Origin: a virus | Reading direction: 5' to 3' (one strand) | Length of the DNA stretch: 33,841 nt | Virus record (IMG/VR): IMGVR_UViG_3300035660_000049 | Coordinates: 1 to 33,841 of that record | In this document: one piece after another, positions 1 to 33,841 of the stretch | How the letters are laid out: each line of letters starts with the position of its first letter | Position numbering within the stretch: the stretch's first letter is position 1 | Position numbers and translations under genes: made by a program | Notes under the pieces: model-generated | The model's input: only the letters and a program-made list of their open reading frames with translations | The model's database searches: none | What the model was told of the DNA's origin: nothing

Positions 1-28
1 GGCCCAGGTGAACTGCACGTCTTTTTGA

Positions 29-57
29 TTGACGATTCTATGACCGTCTGATAAAAT
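29..57 (+). promoter_or_regulatory. Sigma-70-type promoter of the tRNA-Glu gene
   Basis: TTGACG (29-34), a 17-base spacer and TAAAAT (52-57) make a near-consensus promoter pointing at the tRNA-Glu gene. Transcription would start near base 64. The discriminator after the -10 box is C/G-rich (CATCCCCGCTCGG), which is typical of stable-RNA promoters under growth-rate control; that control is inferred. Confidence 0.65.
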
Positions 58-120
58 CATCCCCGCTCGGCGTAGGCGGCTTTTGCGTAGCACCCCCGTG
101 GGGCGAGCCACCATACGCCA

Positions 121-144
121 CACCGCTGACATGAGTCAGCGGTG
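121..144. repeat. Perfect 10-bp hairpin in the tRNA-Glu leader
   Basis: CACCGCTGAC and GTCAGCGGTG form a perfect 10-bp stem with an ATGA loop, ending six bases before the tRNA. There is no T-run, so it is not an intrinsic terminator. It could be a processing stem in the tRNA precursor. Confidence 0.6.
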
Positions 145-150
145 ACACCA

Positions 151-223
151 GCCCCCATCGTCTAGTGGCCCAGGACGGAGCCCTCTCAAGGCTCAAACAG
201 CGGTTCGAGTCCGCTTGGGGGCA
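151..223 (+). tRNA. tRNA-Glu (anticodon CTC)
   Basis: The cloverleaf is complete. Acceptor GCCCCCA (151-157) pairs with TGGGGGC (216-222), discriminator A at 223. The anticodon stem GAGCC/GGCTC encloses the loop CTCTCAA, giving anticodon CTC (Glu). The T stem AGCGG/CCGCT encloses TTCGAGT. CCA is not encoded (the next bases are CCT). It has its own promoter at 29-57 and lies beyond the distal end of the leftward tail genes. It could be a host tRNA whose 3' end served as attachment site, or a phage-borne tRNA. No duplicated 3' segment (att repeat) is visible in the window. Confidence 0.93.
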
Positions 224-292
224 CCTGCTCATAACGTTAGAAATCACCATCCCGATCATCCGCAATGCCGCCTGAGCCAGTCTAATCAGCAT

Positions 293-358
293 GGCCGAAG
301 GTGCCGGCACCTCACGGCAGCGCAGCCGGCTACCATTATGGTTGCGCTTTCGGCAACC
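293..358. repeat. Composite palindromic repeat (GGCCGAAGGTGCCGGCAC unit plus GGTTGC/GCAACC hairpins)
   Basis: Bases 293-317 match a dispersed palindromic element also found, in reverse orientation, at 26061-26087 and in variant forms elsewhere. Next come a degenerate hairpin GGCAGC..GCTACC (about 316-334) and a hairpin GGTTGC..GCAACC (340-358). The same composite occurs inverted at 6752-6836. The block fills the gap between the tRNA and the last tail gene. No gene is seen in 224-359. Confidence 0.7.
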
Positions 359-359
359 A

Positions 360-1355
360 TTATCTCAGCCCATACAAAATTGCTTTTGTTCCGGCAAGAA
401 AATTATTTGCACTGGGATATAGTTTAATTGCATTTATCGCCGCTACGCTTCGCCAAAAACCTGCAACCAGGATATCTTCTAAGTTTCCGGTCGCAACACC
501 AAATTTCGAAGCATTCCTTATATGTGTTGTTTTATGGAATATGGTGTCTGTATAATCAGGGATCAAAATTTCGCAGCTTCCCTTGGAGTATGCAGCCGAA
601 CTGGCAGCCGGAAGATCGCCAACATATATAAAAGCAATTCCGAAATTTTCACTGGTTGCTACCGCCGCCGCATTCATGGTCGTCAACTGGTAATCGTAAT
701 TTGCTCCTGAATCCGAATTGAACTGCATCCGAATATTGCAAACAGTTGCAGTTTTGGTCGCCTGCCCCGATAGAACGATTTTCAGGTTTTGGTATGTATT
801 TGGGATTTCCGTGAATTCGATCGAAGCAGCAGCGGCGGTCAGGATTTTCTTGGAAATTGGGGCATTGGCATCGGCGTAGGAAAAATATCTTTCGTCTGTA
901 ACATCGCCTGCCACTATGGTGGTGGCATCGCCGTGCACATATACCTGTGCCAGTTTGACATAGTAGGTGCTGGTTGTGTTGGTCAGCACAGGAGCGGAAG
1001 GACTGGATGCCGGCGCGCCTTGCACAACCTCGATGGTGACTTTATGGTTGACCGTGTCGAGCTTCAGTGCCACCCGGTCGATCCGATTCGACGGGCCACT
1101 CTGAAACCCGATAGCCTCGATCTTCTCGGATGGGTTGGGAGCATACACGCCGCGCATCCAGGCCGTGCCGGATTTGATCTTGACTTGCAGCCCAGTGCTG
1201 TCGGCATAGACCAGGAATCCATTCAACACATCTGGATCGCTCAGATCTTCCGGGATCACGCCGGTTCCGCGCGCAAGGCGCATATATGCGCGCCAGGTGG
1301 CCTCGTCGGTGATCGGGCTGGTATTCCAGGGTAGGGAAGAGAGTATGGTTGTCAT
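360..1355 (-). CDS. Distal tail / receptor-binding candidate protein (331 aa)
   Basis: This is the last gene of the leftward tail module, beginning just after the Gp37-like tail gene. By position it should be a baseplate, fibre or receptor-binding subunit at the tail tip; that role is inferred from synteny. The N-terminal third (about residues 1-110) has a plug-like start (LPWNTSPITDEATWRAYMRL), seen in proteins that attach to the tail end. The C-terminal half is Ser/Thr/Ala-rich with alternating hydrophobics (YDYQLTTMNAAAVATSENFG), suggesting a beta-rich fibre domain. There is no transmembrane segment or catalytic motif. The start codon is about nine bases after the preceding stop. The exact family is not recognised. 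Confidence 0.7.
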   Translation of the reverse strand: MTTILSSLPWNTSPITDEATWRAYMRLARGTGVIPEDLSDPDVLNGFLVYADSTGLQVKIKSGTAWMRGVYAPNPSEKIEAIGFQSGPSNRIDRVALKLDTVNHKVTIEVVQGAPASSPSAPVLTNTTSTYYVKLAQVYVHGDATTIVAGDVTDERYFSYADANAPISKKILTAAAASIEFTEIPNTYQNLKIVLSGQATKTATVCNIRMQFNSDSGANYDYQLTTMNAAAVATSENFGIAFIYVGDLPAASSAAYSKGSCEILIPDYTDTIFHKTTHIRNASKFGVATGNLEDILVAGFWRSVAAINAIKLYPSANNFLAGTKAILYGLR

Positions 1356-1364
1356 GCTAATCTC

Positions 1365-2462
1365 CTATTTCTGCTCGAGCCGCGCGAGCCGCTGCTCCAT
1401 CATCCGCAGGCGGTCATGCGTCCTCCGCGAAATCTCGTAAGTTGCATTATTGACGAAAACCGGCTTCAGGTCGGCAGTGCTATCCGGGAATGCCGTGATG
1501 GTCAGCTCGGACAGGCGGCTGACATACAATAGGCCGCGCACTTGTACGGAGACCAGGTCTCCCAGCCAGAAATCGGTCCAGAACTCCCGATCGGGCGTCT
1601 CGATCACGTCGAACTCGAACCAGGCCACGCCGGCCTGCTTTTGCAGCTCGGCATCGAGTTGAGCGGAGATCTCTGCATCCACGGCAGTGCGATCCACGTT
1701 GACGAACGTCTCCATACGGCCGCGCTCGGTGATGGATGCGGAATCGCCTTTTTCGTAGATCGCCTGGCTCGAGCCTTCCCCCGCGCCTGCGCCATAAAGA
1801 TAATTGGCCTTTGGCTTGCCGACGTGGAATTTGTAGCTCCCGAGCGTGTCTAGCACATCGGAAAACAGGATGGATGGAGAGCGGTTCACCGGCTGGTAGA
1901 CCTGGAATTCGCCATCCAGCACGCGTACGCCCAGCCCCCTGGCCAGGCCGATGATAGCGATGAATTCTGCCAGGTTATCGAATCTAGCCTGGCAAGTAAG
2001 CGTATTGCCCCGGGCCTGATCCGCCTCGATGGTCAGCCCGGCGATCCGCCGGCTCAGTTTCGCCAACGGGCCGGCGTTGTAGGAAACGTATTGTTTGATG
2101 ATGGTCTCGGCTGCCCCGCTGCGCACGTCGTACTCTGCTGACGTGTAGGGCGGCCCGGATGGCACCGGCAGCGCCCGCCGGCCGGAGAGCGCCAGGGCGT
2201 CCTGGCCGCTGATCGTGACCAGGTTTTTTTCGCTGTCATAATCGAAATCGTCCACCGTGCCTGTATAGATCACGTCTGCGCCGTTCTTGACGGCCAATGA
2301 CGCGGCCGCCTGCATCATCTCGACCTGGTCATTGTCAGGATCCATCTCCACGTACCAGCCGCGCACGGCGTTATAGGCCGGGACGAATTCCAGTTTCGTG
2401 AAGGCGTCCAGCTGGCCGAGCGGCTGATTTTGAGTGTCGCGTGCAAAAAAGGCCAGGTTCAT
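1365..2462 (-). CDS. ReqiPepy6 Gp37-like tail protein (365 aa)
   Basis: The sequence fits the Sipho_Gp37 family of phage tail-end proteins, which occupy the baseplate-hub/tail-associated position. Supporting segments are a beta-rich start (TKLEFVPAYNAVRGWYVEM), the core DDFDYDSEKNLVTISGQDAL and the C-terminal region GDLVSVQVRGLLYVSRLSEL. It ends in a short basic coiled-coil-like tail (MMEQRLARLEQK). It starts in a four-base overlap with the stop of the distal tail gene, which implies coupled translation. No lysozyme or peptidase motif was seen, so a structural hub role is preferred to a degradative one. Confidence 0.75.
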   Translation of the reverse strand: MNLAFFARDTQNQPLGQLDAFTKLEFVPAYNAVRGWYVEMDPDNDQVEMMQAAASLAVKNGADVIYTGTVDDFDYDSEKNLVTISGQDALALSGRRALPVPSGPPYTSAEYDVRSGAAETIIKQYVSYNAGPLAKLSRRIAGLTIEADQARGNTLTCQARFDNLAEFIAIIGLARGLGVRVLDGEFQVYQPVNRSPSILFSDVLDTLGSYKFHVGKPKANYLYGAGAGEGSSQAIYEKGDSASITERGRMETFVNVDRTAVDAEISAQLDAELQKQAGVAWFEFDVIETPDREFWTDFWLGDLVSVQVRGLLYVSRLSELTITAFPDSTADLKPVFVNNATYEISRRTHDRLRMMEQRLARLEQK

Positions 2463-3292
2463 AGACTCACGTACCTCGGATAATAATTGAATTCCACCAC
2501 CGTGTACTCGGTGGAGTTGGCCACCGTAACCAGGATGGAATTATCCCCTCCCGCCAGCGGCCACAAGTCGGCGCTGGCCTTGGGGACATTCGCCCAGGCG
2601 TTGGCGCCGTTCAGGCGCACGGTTTTGTAGAGCGGCCGGCTGTCGATCTCCAACGTGTCGGCGGCGTCCAGTGTACCAGAATAGATAAATGTCCGTCCGC
2701 TGGTCTGGTTGATCAGTGAGATGATGGCGCCCGGTCCGGTGATGGTCCACACCGGCCAGGCCTCCACACCCGGGTTGTTGATCGTTTTTTGCTCGAGCAC
2801 CGATGACGGCAGCAGGTACAGCGGCGGCACCGGGAAGAAAAGCGTGGGATTTTCGCTCCCGCCGCTGACAAAATCCACTATAACCGCCGTGGGATCATAC
2901 CAGTACGGATCTAGCGCATCGAAGGACAGGACCGCCTCGGCCGCCTGGAGCCAGTTCTTCTCGCCCAGGCCGGCCCGGTAGAAGCAGCGATATAGCTCCC
3001 GGACCACGTCATCGTTGCGTGTCACCTTCAGCGTCCCCTCGCCGGCAGTCAGCACGTCCAAGATCAAGCGCACATTGGCCAGCAACTCCGCCTCGGTGGT
3101 CGCCTTGAACAAAAACGGCAGATCGAGCGGACGCTTCTCCTGGAGATAGGTTGACATCATTAACTGTCCGCCGATGCGTTTCGTCTCCAGTGTGGTCTCA
3201 GGCGCGAGGTCGCCGCGCCGGCCGGCTTTCAGCCTGCCATAGTCCGTCAGCACAACCGAACGGGGGCCAACAACGCGGAACTCAATTTCCAT
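2459..3292 (-). CDS. Distal tail (Dit-like) phage tail family protein (277 aa)
   Basis: This is probably the distal tail protein that joins the tube to the tip. It lies directly downstream of the tape measure gene, the standard Dit position. The N-terminal part (MEIEFRVVGPRSVVLTDYGR, then a stretch ending in LDALDPYWYDP-type residues) resembles the sipho-tail N domain, and the C-terminal half is a beta-sandwich-like region (PGVEAWPVWTITGPGAIISL). The frame stays open 25 codons further upstream, but the start at 3292 is preferred. It follows a GGAGAT ribosome-binding site and overlaps the tape-measure stop by 11 bases, and the upstream extension has tape-measure codon shadows. Confidence 0.75.
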   Translation of the reverse strand: MEIEFRVVGPRSVVLTDYGRLKAGRRGDLAPETTLETKRIGGQLMMSTYLQEKRPLDLPFLFKATTEAELLANVRLILDVLTAGEGTLKVTRNDDVVRELYRCFYRAGLGEKNWLQAAEAVLSFDALDPYWYDPTAVIVDFVSGGSENPTLFFPVPPLYLLPSSVLEQKTINNPGVEAWPVWTITGPGAIISLINQTSGRTFIYSGTLDAADTLEIDSRPLYKTVRLNGANAWANVPKASADLWPLAGGDNSILVTVANSTEYTVVEFNYYPRYVSL

Positions 3293-5402
3293 AGAGCATC
3301 TCCTGCCGGCGCTGGATGCGCTCCAGCTCCTCGGCATCGATGCCGGCGTTGACAATATTATAGACACGGCTGCTGTTGTTGCTGTTTACCATGCCTGCCC
3401 CGGCTGCGGCAAGGGCGCCCGTGCGACTATTCATCGCGACTTCGAAACTCCCGGCCAGGGCGCGAATTACCGCCGCCATTTGATCCTGGAGGTTGGGCAT
3501 TTCGAACCCGAGGGGGATAGCACCCAGCGCCGCCAGCGCGTCTTGTTTGGTCAGCACATACCCGCCGCCGCCAACGTAAACCTCAGGCCGGGTGGCCAGA
3601 CTCTCGTTCCAGAGATAGGAATTTGGGAAGATCGAGCCGCCCGATGCACGTGGTTCCGCTTTTGGTCTATTAGGACCAGGACCAGCGTGATATTCTTCCC
3701 AATAGTCGGTCTTTACGTCTACATGTATGTCTGTCGGTATACTAGCAAGATTTTCGGCAATCTTCAACGCGTCCAAGGCGGCTTTATAGGCTTCATCTGA
3801 CAATAATCCCATCTCCAAACGATAGTTCAGCACTTTCGCTATGTCCTCCTCGGTGAACGTCCCATCCATTGTCAATTGTGCTTGCAGGAATCCGGCTATC
3901 ATTTCATTCGTGGCGTCCAGGGAGGCCTGCTGCGCCTCACCAAGTTTTGCCTTCAGGCCATCTACTTTTTCCTGCGCGTCTACCACCTTCTGGCTGGTCT
4001 CGGGCCATTTCGCCGCCTGGAGCGCGTGTAAGTTGTCTTCCGCTGTTTGTAGATTTTCCTCGGCAGTCTGGACGTTTTTAATGTTAGTCTCGTACTGCTG
4101 GGCAAATCCGATGATAAATCCAAACTCGGCCTGCTCCTGCTGGAGGGCAGTAGTAGATTCGAGTATCGAGCCGGTGAAGATGTCAGTGTAGCTAATGGCG
4201 CTCTGGGTTTCGGTATTCACCTCATAAAGAGAGGTGGAGCGCTCTCTATCAGCGTTGGCGGCTTTCTCCTCGGCCTCGGCAGCTGCCTTCTGGGCGGCGG
4301 TAACATCTTCAAGAAGGTCGGCATAACTCTTGTATTGGAAAAAGTTTTCCATGATATTGACCCCCAATTTTTTCGCCTCCATCCGCAGTGTTGCTGTATT
4401 TGCTGCATTAATTAACATCGGCGCAGCCATTTCCCCAATTACCAACTTAAGTCCATACCACGAATCGTGTAAATCATCCTGCGCTTTTTCAAGTTCGCGC
4501 GCCTTGCGCAGGGACGCGTCTGTAAGGATGAGTTCCCCACTAATTGCAGCAGACTGGTCACGAATTGCCGTGCTTCCCTGCTGTAATAACTCAATATAAG
4601 ATTTCCATGATTTCCCAAGGCTGTCTGAAGCAATTTTGTTTTTGTCAACCTGATTGGTAGCAGCATTATATTTATCGGCAATATCGGCAAGGGTTTCAAT
4701 GCTTAATAGTTTTCCCTGCGTTAATAGTTCTTTTTGCGTCAAAAGCAGATCTGCTACACTGATTTTGTAATCATCTGTGAGCTGTATCAGGCGGCTGTTT
4801 TCTTCTGCGGTTTTGTTATTTAATTGCGATAATTCCCGTACCTGCCCGGCGTAGGTAACGAACGTGCCAATTGTCTCGTCAACCACTCCCTTGAGTATCT
4901 GGTATCCCTGTTTCACAACCCCGATCGCCGAGTTGATCTCAGTCCAGGATCCCTTCAACATCTGTCCCAGGGACGCCTGCTTTTCCCCCATCTCGTCTGC
5001 TGATTTACCGGCGGCTATATTTCCGGTCTTCAGGTCCGCCAGGGCTGTATCGGTTTTATCCAGCTCGACCGTCATCTTGCCGAGCCGCTCAGCTTCTTTG
5101 TTGAATGCGATCTCGGCGATCTGCGCTTGTTTGCTGCCCTCCCCATTTTCCGCGGCAAGGCGGGCGTATTCCGCCCGACAGGCCTCTACCTTCGATTTCT
5201 GGATCTCGATCTGGCTGGTCAGGCTCTTGATGCGCATCTCCAGGCCGGAGGCATCCGAGGCCCAATCCTGCAGCCCGGCCGCAGACGCGCGGAACCCTGA
5301 TTCCAGGACACGTAATTCGCGATTTGCTTCCGCTAATCCTGTTTTGAAGCTGGTAGTATCAATTCCCAAAACACCCGCGATTTTTGCAACTTGATCAACC
5401 AT
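3282..5402 (-). CDS. Tape measure protein (706 aa)
   Basis: This protein sets tail length and is threaded through the tail tube. It is the longest gene of the tail module and lies between the tail chaperone and the distal tail gene, as in most siphoviruses. The N-terminal 110 residues (IAGVLGIDTTSFKTGLAEAN, then long Lys/Glu/Ala-rich heptads) are typical coiled coil. A second coiled coil spans about residues 365-500, and the C-terminus is Gly/Ala-rich (AAAGAGMVNSNNSS). At about 0.15 nm per residue the tail would be near 106 nm; that is an estimate from the family rule. The start overlaps the GIY-YIG stop by eight bases, so translation is probably coupled. Confidence 0.88.
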   Translation of the reverse strand: MVDQVAKIAGVLGIDTTSFKTGLAEANRELRVLESGFRASAAGLQDWASDASGLEMRIKSLTSQIEIQKSKVEACRAEYARLAAENGEGSKQAQIAEIAFNKEAERLGKMTVELDKTDTALADLKTGNIAAGKSADEMGEKQASLGQMLKGSWTEINSAIGVVKQGYQILKGVVDETIGTFVTYAGQVRELSQLNNKTAEENSRLIQLTDDYKISVADLLLTQKELLTQGKLLSIETLADIADKYNAATNQVDKNKIASDSLGKSWKSYIELLQQGSTAIRDQSAAISGELILTDASLRKARELEKAQDDLHDSWYGLKLVIGEMAAPMLINAANTATLRMEAKKLGVNIMENFFQYKSYADLLEDVTAAQKAAAEAEEKAANADRERSTSLYEVNTETQSAISYTDIFTGSILESTTALQQEQAEFGFIIGFAQQYETNIKNVQTAEENLQTAEDNLHALQAAKWPETSQKVVDAQEKVDGLKAKLGEAQQASLDATNEMIAGFLQAQLTMDGTFTEEDIAKVLNYRLEMGLLSDEAYKAALDALKIAENLASIPTDIHVDVKTDYWEEYHAGPGPNRPKAEPRASGGSIFPNSYLWNESLATRPEVYVGGGGYVLTKQDALAALGAIPLGFEMPNLQDQMAAVIRALAGSFEVAMNSRTGALAAAGAGMVNSNNSSRVYNIVNAGIDAEELERIQRRQEMLYGN

Positions 5403-6138
5403 TTTGCATCTCGGCTTTCTTCAAAGACCACCAAGCCCTATGGGCCTGGCTCATTTTTGCGCGGCACTCCGGTGTTCGGCACGCCGCATCTTTAGCAGCC
5501 CGGTGTTCTGGGGAGAGCGGGATTCCTTTCTTCGCCTTCGACATTTTTGCGCGACTCTCCGGTGTTCGGCACGCCGCAATTACCGCAGCTCGGCGTTCTG
5601 GGGAGAGCGGGATTCTTTTCTTCGCCTTCGACATTTTTGCGCGATGTTCCGGTGTTCGGCACGCCGCAGCTAGCGCAGCCCGATGTTCTGGGGAGAGCGG
5701 CACACCTCTCTTGGCAGCAGATATGGCAGTACTGGTTCTTGCTCGATATTCTGGATCCGCCCAACTTCTCTTGCTGGCCTGGCTTATCTTCGTACGCGTA
5801 ATGGTTGAGGGTTTCCTGCCAAATCCTGACGATGGAAATGCAGGACCAAGATTTATCGATCTCGAGATAGGAGTTTTATCGATCCAATGTTGTTCGAGTA
5901 GCCGCAACTCCTTTTCCGGGATATCTTGCCACTCTTCCAAAATACGAATTTCGAATTCTCCATATTTATTCCAAAGATTTTGAAGAAGGTAATTTGAATG
6001 CCTCCCATGCCGAAGGTCATTTAGATGATCGTTCAGCCTTTTTTGGAATTTACATATTGTGGAGCCAATATAAAAATTGTCCCCGTTGTCAGTATGAAAA
6101 ACCAACGCGTAGACGCTACCACAATTTTGCATATTCAT
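5395..6138 (-). CDS. GIY-YIG homing endonuclease with NUMOD3 repeats (247 aa)
   Basis: This is a free-standing mobile nuclease inserted between the tail chaperone and tape measure genes. Residues 8-95 hold the GIY-YIG domain: VYALVF and FYIGST mark the two halves of the signature, with the downstream Arg in QKRLNDH and the Glu in LLEQHWID. After about residue 115 come NUMOD3-type DNA-binding units of 30 residues (PLSPEHRAALAAACRTPEHR and variants) repeated three times, plus a degenerate unit before them. Family knowledge gives sequence-specific cutting and self-spread. It overlaps the tape-measure start, so the insertion kept the operon intact. It shares no sequence with the second GIY-YIG gene beyond the catalytic domain. 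Confidence 0.88.
   Translation of the reverse strand: MNMQNCGSVYALVFHTDNGDNFYIGSTICKFQKRLNDHLNDLRHGRHSNYLLQNLWNKYGEFEIRILEEWQDIPEKELRLLEQHWIDKTPISRSINLGPAFPSSGFGRKPSTITRTKISQASKRSWADPEYRARTSTAISAAKRGVPLSPEHRAALAAACRTPEHRAKMSKAKKRIPLSPERRAAVIAACRTPESRAKMSKAKKGIPLSPEHRAAKDAACRTPECRAKMSQAHRAWWSLKKAEMQNG
5413..5694 (-). repeat. Tandem 90-bp repeats encoding NUMOD3 units
   Basis: On the + strand the segment CCGGTGTTCGGCACGCCGC recurs at 5469, 5559 and 5649, a 90-bp period. The units are nearly identical at nucleotide level, so the array probably expanded recently or is kept homogeneous by recombination. Each unit encodes one 30-residue NUMOD3 motif. Confidence 0.85.
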
Positions 6139-6169
6139 CGTCTATAAGTTCCCGTTTCTGTGGAAACGA

Positions 6170-6738
6170 TCACAGCCACGCTGCCTCGTCCGCGTAGATT
6201 TGTTCTTCCTGTCCATGCACCGACTGCTTCGATTTCCAGTGCGGGTAATACACCACGAAAGGTAAAAGCATGTCGATATCAGTTTTCGCCAGGTCATGAA
6301 GTGGCCAATGGAAAAGCTCGACGAGCATACATTCCAGCGCCAAAATCCAATTATCACCGCCGTCGTCTACCGCTTGTTCCGGCGCGCCGGCGGGACGGTA
6401 GGGTTTTTATTGATGATCCCTCCCCCCCGGCCTATGATGGCTCGTATGATCGTCATCACCTCACTTACGTCTGCTCCGGTGCGCAGTTGCTCGACCGTGA
6501 ACTGATTTCCGAAAAATTCCACCACAAGCCCAAGTAGGGCATTAATCTGCTCGACCCCCGCGCGGATCGGTTTTTGCCACCACCAGCGACGCTTTTTCTC
6601 TGGGATTTTCGCGAGCGCCTCCTGCAGCTGTACAGAGGAGATCAGCATCGCAAAGGTGATCACATGCAGCTGGTATTCGTGCAGCGGTTCATGCGTCTTT
6701 GGATCGTAAAGCGTTAAAAAAATCGGTTCGATCAGCAT
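6170..6738 (-). CDS. Tail assembly chaperone, -1 frameshifted long form (G-T-like)
   Basis: The short chaperone frame stops at 6367, but the -1 frame is open from just past an in-frame TAA to a stop at 6170-6172. It encodes a T-like tail domain containing DNWILALECMLVELFHWPLH and DLAKTDIDMLLPFVVYYP. Switching frames at T AAA AAC (6403-6409) joins about 112 residues of the short form to about 77 residues of the extension, giving near 189 aa. In lambda, G and GT bind the tape measure protein and tail tube subunits during tail assembly. The extension has no start codon or ribosome-binding site of its own, which supports frameshifting. The slippery site is imperfect in the P-site. Confidence 0.7.
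6367..6738 (-). CDS. Tail assembly chaperone, short form (G-like, 123 aa)
   Basis: This small, helical protein lies between the tail tube and tape measure genes, the fixed position of lambda G-like chaperones. Its sequence (FAMLISSVQLQEALAKIPEK, then WWWQKPIRAGVEQINALLGL and a C-terminal TGADVSEVMTIIRAIIG) fits the alpha-helical tail-chaperone type. It is thought to hold the tape measure protein before tube polymerisation. The last residues (PTVPPARRNKR) are basic and low-complexity, as expected for a short tail left when frameshifting does not occur. Confidence 0.75.
   Translation of the reverse strand: MLIEPIFLTLYDPKTHEPLHEYQLHVITFAMLISSVQLQEALAKIPEKKRRWWWQKPIRAGVEQINALLGLVVEFFGNQFTVEQLRTGADVSEVMTIIRAIIGRGGGIINKNPTVPPARRNKR
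6403..6409 (-). promoter_or_regulatory. Programmed -1 frameshift site candidate (T AAA AAC)
   Basis: Read on the minus strand, codons AAT AAA AAC CCT contain the run TAAAAAC. Slippage by one base here enters the -1 frame just after its TAA stop. The A-site codon AAC re-pairs well (AAA); the P-site codon AAA would re-pair with TAA, a mismatch, so efficiency may be low. No other A-run fits the overlap. Confidence 0.55.
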
Positions 6739-6751
6739 AATTCATCCTTAG

Positions 6752-6836
6752 TGGTTGCGCAGTTAGCAACCATAGTGGTAGCGCAATCAGCTACCCTCCT
6801 ATTTCCGCCAAGGCGGGCCGAAGGTGCCGGCACTTT
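6752..6836. repeat. Twin GGTTGC/GCAACC and GGTAGC/GCTACC hairpins plus palindromic element
   Basis: Two 19-base hairpins sit in tandem: GGTTGC GCAGTTA GCAACC (6752-6770) and GGTAGC GCAATCA GCTACC (6777-6795). A copy of the dispersed palindrome begins at 6816 (GGCCGAAGGTGCCGGCAC). The whole block is the inverted counterpart of 293-358. It lies between the tail tube gene and the tail chaperone gene. Confidence 0.7.
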
Positions 6837-6849
6837 CAGCAGAGAGGCC

Positions 6850-6884
6850 CCTATCCCCCTTCCCTGATAGGGAAGGGGGATAGG
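6850..6884. repeat. 15-bp perfect hairpin after the tail tube gene
   Basis: CCTATCCCCCTTCCC pairs perfectly with GGGAAGGGGGATAGG around a TGATA loop. It sits 13 bases past the tail-tube stop. Neither strand has a T-run after the stem, so it is more likely an mRNA-stabilising or repeat-derived hairpin than an intrinsic terminator. Confidence 0.6.
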
Positions 6885-6897
6885 AGAGTCAGGTCAG

Positions 6898-7809
6898 CTA
6901 CGCCGTGGCGAAATCATAGACGGTGTCGGAAAAAATTTGCCCGTACATGTCCACCAGGCCTGCCAAAACGATGTTGTACGTCTTGGCGGCTGTTAAGTTG
7001 GCATGGCCCAGGGTCAGCACCGTGCGGGCCGCATTGAGCGTGCGTGTGAGTGTGATCGCCGAACTGTTGTCCTGGCGCACCAGGGCAACGCCATTCTCGA
7101 CGTTCCCGGCCAATGGATTGCTGAAGGTCAGCGTGATCGCCACGCTGACGGCCTGGGCGGTGGCGCCATCCGCCGGTGTAGGCGTGCAGGTGAACGCATC
7201 CGGCGAACCGGCCACCGGCACCTGGACGGCATCGAACCAGGTCGAGCCATCGAAGTCGGTGGCATCCTCGTCGCCTACCACGCGTTTTACTGTCGCTGTC
7301 ACGCCGTCCAGGACGAACGCGTAAACCGTTTTTACGGCCGTGAAGCCGATCTTGATGGTCTTGGGATCCGGCGTGTCAGCCTTGGTGGCCTGATCTTCGT
7401 CTGGGGAGGTAAATTTTCCTTTCAGATATTGAAAGTACTTGTACTTCCCATTGCTCTTGATCGAGCGGAACGAGAGCGCCACGTCCGGCGGCGTGCCGCC
7501 ATTATCGAACATGCGCCCGGTGGCGGCGTCGAACTCCCTGCCCAGCACCAGGGCCAGCATCGAGAGTGGAATGGCGGTGACCTCGAGATCAAGTTGCGTT
7601 TCCCCCTCGCTGGTGAGAACATCGAAAGCCTCATCGTCGGCATACTGGGTCTTGGAATCACTTTTGGGTTTGTGTGAGGCGCTCACCGCCGGCGCGAACG
7701 CCTGCGGTGCGCCGGCGGCGTACGCGTCGGCATCATCCTGGGTCACCAGGGCGATGTACAGGTCGCGCAGGCCGACAACAGATTTCTTTTCTGCAGCAGT
7801 TATGGTCAT
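6898..7809 (-). CDS. Major tail tube protein with C-terminal Ig-like domain (303 aa)
   Basis: This protein builds the tail tube. Residues 1-205 resemble phage major tail proteins, with an N-terminal assay of short beta strands (VVGLRDLYIALVTQDDADAY) and a core FRSIKSNGKYKYFQYLKGKF. Residues 210-303 form a Big/SbsA-type immunoglobulin-like domain (FTCTPTPADGATAQAVSVAI, followed by TLTFSNPLAGNV and LTAAKTYNIVLAGLVD). Such surface-exposed domains often decorate tail tubes and may bind carbohydrate on cell surfaces. It lies between the tail terminator and chaperone genes, the normal position. The start is about 12 bases after the upstream stop. Confidence 0.85.
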   Translation of the reverse strand: MTITAAEKKSVVGLRDLYIALVTQDDADAYAAGAPQAFAPAVSASHKPKSDSKTQYADDEAFDVLTSEGETQLDLEVTAIPLSMLALVLGREFDAATGRMFDNGGTPPDVALSFRSIKSNGKYKYFQYLKGKFTSPDEDQATKADTPDPKTIKIGFTAVKTVYAFVLDGVTATVKRVVGDEDATDFDGSTWFDAVQVPVAGSPDAFTCTPTPADGATAQAVSVAITLTFSNPLAGNVENGVALVRQDNSSAITLTRTLNAARTVLTLGHANLTAAKTYNIVLAGLVDMYGQIFSDTVYDFATA

Positions 7810-7821
7810 GATCTTTTACTC

Positions 7822-8166
7822 CTATTCGAGATAGCGGTATTCTTTCGCCAGGCCGAAGTGCCCCGTTTCGGGGTCCTTCAACAGCTGGCGAGAATTACCT
7901 TTTTGGAAGCCGGCAGCTGTCATCACCCCGTCCACGTCGGGCAGGGACGAGAGGCCGCTGCGGCTGTAAATGGATACCTGGATCAGGTACGATCGTTCAG
8001 TCTCGGCATCATCGGCGTGCTGTTCGGGCGGGCTGGCGACCAGTTGATAGGCCAGGAATGTATCCGGCAGCGTCCCGTCGGCGCTCAGGTAGGGCGCCAG
8101 CCCATACGGCACGGCCGGTGTGAGCGCTGCCAGGGCATTCGAGACACGTTCGAAAATGCTTGTCAT
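7822..8166 (-). CDS. Tail terminator protein (114 aa)
   Basis: By length, position directly before the tail tube gene, and sequence (ADGTLPDTFLAYQLVASPPE with YLIQVSIYSRSGLSSLPDVD), this fits the siphovirus tail-terminator group (lambda U-like), which caps the tube and joins it to the head. The central strand-helix pattern and the C-terminal GFQKGNSRQLLKDPETGHFG also match that group. It overlaps the upstream gene by four bases (ATGA). Confidence 0.75.
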   Translation of the reverse strand: MTSIFERVSNALAALTPAVPYGLAPYLSADGTLPDTFLAYQLVASPPEQHADDAETERSYLIQVSIYSRSGLSSLPDVDGVMTAAGFQKGNSRQLLKDPETGHFGLAKEYRYLE

Positions 8167-8558
8167 GCCACTCCCAGCTCGGTCAGGATTTTTTTCATTG
8201 CATTCCGCCAGCGAGTGCGCATGTTCGCAAAGGCTGGCCGGATGAATGGCTCGGCAGCCTGGCGCGGCACGCCGAACTCTTTATAGATGCCCGCCGGATC
8301 CCGGGAGGTGTCCGCGCCGAGCTCGACGAAGGTGTAGTTGCCCTCCCGTTTGGCTGCGGTTTTGAACAGCGTGCGCTCGGTCGCGCCGGTCCAGGTCTCG
8401 CTGCTCGCGCGCAGCAGCCGGTGCATCTCATCCCCCACGATCGGGGCGCTCTCGTTCATTGCCTGGGCAACGGCCTCATCCACTTCGATCCCGGCGGCGG
8501 CGATCTTCTCCAGGTAGTCATCCAGCCCATTCAGGCTGAAAATGCCCTTTACCGGCAT
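8163..8558 (-). CDS. HK97 gp10-like head-tail protein (131 aa)
   Basis: This is a neck/tail-completion protein of the HK97 gp10 family. The pattern LDDYLEKIAAAGIEVDEAVA, then ESAPIVGDEMHRLLR, then a C-terminal PFIRPAFANMRTRWRNAMKK is characteristic: gp10 proteins end with a 'P(F/I)xRPAF' segment followed by a helix. The start at 8558 is used because it comes directly after the closure gene's stop, while the longer frame upstream is a shadow of that gene. Confidence 0.8.
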   Translation of the reverse strand: MPVKGIFSLNGLDDYLEKIAAAGIEVDEAVAQAMNESAPIVGDEMHRLLRASSETWTGATERTLFKTAAKREGNYTFVELGADTSRDPAGIYKEFGVPRQAAEPFIRPAFANMRTRWRNAMKKILTELGVA

Positions 8559-8559
8559 T

Positions 8560-8928
8560 CTATACCGTGCCTTTCGCCTGCTCGACCACCAACTCCAACC
8601 AGTGGTTGCGTCCCCGCACCGGATCCACCGAGATGATCTGCCAGGCCAGACCATCCTTCAGCACGCGCCAGGTCGTCAGCACGTCCGCGCGGTGGCGGAT
8701 GGTGACCACTGCCCGCTGGCTCGATTGCAGAGCCTCGCTGGATACCATTTCCTGCCCGTGGGCATTGACCCAGCGCGCCCAGACAATCGGGTTCGTTGTG
8801 GCGTTTGCCCAGCCAGGAACCTGCGCGCCGCCGGCGTCATTCGTCAGCGTGGGATACTGGAGCGTGATAGAGGTGCGCAGATCGCCTGCATTGACCGAAT
8901 AGGTGCTGCGCACGAGATATTCAGCCAT
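8560..8928 (-). CDS. Head closure (head-tail joining) protein (122 aa)
   Basis: This protein closes the DNA channel below the connector and provides the tail-binding surface. The start NAGDLRTSITLQ and the later VWARWVNAHGQEM and VVTIRHRADVLTTWRVL segments match the phage head-tail joining family (SPP1 gp16 / HK97-type closure). It lies between the connector and gp10-like genes, the expected order. Its start codon overlaps the connector stop by one base. Confidence 0.82.
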   Translation of the reverse strand: MAEYLVRSTYSVNAGDLRTSITLQYPTLTNDAGGAQVPGWANATTNPIVWARWVNAHGQEMVSSEALQSSQRAVVTIRHRADVLTTWRVLKDGLAWQIISVDPVRGRNHWLELVVEQAKGTV

Positions 8929-9470
8929 TATGCGCTCACATCCTCAGCCGGGCTTTTCAGCACTACCACGTACAGGTTGTCCGATAGATCACTGGCAGAC
9001 GTTTGCCGGATCTGGCCATCTGCGCTGATCTCGCTCTCGAATTTCGCAGACTGATCGCCGCCGAAGGCGCCGTAGATTCCGATCAGTTTGACAACGTCGT
9101 CACCCTCCACCGCTCCCCGCAGGTAGATCGATCCTGCGCCGTTCAGCCCCACGAACTGGTACTTGCGGTACTTCAGCGCCTCGGCCTCGAGCTGCACCAG
9201 CTGGCTGATGATCGTCTCAGGCGCCTGGCCGACCGCGCCGGGATTGTCGTACCAGTAAACCAGGAGCATCCCCGCCGCGATCTTGGCCGTGGGATGGATC
9301 GCCGTGTCGGCGGCCCAATCATGGCCGGTGGCGTTGAGCAGGTATTGGTCCACGAGCGGCAGCAATTGCAGCATCAAGGCGTCGGCCGCATCCGTGCGGA
9401 CGAAGTTCGCTCCTTCGGCAGCGGTCAGGATGTGGATCAGTGTGACAGGGGTCCCGATAAATATCGTCAT
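8928..9470 (-). CDS. gp6-like head-tail connector with extra C-terminal domain (180 aa)
   Basis: Residues 1-100 are helical and match the gp6-like connector family (MLQLLPLVDQYLLNATGHDW, then TAKIAAGMLLVYWYDNP). This protein forms the ring under the portal. Family members are usually about 100 aa. Here residues 110-180 add a beta-rich domain (RGAVEGDDVVKLIGIYGAFG, SDLSDNLYVVVLKS) not expected in gp6. The extra part could form a neck collar or whisker-like decoration; that is inference. It overlaps the next gene by four bases. Confidence 0.72.
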   Translation of the reverse strand: MTIFIGTPVTLIHILTAAEGANFVRTDAADALMLQLLPLVDQYLLNATGHDWAADTAIHPTAKIAAGMLLVYWYDNPGAVGQAPETIISQLVQLEAEALKYRKYQFVGLNGAGSIYLRGAVEGDDVVKLIGIYGAFGGDQSAKFESEISADGQIRQTSASDLSDNLYVVVLKSPAEDVSA

Positions 9471-10045
9471 GGCACTGCCACCGTAAATGCTTCCGGGTTG
9501 GTGAAACTGTAACCGGCCAATTGCTTGAAAGCAAAGTAATTTCCGGCATCGAGCATGAACGTGACCTTTCCGAGCGCATCGGTCGAGCCATGTGCCACTA
9601 CGTCAGAGCCAGGCAGGTCAGTCGTCACCCACACATCCACGCCATCGAGCGGCGAAGTGCCATCATTCACGATCACCTCCCAATTGATCGAGCCGGCTCC
9701 GAGGGTTTGAACATCGTTGATATCTGTATCGAACAGCCGGATAATAATTGCCTGGTCGTCCCACTGCGCCCCGGCCACATCATGGCACGCAATGGTGATG
9801 GGATATTTCTGGTCATCCACCGCCAGTTCGGCAGCCATCAACGGGAGTTCGTACAATCCGGTCGTGCCAATTTCCGTAGGCGTGGCCGTGGTGGGGATGC
9901 TAACATCCCACTCCCCGCCGGTATGCCTGCAAATCTTGAAGTCGCCAGCCGCCAAAGTCGCCCCGGATTTTCGAGTTGCACTGCCCGCTGCAAGCAATGG
10001 GAAAGTAATCTGTGCGGCCGCGCCTTGTTTCAAAAAGATTTCCAT
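9467..10045 (-). CDS. Structural protein with Ig/carboxypeptidase-regulatory-like C-terminus (192 aa)
   Basis: No family is firmly recognised for the N-terminal 115 residues, which are beta-rich (AAQITFPLLAAGSATRKSGA, DFKICRHTGGEWDVSIPTTA). The C-terminal 75 residues (WEVIVNDGTSPLDGVDVWVT, then GKVTFMLDAGNYFAFKQLAG) resemble a CarboxypepD_reg/Ig-like fold that mediates surface adhesion. It is probably a minor decoration protein of head or neck. The start at 10045 is chosen two bases after the upstream stop. The frame remains open 11 codons further, inside the upstream gene. Confidence 0.6.
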   Translation of the reverse strand: MEIFLKQGAAAQITFPLLAAGSATRKSGATLAAGDFKICRHTGGEWDVSIPTTATPTEIGTTGLYELPLMAAELAVDDQKYPITIACHDVAGAQWDDQAIIIRLFDTDINDVQTLGAGSINWEVIVNDGTSPLDGVDVWVTTDLPGSDVVAHGSTDALGKVTFMLDAGNYFAFKQLAGYSFTNPEAFTVAVP

Positions 10046-10046
10046 C

Positions 10047-11450
10047 TCAGACCAATCCTTGCATGACACCTTGCGCAACTCCAGCGGCTGCGCTATGCCC
10101 CATAGCCCTGCCCTTACCGTGTATGGAGATCGTTAGCATCCCAACGAGCTCTTCACTGACAATCGCGCCCACACCAAACAATTGAGCTACTAAACTCGGC
10201 GGTCCGAGTGCTTCTGCACTGGCAATCTCGCCAAGACCGGAGATTGTGACATTTATTGCGGTCTGACCCATCGCTTCCGCGCTGGCTATTCCACCAATGC
10301 CGGATAGATCACCTACGATCGTAGATTGCCCAATGGCCTCCTGGCTTGCGATGCCGCCAACACCAGCGATACTCAGGATTTCCGTGATGGTGGGTTGTCC
10401 AAATGCCTCCCCGCCGGCGATCGAACCAACTCCAGTAATGTTCTCTGAAATCGCCGGAGAACCAAAAGCTTCTCCGGTTGGGATGCCGGCAAGACTGACC
10501 CGGAATGCTATCGCCGGATTGCCAAAAGCCTCTGCACCGGGGATACCTGACATAGAGACTGCAATTCTAATAGCAGGTTGCCCCATAGCCTCTTCACCGG
10601 CAATCCCACCCACCCCAATCGAATTTGCCTTGATTGCAGGCTGCCCCATAGCCTCTTCACCGGCAATCCCACCCACGCCGGTGATACTCACTGCTTGAGA
10701 AACGGTAAGCGCACCAATGGCCTCCGAGCTGGCTATCCCTCCTACCCCGCTTATGGCAAGGATGATCGCCGGAGAACCTAAAGCCTCGCCAGTAGCGATG
10801 CCTCCCGCCCCGGAGACATTGCCCACATGTATTTCAATAGCCAGGATACCGTAAGCCCCTGATGCACTAGTAAATATAATGGTCGTTCCGGTTTCACCAT
10901 TGACACGATATGCGCTCGCAGCGCCAGCCACGGGGACAGTATGGCCTATATCAGCGGTCTCTACCCAGTCCGCGGGTGGTGTGGAAACGGGAGGATTGAG
11001 TGGTTTCCCGAACCCGGCGATGTAGCCATTGTTGGTATCCATCGCATTCCATGTATCCGTGGGGTTGGCGGCAGTCCGGGCCTCGCTATCCGACTGAACG
11101 ATGGGGGTGACCTGATCGTAGCCAATGACCTGGAAGGCCATCATCACAACGCCAGTAGCATTATCCCCGGTGCAGTCAAAGGTCGGATTCGTGCTGACAG
11201 GACTTGCGCCGACCGGAGCGGTGAAGATGCAAGCCATATCCGTGGTGTTGTAAACAATGCGTTGCTGGCGCGTCCAGGTCAGATTGCCACCGGTCATGGT
11301 TGGAGCAGCCGCCACAGTGCCATCCGCAAAAACCAATACCACCAGGAACGAATAGGCAGCAGGGGTAAAAGCTCCTATCGCATAGGAGGAGGTATTGGTC
11401 GAGGATGCCAACTCCGCAACTGGCTCGGATATTCCGATCACACTGGCCAT
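10047..11450 (-). CDS. Minor structural protein with 11 GIxSxEAxGxPxI repeats (467 aa)
   Basis: Residues 1-205 form a globular domain (YSFLVVLVFADGTVAAAPTM, then VVMMAFQVIGYDQVTPIVQS) like those of phage minor head/tail proteins. Residues 215-445 are eleven units of about 20 residues with consensus GVGGIASxEAxGxPxI (e.g. GVGGIAGEEAMGQPAI twice). The regular Gly and hydrophobic spacing suggests a beta-helix or fibrous stalk. Such GI-EAFG repeats are known from minor structural proteins of tailed phages. The final 20 residues (GKGRAMGHSAAAGVAQG) are Gly/Ala-rich. Role inferred: adhesive or decorative fibre. Confidence 0.65.
   Translation of the reverse strand: MASVIGISEPVAELASSTNTSSYAIGAFTPAAYSFLVVLVFADGTVAAAPTMTGGNLTWTRQQRIVYNTTDMACIFTAPVGASPVSTNPTFDCTGDNATGVVMMAFQVIGYDQVTPIVQSDSEARTAANPTDTWNAMDTNNGYIAGFGKPLNPPVSTPPADWVETADIGHTVPVAGAASAYRVNGETGTTIIFTSASGAYGILAIEIHVGNVSGAGGIATGEALGSPAIILAISGVGGIASSEAIGALTVSQAVSITGVGGIAGEEAMGQPAIKANSIGVGGIAGEEAMGQPAIRIAVSMSGIPGAEAFGNPAIAFRVSLAGIPTGEAFGSPAISENITGVGSIAGGEAFGQPTITEILSIAGVGGIASQEAIGQSTIVGDLSGIGGIASAEAMGQTAINVTISGLGEIASAEALGPPSLVAQLFGVGAIVSEELVGMLTISIHGKGRAMGHSAAAGVAQGVMQGLV
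10107..10815 (-). repeat. Coding repeats of the GIASxEAxGxPxI protein
   Basis: About eleven units of 54-66 bp lie in tandem. Units 3 and 4 are nearly identical at nucleotide level (the segment CCCCATAGCCTCTTCACCGG occurs at about 10583 and 10646), while others have diverged. This pattern fits recent local duplication on an older array. Confidence 0.75.
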
Positions 11451-11459
11451 GCAACCACC

Positions 11460-11864
11460 TTAAAGTTTGAAGATTTTGTTAACGCCTGTGTCAAATGCAA
11501 TATTCAAGACGCCGCTCGCAGCAGGGGTGACGGGCAGTCCGGAGGCCGGGGTATCAATATAGGCGATCAAGCGCGCGGTCGCATCCGAGCCGGTGTGGTA
11601 GAACACGATCAGCGCATTGCAAGCCACCGCCGCGGTTGCGGTGATGGTGGTATCCGCCGCTCCTGCCACACCTTGCGTAATGGTTTTGGTGCCGAGCGCA
11701 GCCGAGCGCCCGTTATCAACCGAACCCAGGTCGGAAATAAACTTGTCGGTTGAATCATAGGTATAGGTGCTCTTAACCAACATGACCCGGATATCTTGCG
11801 TATCCCAGTCAATTTCACCGGACAGAAAACCTTCACGACCTAAGGGAAACAATGCGTTGGACAT
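11460..11864 (-). CDS. Small phage structural protein, decoration-like (134 aa)
   Basis: It matches a family widespread in siphovirus head modules: start ALFPLGREGFLSGEIDWDTQ, then RVMLVKSTYTYD, and the nearly invariant end LNIAFDTGVNKIFKL. The function is not established; its position close to the capsid genes suggests a head decoration or minor structural subunit. A ribosome-binding site AAAGGAGAACC precedes the start. The gene is followed directly by the repeat-rich structural protein. Confidence 0.72.
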   Translation of the reverse strand: MSNALFPLGREGFLSGEIDWDTQDIRVMLVKSTYTYDSTDKFISDLGSVDNGRSAALGTKTITQGVAGAADTTITATAAVACNALIVFYHTGSDATARLIAYIDTPASGLPVTPAASGVLNIAFDTGVNKIFKL

Positions 11865-11937
11865 CTGGTTCTCCTTTTCTCATTCCTCCCCATACCATCT
11901 GTCTGCACAGGCAGGGAGGCATAAGGGGAAGGATAAA

Positions 11938-12093
11938 TTATTTCTTCTTCCCTGTCTTTGCAGACAGGCCGCGCTCCTGAAGCGCCTTCCCGCGTCCCGA
12001 GAGCGCCTTTTCCGCGCGCATGGCGGTCACCTGCAGCAGGTTTGAGCTCCTGCCGCCATCGGGGAATAGCCCCAACAGCGGCAGGGAACTCAC
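11938..12093 (-). CDS. Small basic protein, 51 aa, GTG start
   Basis: A GTG-initiated frame (start MSSLPLLGLFPDGGRSSNLL, end QERGLSAKTGKKK) fills the gap between the 70-aa gene and the decoration-like gene. It begins four bases after the upstream stop, so translation could be coupled. The shorter ATG start would give 27 residues (MRAEKALSGRGKALQERG..). The Lys-rich end is partly encoded by a palindrome (CCTGTCTTTGCAGACAGG). There is no recognisable family and no strong ribosome-binding site, so coding status is uncertain. Confidence 0.45.
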   Translation of the reverse strand: MSSLPLLGLFPDGGRSSNLLQVTAMRAEKALSGRGKALQERGLSAKTGKKK

Positions 12094-12096
12094 AGA

Positions 12097-12309
12097 TTAT
12101 TTACGCTTGCCGCTGGGCGCGGCAGGCGTTGGGCTGGCCGAAGGTGCCGGCAGCTCTCGGGCAGCAGGTTTCAAAGATGGCTTGGCGTCGCCGTTCATCG
12201 GCTTGCGGCTGATCTCTTTCCAGCCCGCAGCAAGATAATCCGTTACTTTCTCGCCAGGCACGTTCATGGAATCGAAACCGCGTTCCATCAAAACTAACTC
12301 TTTAGCCAT
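12097..12309 (-). CDS. Small protein after the coat gene (70 aa)
   Basis: The N-terminal half (LVLMERGFDSMNVPGEKVTD, then YLAAGWKEISRKP) looks like a compact domain for binding or assembly. The C-terminal half is a Pro/Ala/Lys-rich tail (APSASPTPAAPSGKRK) partly encoded by the palindrome copy at 12136-12160. Small genes of this kind are common after phage coat genes, but no function is known here. The ribosome-binding site GGAGGTTGAC precedes the start. Confidence 0.65.
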   Translation of the reverse strand: MAKELVLMERGFDSMNVPGEKVTDYLAAGWKEISRKPMNGDAKPSLKPAARELPAPSASPTPAAPSGKRK

Positions 12310-12322
12310 GTCAACCTCCGTT

Positions 12323-12380
12323 TAGCCGAGCAAGGTGGCGATGTGCTCGGATTAGCCGAGCAGGGTGGCGATGTGCTCGG
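12323..12380. repeat. Tandem duplication of the coat-gene 3' end
   Basis: About 27 bases with the core GGTGGCGATGTGCTCGG occur twice, at about 12323-12349 and 12353-12379, with one mismatch. On the minus strand the first copy encodes the coat C-terminus EHIATLLG and stop. The second repeats the same coding and stop (TAA) just after it, untranslated. Confidence 0.85.
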
Positions 12381-13503
12381 GCTTGATCACCTTGACGCCC
12401 CACGCAATAGACACGTGGTAGACGATCATGCGATAGCCCGGGTAGGCGGCGAAGTCGAAGACCAGGCCGCTGACGGGATCCTCGACCACCATGTGATCGA
12501 TCGCCAGGTCGCCTTCCTTCGGGACGGCGGGCAGGCGGGTAGCCAGCAGGATGGCATTGCGGGAGAAACCGACATTGCAGGCATGGGTGGCGATAAAAGT
12601 GATGGCCACATCGTTCGCCAGGGTTTTCCTCAGCCCGGGCTGGGCCAGCACGATGTCGCCATCGCCATCCCCGGCAAAGCCGGTGGCGACCACGTACTGG
12701 TTCGTATCACCTGCAAAGGTGATCACGTCGCCGGCCAGGAATGACCCTGTGCCAACTTCCACGTGGATGGTCGTGTCGCCGATGTTGTATCCCGCGATAA
12801 GGTCCACGTTATAGGTGGCGCCGGTGCCTTTGGTGAAGGTCTTTACTTGGGCGGACTCCCGGATGGCAAAGCCGTGCAGGTCGAGTATGGTGCCGCGCCG
12901 CAGCAGCGACGTGTCGCCAGCCTCGTTGGCTTTGGTCAACTGCGCCAGGGTGCGCAATTTCGCCCCGGCCGTGGTATTGATGACCAAATGCCGGTCCGAA
13001 GCGGGCGCGCCGTTATCGTCCAGGATCTTCTTGATGTTGGCAGGATCTGACAGGTCGGTCGCGAACGGGGCCGTGGCAGCCGCACCATAGGCGCGCGATG
13101 CGCCTTTGTGAGATGCATCGGCCAGATCGCCCTCGATCTCATTGACGGCTGCGCGGATCGCCTGTGCAATCTGGTCCTGTTGGATCGTCAGGAATCCGGG
13201 ACCGTAATCCATCGCCTTCTGCTCTTCCCCGCTCCAGGAGAACGGGAAATAGCGTGACTTGCTGATGGTGACGTCCTTATTCGTGATCGTTTGATCCGCG
13301 GCGGACGGCAGCGCCATTGCAGGCGTGACGTTACCTCCCGCAGCATTCGCGGGGGTTGCTGGGCCGCGCAGGGTTTGACCCATTGCCACCTGGTCGGCTC
13401 TTGAATCACGCGCTACTGCGGGGATGAACCCGACCAGCTCGCGCGAGACCACGTCCAGCGCGGCGTAGATGTCGGGAATTAGATTGGTAAGTGAGTTAGA
13501 CAT
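12352..13503 (-). CDS. P22 coat protein-like major capsid protein (383 aa)
   Basis: This is the main shell subunit with the HK97 fold, P22 coat subtype. The start MSNSLTNLIPDIYAALDVVS and following RELVGFIPAVARDS are hallmarks of the P22-like family. The central insertion (YNIGDTTIHVEVGTGSFLAG, then DVITFAGDTNQYVVATGFAG) corresponds to the P22 telokin-like I-domain. The last residues YHVSIAWGVKVIKPEHIATL match the family end. Length is somewhat below P22 coat. Its neighbours, a ClpP-type protease and an HK97-type portal, are not those of P22, so the head module is mosaic. Confidence 0.9.
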   Translation of the reverse strand: MSNSLTNLIPDIYAALDVVSRELVGFIPAVARDSRADQVAMGQTLRGPATPANAAGGNVTPAMALPSAADQTITNKDVTISKSRYFPFSWSGEEQKAMDYGPGFLTIQQDQIAQAIRAAVNEIEGDLADASHKGASRAYGAAATAPFATDLSDPANIKKILDDNGAPASDRHLVINTTAGAKLRTLAQLTKANEAGDTSLLRRGTILDLHGFAIRESAQVKTFTKGTGATYNVDLIAGYNIGDTTIHVEVGTGSFLAGDVITFAGDTNQYVVATGFAGDGDGDIVLAQPGLRKTLANDVAITFIATHACNVGFSRNAILLATRLPAVPKEGDLAIDHMVVEDPVSGLVFDFAAYPGYRMIVYHVSIAWGVKVIKPEHIATLLG

Positions 13504-13539
13504 TGGAATTTACCTCGTTTCATCAGGATATCGTCGTCG

Positions 13540-13908
13540 TTATTGATCAACGACTTTGCCGCCAGAAAGCACGAATTTTCGCTTTTCGACGGCATTGAGC
13601 ACCTCGAAGTCGGGGCGCTTCATCGTCCCCGGCGTTTCAGACGCTTCGGGGTCGGGTTGAGTGGTGGAAACGGGGACGAAGTTCTTCGCCACGTCGCTGG
13701 GCCGGGCCGCTTTTTTCAGCGACTCGTACAGTTTCAGGGCTTCATCGGCCTTGTTCTGAGCCTCGTCCAGCGCGGGGCGCAGAGCAAGCGCCTTCTCTTT
13801 TGCTTCGTCCGTTCCCTCTTGGAAGTGCGCATCGATGTCGTTCGCGATATGTTTCACTTCCGCATCCGTCTCGATGACGGCGTCGTGATAGGGTTTCAGG
13901 TCAAGCAT
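13540..13908 (-). CDS. Coiled-coil protein before the coat gene, scaffold candidate (122 aa)
   Basis: The gene lies between the protease and the coat gene, where scaffold or delta-domain genes are found. Residues 1-70 are charged and strongly helical (VIETDAEVKHIANDIDAHFQ, then EAQNKADEALKLYESLKKAA), like scaffolding proteins. Residues 80-122 are loosely structured with a basic end (NAVEKRKFVLSGGKVVDQ). Scaffold function is inferred from position. The start at 13908 follows AGGAGATCCCCC and overlaps the protease stop by eight bases; the longer open frame upstream is a protease shadow. Confidence 0.6.
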   Translation of the reverse strand: MLDLKPYHDAVIETDAEVKHIANDIDAHFQEGTDEAKEKALALRPALDEAQNKADEALKLYESLKKAARPSDVAKNFVPVSTTQPDPEASETPGTMKRPDFEVLNAVEKRKFVLSGGKVVDQ

Positions 13909-15049
13909 GGGGGATCTCCTTTTCAAGAATTTGTCGAACTCGATTACGGAGGGTCTGCGCCTCGCGTTCGTTGTCCGCTGCGGCAGGATCGCTGCGAAGT
14001 GCTGGAACTTGCGCAGCAGAGTCCGCCGCGGGCGGGACATTATTGATGGTAACTGATTGCGCTACCATGACTGGGGATATCGCCTGCATCAGCTCAGGCG
14101 GGACATGATCATAATTGCGCAGGCAGTTGACGAATGCCATATTGCTTACGCTAGCCTTCTGCCCGCCCGGCAGGATCTCGTCTGCAAAACCATACTCCAC
14201 GGCCTGGCGCGCGCTCATCCAGATCTCATCGGACATCATCAGAGAAATTTCTTCCTCGTTCAATCCGGTTTTGGCGGCGTACGCCGGAACGATGCCGTCC
14301 TTGATGTCCTGCAGTTGGTCGCGGATTTCGCCGAGCGTTTCGATATCCAACATGGCCATAAATACCACCACCGCGGGATCGTGGATCATCATGTAAGCTG
14401 TGTCCATCATCTGCAAGGTCTTGCCCGAGATCGCCACGATCACCGCCGCGCTGGCTGCCACGCCGTCCACCCGTACCGTGATCTCGCCGGGATAGTCGGT
14501 CATGATGGCCCGCATCGCCGAGGCGGCGAACACGTCCCCGCCGGGCGAATTGATTTTGAGCAGGATCGGCCCGCCCCCGCCGAACATATACAGGTCGTCT
14601 TTGAACTTCTTGGGGGTGATCTCATCGCCTAGCCAGGAATACTCCGAGATCGGGCCGTAGAGCTCCAGTTCGGCCTGGCCGCTCTCGCTTTCGGCGGCAT
14701 TCACGAAACGCCAGAACGGCTCATAGGGCTGGGCGTTTCCATCGAAACAGCGGAAGGGCATTTTTTGCATGGCTTTATTCTCTGCTTTCTCTTTGGCCGG
14801 CTCGAAAGATTTGCCGTCATGAGCTTTGCAATGCTTGCGAGCCTGGGCCTCGGTCCAGATTGTTTTTTTGTATCGATGAGCCTGTGTATCCGAAGAATCA
14901 TCCTTGCGGTAGCCGATGATCAGATCGTACGGTTTGCCAGTGGCTTTGTAGCCATCCTTGTCATTGTTGTCTTTTACGTGTTTGCGGATGAAGCGAACAA
15001 ATTGGTCCGGGTCCAATAAACGGCAACTGTGCTCGTTGGGAAATGGCAC
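13901..15049 (-). CDS. ClpP-like head maturation protease with N-terminal domain (382 aa)
   Basis: Residues 125-310 form a ClpP-type serine protease. The signature LLKINSPGGDVFAASAM precedes the nucleophile motif GVAASAAVIVAISG (Ser after GVAA), and the His is in YMMIHDPAVV. It cleaves internal scaffold parts during head maturation (family knowledge). Residues 1-90 are an extra domain (CRLLDPDQFVRFIRKHVKDN, then WTEAQARKHCKAHDGKSFEP) that often precedes phage proteases and may bind the capsid or DNA. A GGTAGC-type hairpin repeat lies in frame near the C-terminus (codons for MVAQSVT). Confidence 0.85.
   Translation of the reverse strand: MPFPNEHSCRLLDPDQFVRFIRKHVKDNNDKDGYKATGKPYDLIIGYRKDDSSDTQAHRYKKTIWTEAQARKHCKAHDGKSFEPAKEKAENKAMQKMPFRCFDGNAQPYEPFWRFVNAAESESGQAELELYGPISEYSWLGDEITPKKFKDDLYMFGGGGPILLKINSPGGDVFAASAMRAIMTDYPGEITVRVDGVAASAAVIVAISGKTLQMMDTAYMMIHDPAVVVFMAMLDIETLGEIRDQLQDIKDGIVPAYAAKTGLNEEEISLMMSDEIWMSARQAVEYGFADEILPGGQKASVSNMAFVNCLRNYDHVPPELMQAISPVMVAQSVTINNVPPAADSAAQVPALRSDPAAADNEREAQTLRNRVRQILEKEIPHA
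14048..14066. repeat. GGTAGC-type hairpin repeat copy inside the protease gene
   Basis: GGTAACTGATTGCGCTACC differs by one base from the reverse complement of 6777-6795. It lies in frame and encodes part of MVAQSVT in the protease C-terminal region. This ties the intergenic hairpin family to coding sequence. Confidence 0.65.
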
Positions 15050-15061
15050 ATTACACCTTCC

Positions 15062-16303
15062 TTATTTGCCTTCTGCCTGCCCGCCTGGCTGGGCAGGCGC
15101 AGGCAGGCCAATCGGTTGAATGTTGCTGGCCATGTAATAACGGTCGCCATCGGCATAGGCGCCCACGTCGTCCTTCTCGCGCGCCTCGTTGGGCGTCATG
15201 ATCCCGTTCTGGATCCTCTTCGCCATCGCCTCGGCCCGTGACCGGCTGTCCATGCGCAGGAGCGATTCCCGGATGAATTTGAAGTAGGTATCGCCTTGCT
15301 CAGCCTGGCTCAGCCATTTGATCCGCGCCGCTTCCTCCCACGGCACCAAGTACGCGTCCAGGGTGCCCTGCAGGTATTCGATGTACTTCTGTTCGTTGCT
15401 GTTGTAGGATTGTTTTCCTCTGTTGAGCATGTGCTCGGGCAGGCCGAAGAAGTTGCAAACGTCCTGGTCGGTGGCGTCGATGCTTTCTAGGAACTGTGCA
15501 TCCCTGAGTTGTATGTCGATCGCCTCGAATTTCGTGATCTTGCTGTCGAACACCGCGAGGCGGTAGGCATTTTCGGTCCCGCTCATGGCCTCCTCGTAAG
15601 CCTTGCGCACGATCTGGCGTTTCTCTTTGTCGAGCTCGCCAGACATTTGTATATAAGCGGCGGGCATGAACCCTTGCGAGTACAACATGCTCTGCGTCTT
15701 GCGCGCTGCCAGCTGCCGCCCGAACGTCTCGCGCGCAAAGGTGATCACTCCGCGTCCCATGCAGCCCGTCGCATCCGGGTTGATCAACAAGTGCAGGATC
15801 TCCACCGATGGGATGTACTCGGTCTTGCCGCTCGTGAATGTGTGCCGGTACCATAAATTGCCTTCCACGTCGAAGACCGGCGTCGTGCGGTCGGCAGGCA
15901 GGATCAGCAGCTGCCTGGGCCCGACCATTGGCTGCCAGATGTAGGCATTGCCGTAGAATAATTGCCATTCGATGACGGCTTTCTTGAATTGGAACGGAGT
16001 CCAACCCCACAGGTTCGGCGAGACCTGCAGCAGGTAGGCCATGTTTCGTGTCACCGCGTCGGGCTGGACCTGCTGGATGTTCCGCCCCTCGCGCCTGATC
16101 ATTTGGAAGGGGATCTTCGCGACGTCGTCGCTAATGATGTTCTTGGCGCGGTAGGCCGTGGCGATCGCCAGCGATCCGTTGACCGTGACCTTCTCCCCTG
16201 AACGGGTTTCGTAGCCACGCCGCGTCTCGTAGTCCGGCCGCGGCGTCGCATTCGGATCTTCCTTGATTTTCTGTGTATTACTTAGCAGGTTGCTCAGTAA
16301 CAT
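15062..16303 (-). CDS. HK97-family portal protein (413 aa)
   Basis: The portal is the dodecameric ring at one capsid vertex through which DNA enters and leaves. The sequence matches the phage_portal (HK97) family: IATAYRAKNIISDDVAKIPF, the LLQVSPNLWGWTPFQFKKAV region, then NAYIWQPMVGPRQLLILPAD and the C-terminal FGLPEHMLNRGKQSYNSNEQ. It lies after the terminase block and before the protease, as in HK97-like heads. The C-terminal LPAPAQPGGQAEGK is low-complexity, encoded by a GCCTGCC-type palindrome (about 15066-15108). Its start overlaps the upstream small gene. Confidence 0.9.
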   Translation of the reverse strand: MLLSNLLSNTQKIKEDPNATPRPDYETRRGYETRSGEKVTVNGSLAIATAYRAKNIISDDVAKIPFQMIRREGRNIQQVQPDAVTRNMAYLLQVSPNLWGWTPFQFKKAVIEWQLFYGNAYIWQPMVGPRQLLILPADRTTPVFDVEGNLWYRHTFTSGKTEYIPSVEILHLLINPDATGCMGRGVITFARETFGRQLAARKTQSMLYSQGFMPAAYIQMSGELDKEKRQIVRKAYEEAMSGTENAYRLAVFDSKITKFEAIDIQLRDAQFLESIDATDQDVCNFFGLPEHMLNRGKQSYNSNEQKYIEYLQGTLDAYLVPWEEAARIKWLSQAEQGDTYFKFIRESLLRMDSRSRAEAMAKRIQNGIMTPNEAREKDDVGAYADGDRYYMASNIQPIGLPAPAQPGGQAEGK

Positions 16304-16463
16304 GCTTTGCCTTGGCCTTTGCGATCAGCACGCCGAAAACGATCAGCATGATTCCCGCCGCGATCCACGTGGCGATGGCGCTCAACAGGGACAACCCATA
16401 CAGGATGCAGGCGCACCCCGCTGCGAGCAGAAGGTCATCCAGAAAACGAAGCAATAATTTCAC
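16278..16463 (-). CDS. Small membrane protein, two TM helices (61 aa)
   Basis: Two hydrophobic segments (LLLAAGCACILYGLSLL and TWIAAGIMLIVFGVLIA) with a short polar N-terminus and a Lys-rich C-terminus (KAKAKHVTEQPAK) suggest an inner-membrane hairpin. It overlaps the start of the portal gene by 26 bases and follows another small membrane gene by a four-base overlap. Holin or accessory roles are possible, but no family is recognised. Confidence 0.65.
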   Translation of the reverse strand: MKLLLRFLDDLLLAAGCACILYGLSLLSAIATWIAAGIMLIVFGVLIAKAKAKHVTEQPAK

Positions 16464-16714
16464 TTGAAAACCAACTGCACTTTGCCTGTCAGGAGGGCGC
16501 CAATAAAACCTAAAATGCCCAATCCAATAGCGCTTACGAAAAACATGCTGATTTTGTAGAAAGTCAGGACTGGCTGGAGCTTCTCTAGCTTTTCATAGAT
16601 GTCAACGATCGCAGAAAAAAGCAGGACGTCGCGCGTATTATCGTTGTCTATATTTCCACCCCTCTCGATCACATCCCTAATTTTCTTGATGACCTCGCTG
16701 CTGCCGTTTGCCAT
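16460..16714 (-). CDS. Small membrane protein with N-terminal helix and one C-terminal TM (84 aa)
   Basis: The N-terminal half (ANGSSEVIKKIRDVIERGGN) is a charged helix. The C-terminal half has a hydrophobic stretch (ISMFFVSAIGLGILGFIGAL) followed by KVQLVFK, giving one membrane span. The start at 16714 has AGGAG nine bases upstream; the longer open frame would begin inside the terminator hairpin and is rejected. This is the first gene downstream of RNA element copy 1. Its relation to the second membrane gene (22659-23126) is positional, not sequence-based. Confidence 0.65.
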   Translation of the reverse strand: MANGSSEVIKKIRDVIERGGNIDNDNTRDVLLFSAIVDIYEKLEKLQPVLTFYKISMFFVSAIGLGILGFIGALLTGKVQLVFK

Positions 16715-16735
16715 GCCATTCATCTCCTGGACAAA

Positions 16736-16766
16736 CAAAAAACCCGACGCCTCTATGGCGTCGGGT
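16736..16766 (-). terminator. Intrinsic terminator of RNA copy 1
   Basis: A 10-bp GC-rich stem (ACCCGACGCC/GGCGTCGGGT, loop of five) is followed on the minus strand by six T residues and GTTTG. It lies 20-odd bases before the ribosome-binding site of the 84-aa membrane gene, so late genes downstream would be silent unless it is passed. Confidence 0.8.
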
Positions 16767-16826
16767 GCATCACTCTCGACAATTCGTCCCGGTCTTAGCA
16801 CCAGGACTGCAAAAGTTGTTCTTACG
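16736..16826 (-). ncRNA. Short structured RNA with terminator, copy 1
   Basis: A consensus promoter lies just upstream (16833-16860). The minus-strand RNA then contains hairpin 1 (GTCCTGGT / ACCGGGAC, 16786-16807) and a GC-rich stem (ACCCGACGCC / GGCGTCGGGT, 16742-16766) followed by TTTTTT, an intrinsic terminator. The same order recurs at 23155-23231 with the shared segments TTTTGCAGTCCTGGTGCTA and GATGCACCCG. In both copies GGTGC of hairpin 1 could pair with GCACC in the terminator's 5' arm, so the two structures exclude each other. It may be a cis-acting leader (attenuator or antitermination site) or a free small RNA. The function is inferred. Confidence 0.65.
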
Positions 16827-16832
16827 ATCTAA

Positions 16833-16860
16833 AGTATAGCCCCTTTACCAGAATTGTCAA
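16833..16860 (-). promoter_or_regulatory. Strong leftward promoter before RNA copy 1
   Basis: On the minus strand, TTGACA (16855-16860), a 16-base spacer and TATACT (16833-16838) make a near-perfect sigma-70 promoter. It would start transcription near 16826 and read into the structured RNA and the portal-tail genes. It diverges from the Arc-like gene promoter 57 bases away. Confidence 0.85.
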
Positions 16861-16864
16861 GCGC

Positions 16865-16911
16865 GAAAACGGGCAACCTTCGAAAATCGTTGCCGCGGAA
16901 ACGGCGTTTTC
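16865..16911. promoter_or_regulatory. Nested inverted repeat between divergent promoters, operator candidate
   Basis: GAAAACG (16865-16871) with CGTTTTC (16905-16911), and inside it GGCAAC (16872-16877) with GTTGCC (16889-16894), form a nested dyad exactly between the two -35 boxes. It is a natural site for the Arc-like repressor encoded next door; binding is inferred. Confidence 0.5.
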
Positions 16912-16916
16912 AACCC

Positions 16917-16945
16917 TTGACAAGCCTTCACATTGCCGCTATAAT
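16917..16945 (+). promoter_or_regulatory. Consensus promoter of the Arc-like gene
   Basis: TTGACA (16917-16922), a 17-base spacer and TATAAT (16940-16945) are a perfect sigma-70 promoter. The start codon at 16952 is seven bases after the -10 box, where transcription should begin, so the mRNA appears leaderless. Confidence 0.88.
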
Positions 16946-16951
16946 GCCGCT

Positions 16952-17110
16952 ATGAAAAAATTTACACTTAGACTCTTTGATGCCCTCCATGAAGCACTTA
17001 TAAAAAGTGCCGCGAAAAATCACCGGAGTTTAAACAGTGAAATGATCCATGCCTTGTTAGAATATGTGCGAAATCAAGGCTACAAAGTGAGTGAAGAAAA
17101 AGAAATCTGA
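16952..17110 (+). CDS. Arc-like ribbon-helix-helix repressor (52 aa)
   Basis: This short frame starts MKKFTLRLFDALHEALIKSA and continues to KNHRSLNSEMIHALLEYV, a clear Arc/MetJ-type RHH pattern. FTLRLF gives the DNA-contacting beta strand, ALHEALIKSA helix A, and SLNSEMIHALLEYV helix B. RHH proteins bind as dimers to short dyads. The nested inverted repeat just upstream, between divergent promoters, is a likely operator. It could auto-regulate and repress the leftward late promoter, as Arc does at P22 ant. It could instead be an antitoxin, but no toxin gene is adjacent in the same transcript. The mRNA seems leaderless. Confidence 0.85.
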   Translation: MKKFTLRLFDALHEALIKSAAKNHRSLNSEMIHALLEYVRNQGYKVSEEKEI

Positions 17111-17124
17111 TTCCCTTTACAAAC

Positions 17125-17158
17125 GAGCCTAAAGAGCGCAGGAACGCTCGATAGGCTC
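17125..17158. repeat. Two-tier hairpin after the Arc-like gene
   Basis: GAGCCT (17125-17130) pairs with AGGCTC (17153-17158), enclosing GAGCG (17134-17138) / CGCTC (17145-17149) with a CAGGAA loop. There is no T-run. It could act as an mRNA end-stabiliser or as part of the structured leader that follows. Confidence 0.55.
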
Positions 17159-17164
17159 TGACCA

Positions 17165-17219
17165 CCGCCGTGCACAGGCCACGACGTAGGCTGATGGCAA
17201 TTGTACCATCACACGGCGG
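17165..17219 (+). ncRNA. Structured leader before the 118-aa gene, three-way-junction-like
   Basis: Stem P1 CCGCCGTG (17165-17172) pairs with CACGGCGG (17212-17219). Inside are a short GCC/GGC hairpin (17178-17191) and stem TGATGG / CCATCA (17192-17211), with a CAATTGTA loop abutting P1. The ribosome-binding site GAGGAGG (17231-17237) starts 12 bases after the structure. No known riboswitch was recognised. A structured 5' leader is inferred. Confidence 0.45.
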
Positions 17220-17243
17220 ACCATTCCAAAGAGGAGGCTCGCC

Positions 17244-17600
17244 GTGTTTGATTTGAATGCCCTGTTCGATCTCAATTCCCTGCCGGTCGCGCCGGAGTTC
17301 ATCGAAGTGCTGGCCGAGAATGCCACCGAGACCGCCGCGGCTGCTCTCGAAGCCCTCCACGCTCCCGAACATCTCGTCCTGCTGGTCAGGAACATCCACG
17401 AGCTGGGTTATTATCTAGAGCAGTGTTACCGCTCCCCGAATCCCTTGCTGCGCGAGCGCAGCAGCCGCTTCGACATCGAAGCGGTTGTCATCGAAAGCCT
17501 CAATGCCATCGCCCAGTCCGGCGGTATTTTCCGTGGGCCCACCGGCGACACTTTCCCACGCGAAGCGCCCACGCCTGTGCAGTTCGAGAAGGGATCATGA
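17244..17600 (+). CDS. Unrecognised helical protein (118 aa), GTG start
   Basis: GTG at 17244 follows GAGGAGG by six bases, which decides the start. The protein begins VFDLNALFDLNSLPVAPEFI (start residue Met in vivo) and is mostly helical and Ala/Glu-rich (EVLAENATETAAAALEALHA). A Leu-rich segment (LVLLVRNIHELGYYLEQC) lies in the middle, and a Pro-rich end (REAPTPVQFEKGS) follows. No family is recognised. Its stop overlaps the start of the endonuclease VII-like gene (ATGA), so the two are coupled. It lies in the rightward island after the Arc-like gene. A regulatory or anti-repressor role is possible but only inferred. Confidence 0.7.
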   Translation: MFDLNALFDLNSLPVAPEFIEVLAENATETAAAALEALHAPEHLVLLVRNIHELGYYLEQCYRSPNPLLRERSSRFDIEAVVIESLNAIAQSGGIFRGPTGDTFPREAPTPVQFEKGS

Positions 17601-18229
17601 GAGAGATCCCGCTCACCCAGAGGAAGATATGTAATCACTGTGGGGAAGATAAAAAAACTGATGAGTTTTGTAAGTGCTCTCAGTCTCTTGATGGATTACA
17701 ACCAAGATGCCGCGATTGCAATAGACTTTATTCTAAAGCTACGAAAGAACAACGCAAGGAATACAACCGATTATATCGTTTGCGCCATCCAGAAGTAGGA
17801 CGCAAAGCCCAAGCTAAATACAGAAAGGCCCATCGAGAGGAAGTCCTGAAAAGAAACCGGGAATATATGCGTCAAATCCGCAAAGAATGCCCCGACAAAT
17901 TTCACAAAAGAGATCGAAAATTCTTCCTAGCCAAAAGAGGTCTAACCGAAGATGAATACAATCGCCTATTTGAACAACAAGGTGGCGTGTGTGCGATTTG
18001 CGGGCATACCGGAACGGGGAAGCATGGTTATCTCTGCGTAGACCACGACCACAAAACAGGTAAAGTTCGTGGTTTACTTTGCAACAGTTGTAATATGGGA
18101 TTGGGTCATTTTGGCGATAACGCATCTATCTTGAAAAAGATGATCGATTATCTCGCTTTTGCCGAAGCCGTTGCCGCTCGTGATGAGGCAGCCAAAAAAT
18201 ATCACGGTGAATTCGCCAATCTCAAATAG
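17597..18229 (+). CDS. Endonuclease VII-like HNH nuclease with AP2-type C-terminal end (210 aa)
   Basis: Residues 10-45 hold a Cys-rich zinc ribbon (CNHCGEDKKTDEFCKC, then RCRDCN). A basic helical linker follows (KEYNRLYRLRHPEVGRKAQA). Residues 120-185 form an endonuclease VII/HNH-type core: VCAICGHTGTGKHGYLCVDH, DHKTGKVRGLLCNSCNMGLG and FGDNASILKKMIDYL. The last residues, ARDEAAKKYHGEFANLK, match the C-terminal end of AP2-type HNH homing endonucleases (compare [18 protein letters not shown] in the 160-aa gene at 27410). It is probably a free-standing mobile nuclease. The start at 17597 is in the ATGA overlap. Codon use is more A/T-rich than the neighbours. Confidence 0.82.
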   Translation: MREIPLTQRKICNHCGEDKKTDEFCKCSQSLDGLQPRCRDCNRLYSKATKEQRKEYNRLYRLRHPEVGRKAQAKYRKAHREEVLKRNREYMRQIRKECPDKFHKRDRKFFLAKRGLTEDEYNRLFEQQGGVCAICGHTGTGKHGYLCVDHDHKTGKVRGLLCNSCNMGLGHFGDNASILKKMIDYLAFAEAVAARDEAAKKYHGEFANLK

Positions 18230-18248
18230 GCTTGGCTTAAAGCACACC

Positions 18249-18264
18249 GTCCCCTCACGGGGAC
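18249..18264. repeat. GTCCCC/GGGGAC hairpin
   Basis: GTCCCC TCAC GGGGAC forms a perfect 6-bp stem 20 bases past the HNH stop. There is no T-run on the + strand, so it is at best a weak terminator for the rightward genes. Confidence 0.45.
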
Positions 18265-18307
18265 GGGGCGGCGGGCGCAGGAGCGCTAATCGCACTTTTG
18301 CTTCAGG

Positions 18308-18354
18308 TTTAGCTCAAGAAGAGCTGCCTGCTAAAAATATTATAGCACAATTTG
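18308..18354 (+). repeat. tRNA-like fragment repeat, copy A
   Basis: TTTAGCTCAAG..AGAGCT, then GCCTGCT..ATATTATAGCAC, resembles a tRNA D arm followed by a 5' anticodon strand. It matches copy B at 18425-18474 over most of its length. No T arm or acceptor stem follows. It is judged a relic or repeat, not a functional tRNA. Confidence 0.5.
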
Positions 18355-18381
18355 GCAAATATTCAATCTTATAAAACGGGA

Positions 18382-18409
18382 ACGCCGCCCTGCTTTCACA
18401 GAGCGGCGT
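18382..18409 (-). terminator. Hairpin between tRNA-like repeats, weak leftward terminator
   Basis: ACGCCGC (18382-18388) and GCGGCGT (18403-18409) form a perfect 7-bp stem, with inner CTG/CAG pairs. On the minus strand the T-run TTTTAT comes about five bases after the stem, so termination of leftward terminase/tRNA transcripts here is plausible but not optimal. Confidence 0.5.
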
Positions 18410-18416
18410 GTCCGTC

Positions 18417-18474
18417 AAGCCATAGATTAGCTCAATGGATAGAGCTAGCCCGCTGGATATAATATAGCACTTTT
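18417..18474 (+). repeat. tRNA-like fragment repeat, copy B, with tRNA segments in permuted order
   Basis: AAGCCATAGAT (18417-18427), then the D-arm-like TAGCTCAATGGATAGAGC, then TAGCCCGCT (18446-18454). In the minus-strand tRNA nearby, TAGCCCGCT and AAGCCATAGAT are contiguous in the opposite order. The copy ends with ATATAATATAGCAC, like copy A. Confidence 0.55.
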
Positions 18475-18513
18475 CTCCTGAAATTTCAAGAGGCAAATAA
18501 ATCATGGCAAGTG

Positions 18514-18585
18514 CGCCCCGGGCGAGATTCGAACTCACATCTATGGCTTAGCGGGCTATTATTCTATCCGTTGAACTACCGGGGC
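18514..18585 (-). tRNA. Degenerate tRNA, anticodon position GCT (identity uncertain)
   Basis: Acceptor GCCCCGG pairs perfectly with CCGGGGC. D arm GTTC..GAAT, T stem GTGAG/CTCGC and loop TTCGAAT are sound. The anticodon loop reads CCGCTAA, so anticodon GCT (Ser) but with C at position 33 instead of the near-universal T. The anticodon stem has one A-C mismatch, and the four-base variable loop lacks the long arm expected of tRNA-Ser. Discriminator is G; CCA is not encoded. It could be a phage tRNA under decay, a tRNA mimic, or a decoy. It lies downstream of the terminase gene on the same strand. Confidence 0.7.
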
Positions 18586-18768
18586 ACCCCCTCGATTGTA
18601 CCGCGGAACGTCTGACCCCGTAGTTGGGTGCGTTATTTTTGCAATATGTCTACGCAGGTCAGATCGCGACTGCTCAAGTAAGGCAAGCTGTTTACGTTGC
18701 CGCTCACATTTCTTGAGCAATTCCGAATAGCGAACCTTCAAAAGTTGAAATTCAATCCACTTTTTCAT
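18559..18768 (-). CDS. Small coiled-coil protein running into the tRNA (69 aa)
   Basis: GAGG precedes the ATG by about six bases, and the gene begins 84 bases after the large terminase stop. The first 45 residues (LLKVRYSELLKKCERQRKQL, then ALLEQSRSDLRRHIAKI) are a basic heptad-like helix. The last residues (GGAPVVQRIE) and the stop codon are read from the 5' part of the degenerate tRNA, so the two overlap by 27 bases. No family is recognised. Confidence 0.55.
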   Translation of the reverse strand: MKKWIEFQLLKVRYSELLKKCERQRKQLALLEQSRSDLRRHIAKITHPTTGSDVPRYNRGGAPVVQRIE

Positions 18769-18852
18769 AGTTTCCTCTAAAATCCAAACCTGATATTGTT
18801 CCCATCAACCGGGCCCACGCTTGGATTGTACCGTATTACAGTGACAAAATAG

Positions 18853-21768
18853 CTACATCCCCCAGTCCTGGTCTAAGATACCGCTCATATCGCTTTCCTT
18901 CAGCGATTGCATTCGCACCATCGCCGTAATGATTGCGGCGATCGGATCGATGCGCCGCGTGTCGCCCGCCTTCTTCTTCGAAAGCATGATATTCTCTTTT
19001 GTATCCACGATCTCCCTGGCATTGCCTACTGCCCAGCGTAAGAGCGGCGAATTGTCGTGCACCAGTTTGCCGCTGGCCACCAGCTCGCGGAACGTCTTGG
19101 TCGGCTCGCTCAAGATCTTCATCCATTGAGCGATCTCGACCGTGATGTAGCCCAGCTCACTCAGCTCGATGGCGAAATGTGTGGCGGCGTATGGGTCATA
19201 AGCAATTTCGTGGGTTTTCCATAAATATTCCTTCTCGCAGCGCTGGATGTATTCCTGCACCCTCCTATAGTCGGTAACGTCACCCTCGGTGATGGTTAGC
19301 CAGCCATCCCGCGCCCAGTCCCGGTAGGGAATTTTATCCAGCTTCTCATGACGGTCCACTCCCCCCTCGGGGATGAACCCATGCGCGCAGACCGCCACCC
19401 GCTCGTCCTCCAGCAGGAAAACGCTCCCTGCCGCGGTCAGATCGATCTTCTTCGACAGGTCCAGGCCGACCAGTGTCAACCGGCCGCTGGTCAGTTCCAG
19501 GAATTCCTCGCGCGGGACCCCGCACTGGTCCCATTTCGACAGGCTCTCACCCAGGGCAGGCGTCAGGTACTCGCCCATGTACGTGCTCTCGTTCCCGTGC
19601 ACCCAGATGTTCAGGTTCTTGACCCGGAACGTGCGGATCTTGGCCGAGTCTTTCGAATTGAATGCTTCGTCGTGCATGTCACGCAATTCCTTTCTCATAA
19701 CCCGGTTGCTCATCATCAGTGGATTGGCCTTCGTCCAATTTTTCGGGTCATGCTCATCGTCGCCCTCGTCCAGCTCGCGGATCATCACGAAATAGCGCTC
19801 GTTCTTCACCTGGCCCTTCAAGATCATTTTTGCATATTCGTATTCGTGATGGCAGGGGCTTTCCACGTCCATGCCCGCGGTGGTGATGATCAGCATCAGC
19901 GGCTGGGCGCGCTGGCCCTTGGCCGAGGAGATCTGGTCGTATATTTCCGACGTGGGGTGGGCGTGGTATTCGTCCACAAATGCGCAGGATGGGGAAAACG
20001 CGTCCTTGTTCTTTACCTCCCCGCTGAACGCCACCATCTCGCCGCCGCGCGACTTGTGGTTGATCTCGAATTTCCCGATCTTGAGCCGGGCGCGGATATC
20101 CCGGCTCTGCTCCGCCATTTCCTTCGACGAGTTGAACAGCACCCGCGCCTGCCTCTTGTCCACGGCCGTGCAGTAAACCTCCGGGCTGGCCTCCATGTCG
20201 CCGACCATCATGTACAGACCGATCCCCGCCCCGCGCGTGGTATTGTGCGTAGGTATCATGGTTTCGCCTGCTAGATACAGTTTCGATTGGGAATCAACCT
20301 GGATACAACGAACAGGCTCGCTCGGTATGGGGTTCACGGCCACGATCTGCCTCATACTTGCTCTTGTACTTGTTGCCGGAGCATTCTTTTGCCGATTCCG
20401 TTTCCTTTCAAGGCGGAAAACCTCCTGTCCTTGATATGCCCAAAATTGGATTTTGAAGCATGTGCCACAGTCCTTTCCATACAAAAGCGCACGACCCACT
20501 GATTGGGTTGGCTTATATCCCAGCGAACAAAGCAATTCGATGACACCTTCCGCTAGCAGCGCATTGGACGTCGAGAAACTGCATTGTCCCGCCGGACTAA
20601 TCGTCCCATCTGTATCATTGAGACCCTGCAGCAATGTCTGTCTCTGTTCAATGGATGCTCGCAAATAGGGCATCGGAATATGTTTGTTGTTGCGCAGATT
20701 TAATGCGCTTAGCTTATGACCAAATGAATTCGTCGGGTCATTCCTGGCACCTTCTTGCGTACTTAAAGAGAACAACCCACAGTTGCCGGAACGCGATTTA
20801 GTCTCATGAATAGGTACACCAGTCTTGGCAATTTCATCCACAATTTGTATATCACTATAGCCAATAGTAATGCGCGCTCCATTCGAATGCCCATCCCCAA
20901 GCCAACACCCCAGGACATACGGGTTTATTGGAAGATCCTTAGCAGGTAGTGTCAAAGGCTCGGCCACCCGGATCCGGTGATTCCATTCAACACGGCCATG
21001 CGTTTTGTTGAATGGAGTATCAACACTCAGCGTTCGTGCAATCTCTTCGGTTGTGTGTATAAAATCAGTCGAAGTGAATCTTTTGCTGTGTGGACGATGT
21101 GTCTTTTTCATGTCGGTGTGCCATAGATGTCCTGCATCAGCCACAATCTTGGCGCCATCGGAGAACGTCAGCTCGTAGCAGGTATGGCCGACCATTACAT
21201 CCGACGTGTAAATTACCCTGGTTATCTGCCCTCTCTCGTCAAATAGTTTATCTCCCACTTTGACGTCAGCCATACGTACCCAACCATCAGGCGTTGGTAA
21301 TGGAGTAGAAAGGGCCAAGGCCTTGGCGTTCTTCCTACCTTCAGTAATGAACGCCTTGCGGAACCGCCGCACGCCCACCGAGCGGCCGTCGGCGCGCTCG
21401 ATCTTTTCCCTCCGCGAGACCCATCCGAAGATACACGACACCTCGAAACGATGCGAGTTGATCAGTCTGATGGGTTTCCCCGCCAGGCGGCCCTTGACGT
21501 GGACCAGGCTGGCAAACCATTCCACCGCGACCAGATCCGCCTGCGCGCCATCAAACACCCATTCGAACCGGGGATCCTTCTTCGGGACGGGCTGCCCGGT
21601 CGCCTTTTTGACGCGCGTCGCCAGGTCCTTCGGGAGCTGCCCCGCCCGCGCCAGGTCCCGCAGATGGCGCAGGCAGGCCAGGCGCTCCATGCTGCCCACA
21701 TTGCGCTTGCGCTCCACGGCCTCGATGGCATAGTTGGTCGCCGGATGGATCTTGATCGGGGTGGACAT
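18853..21768 (-). CDS. terL: Terminase large subunit interrupted by an intein (971 aa precursor; 611 aa after splicing)
   Basis: The ATPase-nuclease motor packages DNA through the portal. The N-terminal extein (1-149) ends in the Walker A motif GRKNAK, which continues as TTRGAG at residue 510, so the intein splits the P-loop. Walker B is in AFVDEYHAHPTSEIYDQI, and nuclease acidic residues are in LVGLDLSKKIDLTAAG and IAYDPYAATHF. The rejoined 611 aa is a normal TerL length. It follows the small terminase gene with a one-base overlap. Splicing must restore the P-loop for activity, which may couple packaging to splicing; that regulation is inferred. Confidence 0.93.
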   Translation of the reverse strand: MSTPIKIHPATNYAIEAVERKRNVGSMERLACLRHLRDLARAGQLPKDLATRVKKATGQPVPKKDPRFEWVFDGAQADLVAVEWFASLVHVKGRLAGKPIRLINSHRFEVSCIFGWVSRREKIERADGRSVGVRRFRKAFITEGRKNAKALALSTPLPTPDGWVRMADVKVGDKLFDERGQITRVIYTSDVMVGHTCYELTFSDGAKIVADAGHLWHTDMKKTHRPHSKRFTSTDFIHTTEEIARTLSVDTPFNKTHGRVEWNHRIRVAEPLTLPAKDLPINPYVLGCWLGDGHSNGARITIGYSDIQIVDEIAKTGVPIHETKSRSGNCGLFSLSTQEGARNDPTNSFGHKLSALNLRNNKHIPMPYLRASIEQRQTLLQGLNDTDGTISPAGQCSFSTSNALLAEGVIELLCSLGYKPTQSVGRALLYGKDCGTCFKIQFWAYQGQEVFRLERKRNRQKNAPATSTRASMRQIVAVNPIPSEPVRCIQVDSQSKLYLAGETMIPTHNTTRGAGIGLYMMVGDMEASPEVYCTAVDKRQARVLFNSSKEMAEQSRDIRARLKIGKFEINHKSRGGEMVAFSGEVKNKDAFSPSCAFVDEYHAHPTSEIYDQISSAKGQRAQPLMLIITTAGMDVESPCHHEYEYAKMILKGQVKNERYFVMIRELDEGDDEHDPKNWTKANPLMMSNRVMRKELRDMHDEAFNSKDSAKIRTFRVKNLNIWVHGNESTYMGEYLTPALGESLSKWDQCGVPREEFLELTSGRLTLVGLDLSKKIDLTAAGSVFLLEDERVAVCAHGFIPEGGVDRHEKLDKIPYRDWARDGWLTITEGDVTDYRRVQEYIQRCEKEYLWKTHEIAYDPYAATHFAIELSELGYITVEIAQWMKILSEPTKTFRELVASGKLVHDNSPLLRWAVGNAREIVDTKENIMLSKKKAGDTRRIDPIAAIITAMVRMQSLKESDMSGILDQDWGM
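20242..21321 (-). mobile_element. Class 3 intein with LAGLIDADG endonuclease (360 aa) inside terL
   Basis: The insert runs from Ala150 (ALALSTPLPTPDGW, block A with Ala instead of Cys) to Asn509 (MIPTHN), followed by +1 Thr. Block B has HLW (His214, Trp216), block F has VRCIQV (Cys488) and block G has Thr507-His508-Asn509. That is the Trp-Cys-Thr triad of class 3 inteins, which splice through the block-F Cys and not residue 1. LAGLIDADG-type motifs LGCWLGDG and LLQGLNDTDG mark a homing endonuclease. The DNA is visibly A/T-richer than the flanking terminase, which fits recent transfer. Confidence 0.9.
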
Positions 21769-22238
21769 CAGTCGAACTTCTTCGCGAACTTGTCGTGGAT
21801 CTCGTCTGCACGCTTCTTCACCAGCCGCGCCCGCGCCGAGGGATTGAATCCCAGCTTCTCGGCATACGAGGCGATGATCCGTGCCCAGGTTTGCAATTCC
21901 TTGATATCATCCGCGCTTTTGGGGCTGCGTCCGGCCGCCAGGCGATATTGCACGTACGCGTCGCAGTAGACGGCCAGCATCTCGGTGTCCAGCACGTCCA
22001 GTAGCTCAGCAGTCGCATTCAGCCCCGCGACCTCCTTCAATTTCCGCAGCCAAACCCTGCGCGCCTCGGCGCTCAACCAATCAGGCGGCGCCAGCTTAAT
22101 AGGTTTCTGCCGTTTCAGCTTTTCCGCGGCCTTCTGGCGCGCGGCCACCTCGGCCGCGGTCCAATGCTTGCCCCCGCCCTTTTGGCCGATCTCCATCGTC
22201 TCAGCAGAAACCACAGCGGAGCTATATTTCTTTGGCAT
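21768..22238 (-). CDS. terS: P27-family terminase small subunit (156 aa)
   Basis: It recognises the packaging site and stimulates the large subunit. It matches the P27 small terminase type: a basic N-terminus (MPKKYSSAV, then EKLKRQKPIKLAPPDWLSAE), the WLSAEARRVWLRKLKEVAG segment, and LLDVLDTEMLAVYCDAYVQY, typical of this family. Its place directly before the large terminase gene, with ATG and TGA overlapping, is standard. An HNH nuclease gene precedes it, as in many cos-type phages. Confidence 0.88.
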   Translation of the reverse strand: MPKKYSSAVVSAETMEIGQKGGGKHWTAAEVAARQKAAEKLKRQKPIKLAPPDWLSAEARRVWLRKLKEVAGLNATAELLDVLDTEMLAVYCDAYVQYRLAAGRSPKSADDIKELQTWARIIASYAEKLGFNPSARARLVKKRADEIHDKFAKKFD

Positions 22239-22297
22239 CTCAAAGCCTCAAGCAGGGATATTTTCTCGCGTTTGTTGACCTCGCCGGTTTGGAACTC

Positions 22298-22666
22298 CTA
22301 TTCTAAACTTTTTGATGGCCTATCCTTCGAGCCGTCGAGATAATGTTTTTTGTTATCGCAGCGCCGACACAATCCCTCGAGGTTGCTCCAGCCATCTGTG
22401 CCGCCCTGGCTGCGTGGGTGGATATGATCCACCACGACGGCCGGGACACGAGGACCATGCAGCCCGAATGGATTGACACACCACGGATGCGCCTTGAGAA
22501 ATGGATCGCGGACTCTTGTCTTCCAATCCCAACCATAGCCACGAGCAGACGCGGAAGGACGATCGTCCACTGCCCGCGGACGTGGATGCCGTGGGCAGTC
22601 TTGACCAGGTTGCACCAGGATGGTGCAACCTGGCACACGGCACGGATGCGGCGAGCGTTTAGGCAT
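22298..22666 (-). CDS. HNH endonuclease next to terminase genes (122 aa)
   Basis: The HNH core VVDHIHPRSQGGTDGWSNLE followed by GLCRRCDNKK has the first His-Asp/His and the Asn-His-like metal residues, with Cys pairs (CRVPGC, LCRRC) for zinc. In cos-type phages such as HK97 (gp74), an HNH protein works with the terminase in cutting packaging sites; that role is suggested here by position just before the small terminase. The start at 22666 overlaps the holin-like gene stop, while the longer open frame upstream is a shadow. Classification as packaging nuclease and not mobile HNH is likely but not certain. Confidence 0.78.
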   Translation of the reverse strand: MPKRSPHPCRVPGCTILVQPGQDCPRHPRPRAVDDRPSASARGYGWDWKTRVRDPFLKAHPWCVNPFGLHGPRVPAVVVDHIHPRSQGGTDGWSNLEGLCRRCDNKKHYLDGSKDRPSKSLE

Positions 22667-23126
22667 CTTTGCCGCTGAACGATGCACCAAGCAGCGGCAC
22701 CCTGGCGGCTTTGAGAGCATCATGCGTGGATTGAGATCCGGTAATTTGCACGATGAACCCAAGCACGAACAGGATGACCATCGCAATCTGCCCGGCAAAT
22801 CCATCCAGGATACTCATCGTCAGGTCAGGGCGGAAGACGCCGAGAAGAACCAGGGTAATAAACGCAACCAGGTTCATTCCGGCTGCCCATTTGTTGGCAG
22901 TGCCATCTTTCACCAGGCCAGTCAGCTTGAGCAAATTTACCAGCGCGGCGACCAGCTTCGAGACACCGACCAGCGATGCAAAGCCGAGCATGATGACGAC
23001 CACCACGTTCAGCACGTCAGGTGGGAGCGGCGCAGATGCGGGCGAAACCGCATGGACTGCCGCCGGCAGGAATGCCGCCAGGGCAACTACCAGCAAAACG
23101 GTCACGATCAAAGTAATGCGTTTCAT
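22659..23126 (-). CDS. Membrane protein, 3-4 TM helices, holin-like (155 aa)
   Basis: It starts with a signal/anchor segment (MKRITLIVTVLLVVALAAFL). Further hydrophobic stretches follow (LNVVVVIMLGFASLVGVSKL, WAAGMNLVAFITLVLLGV, GQIAMVILFVLGFIVQI). The topology of several short helices with small polar ends fits a holin or phage accessory membrane protein. No clear family name can be given. AAAAGGAGATCGAAC precedes the ATG. It is the first gene after RNA element copy 2. No endolysin is next to it; the endolysin gene lies about 3.4 kb away in the early region. Confidence 0.65.
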   Translation of the reverse strand: MKRITLIVTVLLVVALAAFLPAAVHAVSPASAPLPPDVLNVVVVIMLGFASLVGVSKLVAALVNLLKLTGLVKDGTANKWAAGMNLVAFITLVLLGVFRPDLTMSILDGFAGQIAMVILFVLGFIVQITGSQSTHDALKAARVPLLGASFSGKDA

Positions 23127-23149
23127 GTTCGATCTCCTTTTGAATTGTT

Positions 23150-23231
23150 TGAAACAAAAGCACCCGGCGCCGCAGCGGCGCCGGGTGCATCATTTCCGAC
23201 AGACGTCCCGGTCTAGCACCAGGACTGCAAA
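23150..23231 (-). ncRNA. Short structured RNA with terminator, copy 2
   Basis: Hairpin 1 is GTCCTGGT / ACCGGGAC (23205-23225), and the terminator is a 12-13-bp GC-rich stem (GCACCCGGCGCC.., 23160-23188) followed on the minus strand by TTTTGTTT. The sequence and order match copy 1 (16736-16826). It sits between the last early gene (stop at 23260) and the first late gene. No strong promoter is seen directly upstream (only a weak TTGATC..GAATAT pair), so it may receive transcripts reading through from the early operon. Confidence 0.62.
23155..23188 (-). terminator. Intrinsic terminator of RNA copy 2
   Basis: A 12-bp or longer GC stem (GCACCCGGCGCC/GGCGCCGGGTGC) is followed by TTTTGTTT on the minus strand. 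It lies about 30 bases before the membrane gene start, so it would stop early transcripts before the terminase block. Confidence 0.82.
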
Positions 23232-23259
23232 AGATATTCAATTGTAACTGATATTTTGA

Positions 23260-23556
23260 TCAAGACCTCCTTTCGGTTTTATTATATATCAGCTCGATCA
23301 GTCTGACCATTGCATCCTCGCCGATGATCCAATCATGCACCTTCCCACAGGCCGTGCATCGGATGGCATCCATGCTGCCGATCACCCGCCCACGCAGTAC
23401 CGGCAGTTCGGCCGGCTCATCGCCACATGCGACCGAGGTCTCATAAAGCATCAAGGCTAATACCTTATGTTCTCCAACTTTGATTCTCTTGACCTCGCCC
23501 AGACGGTGAACATCTTCCTGTGGCTGCGGCCAGAACCTGCGCTCACTCGCCGGCAT
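23260..23556 (-). CDS. Unrecognised small protein with Cys pair (98 aa)
   Basis: It is the last gene of the early block. The C-terminal half has IRCTACGKVHDWIIGEDAMV, one half of a possible zinc-binding site (CTAC) with a His close by. The N-terminal half is charged and beta-like (RIKVGEHKVLALMLYETSVA). No family is recognised. The start lies in a 14-base overlap with the upstream loader-like gene, so translation should be coupled. RNA element copy 2 follows its stop by about 30 bases. Confidence 0.65.
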   Translation of the reverse strand: MPASERRFWPQPQEDVHRLGEVKRIKVGEHKVLALMLYETSVACGDEPAELPVLRGRVIGSMDAIRCTACGKVHDWIIGEDAMVRLIELIYNKTERRS

Positions 23557-23899
23557 GTTCCACCTCCGTTTCCGTGGAAACGAATGGAATTGAACATTTC
23601 CCCCAGTAAATCCAATCCAGCCAATCCTCGATCAGGTTTTCGATGTCTTGCCCACGTGAGCCGCCAATTTCTTGCAACATGATCATCCAGATCTCGTTGA
23701 TCTGCGGAAAGAACTTGCATTCCCGCTTACATCGTTCGATCACCCGCTCCAGCAATCCCTGCGGGATAACGTCCAATGCCTTTGCATATTCCTGGATCCT
23801 TTCTCCCTCCGCCTCCGGCACTTTCCCAAACGCCGTCCAGAGAGATGTCAGCGTATCTACCCATTCCTGGAGTGCTGCCGTTCTCACGTCATTTTCCAT
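23543..23899 (-). CDS. Lambda P/G39P-like helicase loader candidate (118 aa)
   Basis: The helical protein has the motif [20 protein letters not shown], which resembles the FFPxxxEI-type region found in phage helicase-loading and replication-partner proteins, followed by [10 protein letters not shown]. The N-terminal half ([20 protein letters not shown]) is helical too. It directly follows the initiator gene with an 11-base overlap, the O-P order of lambda. A loader role is inferred from order and motif; no ATPase motif is present, as expected for P/G39P types. Confidence 0.6.
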
Positions 23900-24671
23900 A
23901 GAGTTTTAGCACCACCTCTCTCCCAATTTCTTTTGCCGATTTTCCATGTCCCGGAGACTTATTTGACTTGCTCTTTGGCGACATAAATCCTTCCACCTTC
24001 CAGCGTTTCAATATCGCCTCGATGTATTTCAAATTCCGGGCATTTGCCTTGACGGCCTCCTCGAAGGCCGCCGCAATCCACCCAGGCGGGTACTCTGTCT
24101 CCGCTGCCTTGAGCGCATCCGCGACCATCGGTGTCAAAAGGCCAATGTTCTGTTCGTAAAGTTCGAAAATGTTGGCTCCTCCAGTAGAATTGATTAAAGT
24201 ATGGTTAAAAGTATGGTTAAAGGATGAATCGGGTGCACCAGGTGCACTAGGGGGGTACACCTGGTGCACTAGGGGGGGTGCACCAGGTGCACTAGGGGGG
24301 TACACCTGGTGCACTAGGGGGGGTGCACCTGGTGCACTAGCAAAAAGTGGTGTTTCTGTTTGGAAAACAAATGATTTCAGCATGGGAATATTCAGGGAGT
24401 AATTAGTCGTGCCTCGTTTGGAAATCCCGACTCGGATTATAGATCCTTGTTGTTTCAGCGCATTGAGGGAATTGATGACCGAACTTCGGGTAAGGGCTGT
24501 CTTTTCTTCGAGCAGTGTCAGGCTTGGATATGCACCATCGCCGTCATCATTGCAGTGATCTGCCAGGGCCAGCATAACTAATTTCAAAAGCGGCGCAGTG
24601 ACAGTTTTTTCCCCCACCTTGACATCCTCAATTTTGGCCTGGAAAATCATGCTCATCAGTTTTACGCTCAT
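23889..24671 (-). CDS. Replication initiator, lambda O-like with DnaD-like C-terminus (260 aa)
   Basis: The N-terminal 100 residues form a winged helix ([20 protein letters not shown], then [15 protein letters not shown]), as in phage replication initiators. Residues 112-150 are a spacer of two copies of [15 protein letters not shown] plus a partial third, encoded by origin iterons. Residues 170-235 resemble a DnaD/DnaB2 domain ([20 protein letters not shown], ending [13 protein letters not shown]). The protein would bind the iterons in its own gene and recruit helicase. The start follows an AGGAAA site. Role and partners follow lambda O logic; direct proof is absent. Confidence 0.82.
24191..24340. 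other. Replication origin candidate: five iterons plus A/T-rich region inside the initiator gene
   Basis: Five copies of GGTRCACCWGGTGCACTAG end at 24250, 24272, 24295, 24317 and 24340, spaced 22-23 bp (about two helical turns). Each is itself nearly palindromic. Next to them (24191-24231) is an A/T-rich stretch with the direct repeat GTATGGTTAAA twice. The arrangement copies lambda ori: iterons inside O, flanked by an A/T-rich unwinding region. Confidence 0.75.
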
Positions 24672-24682
24672 TTCGCTTTTCC

Positions 24683-25096
24683 TTAATTCTTTATCGCCGC
24701 AATTACTCGTCGCCCGCCGCGCCCATAGACCCGGTACGTGTCCGTCGGAGGATTGGCAGCAGCCTCCAACCGGCGCAGATTCTCGATGGCTTCATCCAGC
24801 CAGGCCGGGACATGGCGAGGTCGTGACACCCGCTTCGCGGTTCGTTGTTCAGGACATCGTTTCGCTATATGCACATATCCACAATAATGACAGGCAGGAG
24901 CCAGGAGGAAAATGGGGAGGCCAAGCGCACTTCTCTTCATTGCTCCTTTTGAAAAGATACCATGTATCATACGAAAAACGTCGCCGTATGTGATGGAATT
25001 CCCGTACTCGGTTGCGATTTCGCGCAAGGACTTTCCTGCCGCTTTTTGTGTTAGGATGTCCGTTAGTACGTCTTCCTCGTTTTTAGTTTTGTACAT
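24683..25096 (-). CDS. HTH protein with a Cys motif (137 aa)
   Basis: Residues 15-50 ([20 protein letters not shown], then [13 protein letters not shown]) fit a helix-turn-helix. Residues 66-82 have [16 protein letters not shown], a Cys/His set that could bind zinc. The C-terminal third is basic ([10 protein letters not shown]-like end). It is probably a DNA-binding regulator of the early operon, directly upstream of the initiator gene. It is close to the second GIY-YIG gene, with a 69-base gap. The exact family is not recognised. Confidence 0.65.
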
Positions 25097-25165
25097 GCTT
25101 TGTACGCCTTCCTATTGGCTTTTTTATACTGGTGTTTTGTCTTCGTGGAAATTATCCCTTGACTT

Positions 25166-25585
25166 TTATGTGGGAGTATCCTGGCCACCATAAACCCAAG
25201 CGTGCCAAGTAGGTCTTATGAATATTTCTTCATCCTTATTATCAAAATATTCCTTCTTGATTTTTCCGTGAGTTGTATACCAGAATTCAAAAACATTTTT
25301 TATGATGTTGTATTCCGGCTTCAATCTTTCAATCCAATATTGCTCCTTATCGTTCAGTTCATAATCTTTGCAGAATTCAACTACTTCAAGATTGAAATTC
25401 CTCTCGCCGTATTTATTCCAAGCATTTTGTAAATATGGATTATTGTGCTTGTTTTTTCTCAAAAGGTCGCGATGCTTTTTCCATCTTCTCCAAATGTTAT
25501 ATGATTGACCGACATATTTATGGAGGCCCATCTTGTTGTTGATTACATAAATTCCAGGGCGATCCAATTCTTTTTGGGTAAGCAT
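25166..25585 (-). CDS. GIY-YIG endonuclease, compact (139 aa)
   Basis: The catalytic half is clear: PGIYVINNKMGLHKYVGQSY holds GIY and YVG(Q), followed by IWRRWKKHRDLL with the catalytic Arg, and KEQYWIERLKPEYNI with the catalytic Glu. There is no NUMOD array; the C-terminus is a short basic tail (KIKKEYFDNKDEE). The coding DNA is much more A/T-rich than neighbouring genes, which fits recent arrival. It sits between two regulator genes and is likely a free-standing homing endonuclease. Confidence 0.85.
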   Translation of the reverse strand: MLTQKELDRPGIYVINNKMGLHKYVGQSYNIWRRWKKHRDLLRKNKHNNPYLQNAWNKYGERNFNLEVVEFCKDYELNDKEQYWIERLKPEYNIIKNVFEFWYTTHGKIKKEYFDNKDEEIFIRPTWHAWVYGGQDTPT

Positions 25586-25667
25586 TTCTTCTTTCCAACA
25601 AAGAGCCGCGATCTATGCTTTACCTGTCCTGTCTAGGGATGAGCGTTAAGGCGGCTATATTCGGGCT

Positions 25668-25889
25668 TTATCGCGATTGCCTGCGCCGGGCCGGCACGTC
25701 GCGTATGGTTATGCATCCGCACACCGCGCACTCGCTTCCATTCAGCGTCACCAGGTGAGGATAAATAGCCTGGCAGGCCTCGCACCATTTCATCAGCGCC
25801 GTCTGCCCGTTTACCAGGATGCGCGGCGGCTCCGAGATCAGCGTTACCTGCCGCGCCGCTCCTAGAAATTGATTGACTGCTGCGCTCAT
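25668..25889 (-). CDS. Small zinc-ribbon protein (73 aa)
   Basis: AAGGAGG precedes the ATG at 25889, which decides the start. The protein has CEACQAIYPHLVTLNGSECA and then VCGC, four cysteines in a zinc-ribbon spacing, and a basic tail (RDVPARRRQSR). It is a candidate DNA- or RNA-binding accessory protein of the early region. It is coupled to the upstream 78-aa gene by an ATGA overlap. The function is not known. Confidence 0.68.
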   Translation of the reverse strand: MSAAVNQFLGAARQVTLISEPPRILVNGQTALMKWCEACQAIYPHLVTLNGSECAVCGCITIRDVPARRRQSR

Positions 25890-26122
25890 TTCACAACCTC
25901 CTTGATGATAAATGCGCTGAGTGTCTTCGGCCAATAATAAACTTTTGTCGCGCCGTAGAACGCCGCCCAAGCCTGGACCTGATCCTGCTCGATCGGTGAT
26001 TTTTGCTGCATACAGACATAGTATGGCAGCCGGTTGAGCCTTTCCAAAATGATCAATTCCGGCCGTGAGGTGCCGGCACCTTCGGCCAAAACGCCTGCCT
26101 GCGCAGGCGGGCTGTTCGTCAT
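25886..26122 (-). CDS. Unrecognised small protein carrying in-frame palindromic repeats (78 aa)
   Basis: The first 22 residues (SPPAQAGVLAEGAGTSRPE) are encoded by two palindromic elements: a GCCTGCC-type one (about 26091-26110) and the dispersed element at 26061-26087. The conserved-looking part follows (LIILERLNRLPYYVCMQQKS, then WAAFYGATKVYYWPKTLSAF). No family is recognised. The start at 26122 overlaps the winged-helix gene stop by four bases; the longer frame upstream is a shadow. Confidence 0.62.
   Translation of the reverse strand: MTNSPPAQAGVLAEGAGTSRPELIILERLNRLPYYVCMQQKSPIEQDQVQAWAAFYGATKVYYWPKTLSAFIIKEVVK
26061..26087. repeat. Dispersed palindromic element, copy inside the 78-aa gene
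   Basis: The core AGGTGCCGGCACCTT is a near-perfect palindrome. The 27 bases are the reverse complement of 293-317 (identical over 25 bases). On the minus strand they encode LAEGAGTSR, in frame, in the small protein's N-terminal region. Confidence 0.75.
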
Positions 26123-26490
26123 ATCATCAACTCCATCTGCACTACATCGCCAAATTGTTTGCGCGCTGCTTGCAGCAGAGCCTGACGGGTCTCGTTCATA
26201 TCGGCGATCTTGGCCCCGAACTCGGCCCGGTCGAATTCCTGGAACTCCGCCAGTGTCACCGCAAGGTAGTAACCGCCATCCTTCCCCGGCATGGCGCAGA
26301 TCAAATGTCCCTGCCGGCGCAACTGTTTGATGCACTCCCGCACCGCGCGCTCGTGCACCTGGTGGCCCATGACATTCAGGCCGTATACCAGGCTGCCGCG
26401 CCCGATCGCTCTCTGGCGGCCCTGGTGATTAGCCAGCACGTTCAGCAGCGCCGATTCCAGTCCGGCCGGGTAAGATAAGTAATCCGACAT
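26119..26490 (-). CDS. Winged-helix-like regulator (123 aa)
   Basis: The pattern HERAVRECIKQLRRQGHLIC after LVYGLNVMGHQ looks like helix-turn-helix plus wing, followed by a beta hairpin (AMPGKDGGYYLAVTLAEFQE). A C-terminal helix (ETRQALLQAARKQFGD) may dimerise. GAGG six bases before the ATG at 26490 decides the start. It lies between the endolysin and the 78-aa gene in the early operon. Role: probably transcription control; inferred. Confidence 0.65.
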   Translation of the reverse strand: MSDYLSYPAGLESALLNVLANHQGRQRAIGRGSLVYGLNVMGHQVHERAVRECIKQLRRQGHLICAMPGKDGGYYLAVTLAEFQEFDRAEFGAKIADMNETRQALLQAARKQFGDVVQMELMI

Positions 26491-26498
26491 GATCATCC

Positions 26499-27413
26499 TC
26501 AATCCACGAACACTGCCAGCCTTTGCCCGGCGTAAAACAGAGCAATCCAATTGCCATCCGCGAGCCTGGCCCATAGATCGTTGCCAACATATTTCGTTTC
26601 CAACACCTGAACCTTCGTGCCATAGACCAAAACCCGTACAATTGGATACGACGTACTGGCTCCAGCGCGCACTCGCAGCCAGGGGAAGGCAATAATTTTC
26701 ACGGTCTTGATTTCGTTGACAGGGGGAGGAGTAATCGGCGTGCCGCCGTAACCCAGCCAGGCCTTCAGATCCGCTACCGTGCCGGGGAAAATGTTGATAT
26801 CCATCGGCCGGCTCGATCCAGGCAGGATGATCCTATCGCCGCTGCATTGCCACATCCGCACCGCTCCCGGCGCTTTATTTGCGTTGACTGGCGGCCATGT
26901 GAGTTTCCCGATCTTCATCCGCAGCTCATCCCAACTGATCGTGATACGGCTGGCGGGATACATCGAATAAGGGTATTGAGACCACCAGATGTCCGCTTTC
27001 GGCCACGGCGAAACTTCCGCCAGGAACCACTCTCCGGTATAAATGTGAGCCCGCCATATCGCTTGGATCCGCCACATGAAATCGTCGAGCTGCGCTCCAT
27101 ACATGGCTGGCGAATAACCGCTCTTGCGCACCTCCACATCGATCGCAACCGCCGGGCAACCTTTCGGCATGTGCGCCAAAAGCCAGTAGTAGTTCTCCTT
27201 GCCGGTGACCCAAGGATTGTAGACAAAGTATGGCCAGCGTACGAATGCCTCTGCCTCTGCCCACTGCCTGGCAAAACCTTCGTCCATGTGGTGCCCGCCA
27301 TATATGCTGTTCAACCGGATCACCAGTCCGCTCAGGCCCCCGGCGAACATCACCGCCTCGTCAACCTCCAGTTGGCCAGCCCATGTATCCAATACCAATA
27401 TATAATCTTTCAT
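26499..27413 (-). CDS. GH25 lysozyme-type endolysin with SH3-like C-terminal domain (304 aa)
   Basis: Residues 1-210 fit glycoside hydrolase family 25 muramidases: [37 protein letters not shown] and the AIDVEV catalytic-type strand. Residues 235-304 form a bacterial SH3-type wall-binding domain ([20 protein letters not shown], then [20 protein letters not shown]). It hydrolyses peptidoglycan for host lysis. There is no signal peptide, so export would need a holin. Unusually, the gene lies in the early region and not with late lysis genes. The ribosome-binding site GGAGAA lies in the preceding HNH gene. Confidence 0.85.
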
Positions 27414-27892
27414 TGGGATTCTCCAAAATTAAGCCGGGCAAATTCCCCAAATAGTTTGAACGCTGCATCATCATAAGCACGCGCGGCTTCCTCTAGAGAA
27501 TTATGAAAACCGAGACGTGTTCTTATCCTATTACACGAAATATATGCTTCCCACTTTCTGATCTTCTTATTCCAACTAACACCCTTGAACCCTGACGTGT
27601 TATCTTTGCGGATGGGACAATTTTGCTGTTGCTGCGAATTCGTACAAATTCGAAGATTGGATTTTTGGTTATCTAACTTATTGAGATTGATGTGATCAGT
27701 CTCCAACCCATCCGGAGGTTTCAGGATTTCGCAATGCATATAAATCTTTATCTTTTTCCCGCCTTCCCGCTCACTCCTATTGGCATATTTCTGACCATCG
27801 TAGCACCACTTATGCTTTGATATCCGTTCATGGTCGTCGTCATCTACGAGTACGAGCGCAATTTTGCCTTGCGTGAGTTTAATCTCTTTCAT
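27410..27892 (-). CDS. HNH-AP2 homing endonuclease (160 aa)
   Basis: Residues 30-95 hold an HNH-3 core ([20 protein letters not shown], then [20 protein letters not shown]). Residues 100-155 are an AP2-type DNA-binding domain ([20 protein letters not shown], ending [20 protein letters not shown]). This architecture is typical of free-standing homing endonucleases. It lies between the ParB-like and endolysin genes with four-base overlaps on both sides, so insertion left the operon intact. Its DNA is A/T-richer than the neighbours. Its C-terminal end resembles that of the endonuclease VII-like gene at 17597. Confidence 0.88.
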
Positions 27893-29781
27893 TTTGCCGC
27901 CTCCGTTTCTGCCGAAACAATCACAGTCTTCCCGTCCAACCCTTCATATTCCTTCAGGCCTTCCAGGAAAGGCTGAGCCAATTCCAGCCAGTTCTCCGGG
28001 AGCTTCACGCCCCAGGTCTTCGCTATGCCCTGCAGATGCTTCGCCGTGGTAAGCGGGCCATTTTTTTTGATTTGATGATCGACAATGTTATCCAGGGCAT
28101 GTTCAGCCAACTCCTGCCGCAGAAGTTCGAGCTTCTTTCCTTGACTGGCTGCCTCGAATTTCTTGTCGGGATCCTTTCCAAGAAGTGCCAGAAGTGGCTC
28201 GATCTTTTTCATACCGTAAAAGGCAGGCGCAAAGATTGGCGCAGCCACATTCTCTATGAAACTACTGCAACGCCTATGATTCTCCCATTTATGATGCTCC
28301 CATTCGATATCATAAAGCCTTCGCGCTTCTGTCTGTTTCTTATCCTGCGCGCTGCTATCATTGGCCTTCTTGCGTTGCTCGATCAGCTTGTGAGCTGTCT
28401 TGCCGACGGCGATCGCCTGCACGATGTAGCTATCGGTGAAATCATGCTTATTGCCATATATGCTCAAGGATGAGCTATATTTCTCCTGCAGGCAAACATC
28501 GTCGCGGGCATCGAAGATCTTCTCGAATTTGCCGTTGTCGTTCCATTGCTTTTCGAGCGTATAGGTCTCTTTCCCATACCCCTTTGGATCGTAGATCGGA
28601 ATACCGAGCTCTTTCGATAGCCGCTGGAGCTCAAACTTGCTCCAGGCCTTGACCTTGCGTTTGTGGCAGGCAGCAAAAGCACAGTAATGCGCTTTGTCCA
28701 CCCGGGCATAGAATGGGCAGGCCGTGCAGGCCGGCGGATCGATCAGGTGCACCAGGCGCTCGATGTCATTCTCTGGAGCGCCATCCGTGATCAGCTTCTG
28801 CGTAAGTTCTGGCTTCCTAAGACAAAGCACTTCATTCCACTTCCTTAGCCTGGCTCGCATCTCGGCCGCCGAAGGTTCCCAGCCAAGCGCCTTGGCTTCC
28901 TCGGCTTCACTGATCACGGGCAGCAGGTCGTTCGGGAAATTCTCCTTGCTCATGGCCAGCGGCCAGAGTCCCTCCCCGGCCTGCGGCGCTTCCTGGTCCC
29001 GCCAGGAGCTCCACATTTCGACGCCTTTGGTATTATTTTTCAGCCGCTGGTTAACGACCAACTCTATGTCGGCGTTCGGTTTGGAGATTTCCTTGGCCGC
29101 CTTTGTAACCGCTTCCTCGCCGGCCACCCGCTGGATGGTGAGCAGCTTGCGAGCCGTTCCAACCGTCATCTCGCCGGCTGCCAGTTTCTCCTGTACCGTT
29201 GTCGGTAAATCCAGCAGCCGCACCGCGCCGCGCACCGTGGCATCATTCATGCCGAATAATTCTCCCGCCTGCCGGCTGGTAGCGTGGAACTCATCCATGT
29301 AGCGTTTCATGGCGGCCGCCAGTTCCACCGGGTTCAGATCCTTGCGGTGGATATTCTCGGAGATCGCCATCTCGAACATCCGCTGGTCGGACAGGTCCTG
29401 CACCTCCAGCGGCATGATATTGAAATCACGTCCGGCTTTTCCTGCTGCATGAACCCACTCGATCAATTCCGTTTTATTGCCATCTTCCCGTGAGGTGCCG
29501 GCCGCACCTTCGGCCGGCACCTTACGGGCACCTTCGGCCAATCCGCTTTGAATGCTGGCCAACAGTCGGAACGCTTCCAGCCGCCGGTGGCCAATGGCCA
29601 ATTGGAATATAGCCCCCTTACCAGAAGGTGGTGGGGTAGGGGTAGGACGCCCCACCGGGATCTGCATCAGCCCGTCCCTTGCAATCGAGAGCGCCAACTG
29701 CTCGATGCCCACCGGATCAATCGCCTGGCGTGACTGCCAGGGATTGGGCTCGATCAGATCGAGCCGGTACGCATCAGTCAT
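27889..29781 (-). CDS. ParB-like protein with long C-terminal region (630 aa)
   Basis: Residues 1-130 form a ParB/Srx-like N-terminal domain ([29 protein letters not shown]), followed by an HTH-type segment ([20 protein letters not shown]). ParB proteins bind DNA and use CTP; phage versions serve partition or gene regulation. Two insertions interrupt the N-domain: [12 protein letters not shown] and [20 protein letters not shown], encoded by repeats. Residues 380-420 have a Cys/His cluster ([20 protein letters not shown]). The start at 29781 overlaps the upstream gene by eight bases, whereas the longer frame is a shadow. The C-terminal half is unrecognised. Confidence 0.8.
29488..29539. repeat. 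Long palindromic element inside the ParB-like gene
   Basis: The 52-base element matches the reverse complement of 31235-31286 except for one base. It contains the palindromic core plus an internal second unit. On the minus strand it encodes [18 protein letters not shown], in frame, between conserved ParB segments. Confidence 0.85.
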
Positions 29782-30250
29782 GGTGCACCTCGCTCTCCGG
29801 CTCCATGCCCTGGGCGCTGCCTTTGGCACCGGTGACTCGCTGCCGGCCGGCTAAGGGGTGATGCAGGATCGTCCCGGGTTCGAACACGCCCTTAGACAGG
29901 CGGAGGTTCTTTTCCTCGATTGTGATCCGTTCTGAGATTACATCCGAGCCCGGCAAGAATACCCGCCAGGCTTTTATCAGCTTTCCAAAATTGCTGCGAT
30001 GTCCGATGGATCGCTCGGACATCGCAGTGATCATCTTGGGTTTGCGTTTGGGGATCGTCTTCTCGCGCTTGTCGTTCCCGCTGAATAAGGCCATCAATGC
30101 CGCAGCCTGGCGTTCGTCCTTGACCAACAGGTCGAAGGATTCTACGAATTCGATGTGATTCTGGCCGCAGGCAGCTTCCAGGCCTGCAATCACCGTCTCC
30201 AAGTCGTCCCGGCTGATCGGCGCCGTGATGTGGATCTTTTGCTCGTTCAT
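29774..30250 (-). CDS. Unrecognised early protein (158 aa)
   Basis: GGGAG lies eight bases before ATG 30250, preferred over an in-frame GTG three codons earlier. The N-terminal half (KIHITAPISRDDLETVIAGL, then CGQNHIEFVESFDLL) looks like an alpha/beta domain. The centre is basic (DKREKTIPKRKPKMITAMSE), and the C-terminal part (SKGVFEPGTILHHPLAGRQR) may form a small beta domain. No family is recognised. The gene precedes the ParB-like gene with overlapping translation. Confidence 0.62.
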   Translation of the reverse strand: MNEQKIHITAPISRDDLETVIAGLEAACGQNHIEFVESFDLLVKDERQAAALMALFSGNDKREKTIPKRKPKMITAMSERSIGHRSNFGKLIKAWRVFLPGSDVISERITIEEKNLRLSKGVFEPGTILHHPLAGRQRVTGAKGSAQGMEPESEVHHD

Positions 30251-30263
30251 GGTTTTCACTCCC

Positions 30264-30479
30264 TCACTTCCCTAACCAGGTATGCTTAGCAAAACAGTAA
30301 TATTTAACTTTCTGGTTACAACAAAATTCGGTTGGATAATATTGCTGCATGAATTTAGGAGCTGCTGCTGAGAGCAACATGCCTACAAAGCACAAAATAA
30401 ATAAAGACTGGTACTTATGGTTGATCATCCCGATTAGGTGCTGCGCACCGAGTAGGTACTGCGTATCGATCTTTTTCAT
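30264..30479 (-). CDS. Small membrane protein (71 aa)
   Basis: One hydrophobic stretch (LFILCFVGMLLSAAAPKF) follows a short polar start, and a Cys/Tyr-rich tail (EFCCNQKVKYYCFAKHTW) follows it. A weak AAGGGA site precedes the ATG, five bases after the upstream stop. It is a candidate inner-membrane accessory protein of the early cluster of small membrane proteins. No family is recognised. Confidence 0.5.
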   Translation of the reverse strand: MKKIDTQYLLGAQHLIGMINHKYQSLFILCFVGMLLSAAAPKFMQQYYPTEFCCNQKVKYYCFAKHTWLGK

Positions 30480-30482
30480 GGG

Positions 30483-30755
30483 CTATCCCTTGCCGACTCG
30501 TGCATGCTGCAGGTGCGCTAAAGCATTGTCCAAAAGATCTTGATTGAAATCCATTTTGAATTTAGCGATCAAAAGTGCAGCAGTGGCATCTTCGATGGCT
30601 TCGGCGCTTTTGTAAGGTAAATGTTTTACTTGGGCTGTCTCGAGCACGGAGATCCGATCACGCAGATGCTTTATTTCTGCGTAAGTCATTCCGATGGCAA
30701 TTCCAGCGACGAGTGCAGCCAGGATGGAGAGGATGATCAAGAGAGCGTAAGGCAT
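30483..30755 (-). CDS. Membrane-anchored helical protein (90 aa)
   Basis: An N-terminal span (YALLIILSILAALVAGIAIG) is followed by a coiled-coil segment (YAEIKHLRDRISVLETAQV) and a helical C-terminus (LLIAKFKMDFNQDLLDNALA). This single-span plus coiled-coil shape resembles phage spanin-like or accessory proteins, but no family match is visible. Its start overlaps a 28-aa membrane peptide gene by 19 bases. Confidence 0.62.
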   Translation of the reverse strand: MPYALLIILSILAALVAGIAIGMTYAEIKHLRDRISVLETAQVKHLPYKSAEAIEDATAALLIAKFKMDFNQDLLDNALAHLQHARVGKG

Positions 30756-30823
30756 AGGATTATCCCTAAAAGTATTATGACCACGGCGGCAATCACCAGG
30801 AGGTAGATCGTTGTTTTATTCAT
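30737..30823 (-). CDS. Tiny membrane peptide (28 aa)
   Basis: The frame MNKTTIYLLVIAAVVIILLG, then IILCLTLS, is a single membrane span. The ATG at 30823 follows GAGG by six bases. It overlaps the 90-aa gene start. Such short membrane peptides are common in phages, sometimes as holin regulators or small toxins; no role can be assigned. Confidence 0.6.
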   Translation of the reverse strand: MNKTTIYLLVIAAVVIILLGIILCLTLS

Positions 30824-30831
30824 ATCTCGCC

Positions 30832-31092
30832 TCAAAAAGTTCGTACAATTTCAGCCTTTCGTTGTAAGATGAAATCATGAAACAATATTTTCCTTACCGC
30901 TGGCATTCCCAGCACCTGTGTTTCGTACCGCTCCAGCAGCTGCAGCATCACCGACGCGCTGGAGTTCCAGCGCTCGGTCGCCGCGGCAGCCTCGGCTGGG
31001 TCGTCGAATGTGACCTTCCGGACCGTCATCCGCACGCCCAGGACCTGCGTCTTATATCTCACGGCTTTTAATCGGTCGATGACCATTCCCAT
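30832..31092 (-). CDS. Unrecognised early protein (86 aa)
   Basis: It begins MGMVIDRLKAVRYKTQVLGV and continues with alternating charged residues and a helical region (PAEAAAATERWNSSASVMLQ). AAAAGGTCA precedes the ATG at 31092; a second ATG two codons later is possible. It overlaps the end of the DUF1737 gene by 41 bases. The function is unknown. Confidence 0.55.
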   Translation of the reverse strand: MGMVIDRLKAVRYKTQVLGVRMTVRKVTFDDPAEAAAATERWNSSASVMLQLLERYETQVLGMPAVRKILFHDFILQRKAEIVRTF

Positions 31093-31468
31093 TGACCTTT
31101 TCCTTATGCTTGAAACTAGATCCAATGGCGGCGCCCAGGTCATGGAAGTCATTCATGCTCGGCGTCTCCGGGACCTGAACGTTATATCCAGCCGGCTCAC
31201 CCAGGGCAGTCTCGACCTTCCCAGCAACCGCATGGGCCGAAGGTGCCCGTAAGGTACCGGCCGAAGGTGCGGCCGGCACCTCACGGCCGGATGGATCGAA
31301 GCTCACCATCGCTTGGAAATAATGGACATCTGTCACATGTCTTTCATATCCCACAACCTCAACGAACGGATTGCCCCATAAATCCCAACCATTGGCCAGG
31401 CGCTCGGTAACCACATCGCTCAGTTCATCGCTGGAAGGACGTTCCAAGAGTCTATATTTATGCGCCAT
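31052..31468 (-). CDS. DUF1737-type protein with in-frame palindromic insert (138 aa)
   Basis: Residues 1-58 match the DUF1737 family (YRLLERPSSDELSDVVTERL, then GWDLWGNPFVE and YFQAMVSFD). The following part, [19 protein letters not shown], is encoded by a 52-base palindromic element. The last 50 residues (PSMNDFHDLGAAIGSSFKHK) look flexible and basic. The start at 31468 follows AGGAGAGATGAG. DUF1737 proteins are small phage/bacterial proteins of unknown role. Confidence 0.75.
   Translation of the reverse strand: MAHKYRLLERPSSDELSDVVTERLANGWDLWGNPFVEVVGYERHVTDVHYFQAMVSFDPSGREVPAAPSAGTLRAPSAHAVAGKVETALGEPAGYNVQVPETPSMNDFHDLGAAIGSSFKHKEKVNGNGHRPIKSREI
31235..31289. repeat. Long palindromic element inside the DUF1737 gene
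   Basis: It matches the reverse complement of 29488-29539 with a single mismatch. It encodes [17 protein letters not shown] on the minus strand, a different peptide from the ParB copy because the orientation relative to coding is opposite; it remains open in both. Confidence 0.85.
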
Positions 31469-31478
31469 CTCATCTCTC

Positions 31479-31616
31479 CTACGAACCCAGTCGCTCGGCC
31501 AGCCAGAAAGCGAAGAGACAACTGCCCATGCAGCCGGCCGCCAGGAGCGCCAGGACAAAATAGACAATGCCCCAGGCTAATCGTTGATCCCTGTCGAGTT
31601 CATTATTCTCGGTCAT
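31479..31616 (-). CDS. Small membrane protein (45 aa)
   Basis: The frame begins MTENNELDRDQRLAWGIVYF and continues VLALLAAGCMGSCLFAFWLA, one hydrophobic span. It ends ERLGS. AAAGGA precedes the ATG by about eight bases. It overlaps the nucleotidyltransferase gene stop by 14 bases. The role is unknown. Confidence 0.6.
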   Translation of the reverse strand: MTENNELDRDQRLAWGIVYFVLALLAAGCMGSCLFAFWLAERLGS

Positions 31617-32151
31617 TGAGAATTTCCTTTCTGACGGGATATAGCGTATTCCAGGTTGGCGGGACTTTCGCCCCGCGTTCGGCTGGGTCTACGCCCTCCA
31701 AGTCCAACAGCCGCAGGAAGTCCTCTTCCTCCGGCATGGGCAGCGATTCCCCGTTGCGGAAGACCTGCCCATCCTGCACACGGCAATTCGACGGCAGCCG
31801 GCCCCCTGCAGAGCGTTTCGATACGATCCAGTGCGAGAAATCCGCCGGGCCGGTGCGGATGGTAAACAGCACGCCCCATTGCGCCGGCGGGCGTACCAGG
31901 AAAAGGTCCAGGAGGATAACTTCGGGCAAGAGGATCTTTTTATACCGGGAGCCATTTATCATGAAGCTGGCGCCGGGCAGCAGTGTGGGCAGCAGCGCAT
32001 CGGCGAAATCGTTGGGAATGGCGACGATCTCGATGTCGCCTACTTCTGGCTCGCCTCTGCGGATGCTGCCGGCGATCTCCGCCCGCACACACTGCGGAGC
32101 CAGCAAATCTAAAACCTTCTCGGCAATCGCTCGCGATTTCAGGAATTCCAT
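31603..32151 (-). CDS. Minimal PolX-like nucleotidyltransferase domain (182 aa)
   Basis: The catalytic signature AGSIRRGEPEVGDIEIVAIP has the GS..RR..GD(I)E pattern of DNA polymerase X/beta palms. The third acidic residue is in ILLDLFLVRPPAQWGVL, followed by TIRTGPADFSHWIV. Residues 1-20 add a helix. The 8-kDa and fingers domains of full PolX are missing, so it is a stand-alone palm. Possible roles: gap filling, nucleotide transfer to RNA or protein, or defence-related use; all inferred. The start at 32151 was picked after the zinc-ribbon gene stop; an earlier ATG (32172) is possible. Confidence 0.75.
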   Translation of the reverse strand: MEFLKSRAIAEKVLDLLAPQCVRAEIAGSIRRGEPEVGDIEIVAIPNDFADALLPTLLPGASFMINGSRYKKILLPEVILLDLFLVRPPAQWGVLFTIRTGPADFSHWIVSKRSAGGRLPSNCRVQDGQVFRNGESLPMPEEEDFLRLLDLEGVDPAERGAKVPPTWNTLYPVRKEILNDRE

Positions 32152-32152
32152 T

Positions 32153-32407
32153 TCAGGTATCCCATCGTTCATCGTCGGTCTCGTATGTTCCTTTGGGGTT
32201 GATCTCCAGTGTGCCCCGGCAATCTGGAAACAGAATGCAACCCCAGAATGGATCCCAATCTTTCTCTGGCGGAGGCCAGCGAAGCACCATTTTCGCTCCG
32301 CAGTCGGGGCAGGAAGGTTCGGATTTAGTCCGAATAATTCTGGTCCGGGCATGGATTGCGAAGAGCGCAGCGAGACCCGGGGAGTACGGGGCTAAAGATA
32401 CTGGCAT
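32153..32407 (-). CDS. Topoisomerase-type zinc-ribbon protein (84 aa)
   Basis: Residues 34-70 read CPDCGAKMVLRWPPPEKDWD and FWGCILFPDCRGTLEI, the four-Cys zinc ribbon found at the C-terminus of DNA topoisomerase I. As a separate small protein it may bind single-stranded DNA during replication. The first 30 residues (SLAPYSPGLAALFAIHARTR) are hydrophobic/basic. The start overlaps the Cro-like gene stop. Confidence 0.7.
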   Translation of the reverse strand: MPVSLAPYSPGLAALFAIHARTRIIRTKSEPSCPDCGAKMVLRWPPPEKDWDPFWGCILFPDCRGTLEINPKGTYETDDERWDT

Positions 32408-32409
32408 GA

Positions 32410-32703
32410 TTACTTTTCCTCCCCCGCCACGTACACCACCGGCACCGCCTGCGTCCCCTCCGGCATGGGCAGCGCATCGGGATACCCGGCCAATTGCATC
32501 AGCTCCTGGCCGGCCAGGATGCCGTATCCCAGGATAAAGCGACCGAATGCCTCCACCGAAAAGATCGCCTTGCCCCGCAGCAGATCCCAGGCATAGGCAT
32601 AGCCGTAGTCCATCTGCTTTCGAAAATCGTTGATGGAGATCTCATTCTCCGCCGCCCAGGCCTGCAAGCCTGCTTTTAGTTTCTTGCCGTCGAATTCGGC
32701 CAT
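32410..32703 (-). CDS. Cro/CI-superfamily HTH protein (97 aa), first leftward early gene
   Basis: The helical domain KAGLQAWAAENEISINDFRK, then YAYAWDLLRGKAIFSVEAFG, fits the HTH_XRE fold, and LAGQELMQLAGYP is a typical C-terminal end of phage Cro/CI-type proteins. The Pro/Val-rich tail (TQAVPVVYVAGEEK) is flexible. It lies directly downstream of a consensus leftward promoter and opposite a CI-like gene, so it is probably the lytic (Cro-like) regulator. The DNA target is inferred to be the palindrome at 32765-32780. Confidence 0.78.
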   Translation of the reverse strand: MAEFDGKKLKAGLQAWAAENEISINDFRKQMDYGYAYAWDLLRGKAIFSVEAFGRFILGYGILAGQELMQLAGYPDALPMPEGTQAVPVVYVAGEEK

Positions 32704-32754
32704 TTGGTATTCCTTGCTTTCCGTAAAAGATACGTAATGTTTCTTTACAGATAC

Positions 32755-32783
32755 ATCATATAATACAAATACGAATTTGTCAA
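32755..32783 (-). promoter_or_regulatory. Leftward early promoter
   Basis: TTGACA (32778-32783), a 17-base spacer and TATGAT (32755-32760) on the minus strand give a strong sigma-70 promoter for the early operon, starting near 32748. It overlaps an operator-like palindrome, which supports repression in lysogens. Confidence 0.85.
32765..32780. promoter_or_regulatory. Operator-like palindrome at the early promoter
   Basis: ACAAAT ACGA ATTTGT is a perfect inverted repeat with a four-base centre, covering part of the spacer and -35 box. A second, weaker dyad (GTAA..TTAC) lies at about 32734-32748. The palindrome is the best candidate site for the CI-like or Cro-like protein. Confidence 0.6.
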
Positions 32784-32797
32784 TAGTTGAAACAAAG

Positions 32798-33253
32798 ATG
32801 ACGCTCCTAAGAAACCAACACTATGTCAAAATGTTGCTAATGAAAAACTTCATTCCGATGAAACCACCAGGGGATCCCTTTGGCGATTGGCTGCGAAAAG
32901 AGAGAGAGAAACGGGATTGGTCTCAGGCTGATCTTGGCAAATGGTCTGGTCTAGGAAGGTCCGCCATCAATAAACTCGAGAACCACGATCAATATCCCAC
33001 AACCTACAACTGCATAAGTCTTTCAGATGCGCTAGATATGCCCCCAGAAGATTTAATGAGAATAGCGGGATTATTACCATCCAAACGAGATAATAATCCC
33101 CTTGAAAATAAGATCAATTACCTAATATCCAAATTCTCAACAGAGGAAGATAAAGAAGATGTTCTCGCCTATGTGGAGCTACGCCACCGAATCGCTGAAA
33201 AGCGGGGGAGAAATGAAACAAAAGAGAAAAAACCCAAATCTTCAAGGGCTTAG
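32798..33253 (+). CDS. CI-like XRE-family repressor (about 151 aa)
   Basis: The HTH is clear: FGDWLRKEREKRDWSQADLG, then KWSGLGRSAINKLENHDQYP, followed by ISLSDALDMPPEDLMRIAGL. The C-terminal part (NPLENKINYLISKFSTEEDK, then ending KEKKPKSSRA) is helical and basic. There is no LexA-type Ser-Lys protease domain, so induction would not be by classic RecA-stimulated self-cleavage. The exact start is uncertain: no ribosome-binding site is seen, and ATGs at 32798, 32831, 32840 and 32858 are all possible. A leaderless or weakly translated mRNA is possible. Divergent from the Cro-like gene, it is the likely lysogeny repressor. Confidence 0.8.
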   Translation: MTLLRNQHYVKMLLMKNFIPMKPPGDPFGDWLRKEREKRDWSQADLGKWSGLGRSAINKLENHDQYPTTYNCISLSDALDMPPEDLMRIAGLLPSKRDNNPLENKINYLISKFSTEEDKEDVLAYVELRHRIAEKRGRNETKEKKPKSSRA

Positions 33254-33479
33254 CTGCTTTGATATACATTTGATTTTATTTTATATAATCTGGGTGCGTT
33301 TTCGCAGGCCTGCTCTGCCCAGGCCGGTGCATTTTGCCCTGGTTGCCTGCCTTTGCATGTTTATCTTGTTACCCGTCATGCCGGCCCATCCGCTCGCCAT
33401 TCCCACGACCATCGGCGCGGGGATTTCATTTGCTCTACTTCTACAAGGAGGAAATAAGCATTGGTTAAATTCAAGTTAA
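33213..33479 (+). CDS. Small membrane protein in the lysogeny operon (88 aa)
   Basis: The frame begins MKQKRKNPNLQGLSCFDIHL and has two or three hydrophobic stretches (ILFYIIWVRF, VHFALVACLCMFILLPVM, IPTTIGAGISFALLLQGG). It overlaps the repressor's end by 41 bases and the lipoprotein start by 19. GGGGGAG precedes the ATG closely (two bases), which is not ideal, so coding status is moderate. The middle RRPALPRPV is encoded by a GCAGGCCTGC-type palindrome. Confidence 0.5.
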   Translation: MKQKRKNPNLQGLSCFDIHLILFYIIWVRFRRPALPRPVHFALVACLCMFILLPVMPAHPLAIPTTIGAGISFALLLQGGNKHWLNSS

Positions 33480-33841
33480 TCAGCCTGATCCTGACCATGT
33501 GCTTCTTATCAGCCTGCGCGCCATCAGAGCAAGCCATTCAAACAGCTATTGCAAAAACCCAAGCGGCACTTCCTACCCTCACAGCAACCGCCACTTTCAC
33601 CCTTCGACCAACTTCAATTCCAACAAGCACCCGAGTTCCTCCGACCCGTACAAAGATCCCTGCGACCCATACGCCATTACCAAAACCTACATATATTCTC
33701 GAAACAGGCTGGTGCATGTTAAGTGTTGGGGATGTCAGTGGCGTAGACCCAAAGAATGTCAACTATTGCCATTTAGACGCGCGGGAACAGATACAACTTG
33801 CATCGAATGAACATGTTACTATCACATTGAATAATCTTGAT
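33461..33841 (+). CDS. Lipoprotein with Pro/Thr-rich linker (partial, cut by window end)
   Basis: TTG at 33461 follows AAGGAGG by nine bases. The product starts MVKFKLISLILTMCFLSACA: a signal peptide and lipobox LSAC, so the Cys would carry lipid and the protein is surface-anchored. A Pro/Thr-rich linker follows (TLTATATFTLRPTSIPTSTR, then PPTRTKIPATHTPLPKPT), as common in lipoproteins of Anaerolineae. Then a globular domain begins (ILETGWCMLSVGDVSGVDPK). The frame is open to base 33841. In phages a lipoprotein beside the repressor often blocks superinfection (e.g. TP-J34 Ltp); that role is inferred here. It could be a host gene at the prophage edge. Confidence 0.8.
   Translation, partial: MVKFKLISLILTMCFLSACAPSEQAIQTAIAKTQAALPTLTATATFTLRPTSIPTSTRVPPTRTKIPATHTPLPKPTYILETGWCMLSVGDVSGVDPKNVNYCHLDAREQIQLASNEHVTITLNNLD

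Follow-up and report, generated by a model that had tools for sequence, protein, structure and literature searches.

A phage leader RNA family with a linked, coevolving CxxC protein as the most likely basis of a late-gene antitermination switch

The window, meaning here the whole stretch of DNA analysed, is the 33,841-base IMG/VR phage record IMGVR_UViG_3300035660_000049. The virus is of the siphophage type; its minus strand encodes portal, head protease, major capsid and tail proteins as well as terminase. The typical order on this strand runs from the early genes to the gene of a CxxC protein (the ‘ZN protein’), element A, a small membrane protein, HNH, TerS, TerL, element B, portal, protease, capsid and tail. 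The arrangement of early genes, CxxC gene, A, terminase, B and portal-tail genes is common to about 15 to 20 phages. The ZN protein (23260..23556) is 98 aa long, carries a CxxC motif and is the proposed trans-acting antitermination factor. Its gene is the last of the early operon and lies 20 nt upstream of element A. The ZN gene, the two late operons and both elements with their promoter sequences are all encoded on the minus strand.

Operon A begins with the small membrane protein, which has a signal- or TM-like N terminus (22659..23126), followed by HNH, TerS and TerL. The terminase large subunit (18853..21768) is 971 aa long, with an intein-like insertion of a LAGLIDADG-like domain between the terminase parts. 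The TerL of phage G001 is of similar length (975 aa) and that of most relatives is about 570 aa. The phages L243-L276 encode one or two tandem ORFs of about 400-450 aa, all from a single family (cluster 12), which in many relatives are located between TerS-like ORFs and TerL. A tRNA-Ser(gct) is found on the minus strand downstream of TerL (18513-18585), and a tRNA-Glu(ctc) on the plus strand at the contig end (151-225). The start of operon B (12352..16723) comprises a small ORF and then the portal (15062-16303), head protease (13901-15049) and major capsid protein (MCP; 12352-13503), with the tail genes after the MCP. A putative minor tail protein gene contains ten repeat copies at a spacing of about 63 bp (10129-10811). 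Palindrome-like GGCCGAAGGTGCCGGCACCT repeats are dispersed over both strands of the window (292, 6815, 12135, 26068, 29487 and 31246), and the set includes a 69-nt inverted pair at 29480-29548/31226-31294.

Each late operon is preceded by an element in which GCA is followed by a hairpin, H1, and by a 5-bp hairpin, H2, the 3′ strand of which is the 5′ arm of an intrinsic terminator. A preliminary description of this DNA had placed two near-identical minus-strand elements here. Both were confirmed, each with GCA, the GTCCTGGT/ACCGGGAC stem and a strong intrinsic terminator, after which come a ribosome-binding site and a small ORF. They have a 26-nt block in common with 92% identity (repeat family D11). 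Their covariance-model (CM) E-values of about 1e-16 to 1e-21, along with the homologous copies described below, place them far beyond chance. Element A (23152..23228; CM 77-78 bits) consists of GCA, H1, H2/terminator and a U-tract. Its H1 (23205..23225) pairs GTCCTGGT (23225-23218) with ACCGGGAC (23212-23205) around a GCTAG loop. The antiterminator hairpin H2 (23180..23200) pairs GTCGG (23200-23196) with CCGGC (23184-23180) around the loop AAATGATGCAC, and the terminator (23152..23188; dG -30.7) is formed by GCACCCGGCGCCG / CGGCGCCGGGTGC and TTTTGTTT. Element B (16733..16810; CM 62-70 bits) has the same H1 strands (16786..16807; 16807-16800 and 16793-16786) with a GCTAAG loop. Its H2 (16760..16780) joins GTCGA (16780-16776) to CCGAC (16764-16760) through four of five pairs, and its terminator (16733..16766; dG -20.8) is formed by ACCCGACGCC / GGCGTCGGGT and TTTTTGTTT.

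Element A is located between the early genes and the terminase operon, in agreement with the position first given for the copy at 23.2k. The promoter claimed for the copy at 16.8k was also recovered, as a sigma-70-type promoter (16833..16860) with TTGACA at 16860-16855, a 16-nt spacer and TATACT at 16838-16833. The majority of B copies directly follow TTGACA-(15-19)-TATAAT-like promoters. Before element A, within the 3′ end of the ZN gene, there is a -10-like TATAAT (23281..23286) without a -35, followed by GAAAGGAGG, and in most A copies a TGTATAAT box, likewise lacking a -35, stands 27-44 nt upstream. A TGTATAAT-like box with GAAAGGAGG about 8 nt further on was seen at 23286-23265 of the window and in most element-A leaders, with no start codon at a fixed place. 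A second recurrent hairpin is present upstream of many B copies, with a (C/T)CCCCCT loop and varying stems (CTTG/CAAG, CCTG/CAGG, GGGTG/CACCC). It was seen at L086, L095, L096, L100, L102, L008, L203, L208, L161 and L167, and also upstream of element B in G007, G011 and G016.

The elements belong to an RNA family of IMG/VR phages with at least 84 distinct copies, homologous to one another and covarying in their stems. The H1 pattern occurs in 31 stretches of viral contigs, about 27 of which are plainly the same element with its terminator. A covariance model, R1, was built from 22 copies and, with two H2 patterns, gave more divergent copies. A second model, R2, together with protein-led loci, gave 92 matches, and 84 distinct copies were used in the strand analysis. 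The fixed GTCGG/CCGAC sequence partly reflects the H2 search patterns used. The class-B phages G018, G020 and G024 have one clear copy only. In 257 Gb of bacterial genomes the core pattern matched 24 times; chromosomal copies were rejected, as 23 of these matches were without the rest of the element, and the single real match is on an 11-kb MAG contig that also bears the CxxC protein. The sequence has no match in Rfam: the Rfam 15 scan of the window returned only the two tRNAs at or above the gathering threshold, and that of 13 divergent loci matched no family. SmY, caiA, PyrR and other Rfam families appearing at a relaxed threshold were rejected as chance matches. A suggested link to Chloroflexota was not found in 400 genomes of that phylum, where a search run without a positive control gave seven weak, chance-like RNA matches and no protein match.

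H1 covaries at all eight pairs and H2 at four of five, counted as double changes over 87 distinct rows. In these rows, 146 double-change cells were observed in H1 and H2 against 26 in shuffles, and 95.8% of cells are paired against at most 58% with the strands slid. The consensus of H2 is GUCGG-A(A/G)nnGAUGCRC-CCGAC or GUCGG-AGAUGAGCGC-CCGGC. As the 3′ strand of H2 lies within the terminator 5′ arm, a stretch of the terminator 3′ arm is repeated in the 5′ strand of H2. This strand, being close to a copy of that arm, makes H2 and the terminator mutually exclusive. This conserved alternative pairing, of the linker GTCGG/GTCGA with the terminator 5′ arm CCGGC/CCGAC, is present in 400 of 420 cells (permutation maximum 370). 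The three strands change jointly in the variants GAUGG/CCAUC/GAUGG, UUCGG/CCGAA/UUCGG, GUUGG/CCAAC/GUUGG, GGAAG/CUUCC/GGAAG and GCCAG/CUGGC/GCCAG. The same joint change is seen in copies L283, L292, L295-L297, L299, L301, L302, L304, L307 and L310, and since these were found via the protein and not the RNA pattern, the exclusivity is not an effect of the search pattern. In a blind scan of 21 phage records, a competing strand was present at 24 of 31 element terminators versus 5 of 67 other terminator-like sites (p=4e-12). By computed folding, the minimum free energy (MFE) structure contains H2 in 72 of the 84 nascent prefixes; among the complete leaders it contains the terminator in all 84.

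The view that a structured RNA with a terminator guards each of the two late-gene blocks is supported by these results. The switch originally proposed for it, a pairing of GGTGC in H1 with GCACC in the terminator arm, did not hold: it can form in both window copies but does not covary across the family. It pairs in 76% of cells, a value attained by 126 of 2000 permutations, and so is not conserved. The preliminary description contains neither the covarying antiterminator H2 nor the partner protein gene that directly precedes copy A. A leader peptide starting from an AUG in the H2 loop was rejected, at least ten copies having no AUG there.

ORF clustering placed the ZN family in 19 of 21 records, ahead of terminase, portal and every structural gene. 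The CxxC motif, W76 and L35 are its invariant positions. Zinc binding by the protein would be a guess from the CxxC motif. It speaks against the proposed antitermination role that just two cysteines are invariant and that an RNA-binding fold could not be recognised. No convincing family was found in Pfam, PHROGs, NCBIfam or PDB, and weak profile matches to the BIR domain (E 0.02) were not taken as homology. The AF2 model (pLDDT 86) predicts beta strands and one C-terminal helix. It has no Foldseek match in the PDB with E<1, an absence that is not proof, and the best VIA-align match is to PC4-like chains (Z 2.8), with no clear fold match. A viral structure library gave one uncharacterised match, A0A1P8DJL1, at 30% identity. 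Among annotated phages there is one remote relative, in Virus Rctr41k (DAMO/AAA enrichment), which is without an R2 match.

The distribution of the protein follows that of the RNA. The ZN profile matches 30 of 49 records, being present in 30 of 36 with the element and absent in all 13 capsid/portal relatives without it (Fisher p=1e-7 with G040 counted as element-bearing, p=1e-6 if it is counted without). In G040, an element A is read after the protein gene and another before the portal. The element-bearing records without a detectable ZN protein are G017, G022, G023, G026, G029 and G048, several of which are fragments. A protein-led search gave 33 loci, 28 of them with an element downstream on the same strand (E<0.01). 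The RNA is present in 17 of the 19 contigs that were new by this search, in G051 only in the whole-record search. The L294 element scored 17.3 bits in the locus search and was below threshold in the whole-record search, and G060 and G061 are protein-bearing contigs without a detectable element.

The RNA and the protein also coevolve, and do so in trans. ZN protein distance correlates with element-A H1 distance (r=0.71, p=0.0005, with G006 entered through its B element), which is not explained by TerL, portal, TerS or ParB. Element B is the better test of coevolution because A adjoins the protein gene; B is situated beside the portal, kilobases from the ZN gene. The correlation of protein distance with element-B H1 is r=0.78 (p=0.0002; partial given portal 0.78), and r=0.60 (p=0.0014) without the outliers G002 and G005. 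By comparison, element-B H1 gives r=-0.09 against the adjacent portal and r=0.28 (p=0.06) against TerL. Phage G002 reads from its sequence as a natural swap of protein plus H1. Its MCP is 92% identical to that of the window, its ZN protein is very divergent, at about 18-19% identity, and a different H1, GACCGC...GCGGUC, is found in both its A and B elements.

The best explanation, given a probability of roughly three in four, is an antitermination switch in which the ZN protein recognises H1-H2, prevents the terminator from folding and opens both late operons. The element would be a transcription attenuator that carries its own antiterminator. RNA polymerase, arriving from the early operon (A) or from the element's own promoter (B), would transcribe GCA-H1, then H2, then the terminator. 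By default, the terminator 3′ arm would displace the near-identical 5′ strand of H2, the terminator would fold and the late operon would remain off. The ZN protein, as the product of the last early gene, would recognise H1 and probably the conserved H2 loop. Direct binding would stabilise H2 and not the terminator, which would then be blocked. As the protein accumulates, both late operons (packaging; portal/capsid/tail) would be switched on together. A tentative and doubtful extension is an undescribed module of a dedicated RNA family and an orphan CxxC family: the protein would be loaded onto the polymerase at H1-H2 and remain bound to it, so that antitermination is processive over the entire late operon. 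The RNA switch controlling the first terminator would also license this loading, and new protein/RNA specificities would arise by joint replacement, as in G002.

The antitermination switch can be compared to several known systems. In ANTAR regulation (EutV, NasR, AmiR), the protein stabilises the antiterminator of a two-hairpin leader, P1-P2, with several leaders per regulon (PMC3369936, PMC8934654). The phage element likewise has several leaders and two successive hairpins, the second of which overlaps the terminator 5′ arm and excludes the terminator. It differs in its loops, as ANTAR leaders have hexaloops with A1 and G4, whereas among 86 phage copies the H1 loops are mostly 4-5 nt (3-7 nt in most, up to 21) and the H2 loops 10-11 nt. 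It also controls late genes, not catabolism. No ANTAR domain was matched in 19 ZN members searched against Pfam (E 0.1). The phage switch is ANTAR-like in architecture and not an ANTAR member. In the BglG/LicT/SacY-RAT systems, an RNA-binding protein stabilises an antiterminator overlapping the terminator, as is proposed for the phage switch; however, RAT forms a single stem interrupted by two internal loops and requires a CAT domain, for which the same 19 members had no Pfam match. Lambda N/nut combines a boxA-boxB site with an Arg-rich N peptide; its boxB is a pentaloop hairpin, and H1, with 8 bp and its mostly 4-5-nt loops, is unlike it. In lambda Q / pR′-tR′, a leader terminator holds the late operon until an early phage protein opens it (PMC7171158), and a similar opening is proposed here. 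Q loads at a DNA element at a promoter-proximal pause, whereas the specificity element here is RNA. The ZN protein matches no lambda Q family in Pfam, PHROGs or NCBIfam, and its model has no clear PDB match by Foldseek or VIA-align, although a missing match proves nothing. The Xp10 protein P7 is a small phage protein causing antitermination at intrinsic terminators (PMC6624301). It plugs the RNA exit channel; here the specificity is in the leader RNA.

The lambda pR′-tR′ and HK022 put systems had both been named as parallels at the outset, and antitermination logic does fit. An element of the put kind, in which the RNA itself acts on RNA polymerase, no phage protein is needed and the CxxC protein is a neighbour or modulator, is nevertheless improbable. 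Like put, the element found here is a phage cis RNA of two stem-loops and about 60 nt directly after a promoter, in two copies per phage as with putL/putR (PMC9378689). Against this, no put homology was found by covariance model, the best R2 score on HK022 25000-40000 being 6.2 bits (E 0.9, filters off). The put RNA, which antiterminates by itself through the beta′ zinc-binding domain, works without a dedicated protein and contains no terminator. A put acting constitutively would have no use for a terminator by which its second hairpin is destroyed, and H1 varies in step with the protein.

The effect could also be of the opposite sign, with the protein binding H1 to favour the terminator, or repressing the late genes in the lysogen or late in infection. 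The coevolution of protein and H1 is silent on sign, and nascent H2 could be the default antiterminator. This too is unlikely, given that every complete leader folds as a terminator and that an early gene placed before the late operons better suits activation. The strong promoter immediately before most B copies and the strong terminator would also be expected of a short regulatory RNA of about 80-95 nt bound by the protein, with the downstream genes served by leakage. In about 20 phages, however, the late-operon start codons are directly past the element terminator, with little room for another promoter. The next start codon is usually 36-92 nt beyond the covariance-model end, a span which includes the remaining terminator, and the downstream genes therefore depend on readthrough or leakage. 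As such an RNA has no need of a conserved copy of the terminator 3′ arm, this explanation is very improbable. Least probable is a DNA operator for a late-gene regulator, with the hairpin a by-product of dyad symmetry: H1 is an inverted repeat spanning roughly +10 to +35 relative to promoter B, but its 74 G.U cells to one A.C outside the innermost pair indicate RNA rather than a DNA palindrome, its loop varies in length, and the exclusivity of H2 and terminator would go unexplained.

The element represents a real, widespread phage RNA family with a linked, coevolving protein, and most likely acts as a late-gene antitermination switch. It appears to be a new switch that times virus assembly genes, in which an undescribed small protein probably opens the RNA. 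Both partners are candidates for new families, the RNA in Rfam and the CxxC protein in Pfam. Beyond the lambda, T4 and T7 paradigms, little is known of how uncultured phages control their late genes; the present result adds an RNA element whose switch can be tested and a partner protein unannotated in every library used. The coevolution of the pair suggests a set of RNA-protein specificities, which could serve as orthogonal transcription switches. The pair also makes it possible to annotate late operons, and the gene for antitermination, in environmental phages.

Follow-up and report, generated by a model that had tools for sequence, protein, structure and literature searches.

The large terminase gene of an uncultured virus, IMGVR_UViG_3300035660_000049, almost certainly carries a mobile class 3 intein between the Walker A lysine and threonine of the packaging ATPase, and the precursor would splice to a TerL of 611 residues. 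The complete stretch of DNA analysed, referred to here as the window, comprises positions 1 to 33,841 of that IMG/VR record (33,841 nucleotides). The gene encodes a precursor of 971 amino acids that belongs to PHROG 9, the large terminases (8e-143), and which contains the Pfam domains TerL_nuclease (1e-49) and TerL_ATPase (3e-17), the latter matched from residue 514. The insert of 360 amino acids starts with ALALSTPLPTPDGW and ends with MIPTHN, is flanked by GRKNAK and TTRGAG, and has an open frame without a stop; its subtraction from the precursor gives the length of the spliced protein. The coordinates, residue numbers and product length put forward in a first-pass annotation of this DNA were all exact, and the features are collected in Table 1.

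Table 1. Positions of the terL precursor, its intein and associated genes, numbered from the first nucleotide of the window.
Feature	Position	Strand	Basis
terL precursor, HK97-type large terminase, 971 aa	18853..21768	minus	Pfam, PHROG, reading frame
Class 3 intein, 360 aa, Ala1 to Asn360 (precursor residues 150-509)	20242..21321	minus	
N-extein, residues 1-149, ending GRKNAK (first half of Walker A)	21322..21768	minus	
C-extein, residues 510-971 plus stop, starting TTRGAG (second half of Walker A)	18853..20241	minus	
Trp216 (intein W67), block B position 12	21121..21123	minus	
Cys488 (intein C339), block F position 4, predicted first nucleophile	20305..20307	minus	
Thr507 (intein T358), block G position 5	20248..20250	minus	
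Penultimate His and terminal Asn of the intein	20242..20247	minus	
Thr510, the +1 residue and Walker A Thr of the mature enzyme	20239..20241	minus	
Intein Cys48, aligned with the disulfide-forming Cys of M. smegmatis DnaBi1	21178..21180	minus	6bs8 alignment
First LAGLIDADG motif, intein 135-146	20884..20919	minus	
Second LAGLIDADG motif, intein 230-241, with Asn235	20599..20634	minus	Pfam LAGLIDADG_3, 8.5e-5
Small terminase gene terS, overlapping the start of terL	21768..22238	minus	PHROG 83, 9e-20
Free-standing endonuclease genes	5395-6138, 25166-25585, 17423-18229, 27410-27892, 22298-22804		

The insertion site and its empty homologues

The junction is set by homologues in which the site is empty. 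Viral contigs provided 40 loci encoding a relative of the C-extein, and in 37 of these the sequence is contiguous at residues 149/510 with no base between the two sides. Two others (L045 and L056) start past the junction and so have no N side, and a single locus, on the contig IMGVR_UViG_3300032046_000110, contains the intein as the same insert of 1080 bases (this locus appears as L018 among the terminases and as L001 among the inteins). In bacterial genomes, where the analysis took the 80 best of 181 confirmed relatives, 75 loci are exactly contiguous at 149/510, two have a small indel at the junction (-3 and +36 bases) and three have no match on the N side, whilst none of the 80 contains a relative of the intein. 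The boundary that had been proposed from the sequence is thus borne out by insert-free terminases of both kinds, as is, from the position of the insert, the separation of GRKNAK from TTRGAG.

The intein separates the Walker A lysine from the threonine within a motif of the form RKN[AGS]K/[TS]. Because these two P-loop residues lie 360 residues apart in the precursor, it is reasonable to suppose, as the annotation had done, that the ATPase would be inactive until splicing is complete.

Class 3 features of the intein

The class 3 inteins are defined by features that include a Trp-Cys-Thr (WCT) triplet, as described in passages of PMC3196547 and PMC6195587. The TerL intein begins with alanine, so that position 1 offers no serine, threonine or cysteine nucleophile, and its W67, C339 and T358 align with Trp67, Cys118 and Thr137 of DnaBi1. 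A phmmer search of the Protein Data Bank matched two solved class 3 inteins, DnaBi1 of M. smegmatis (6bs8, 3.4e-30) and DnaB1 of M. chimaera (6rix, 6riy; 6.1e-30), in an alignment that spans residues 1-70 and about 315 to the last residue and which places the W, C and T in register.

The same residues recur in a sample of 113 aligned inteins, which is biased towards the query in that it includes the best 80 of 590 relatives, together with 17 phage records picked by hand from the match listings. It was drawn from 115 loci with an intein match, of which L015 and L230 were dropped with the intein cut off and L018 as a duplicate of L001. The block F cysteine, block G threonine, block B histidine (H65), penultimate histidine (H359) and terminal asparagine (N360) are each present in 113 of 113 rows; the block B tryptophan, and with it the complete WCT triplet, is found in 111; and the +1 residue is threonine in 75 and serine in 38.

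An AlphaFold2 model of the intein, built with 46 sequences, has a mean pLDDT of 92.7 and a pTM of 0.92. Over its length the model best matches PI-SceI (E 4.8e-21, TM 0.71 by query length), and over the splicing part it matches 6bs8 and 6rix/6riy with TM scores of 0.81-0.84 by target length. The general Pfam intein profile PF14890, by contrast, gave no match at E<=0.001 in this record (as a control, 6 of 14 genomes matched) and the NCBIfam search returned weak sub-threshold matches only. Membership of class 3 is nonetheless as firm as sequence and predicted fold allow, and every sequence feature named in the earlier proposal, from the Ala1 start and the triad of W216, C488 and T507 to the Thr at +1, survives.

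Proposed splicing and homing

The chemistry of splicing can be modelled on that of the named class 3 relatives. Following translation, the block F cysteine (C339) would attack the bond preceding Ala1 and the N-extein would then be transferred to the threonine at +1. Asn360 would cyclise and the exteins would be ligated, to give the 611-residue TerL with an unbroken P-loop, whereas an unspliced motor could not bind ATP properly. The anatomy of the intein also suggests homing, in which the LAGLIDADG endonuclease would cut an empty terL gene at the conserved P-loop codons and the intein would be copied in. The TerL intein is a clear, intact-looking and well-bounded case, and one of many of its kind.

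Cys48 and possible redox control

In DnaBi1 the two homologous cysteines form a disulfide bond, and splicing stops on oxidation (reported in a passage of PMC6195587). By extension, the TerL intein could act as a redox switch for packaging, with a disulfide between Cys48 and Cys339 halting splicing until conditions become reducing, although this is unlikely. The TerL intein has Cys48, as do 21 of 28 dereplicated inteins from sites of the RKNxK type, and the residue is a cysteine in 78 of 111 WCT inteins in the sample, biased as that is towards the query. Despite the term non-conserved that is applied to it in a passage of PMC6195587, these counts suggest that Cys48 is the rule in the class 3 inteins sampled, and the redox idea is therefore testable beyond mycobacteria. 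In the open literature, PMC6195587 was the only paper found to combine intein, Cys48 and class 3.

Against such a switch, the two cysteines lie 11-12 angstroms apart in the DnaBi1 crystal, and changes to C48 abolish the splicing of DnaBi1 (both from the same part of PMC6195587), so that Cys48 may instead be retained for folding. The TerL intein has eight cysteines in all, which are open to other reactions. Moreover, the cytoplasm, where TerL is made, is normally reducing.

Slightly more doubtful is the wider notion of the class 3 inteins of phage terminases as redox gates on packaging, with a reversible lock between Cys48 and the block F cysteine that is kept alongside Asp62 in many inteins of phages. 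Were this true, the packaging ATPase would be completed only in a suitable redox state. The two residues do occur together, as in 97 dereplicated inteins 60 have both, 21 have neither and 8 and 8 have one alone (Fisher p=8e-9). Shared ancestry may explain most of this coupling, because among 48 nearest-neighbour pairs both residues had changed in 3, in none of them in opposite directions, against 14 in which one had changed alone.

The LAGLIDADG domain and the possibility of decay

The fold of the model also matches I-DmoI in addition to PI-SceI, and both LAGLIDADG motifs are kept, as had been noted, with a reservation that concerns the second of them. The predicted endonuclease residues Asp143 and Asp238, which we take to be the catalytic aspartates of the LAGLIDADG family, are present, with aspartate at these positions in 109 and 111 of the 113 aligned inteins, respectively. 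Residue 235, which directly precedes the first aspartate of the second motif, is an asparagine here and is hydrophobic in all the other 112 rows (Met in 94, Leu in 12, Ile in 4 and Val in 2). Because Asn235 is unique among the 113 rows, the endonuclease, and with it homing, may be weakened.

Taken further, this substitution in the second LAGLIDADG helix, where the close relative L001 has leucine, might be the mark of a decaying intein, in which splicing has been lost or the endonuclease is dead, leaving the element fixed or the terminase lost. Arth_1007 is a documented example of a class 3 intein that is dead (a passage of PMC3196547). Decay is nevertheless very unlikely here, as the splicing residues are all intact and the frame is open, both terminase domains are retained by the exteins, and both parts of the intein are under purifying selection, the ratio of the computed dN to dS being about 0.16 for the splicing part and 0.31 for the endonuclease. 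Furthermore, the record has genes for a portal, a protease and a major head protein (PHROG), and a loss of splicing would leave its phage unable to package DNA.

Relatives of the intein and how common they are

The closest solved relatives, the DnaB inteins of M. smegmatis and M. chimaera (E of about 1e-30), share the class 3 residues, Cys48 and Asp62 with the TerL intein, and DnaBi1 also shares its location in a P-loop. They differ in that they reside in a host helicase rather than in a phage terminase, and DnaBi1 has no endonuclease whereas the TerL intein has a full LAGLIDADG domain.

It is highly improbable that the TerL intein belongs to class 1 or class 2, with its WCT residues coincidental and its splicing begun elsewhere. 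A threonine before the His-Asn pair does occur in the class 1 intein gp41-1 (a passage of PMC7664689), and some sampled inteins combine Cys1 with WCT. However, class 3 structures are matched at E=3e-30 against just 0.039 for gp41-1 (6qaz), while gp41-1 engineered to carry WCT (6riz) gives 0.0012, and the alanine at position 1 precludes the class 1 reaction there. Class 2 is described, in a passage of PMC3196547, as so far known from KlbA only, and block F here carries a cysteine rather than an aspartate.

Four of the 111 WCT rows (L177, L198, L225 and L227) have the full triplet yet a cysteine at position 1. Cys1 may have been gained within class 3, because L225 and L227 group with L182, which has Pro1 and a similar site. 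The class 3 inteins L227 and L182 may be housed by a portal protein; Pfam P22_portal matches two of the scanned C-exteins, which are probably theirs.

The claim that class 3 inteins are few does not hold, as a passage of PMC7891396 counts 1701 in the nr protein database, 82.5% of them with LAGLIDADG motifs, and the triplet is near universal in the present sample. A search of 50,697 phage records gave matches to the intein in 753 (E<=0.001), of which 538 cover at least 80% of its length. Nor is the site unusual. Mycobacteriophage terminases have seven intein insertion sites, one of which, TerL1-a, falls between the Walker A Lys and Thr, and five of their inteins splice while two cut the empty gene (passages of PMC5050341). 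The junction GRKNAK/TTRGAG lies at this point in a terminase that is of the HK97 type by its Pfam domains TerL_ATPase and TerL_nuclease, and a WCT intein of Mycobacterium phage Sassay occupies ARKNGK/T in a related terminase. The Sassay intein, which we would place at TerL1-a from the Sassay sequence rather than from PMC5050341, has the same A1, W, C, T, H and N as that of the window, but is only 36% identical to it, with C-exteins 25% identical and a mycobacterial host. Rarity of the site or of the class was therefore rejected, published and sampled cases being numerous, and neither the kind of intein nor its site is new. In a narrow search of open papers PMC5050341 alone combined intein, terminase, P-loop and class 3, and none combined inteins, the terminase large subunit and uncultured viruses.

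Terminases also occur among the proteins that house the sampled inteins. With L224 too short and 12 of the remaining 112 omitted (near-duplicates, and the five phage rows that diverge most), 100 C-exteins were scanned with Pfam, giving TerL_ATPase in 33, Terminase_6N in 21 and GpA_ATPase in 12. The environmental virus terminase inteins L155-L164 have the WCT triplet and lie mostly in KKNGK/S or similar P-loops, at 42-53% identity; by local identity L155, at 53%, ranks second only to L001. They belong to other terminase lineages, and a quick tree, made of relatives of the query only and with site labels from rough text patterns, does not join them to the intein of the window. Grouping with other inteins of the TerL site is unsupported by this tree, in which the window and L001 join L060, L177 and L210 with weak support (SH-aLRT 86).

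Recent movement of the intein

Among the contigs of the collection, IMGVR_UViG_3300032046_000110 was the only other one found with the intein in this terminase lineage. Its intein has the same site and length, and is 96.4% identical in DNA against 87.6% for the C-extein. The same in-frame arrangement on this second contig refutes the suggestion, of virtually no probability even for a window that is a single uncultured contig, that assembly fused an intein fragment to a terminase.

A total of 23 segments of the window were compared, for 11 of which a counterpart was present in the examined parts of the second contig. The synonymous divergence (dS) of the intein is 0.089, compared to 0.577 for the C-extein and 0.606 for the N-extein, and in the other eight comparable coding segments dS ranges from about 0.22 to 0.94 (0.222 to 0.935), with TerS the highest. 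The exteins and TerS are thus some 6-10 times more diverged at synonymous sites than the intein. Four-fold sites follow suit: the two contigs agree at 150 of 161 such sites within the intein, compared with 209 of 308 within TerS and the exteins (Fisher p=1e-10). The intein also has a lower GC3, of 0.47, than the exteins, at 0.80-0.85. Since the synonymous divergence of the intein is far below that of the exteins, the simplest reading is that the two phages have recently shared it, either by homing between them or by acquisition from a source common to both. This movement is also an indirect sign that the endonuclease cuts an empty allele. Less likely than recent movement is codon selection within the intein. 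What the window adds is a class 3 intein with secure boundaries, probably from a phage of the Chloroflexota. Dozens of homologues with an empty site and a single partner in recent exchange make it a good natural case for homing into a P-loop.

Host

The host is probably a member of the Chloroflexota, judging from the terminases of named genomes. Six of the first seven relatives listed are in Chloroflexi/Anaerolineae assemblies, all seven being 52-59% identical, and the one listed first, at 59%, is binned as Acidithiobacillus. The host group had looked unusual in the first-pass annotation; the probable one lies away from the published mycobacteriophage cases, but relatives of the intein are found in 8 of 301 Chloroflexota genomes. 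Those inspected are at K/S or K/T junctions in other proteins. The class 3-like inteins L238, L239 and L240, 40-45% identical, lie in genomes of Chloroflexota between LEGK and SSLGRLG, in a putative dCTP deaminase, to go by its motif.

Neighbouring genes

The window is rich in free-standing endonuclease genes, with two that are homing endonuclease-like, one that is endonuclease VII-like and two of the HNH type. One of the homing endonuclease-like genes (5395-6138) is situated within the tail genes, immediately upstream of that for the tape measure protein (3282-5402). A tRNA-Ser (GCT) gene at 18513-18585 follows shortly after terL and shares its strand, and a tRNA-Glu (CTC) gene at 151-225 lies near the start of the window.
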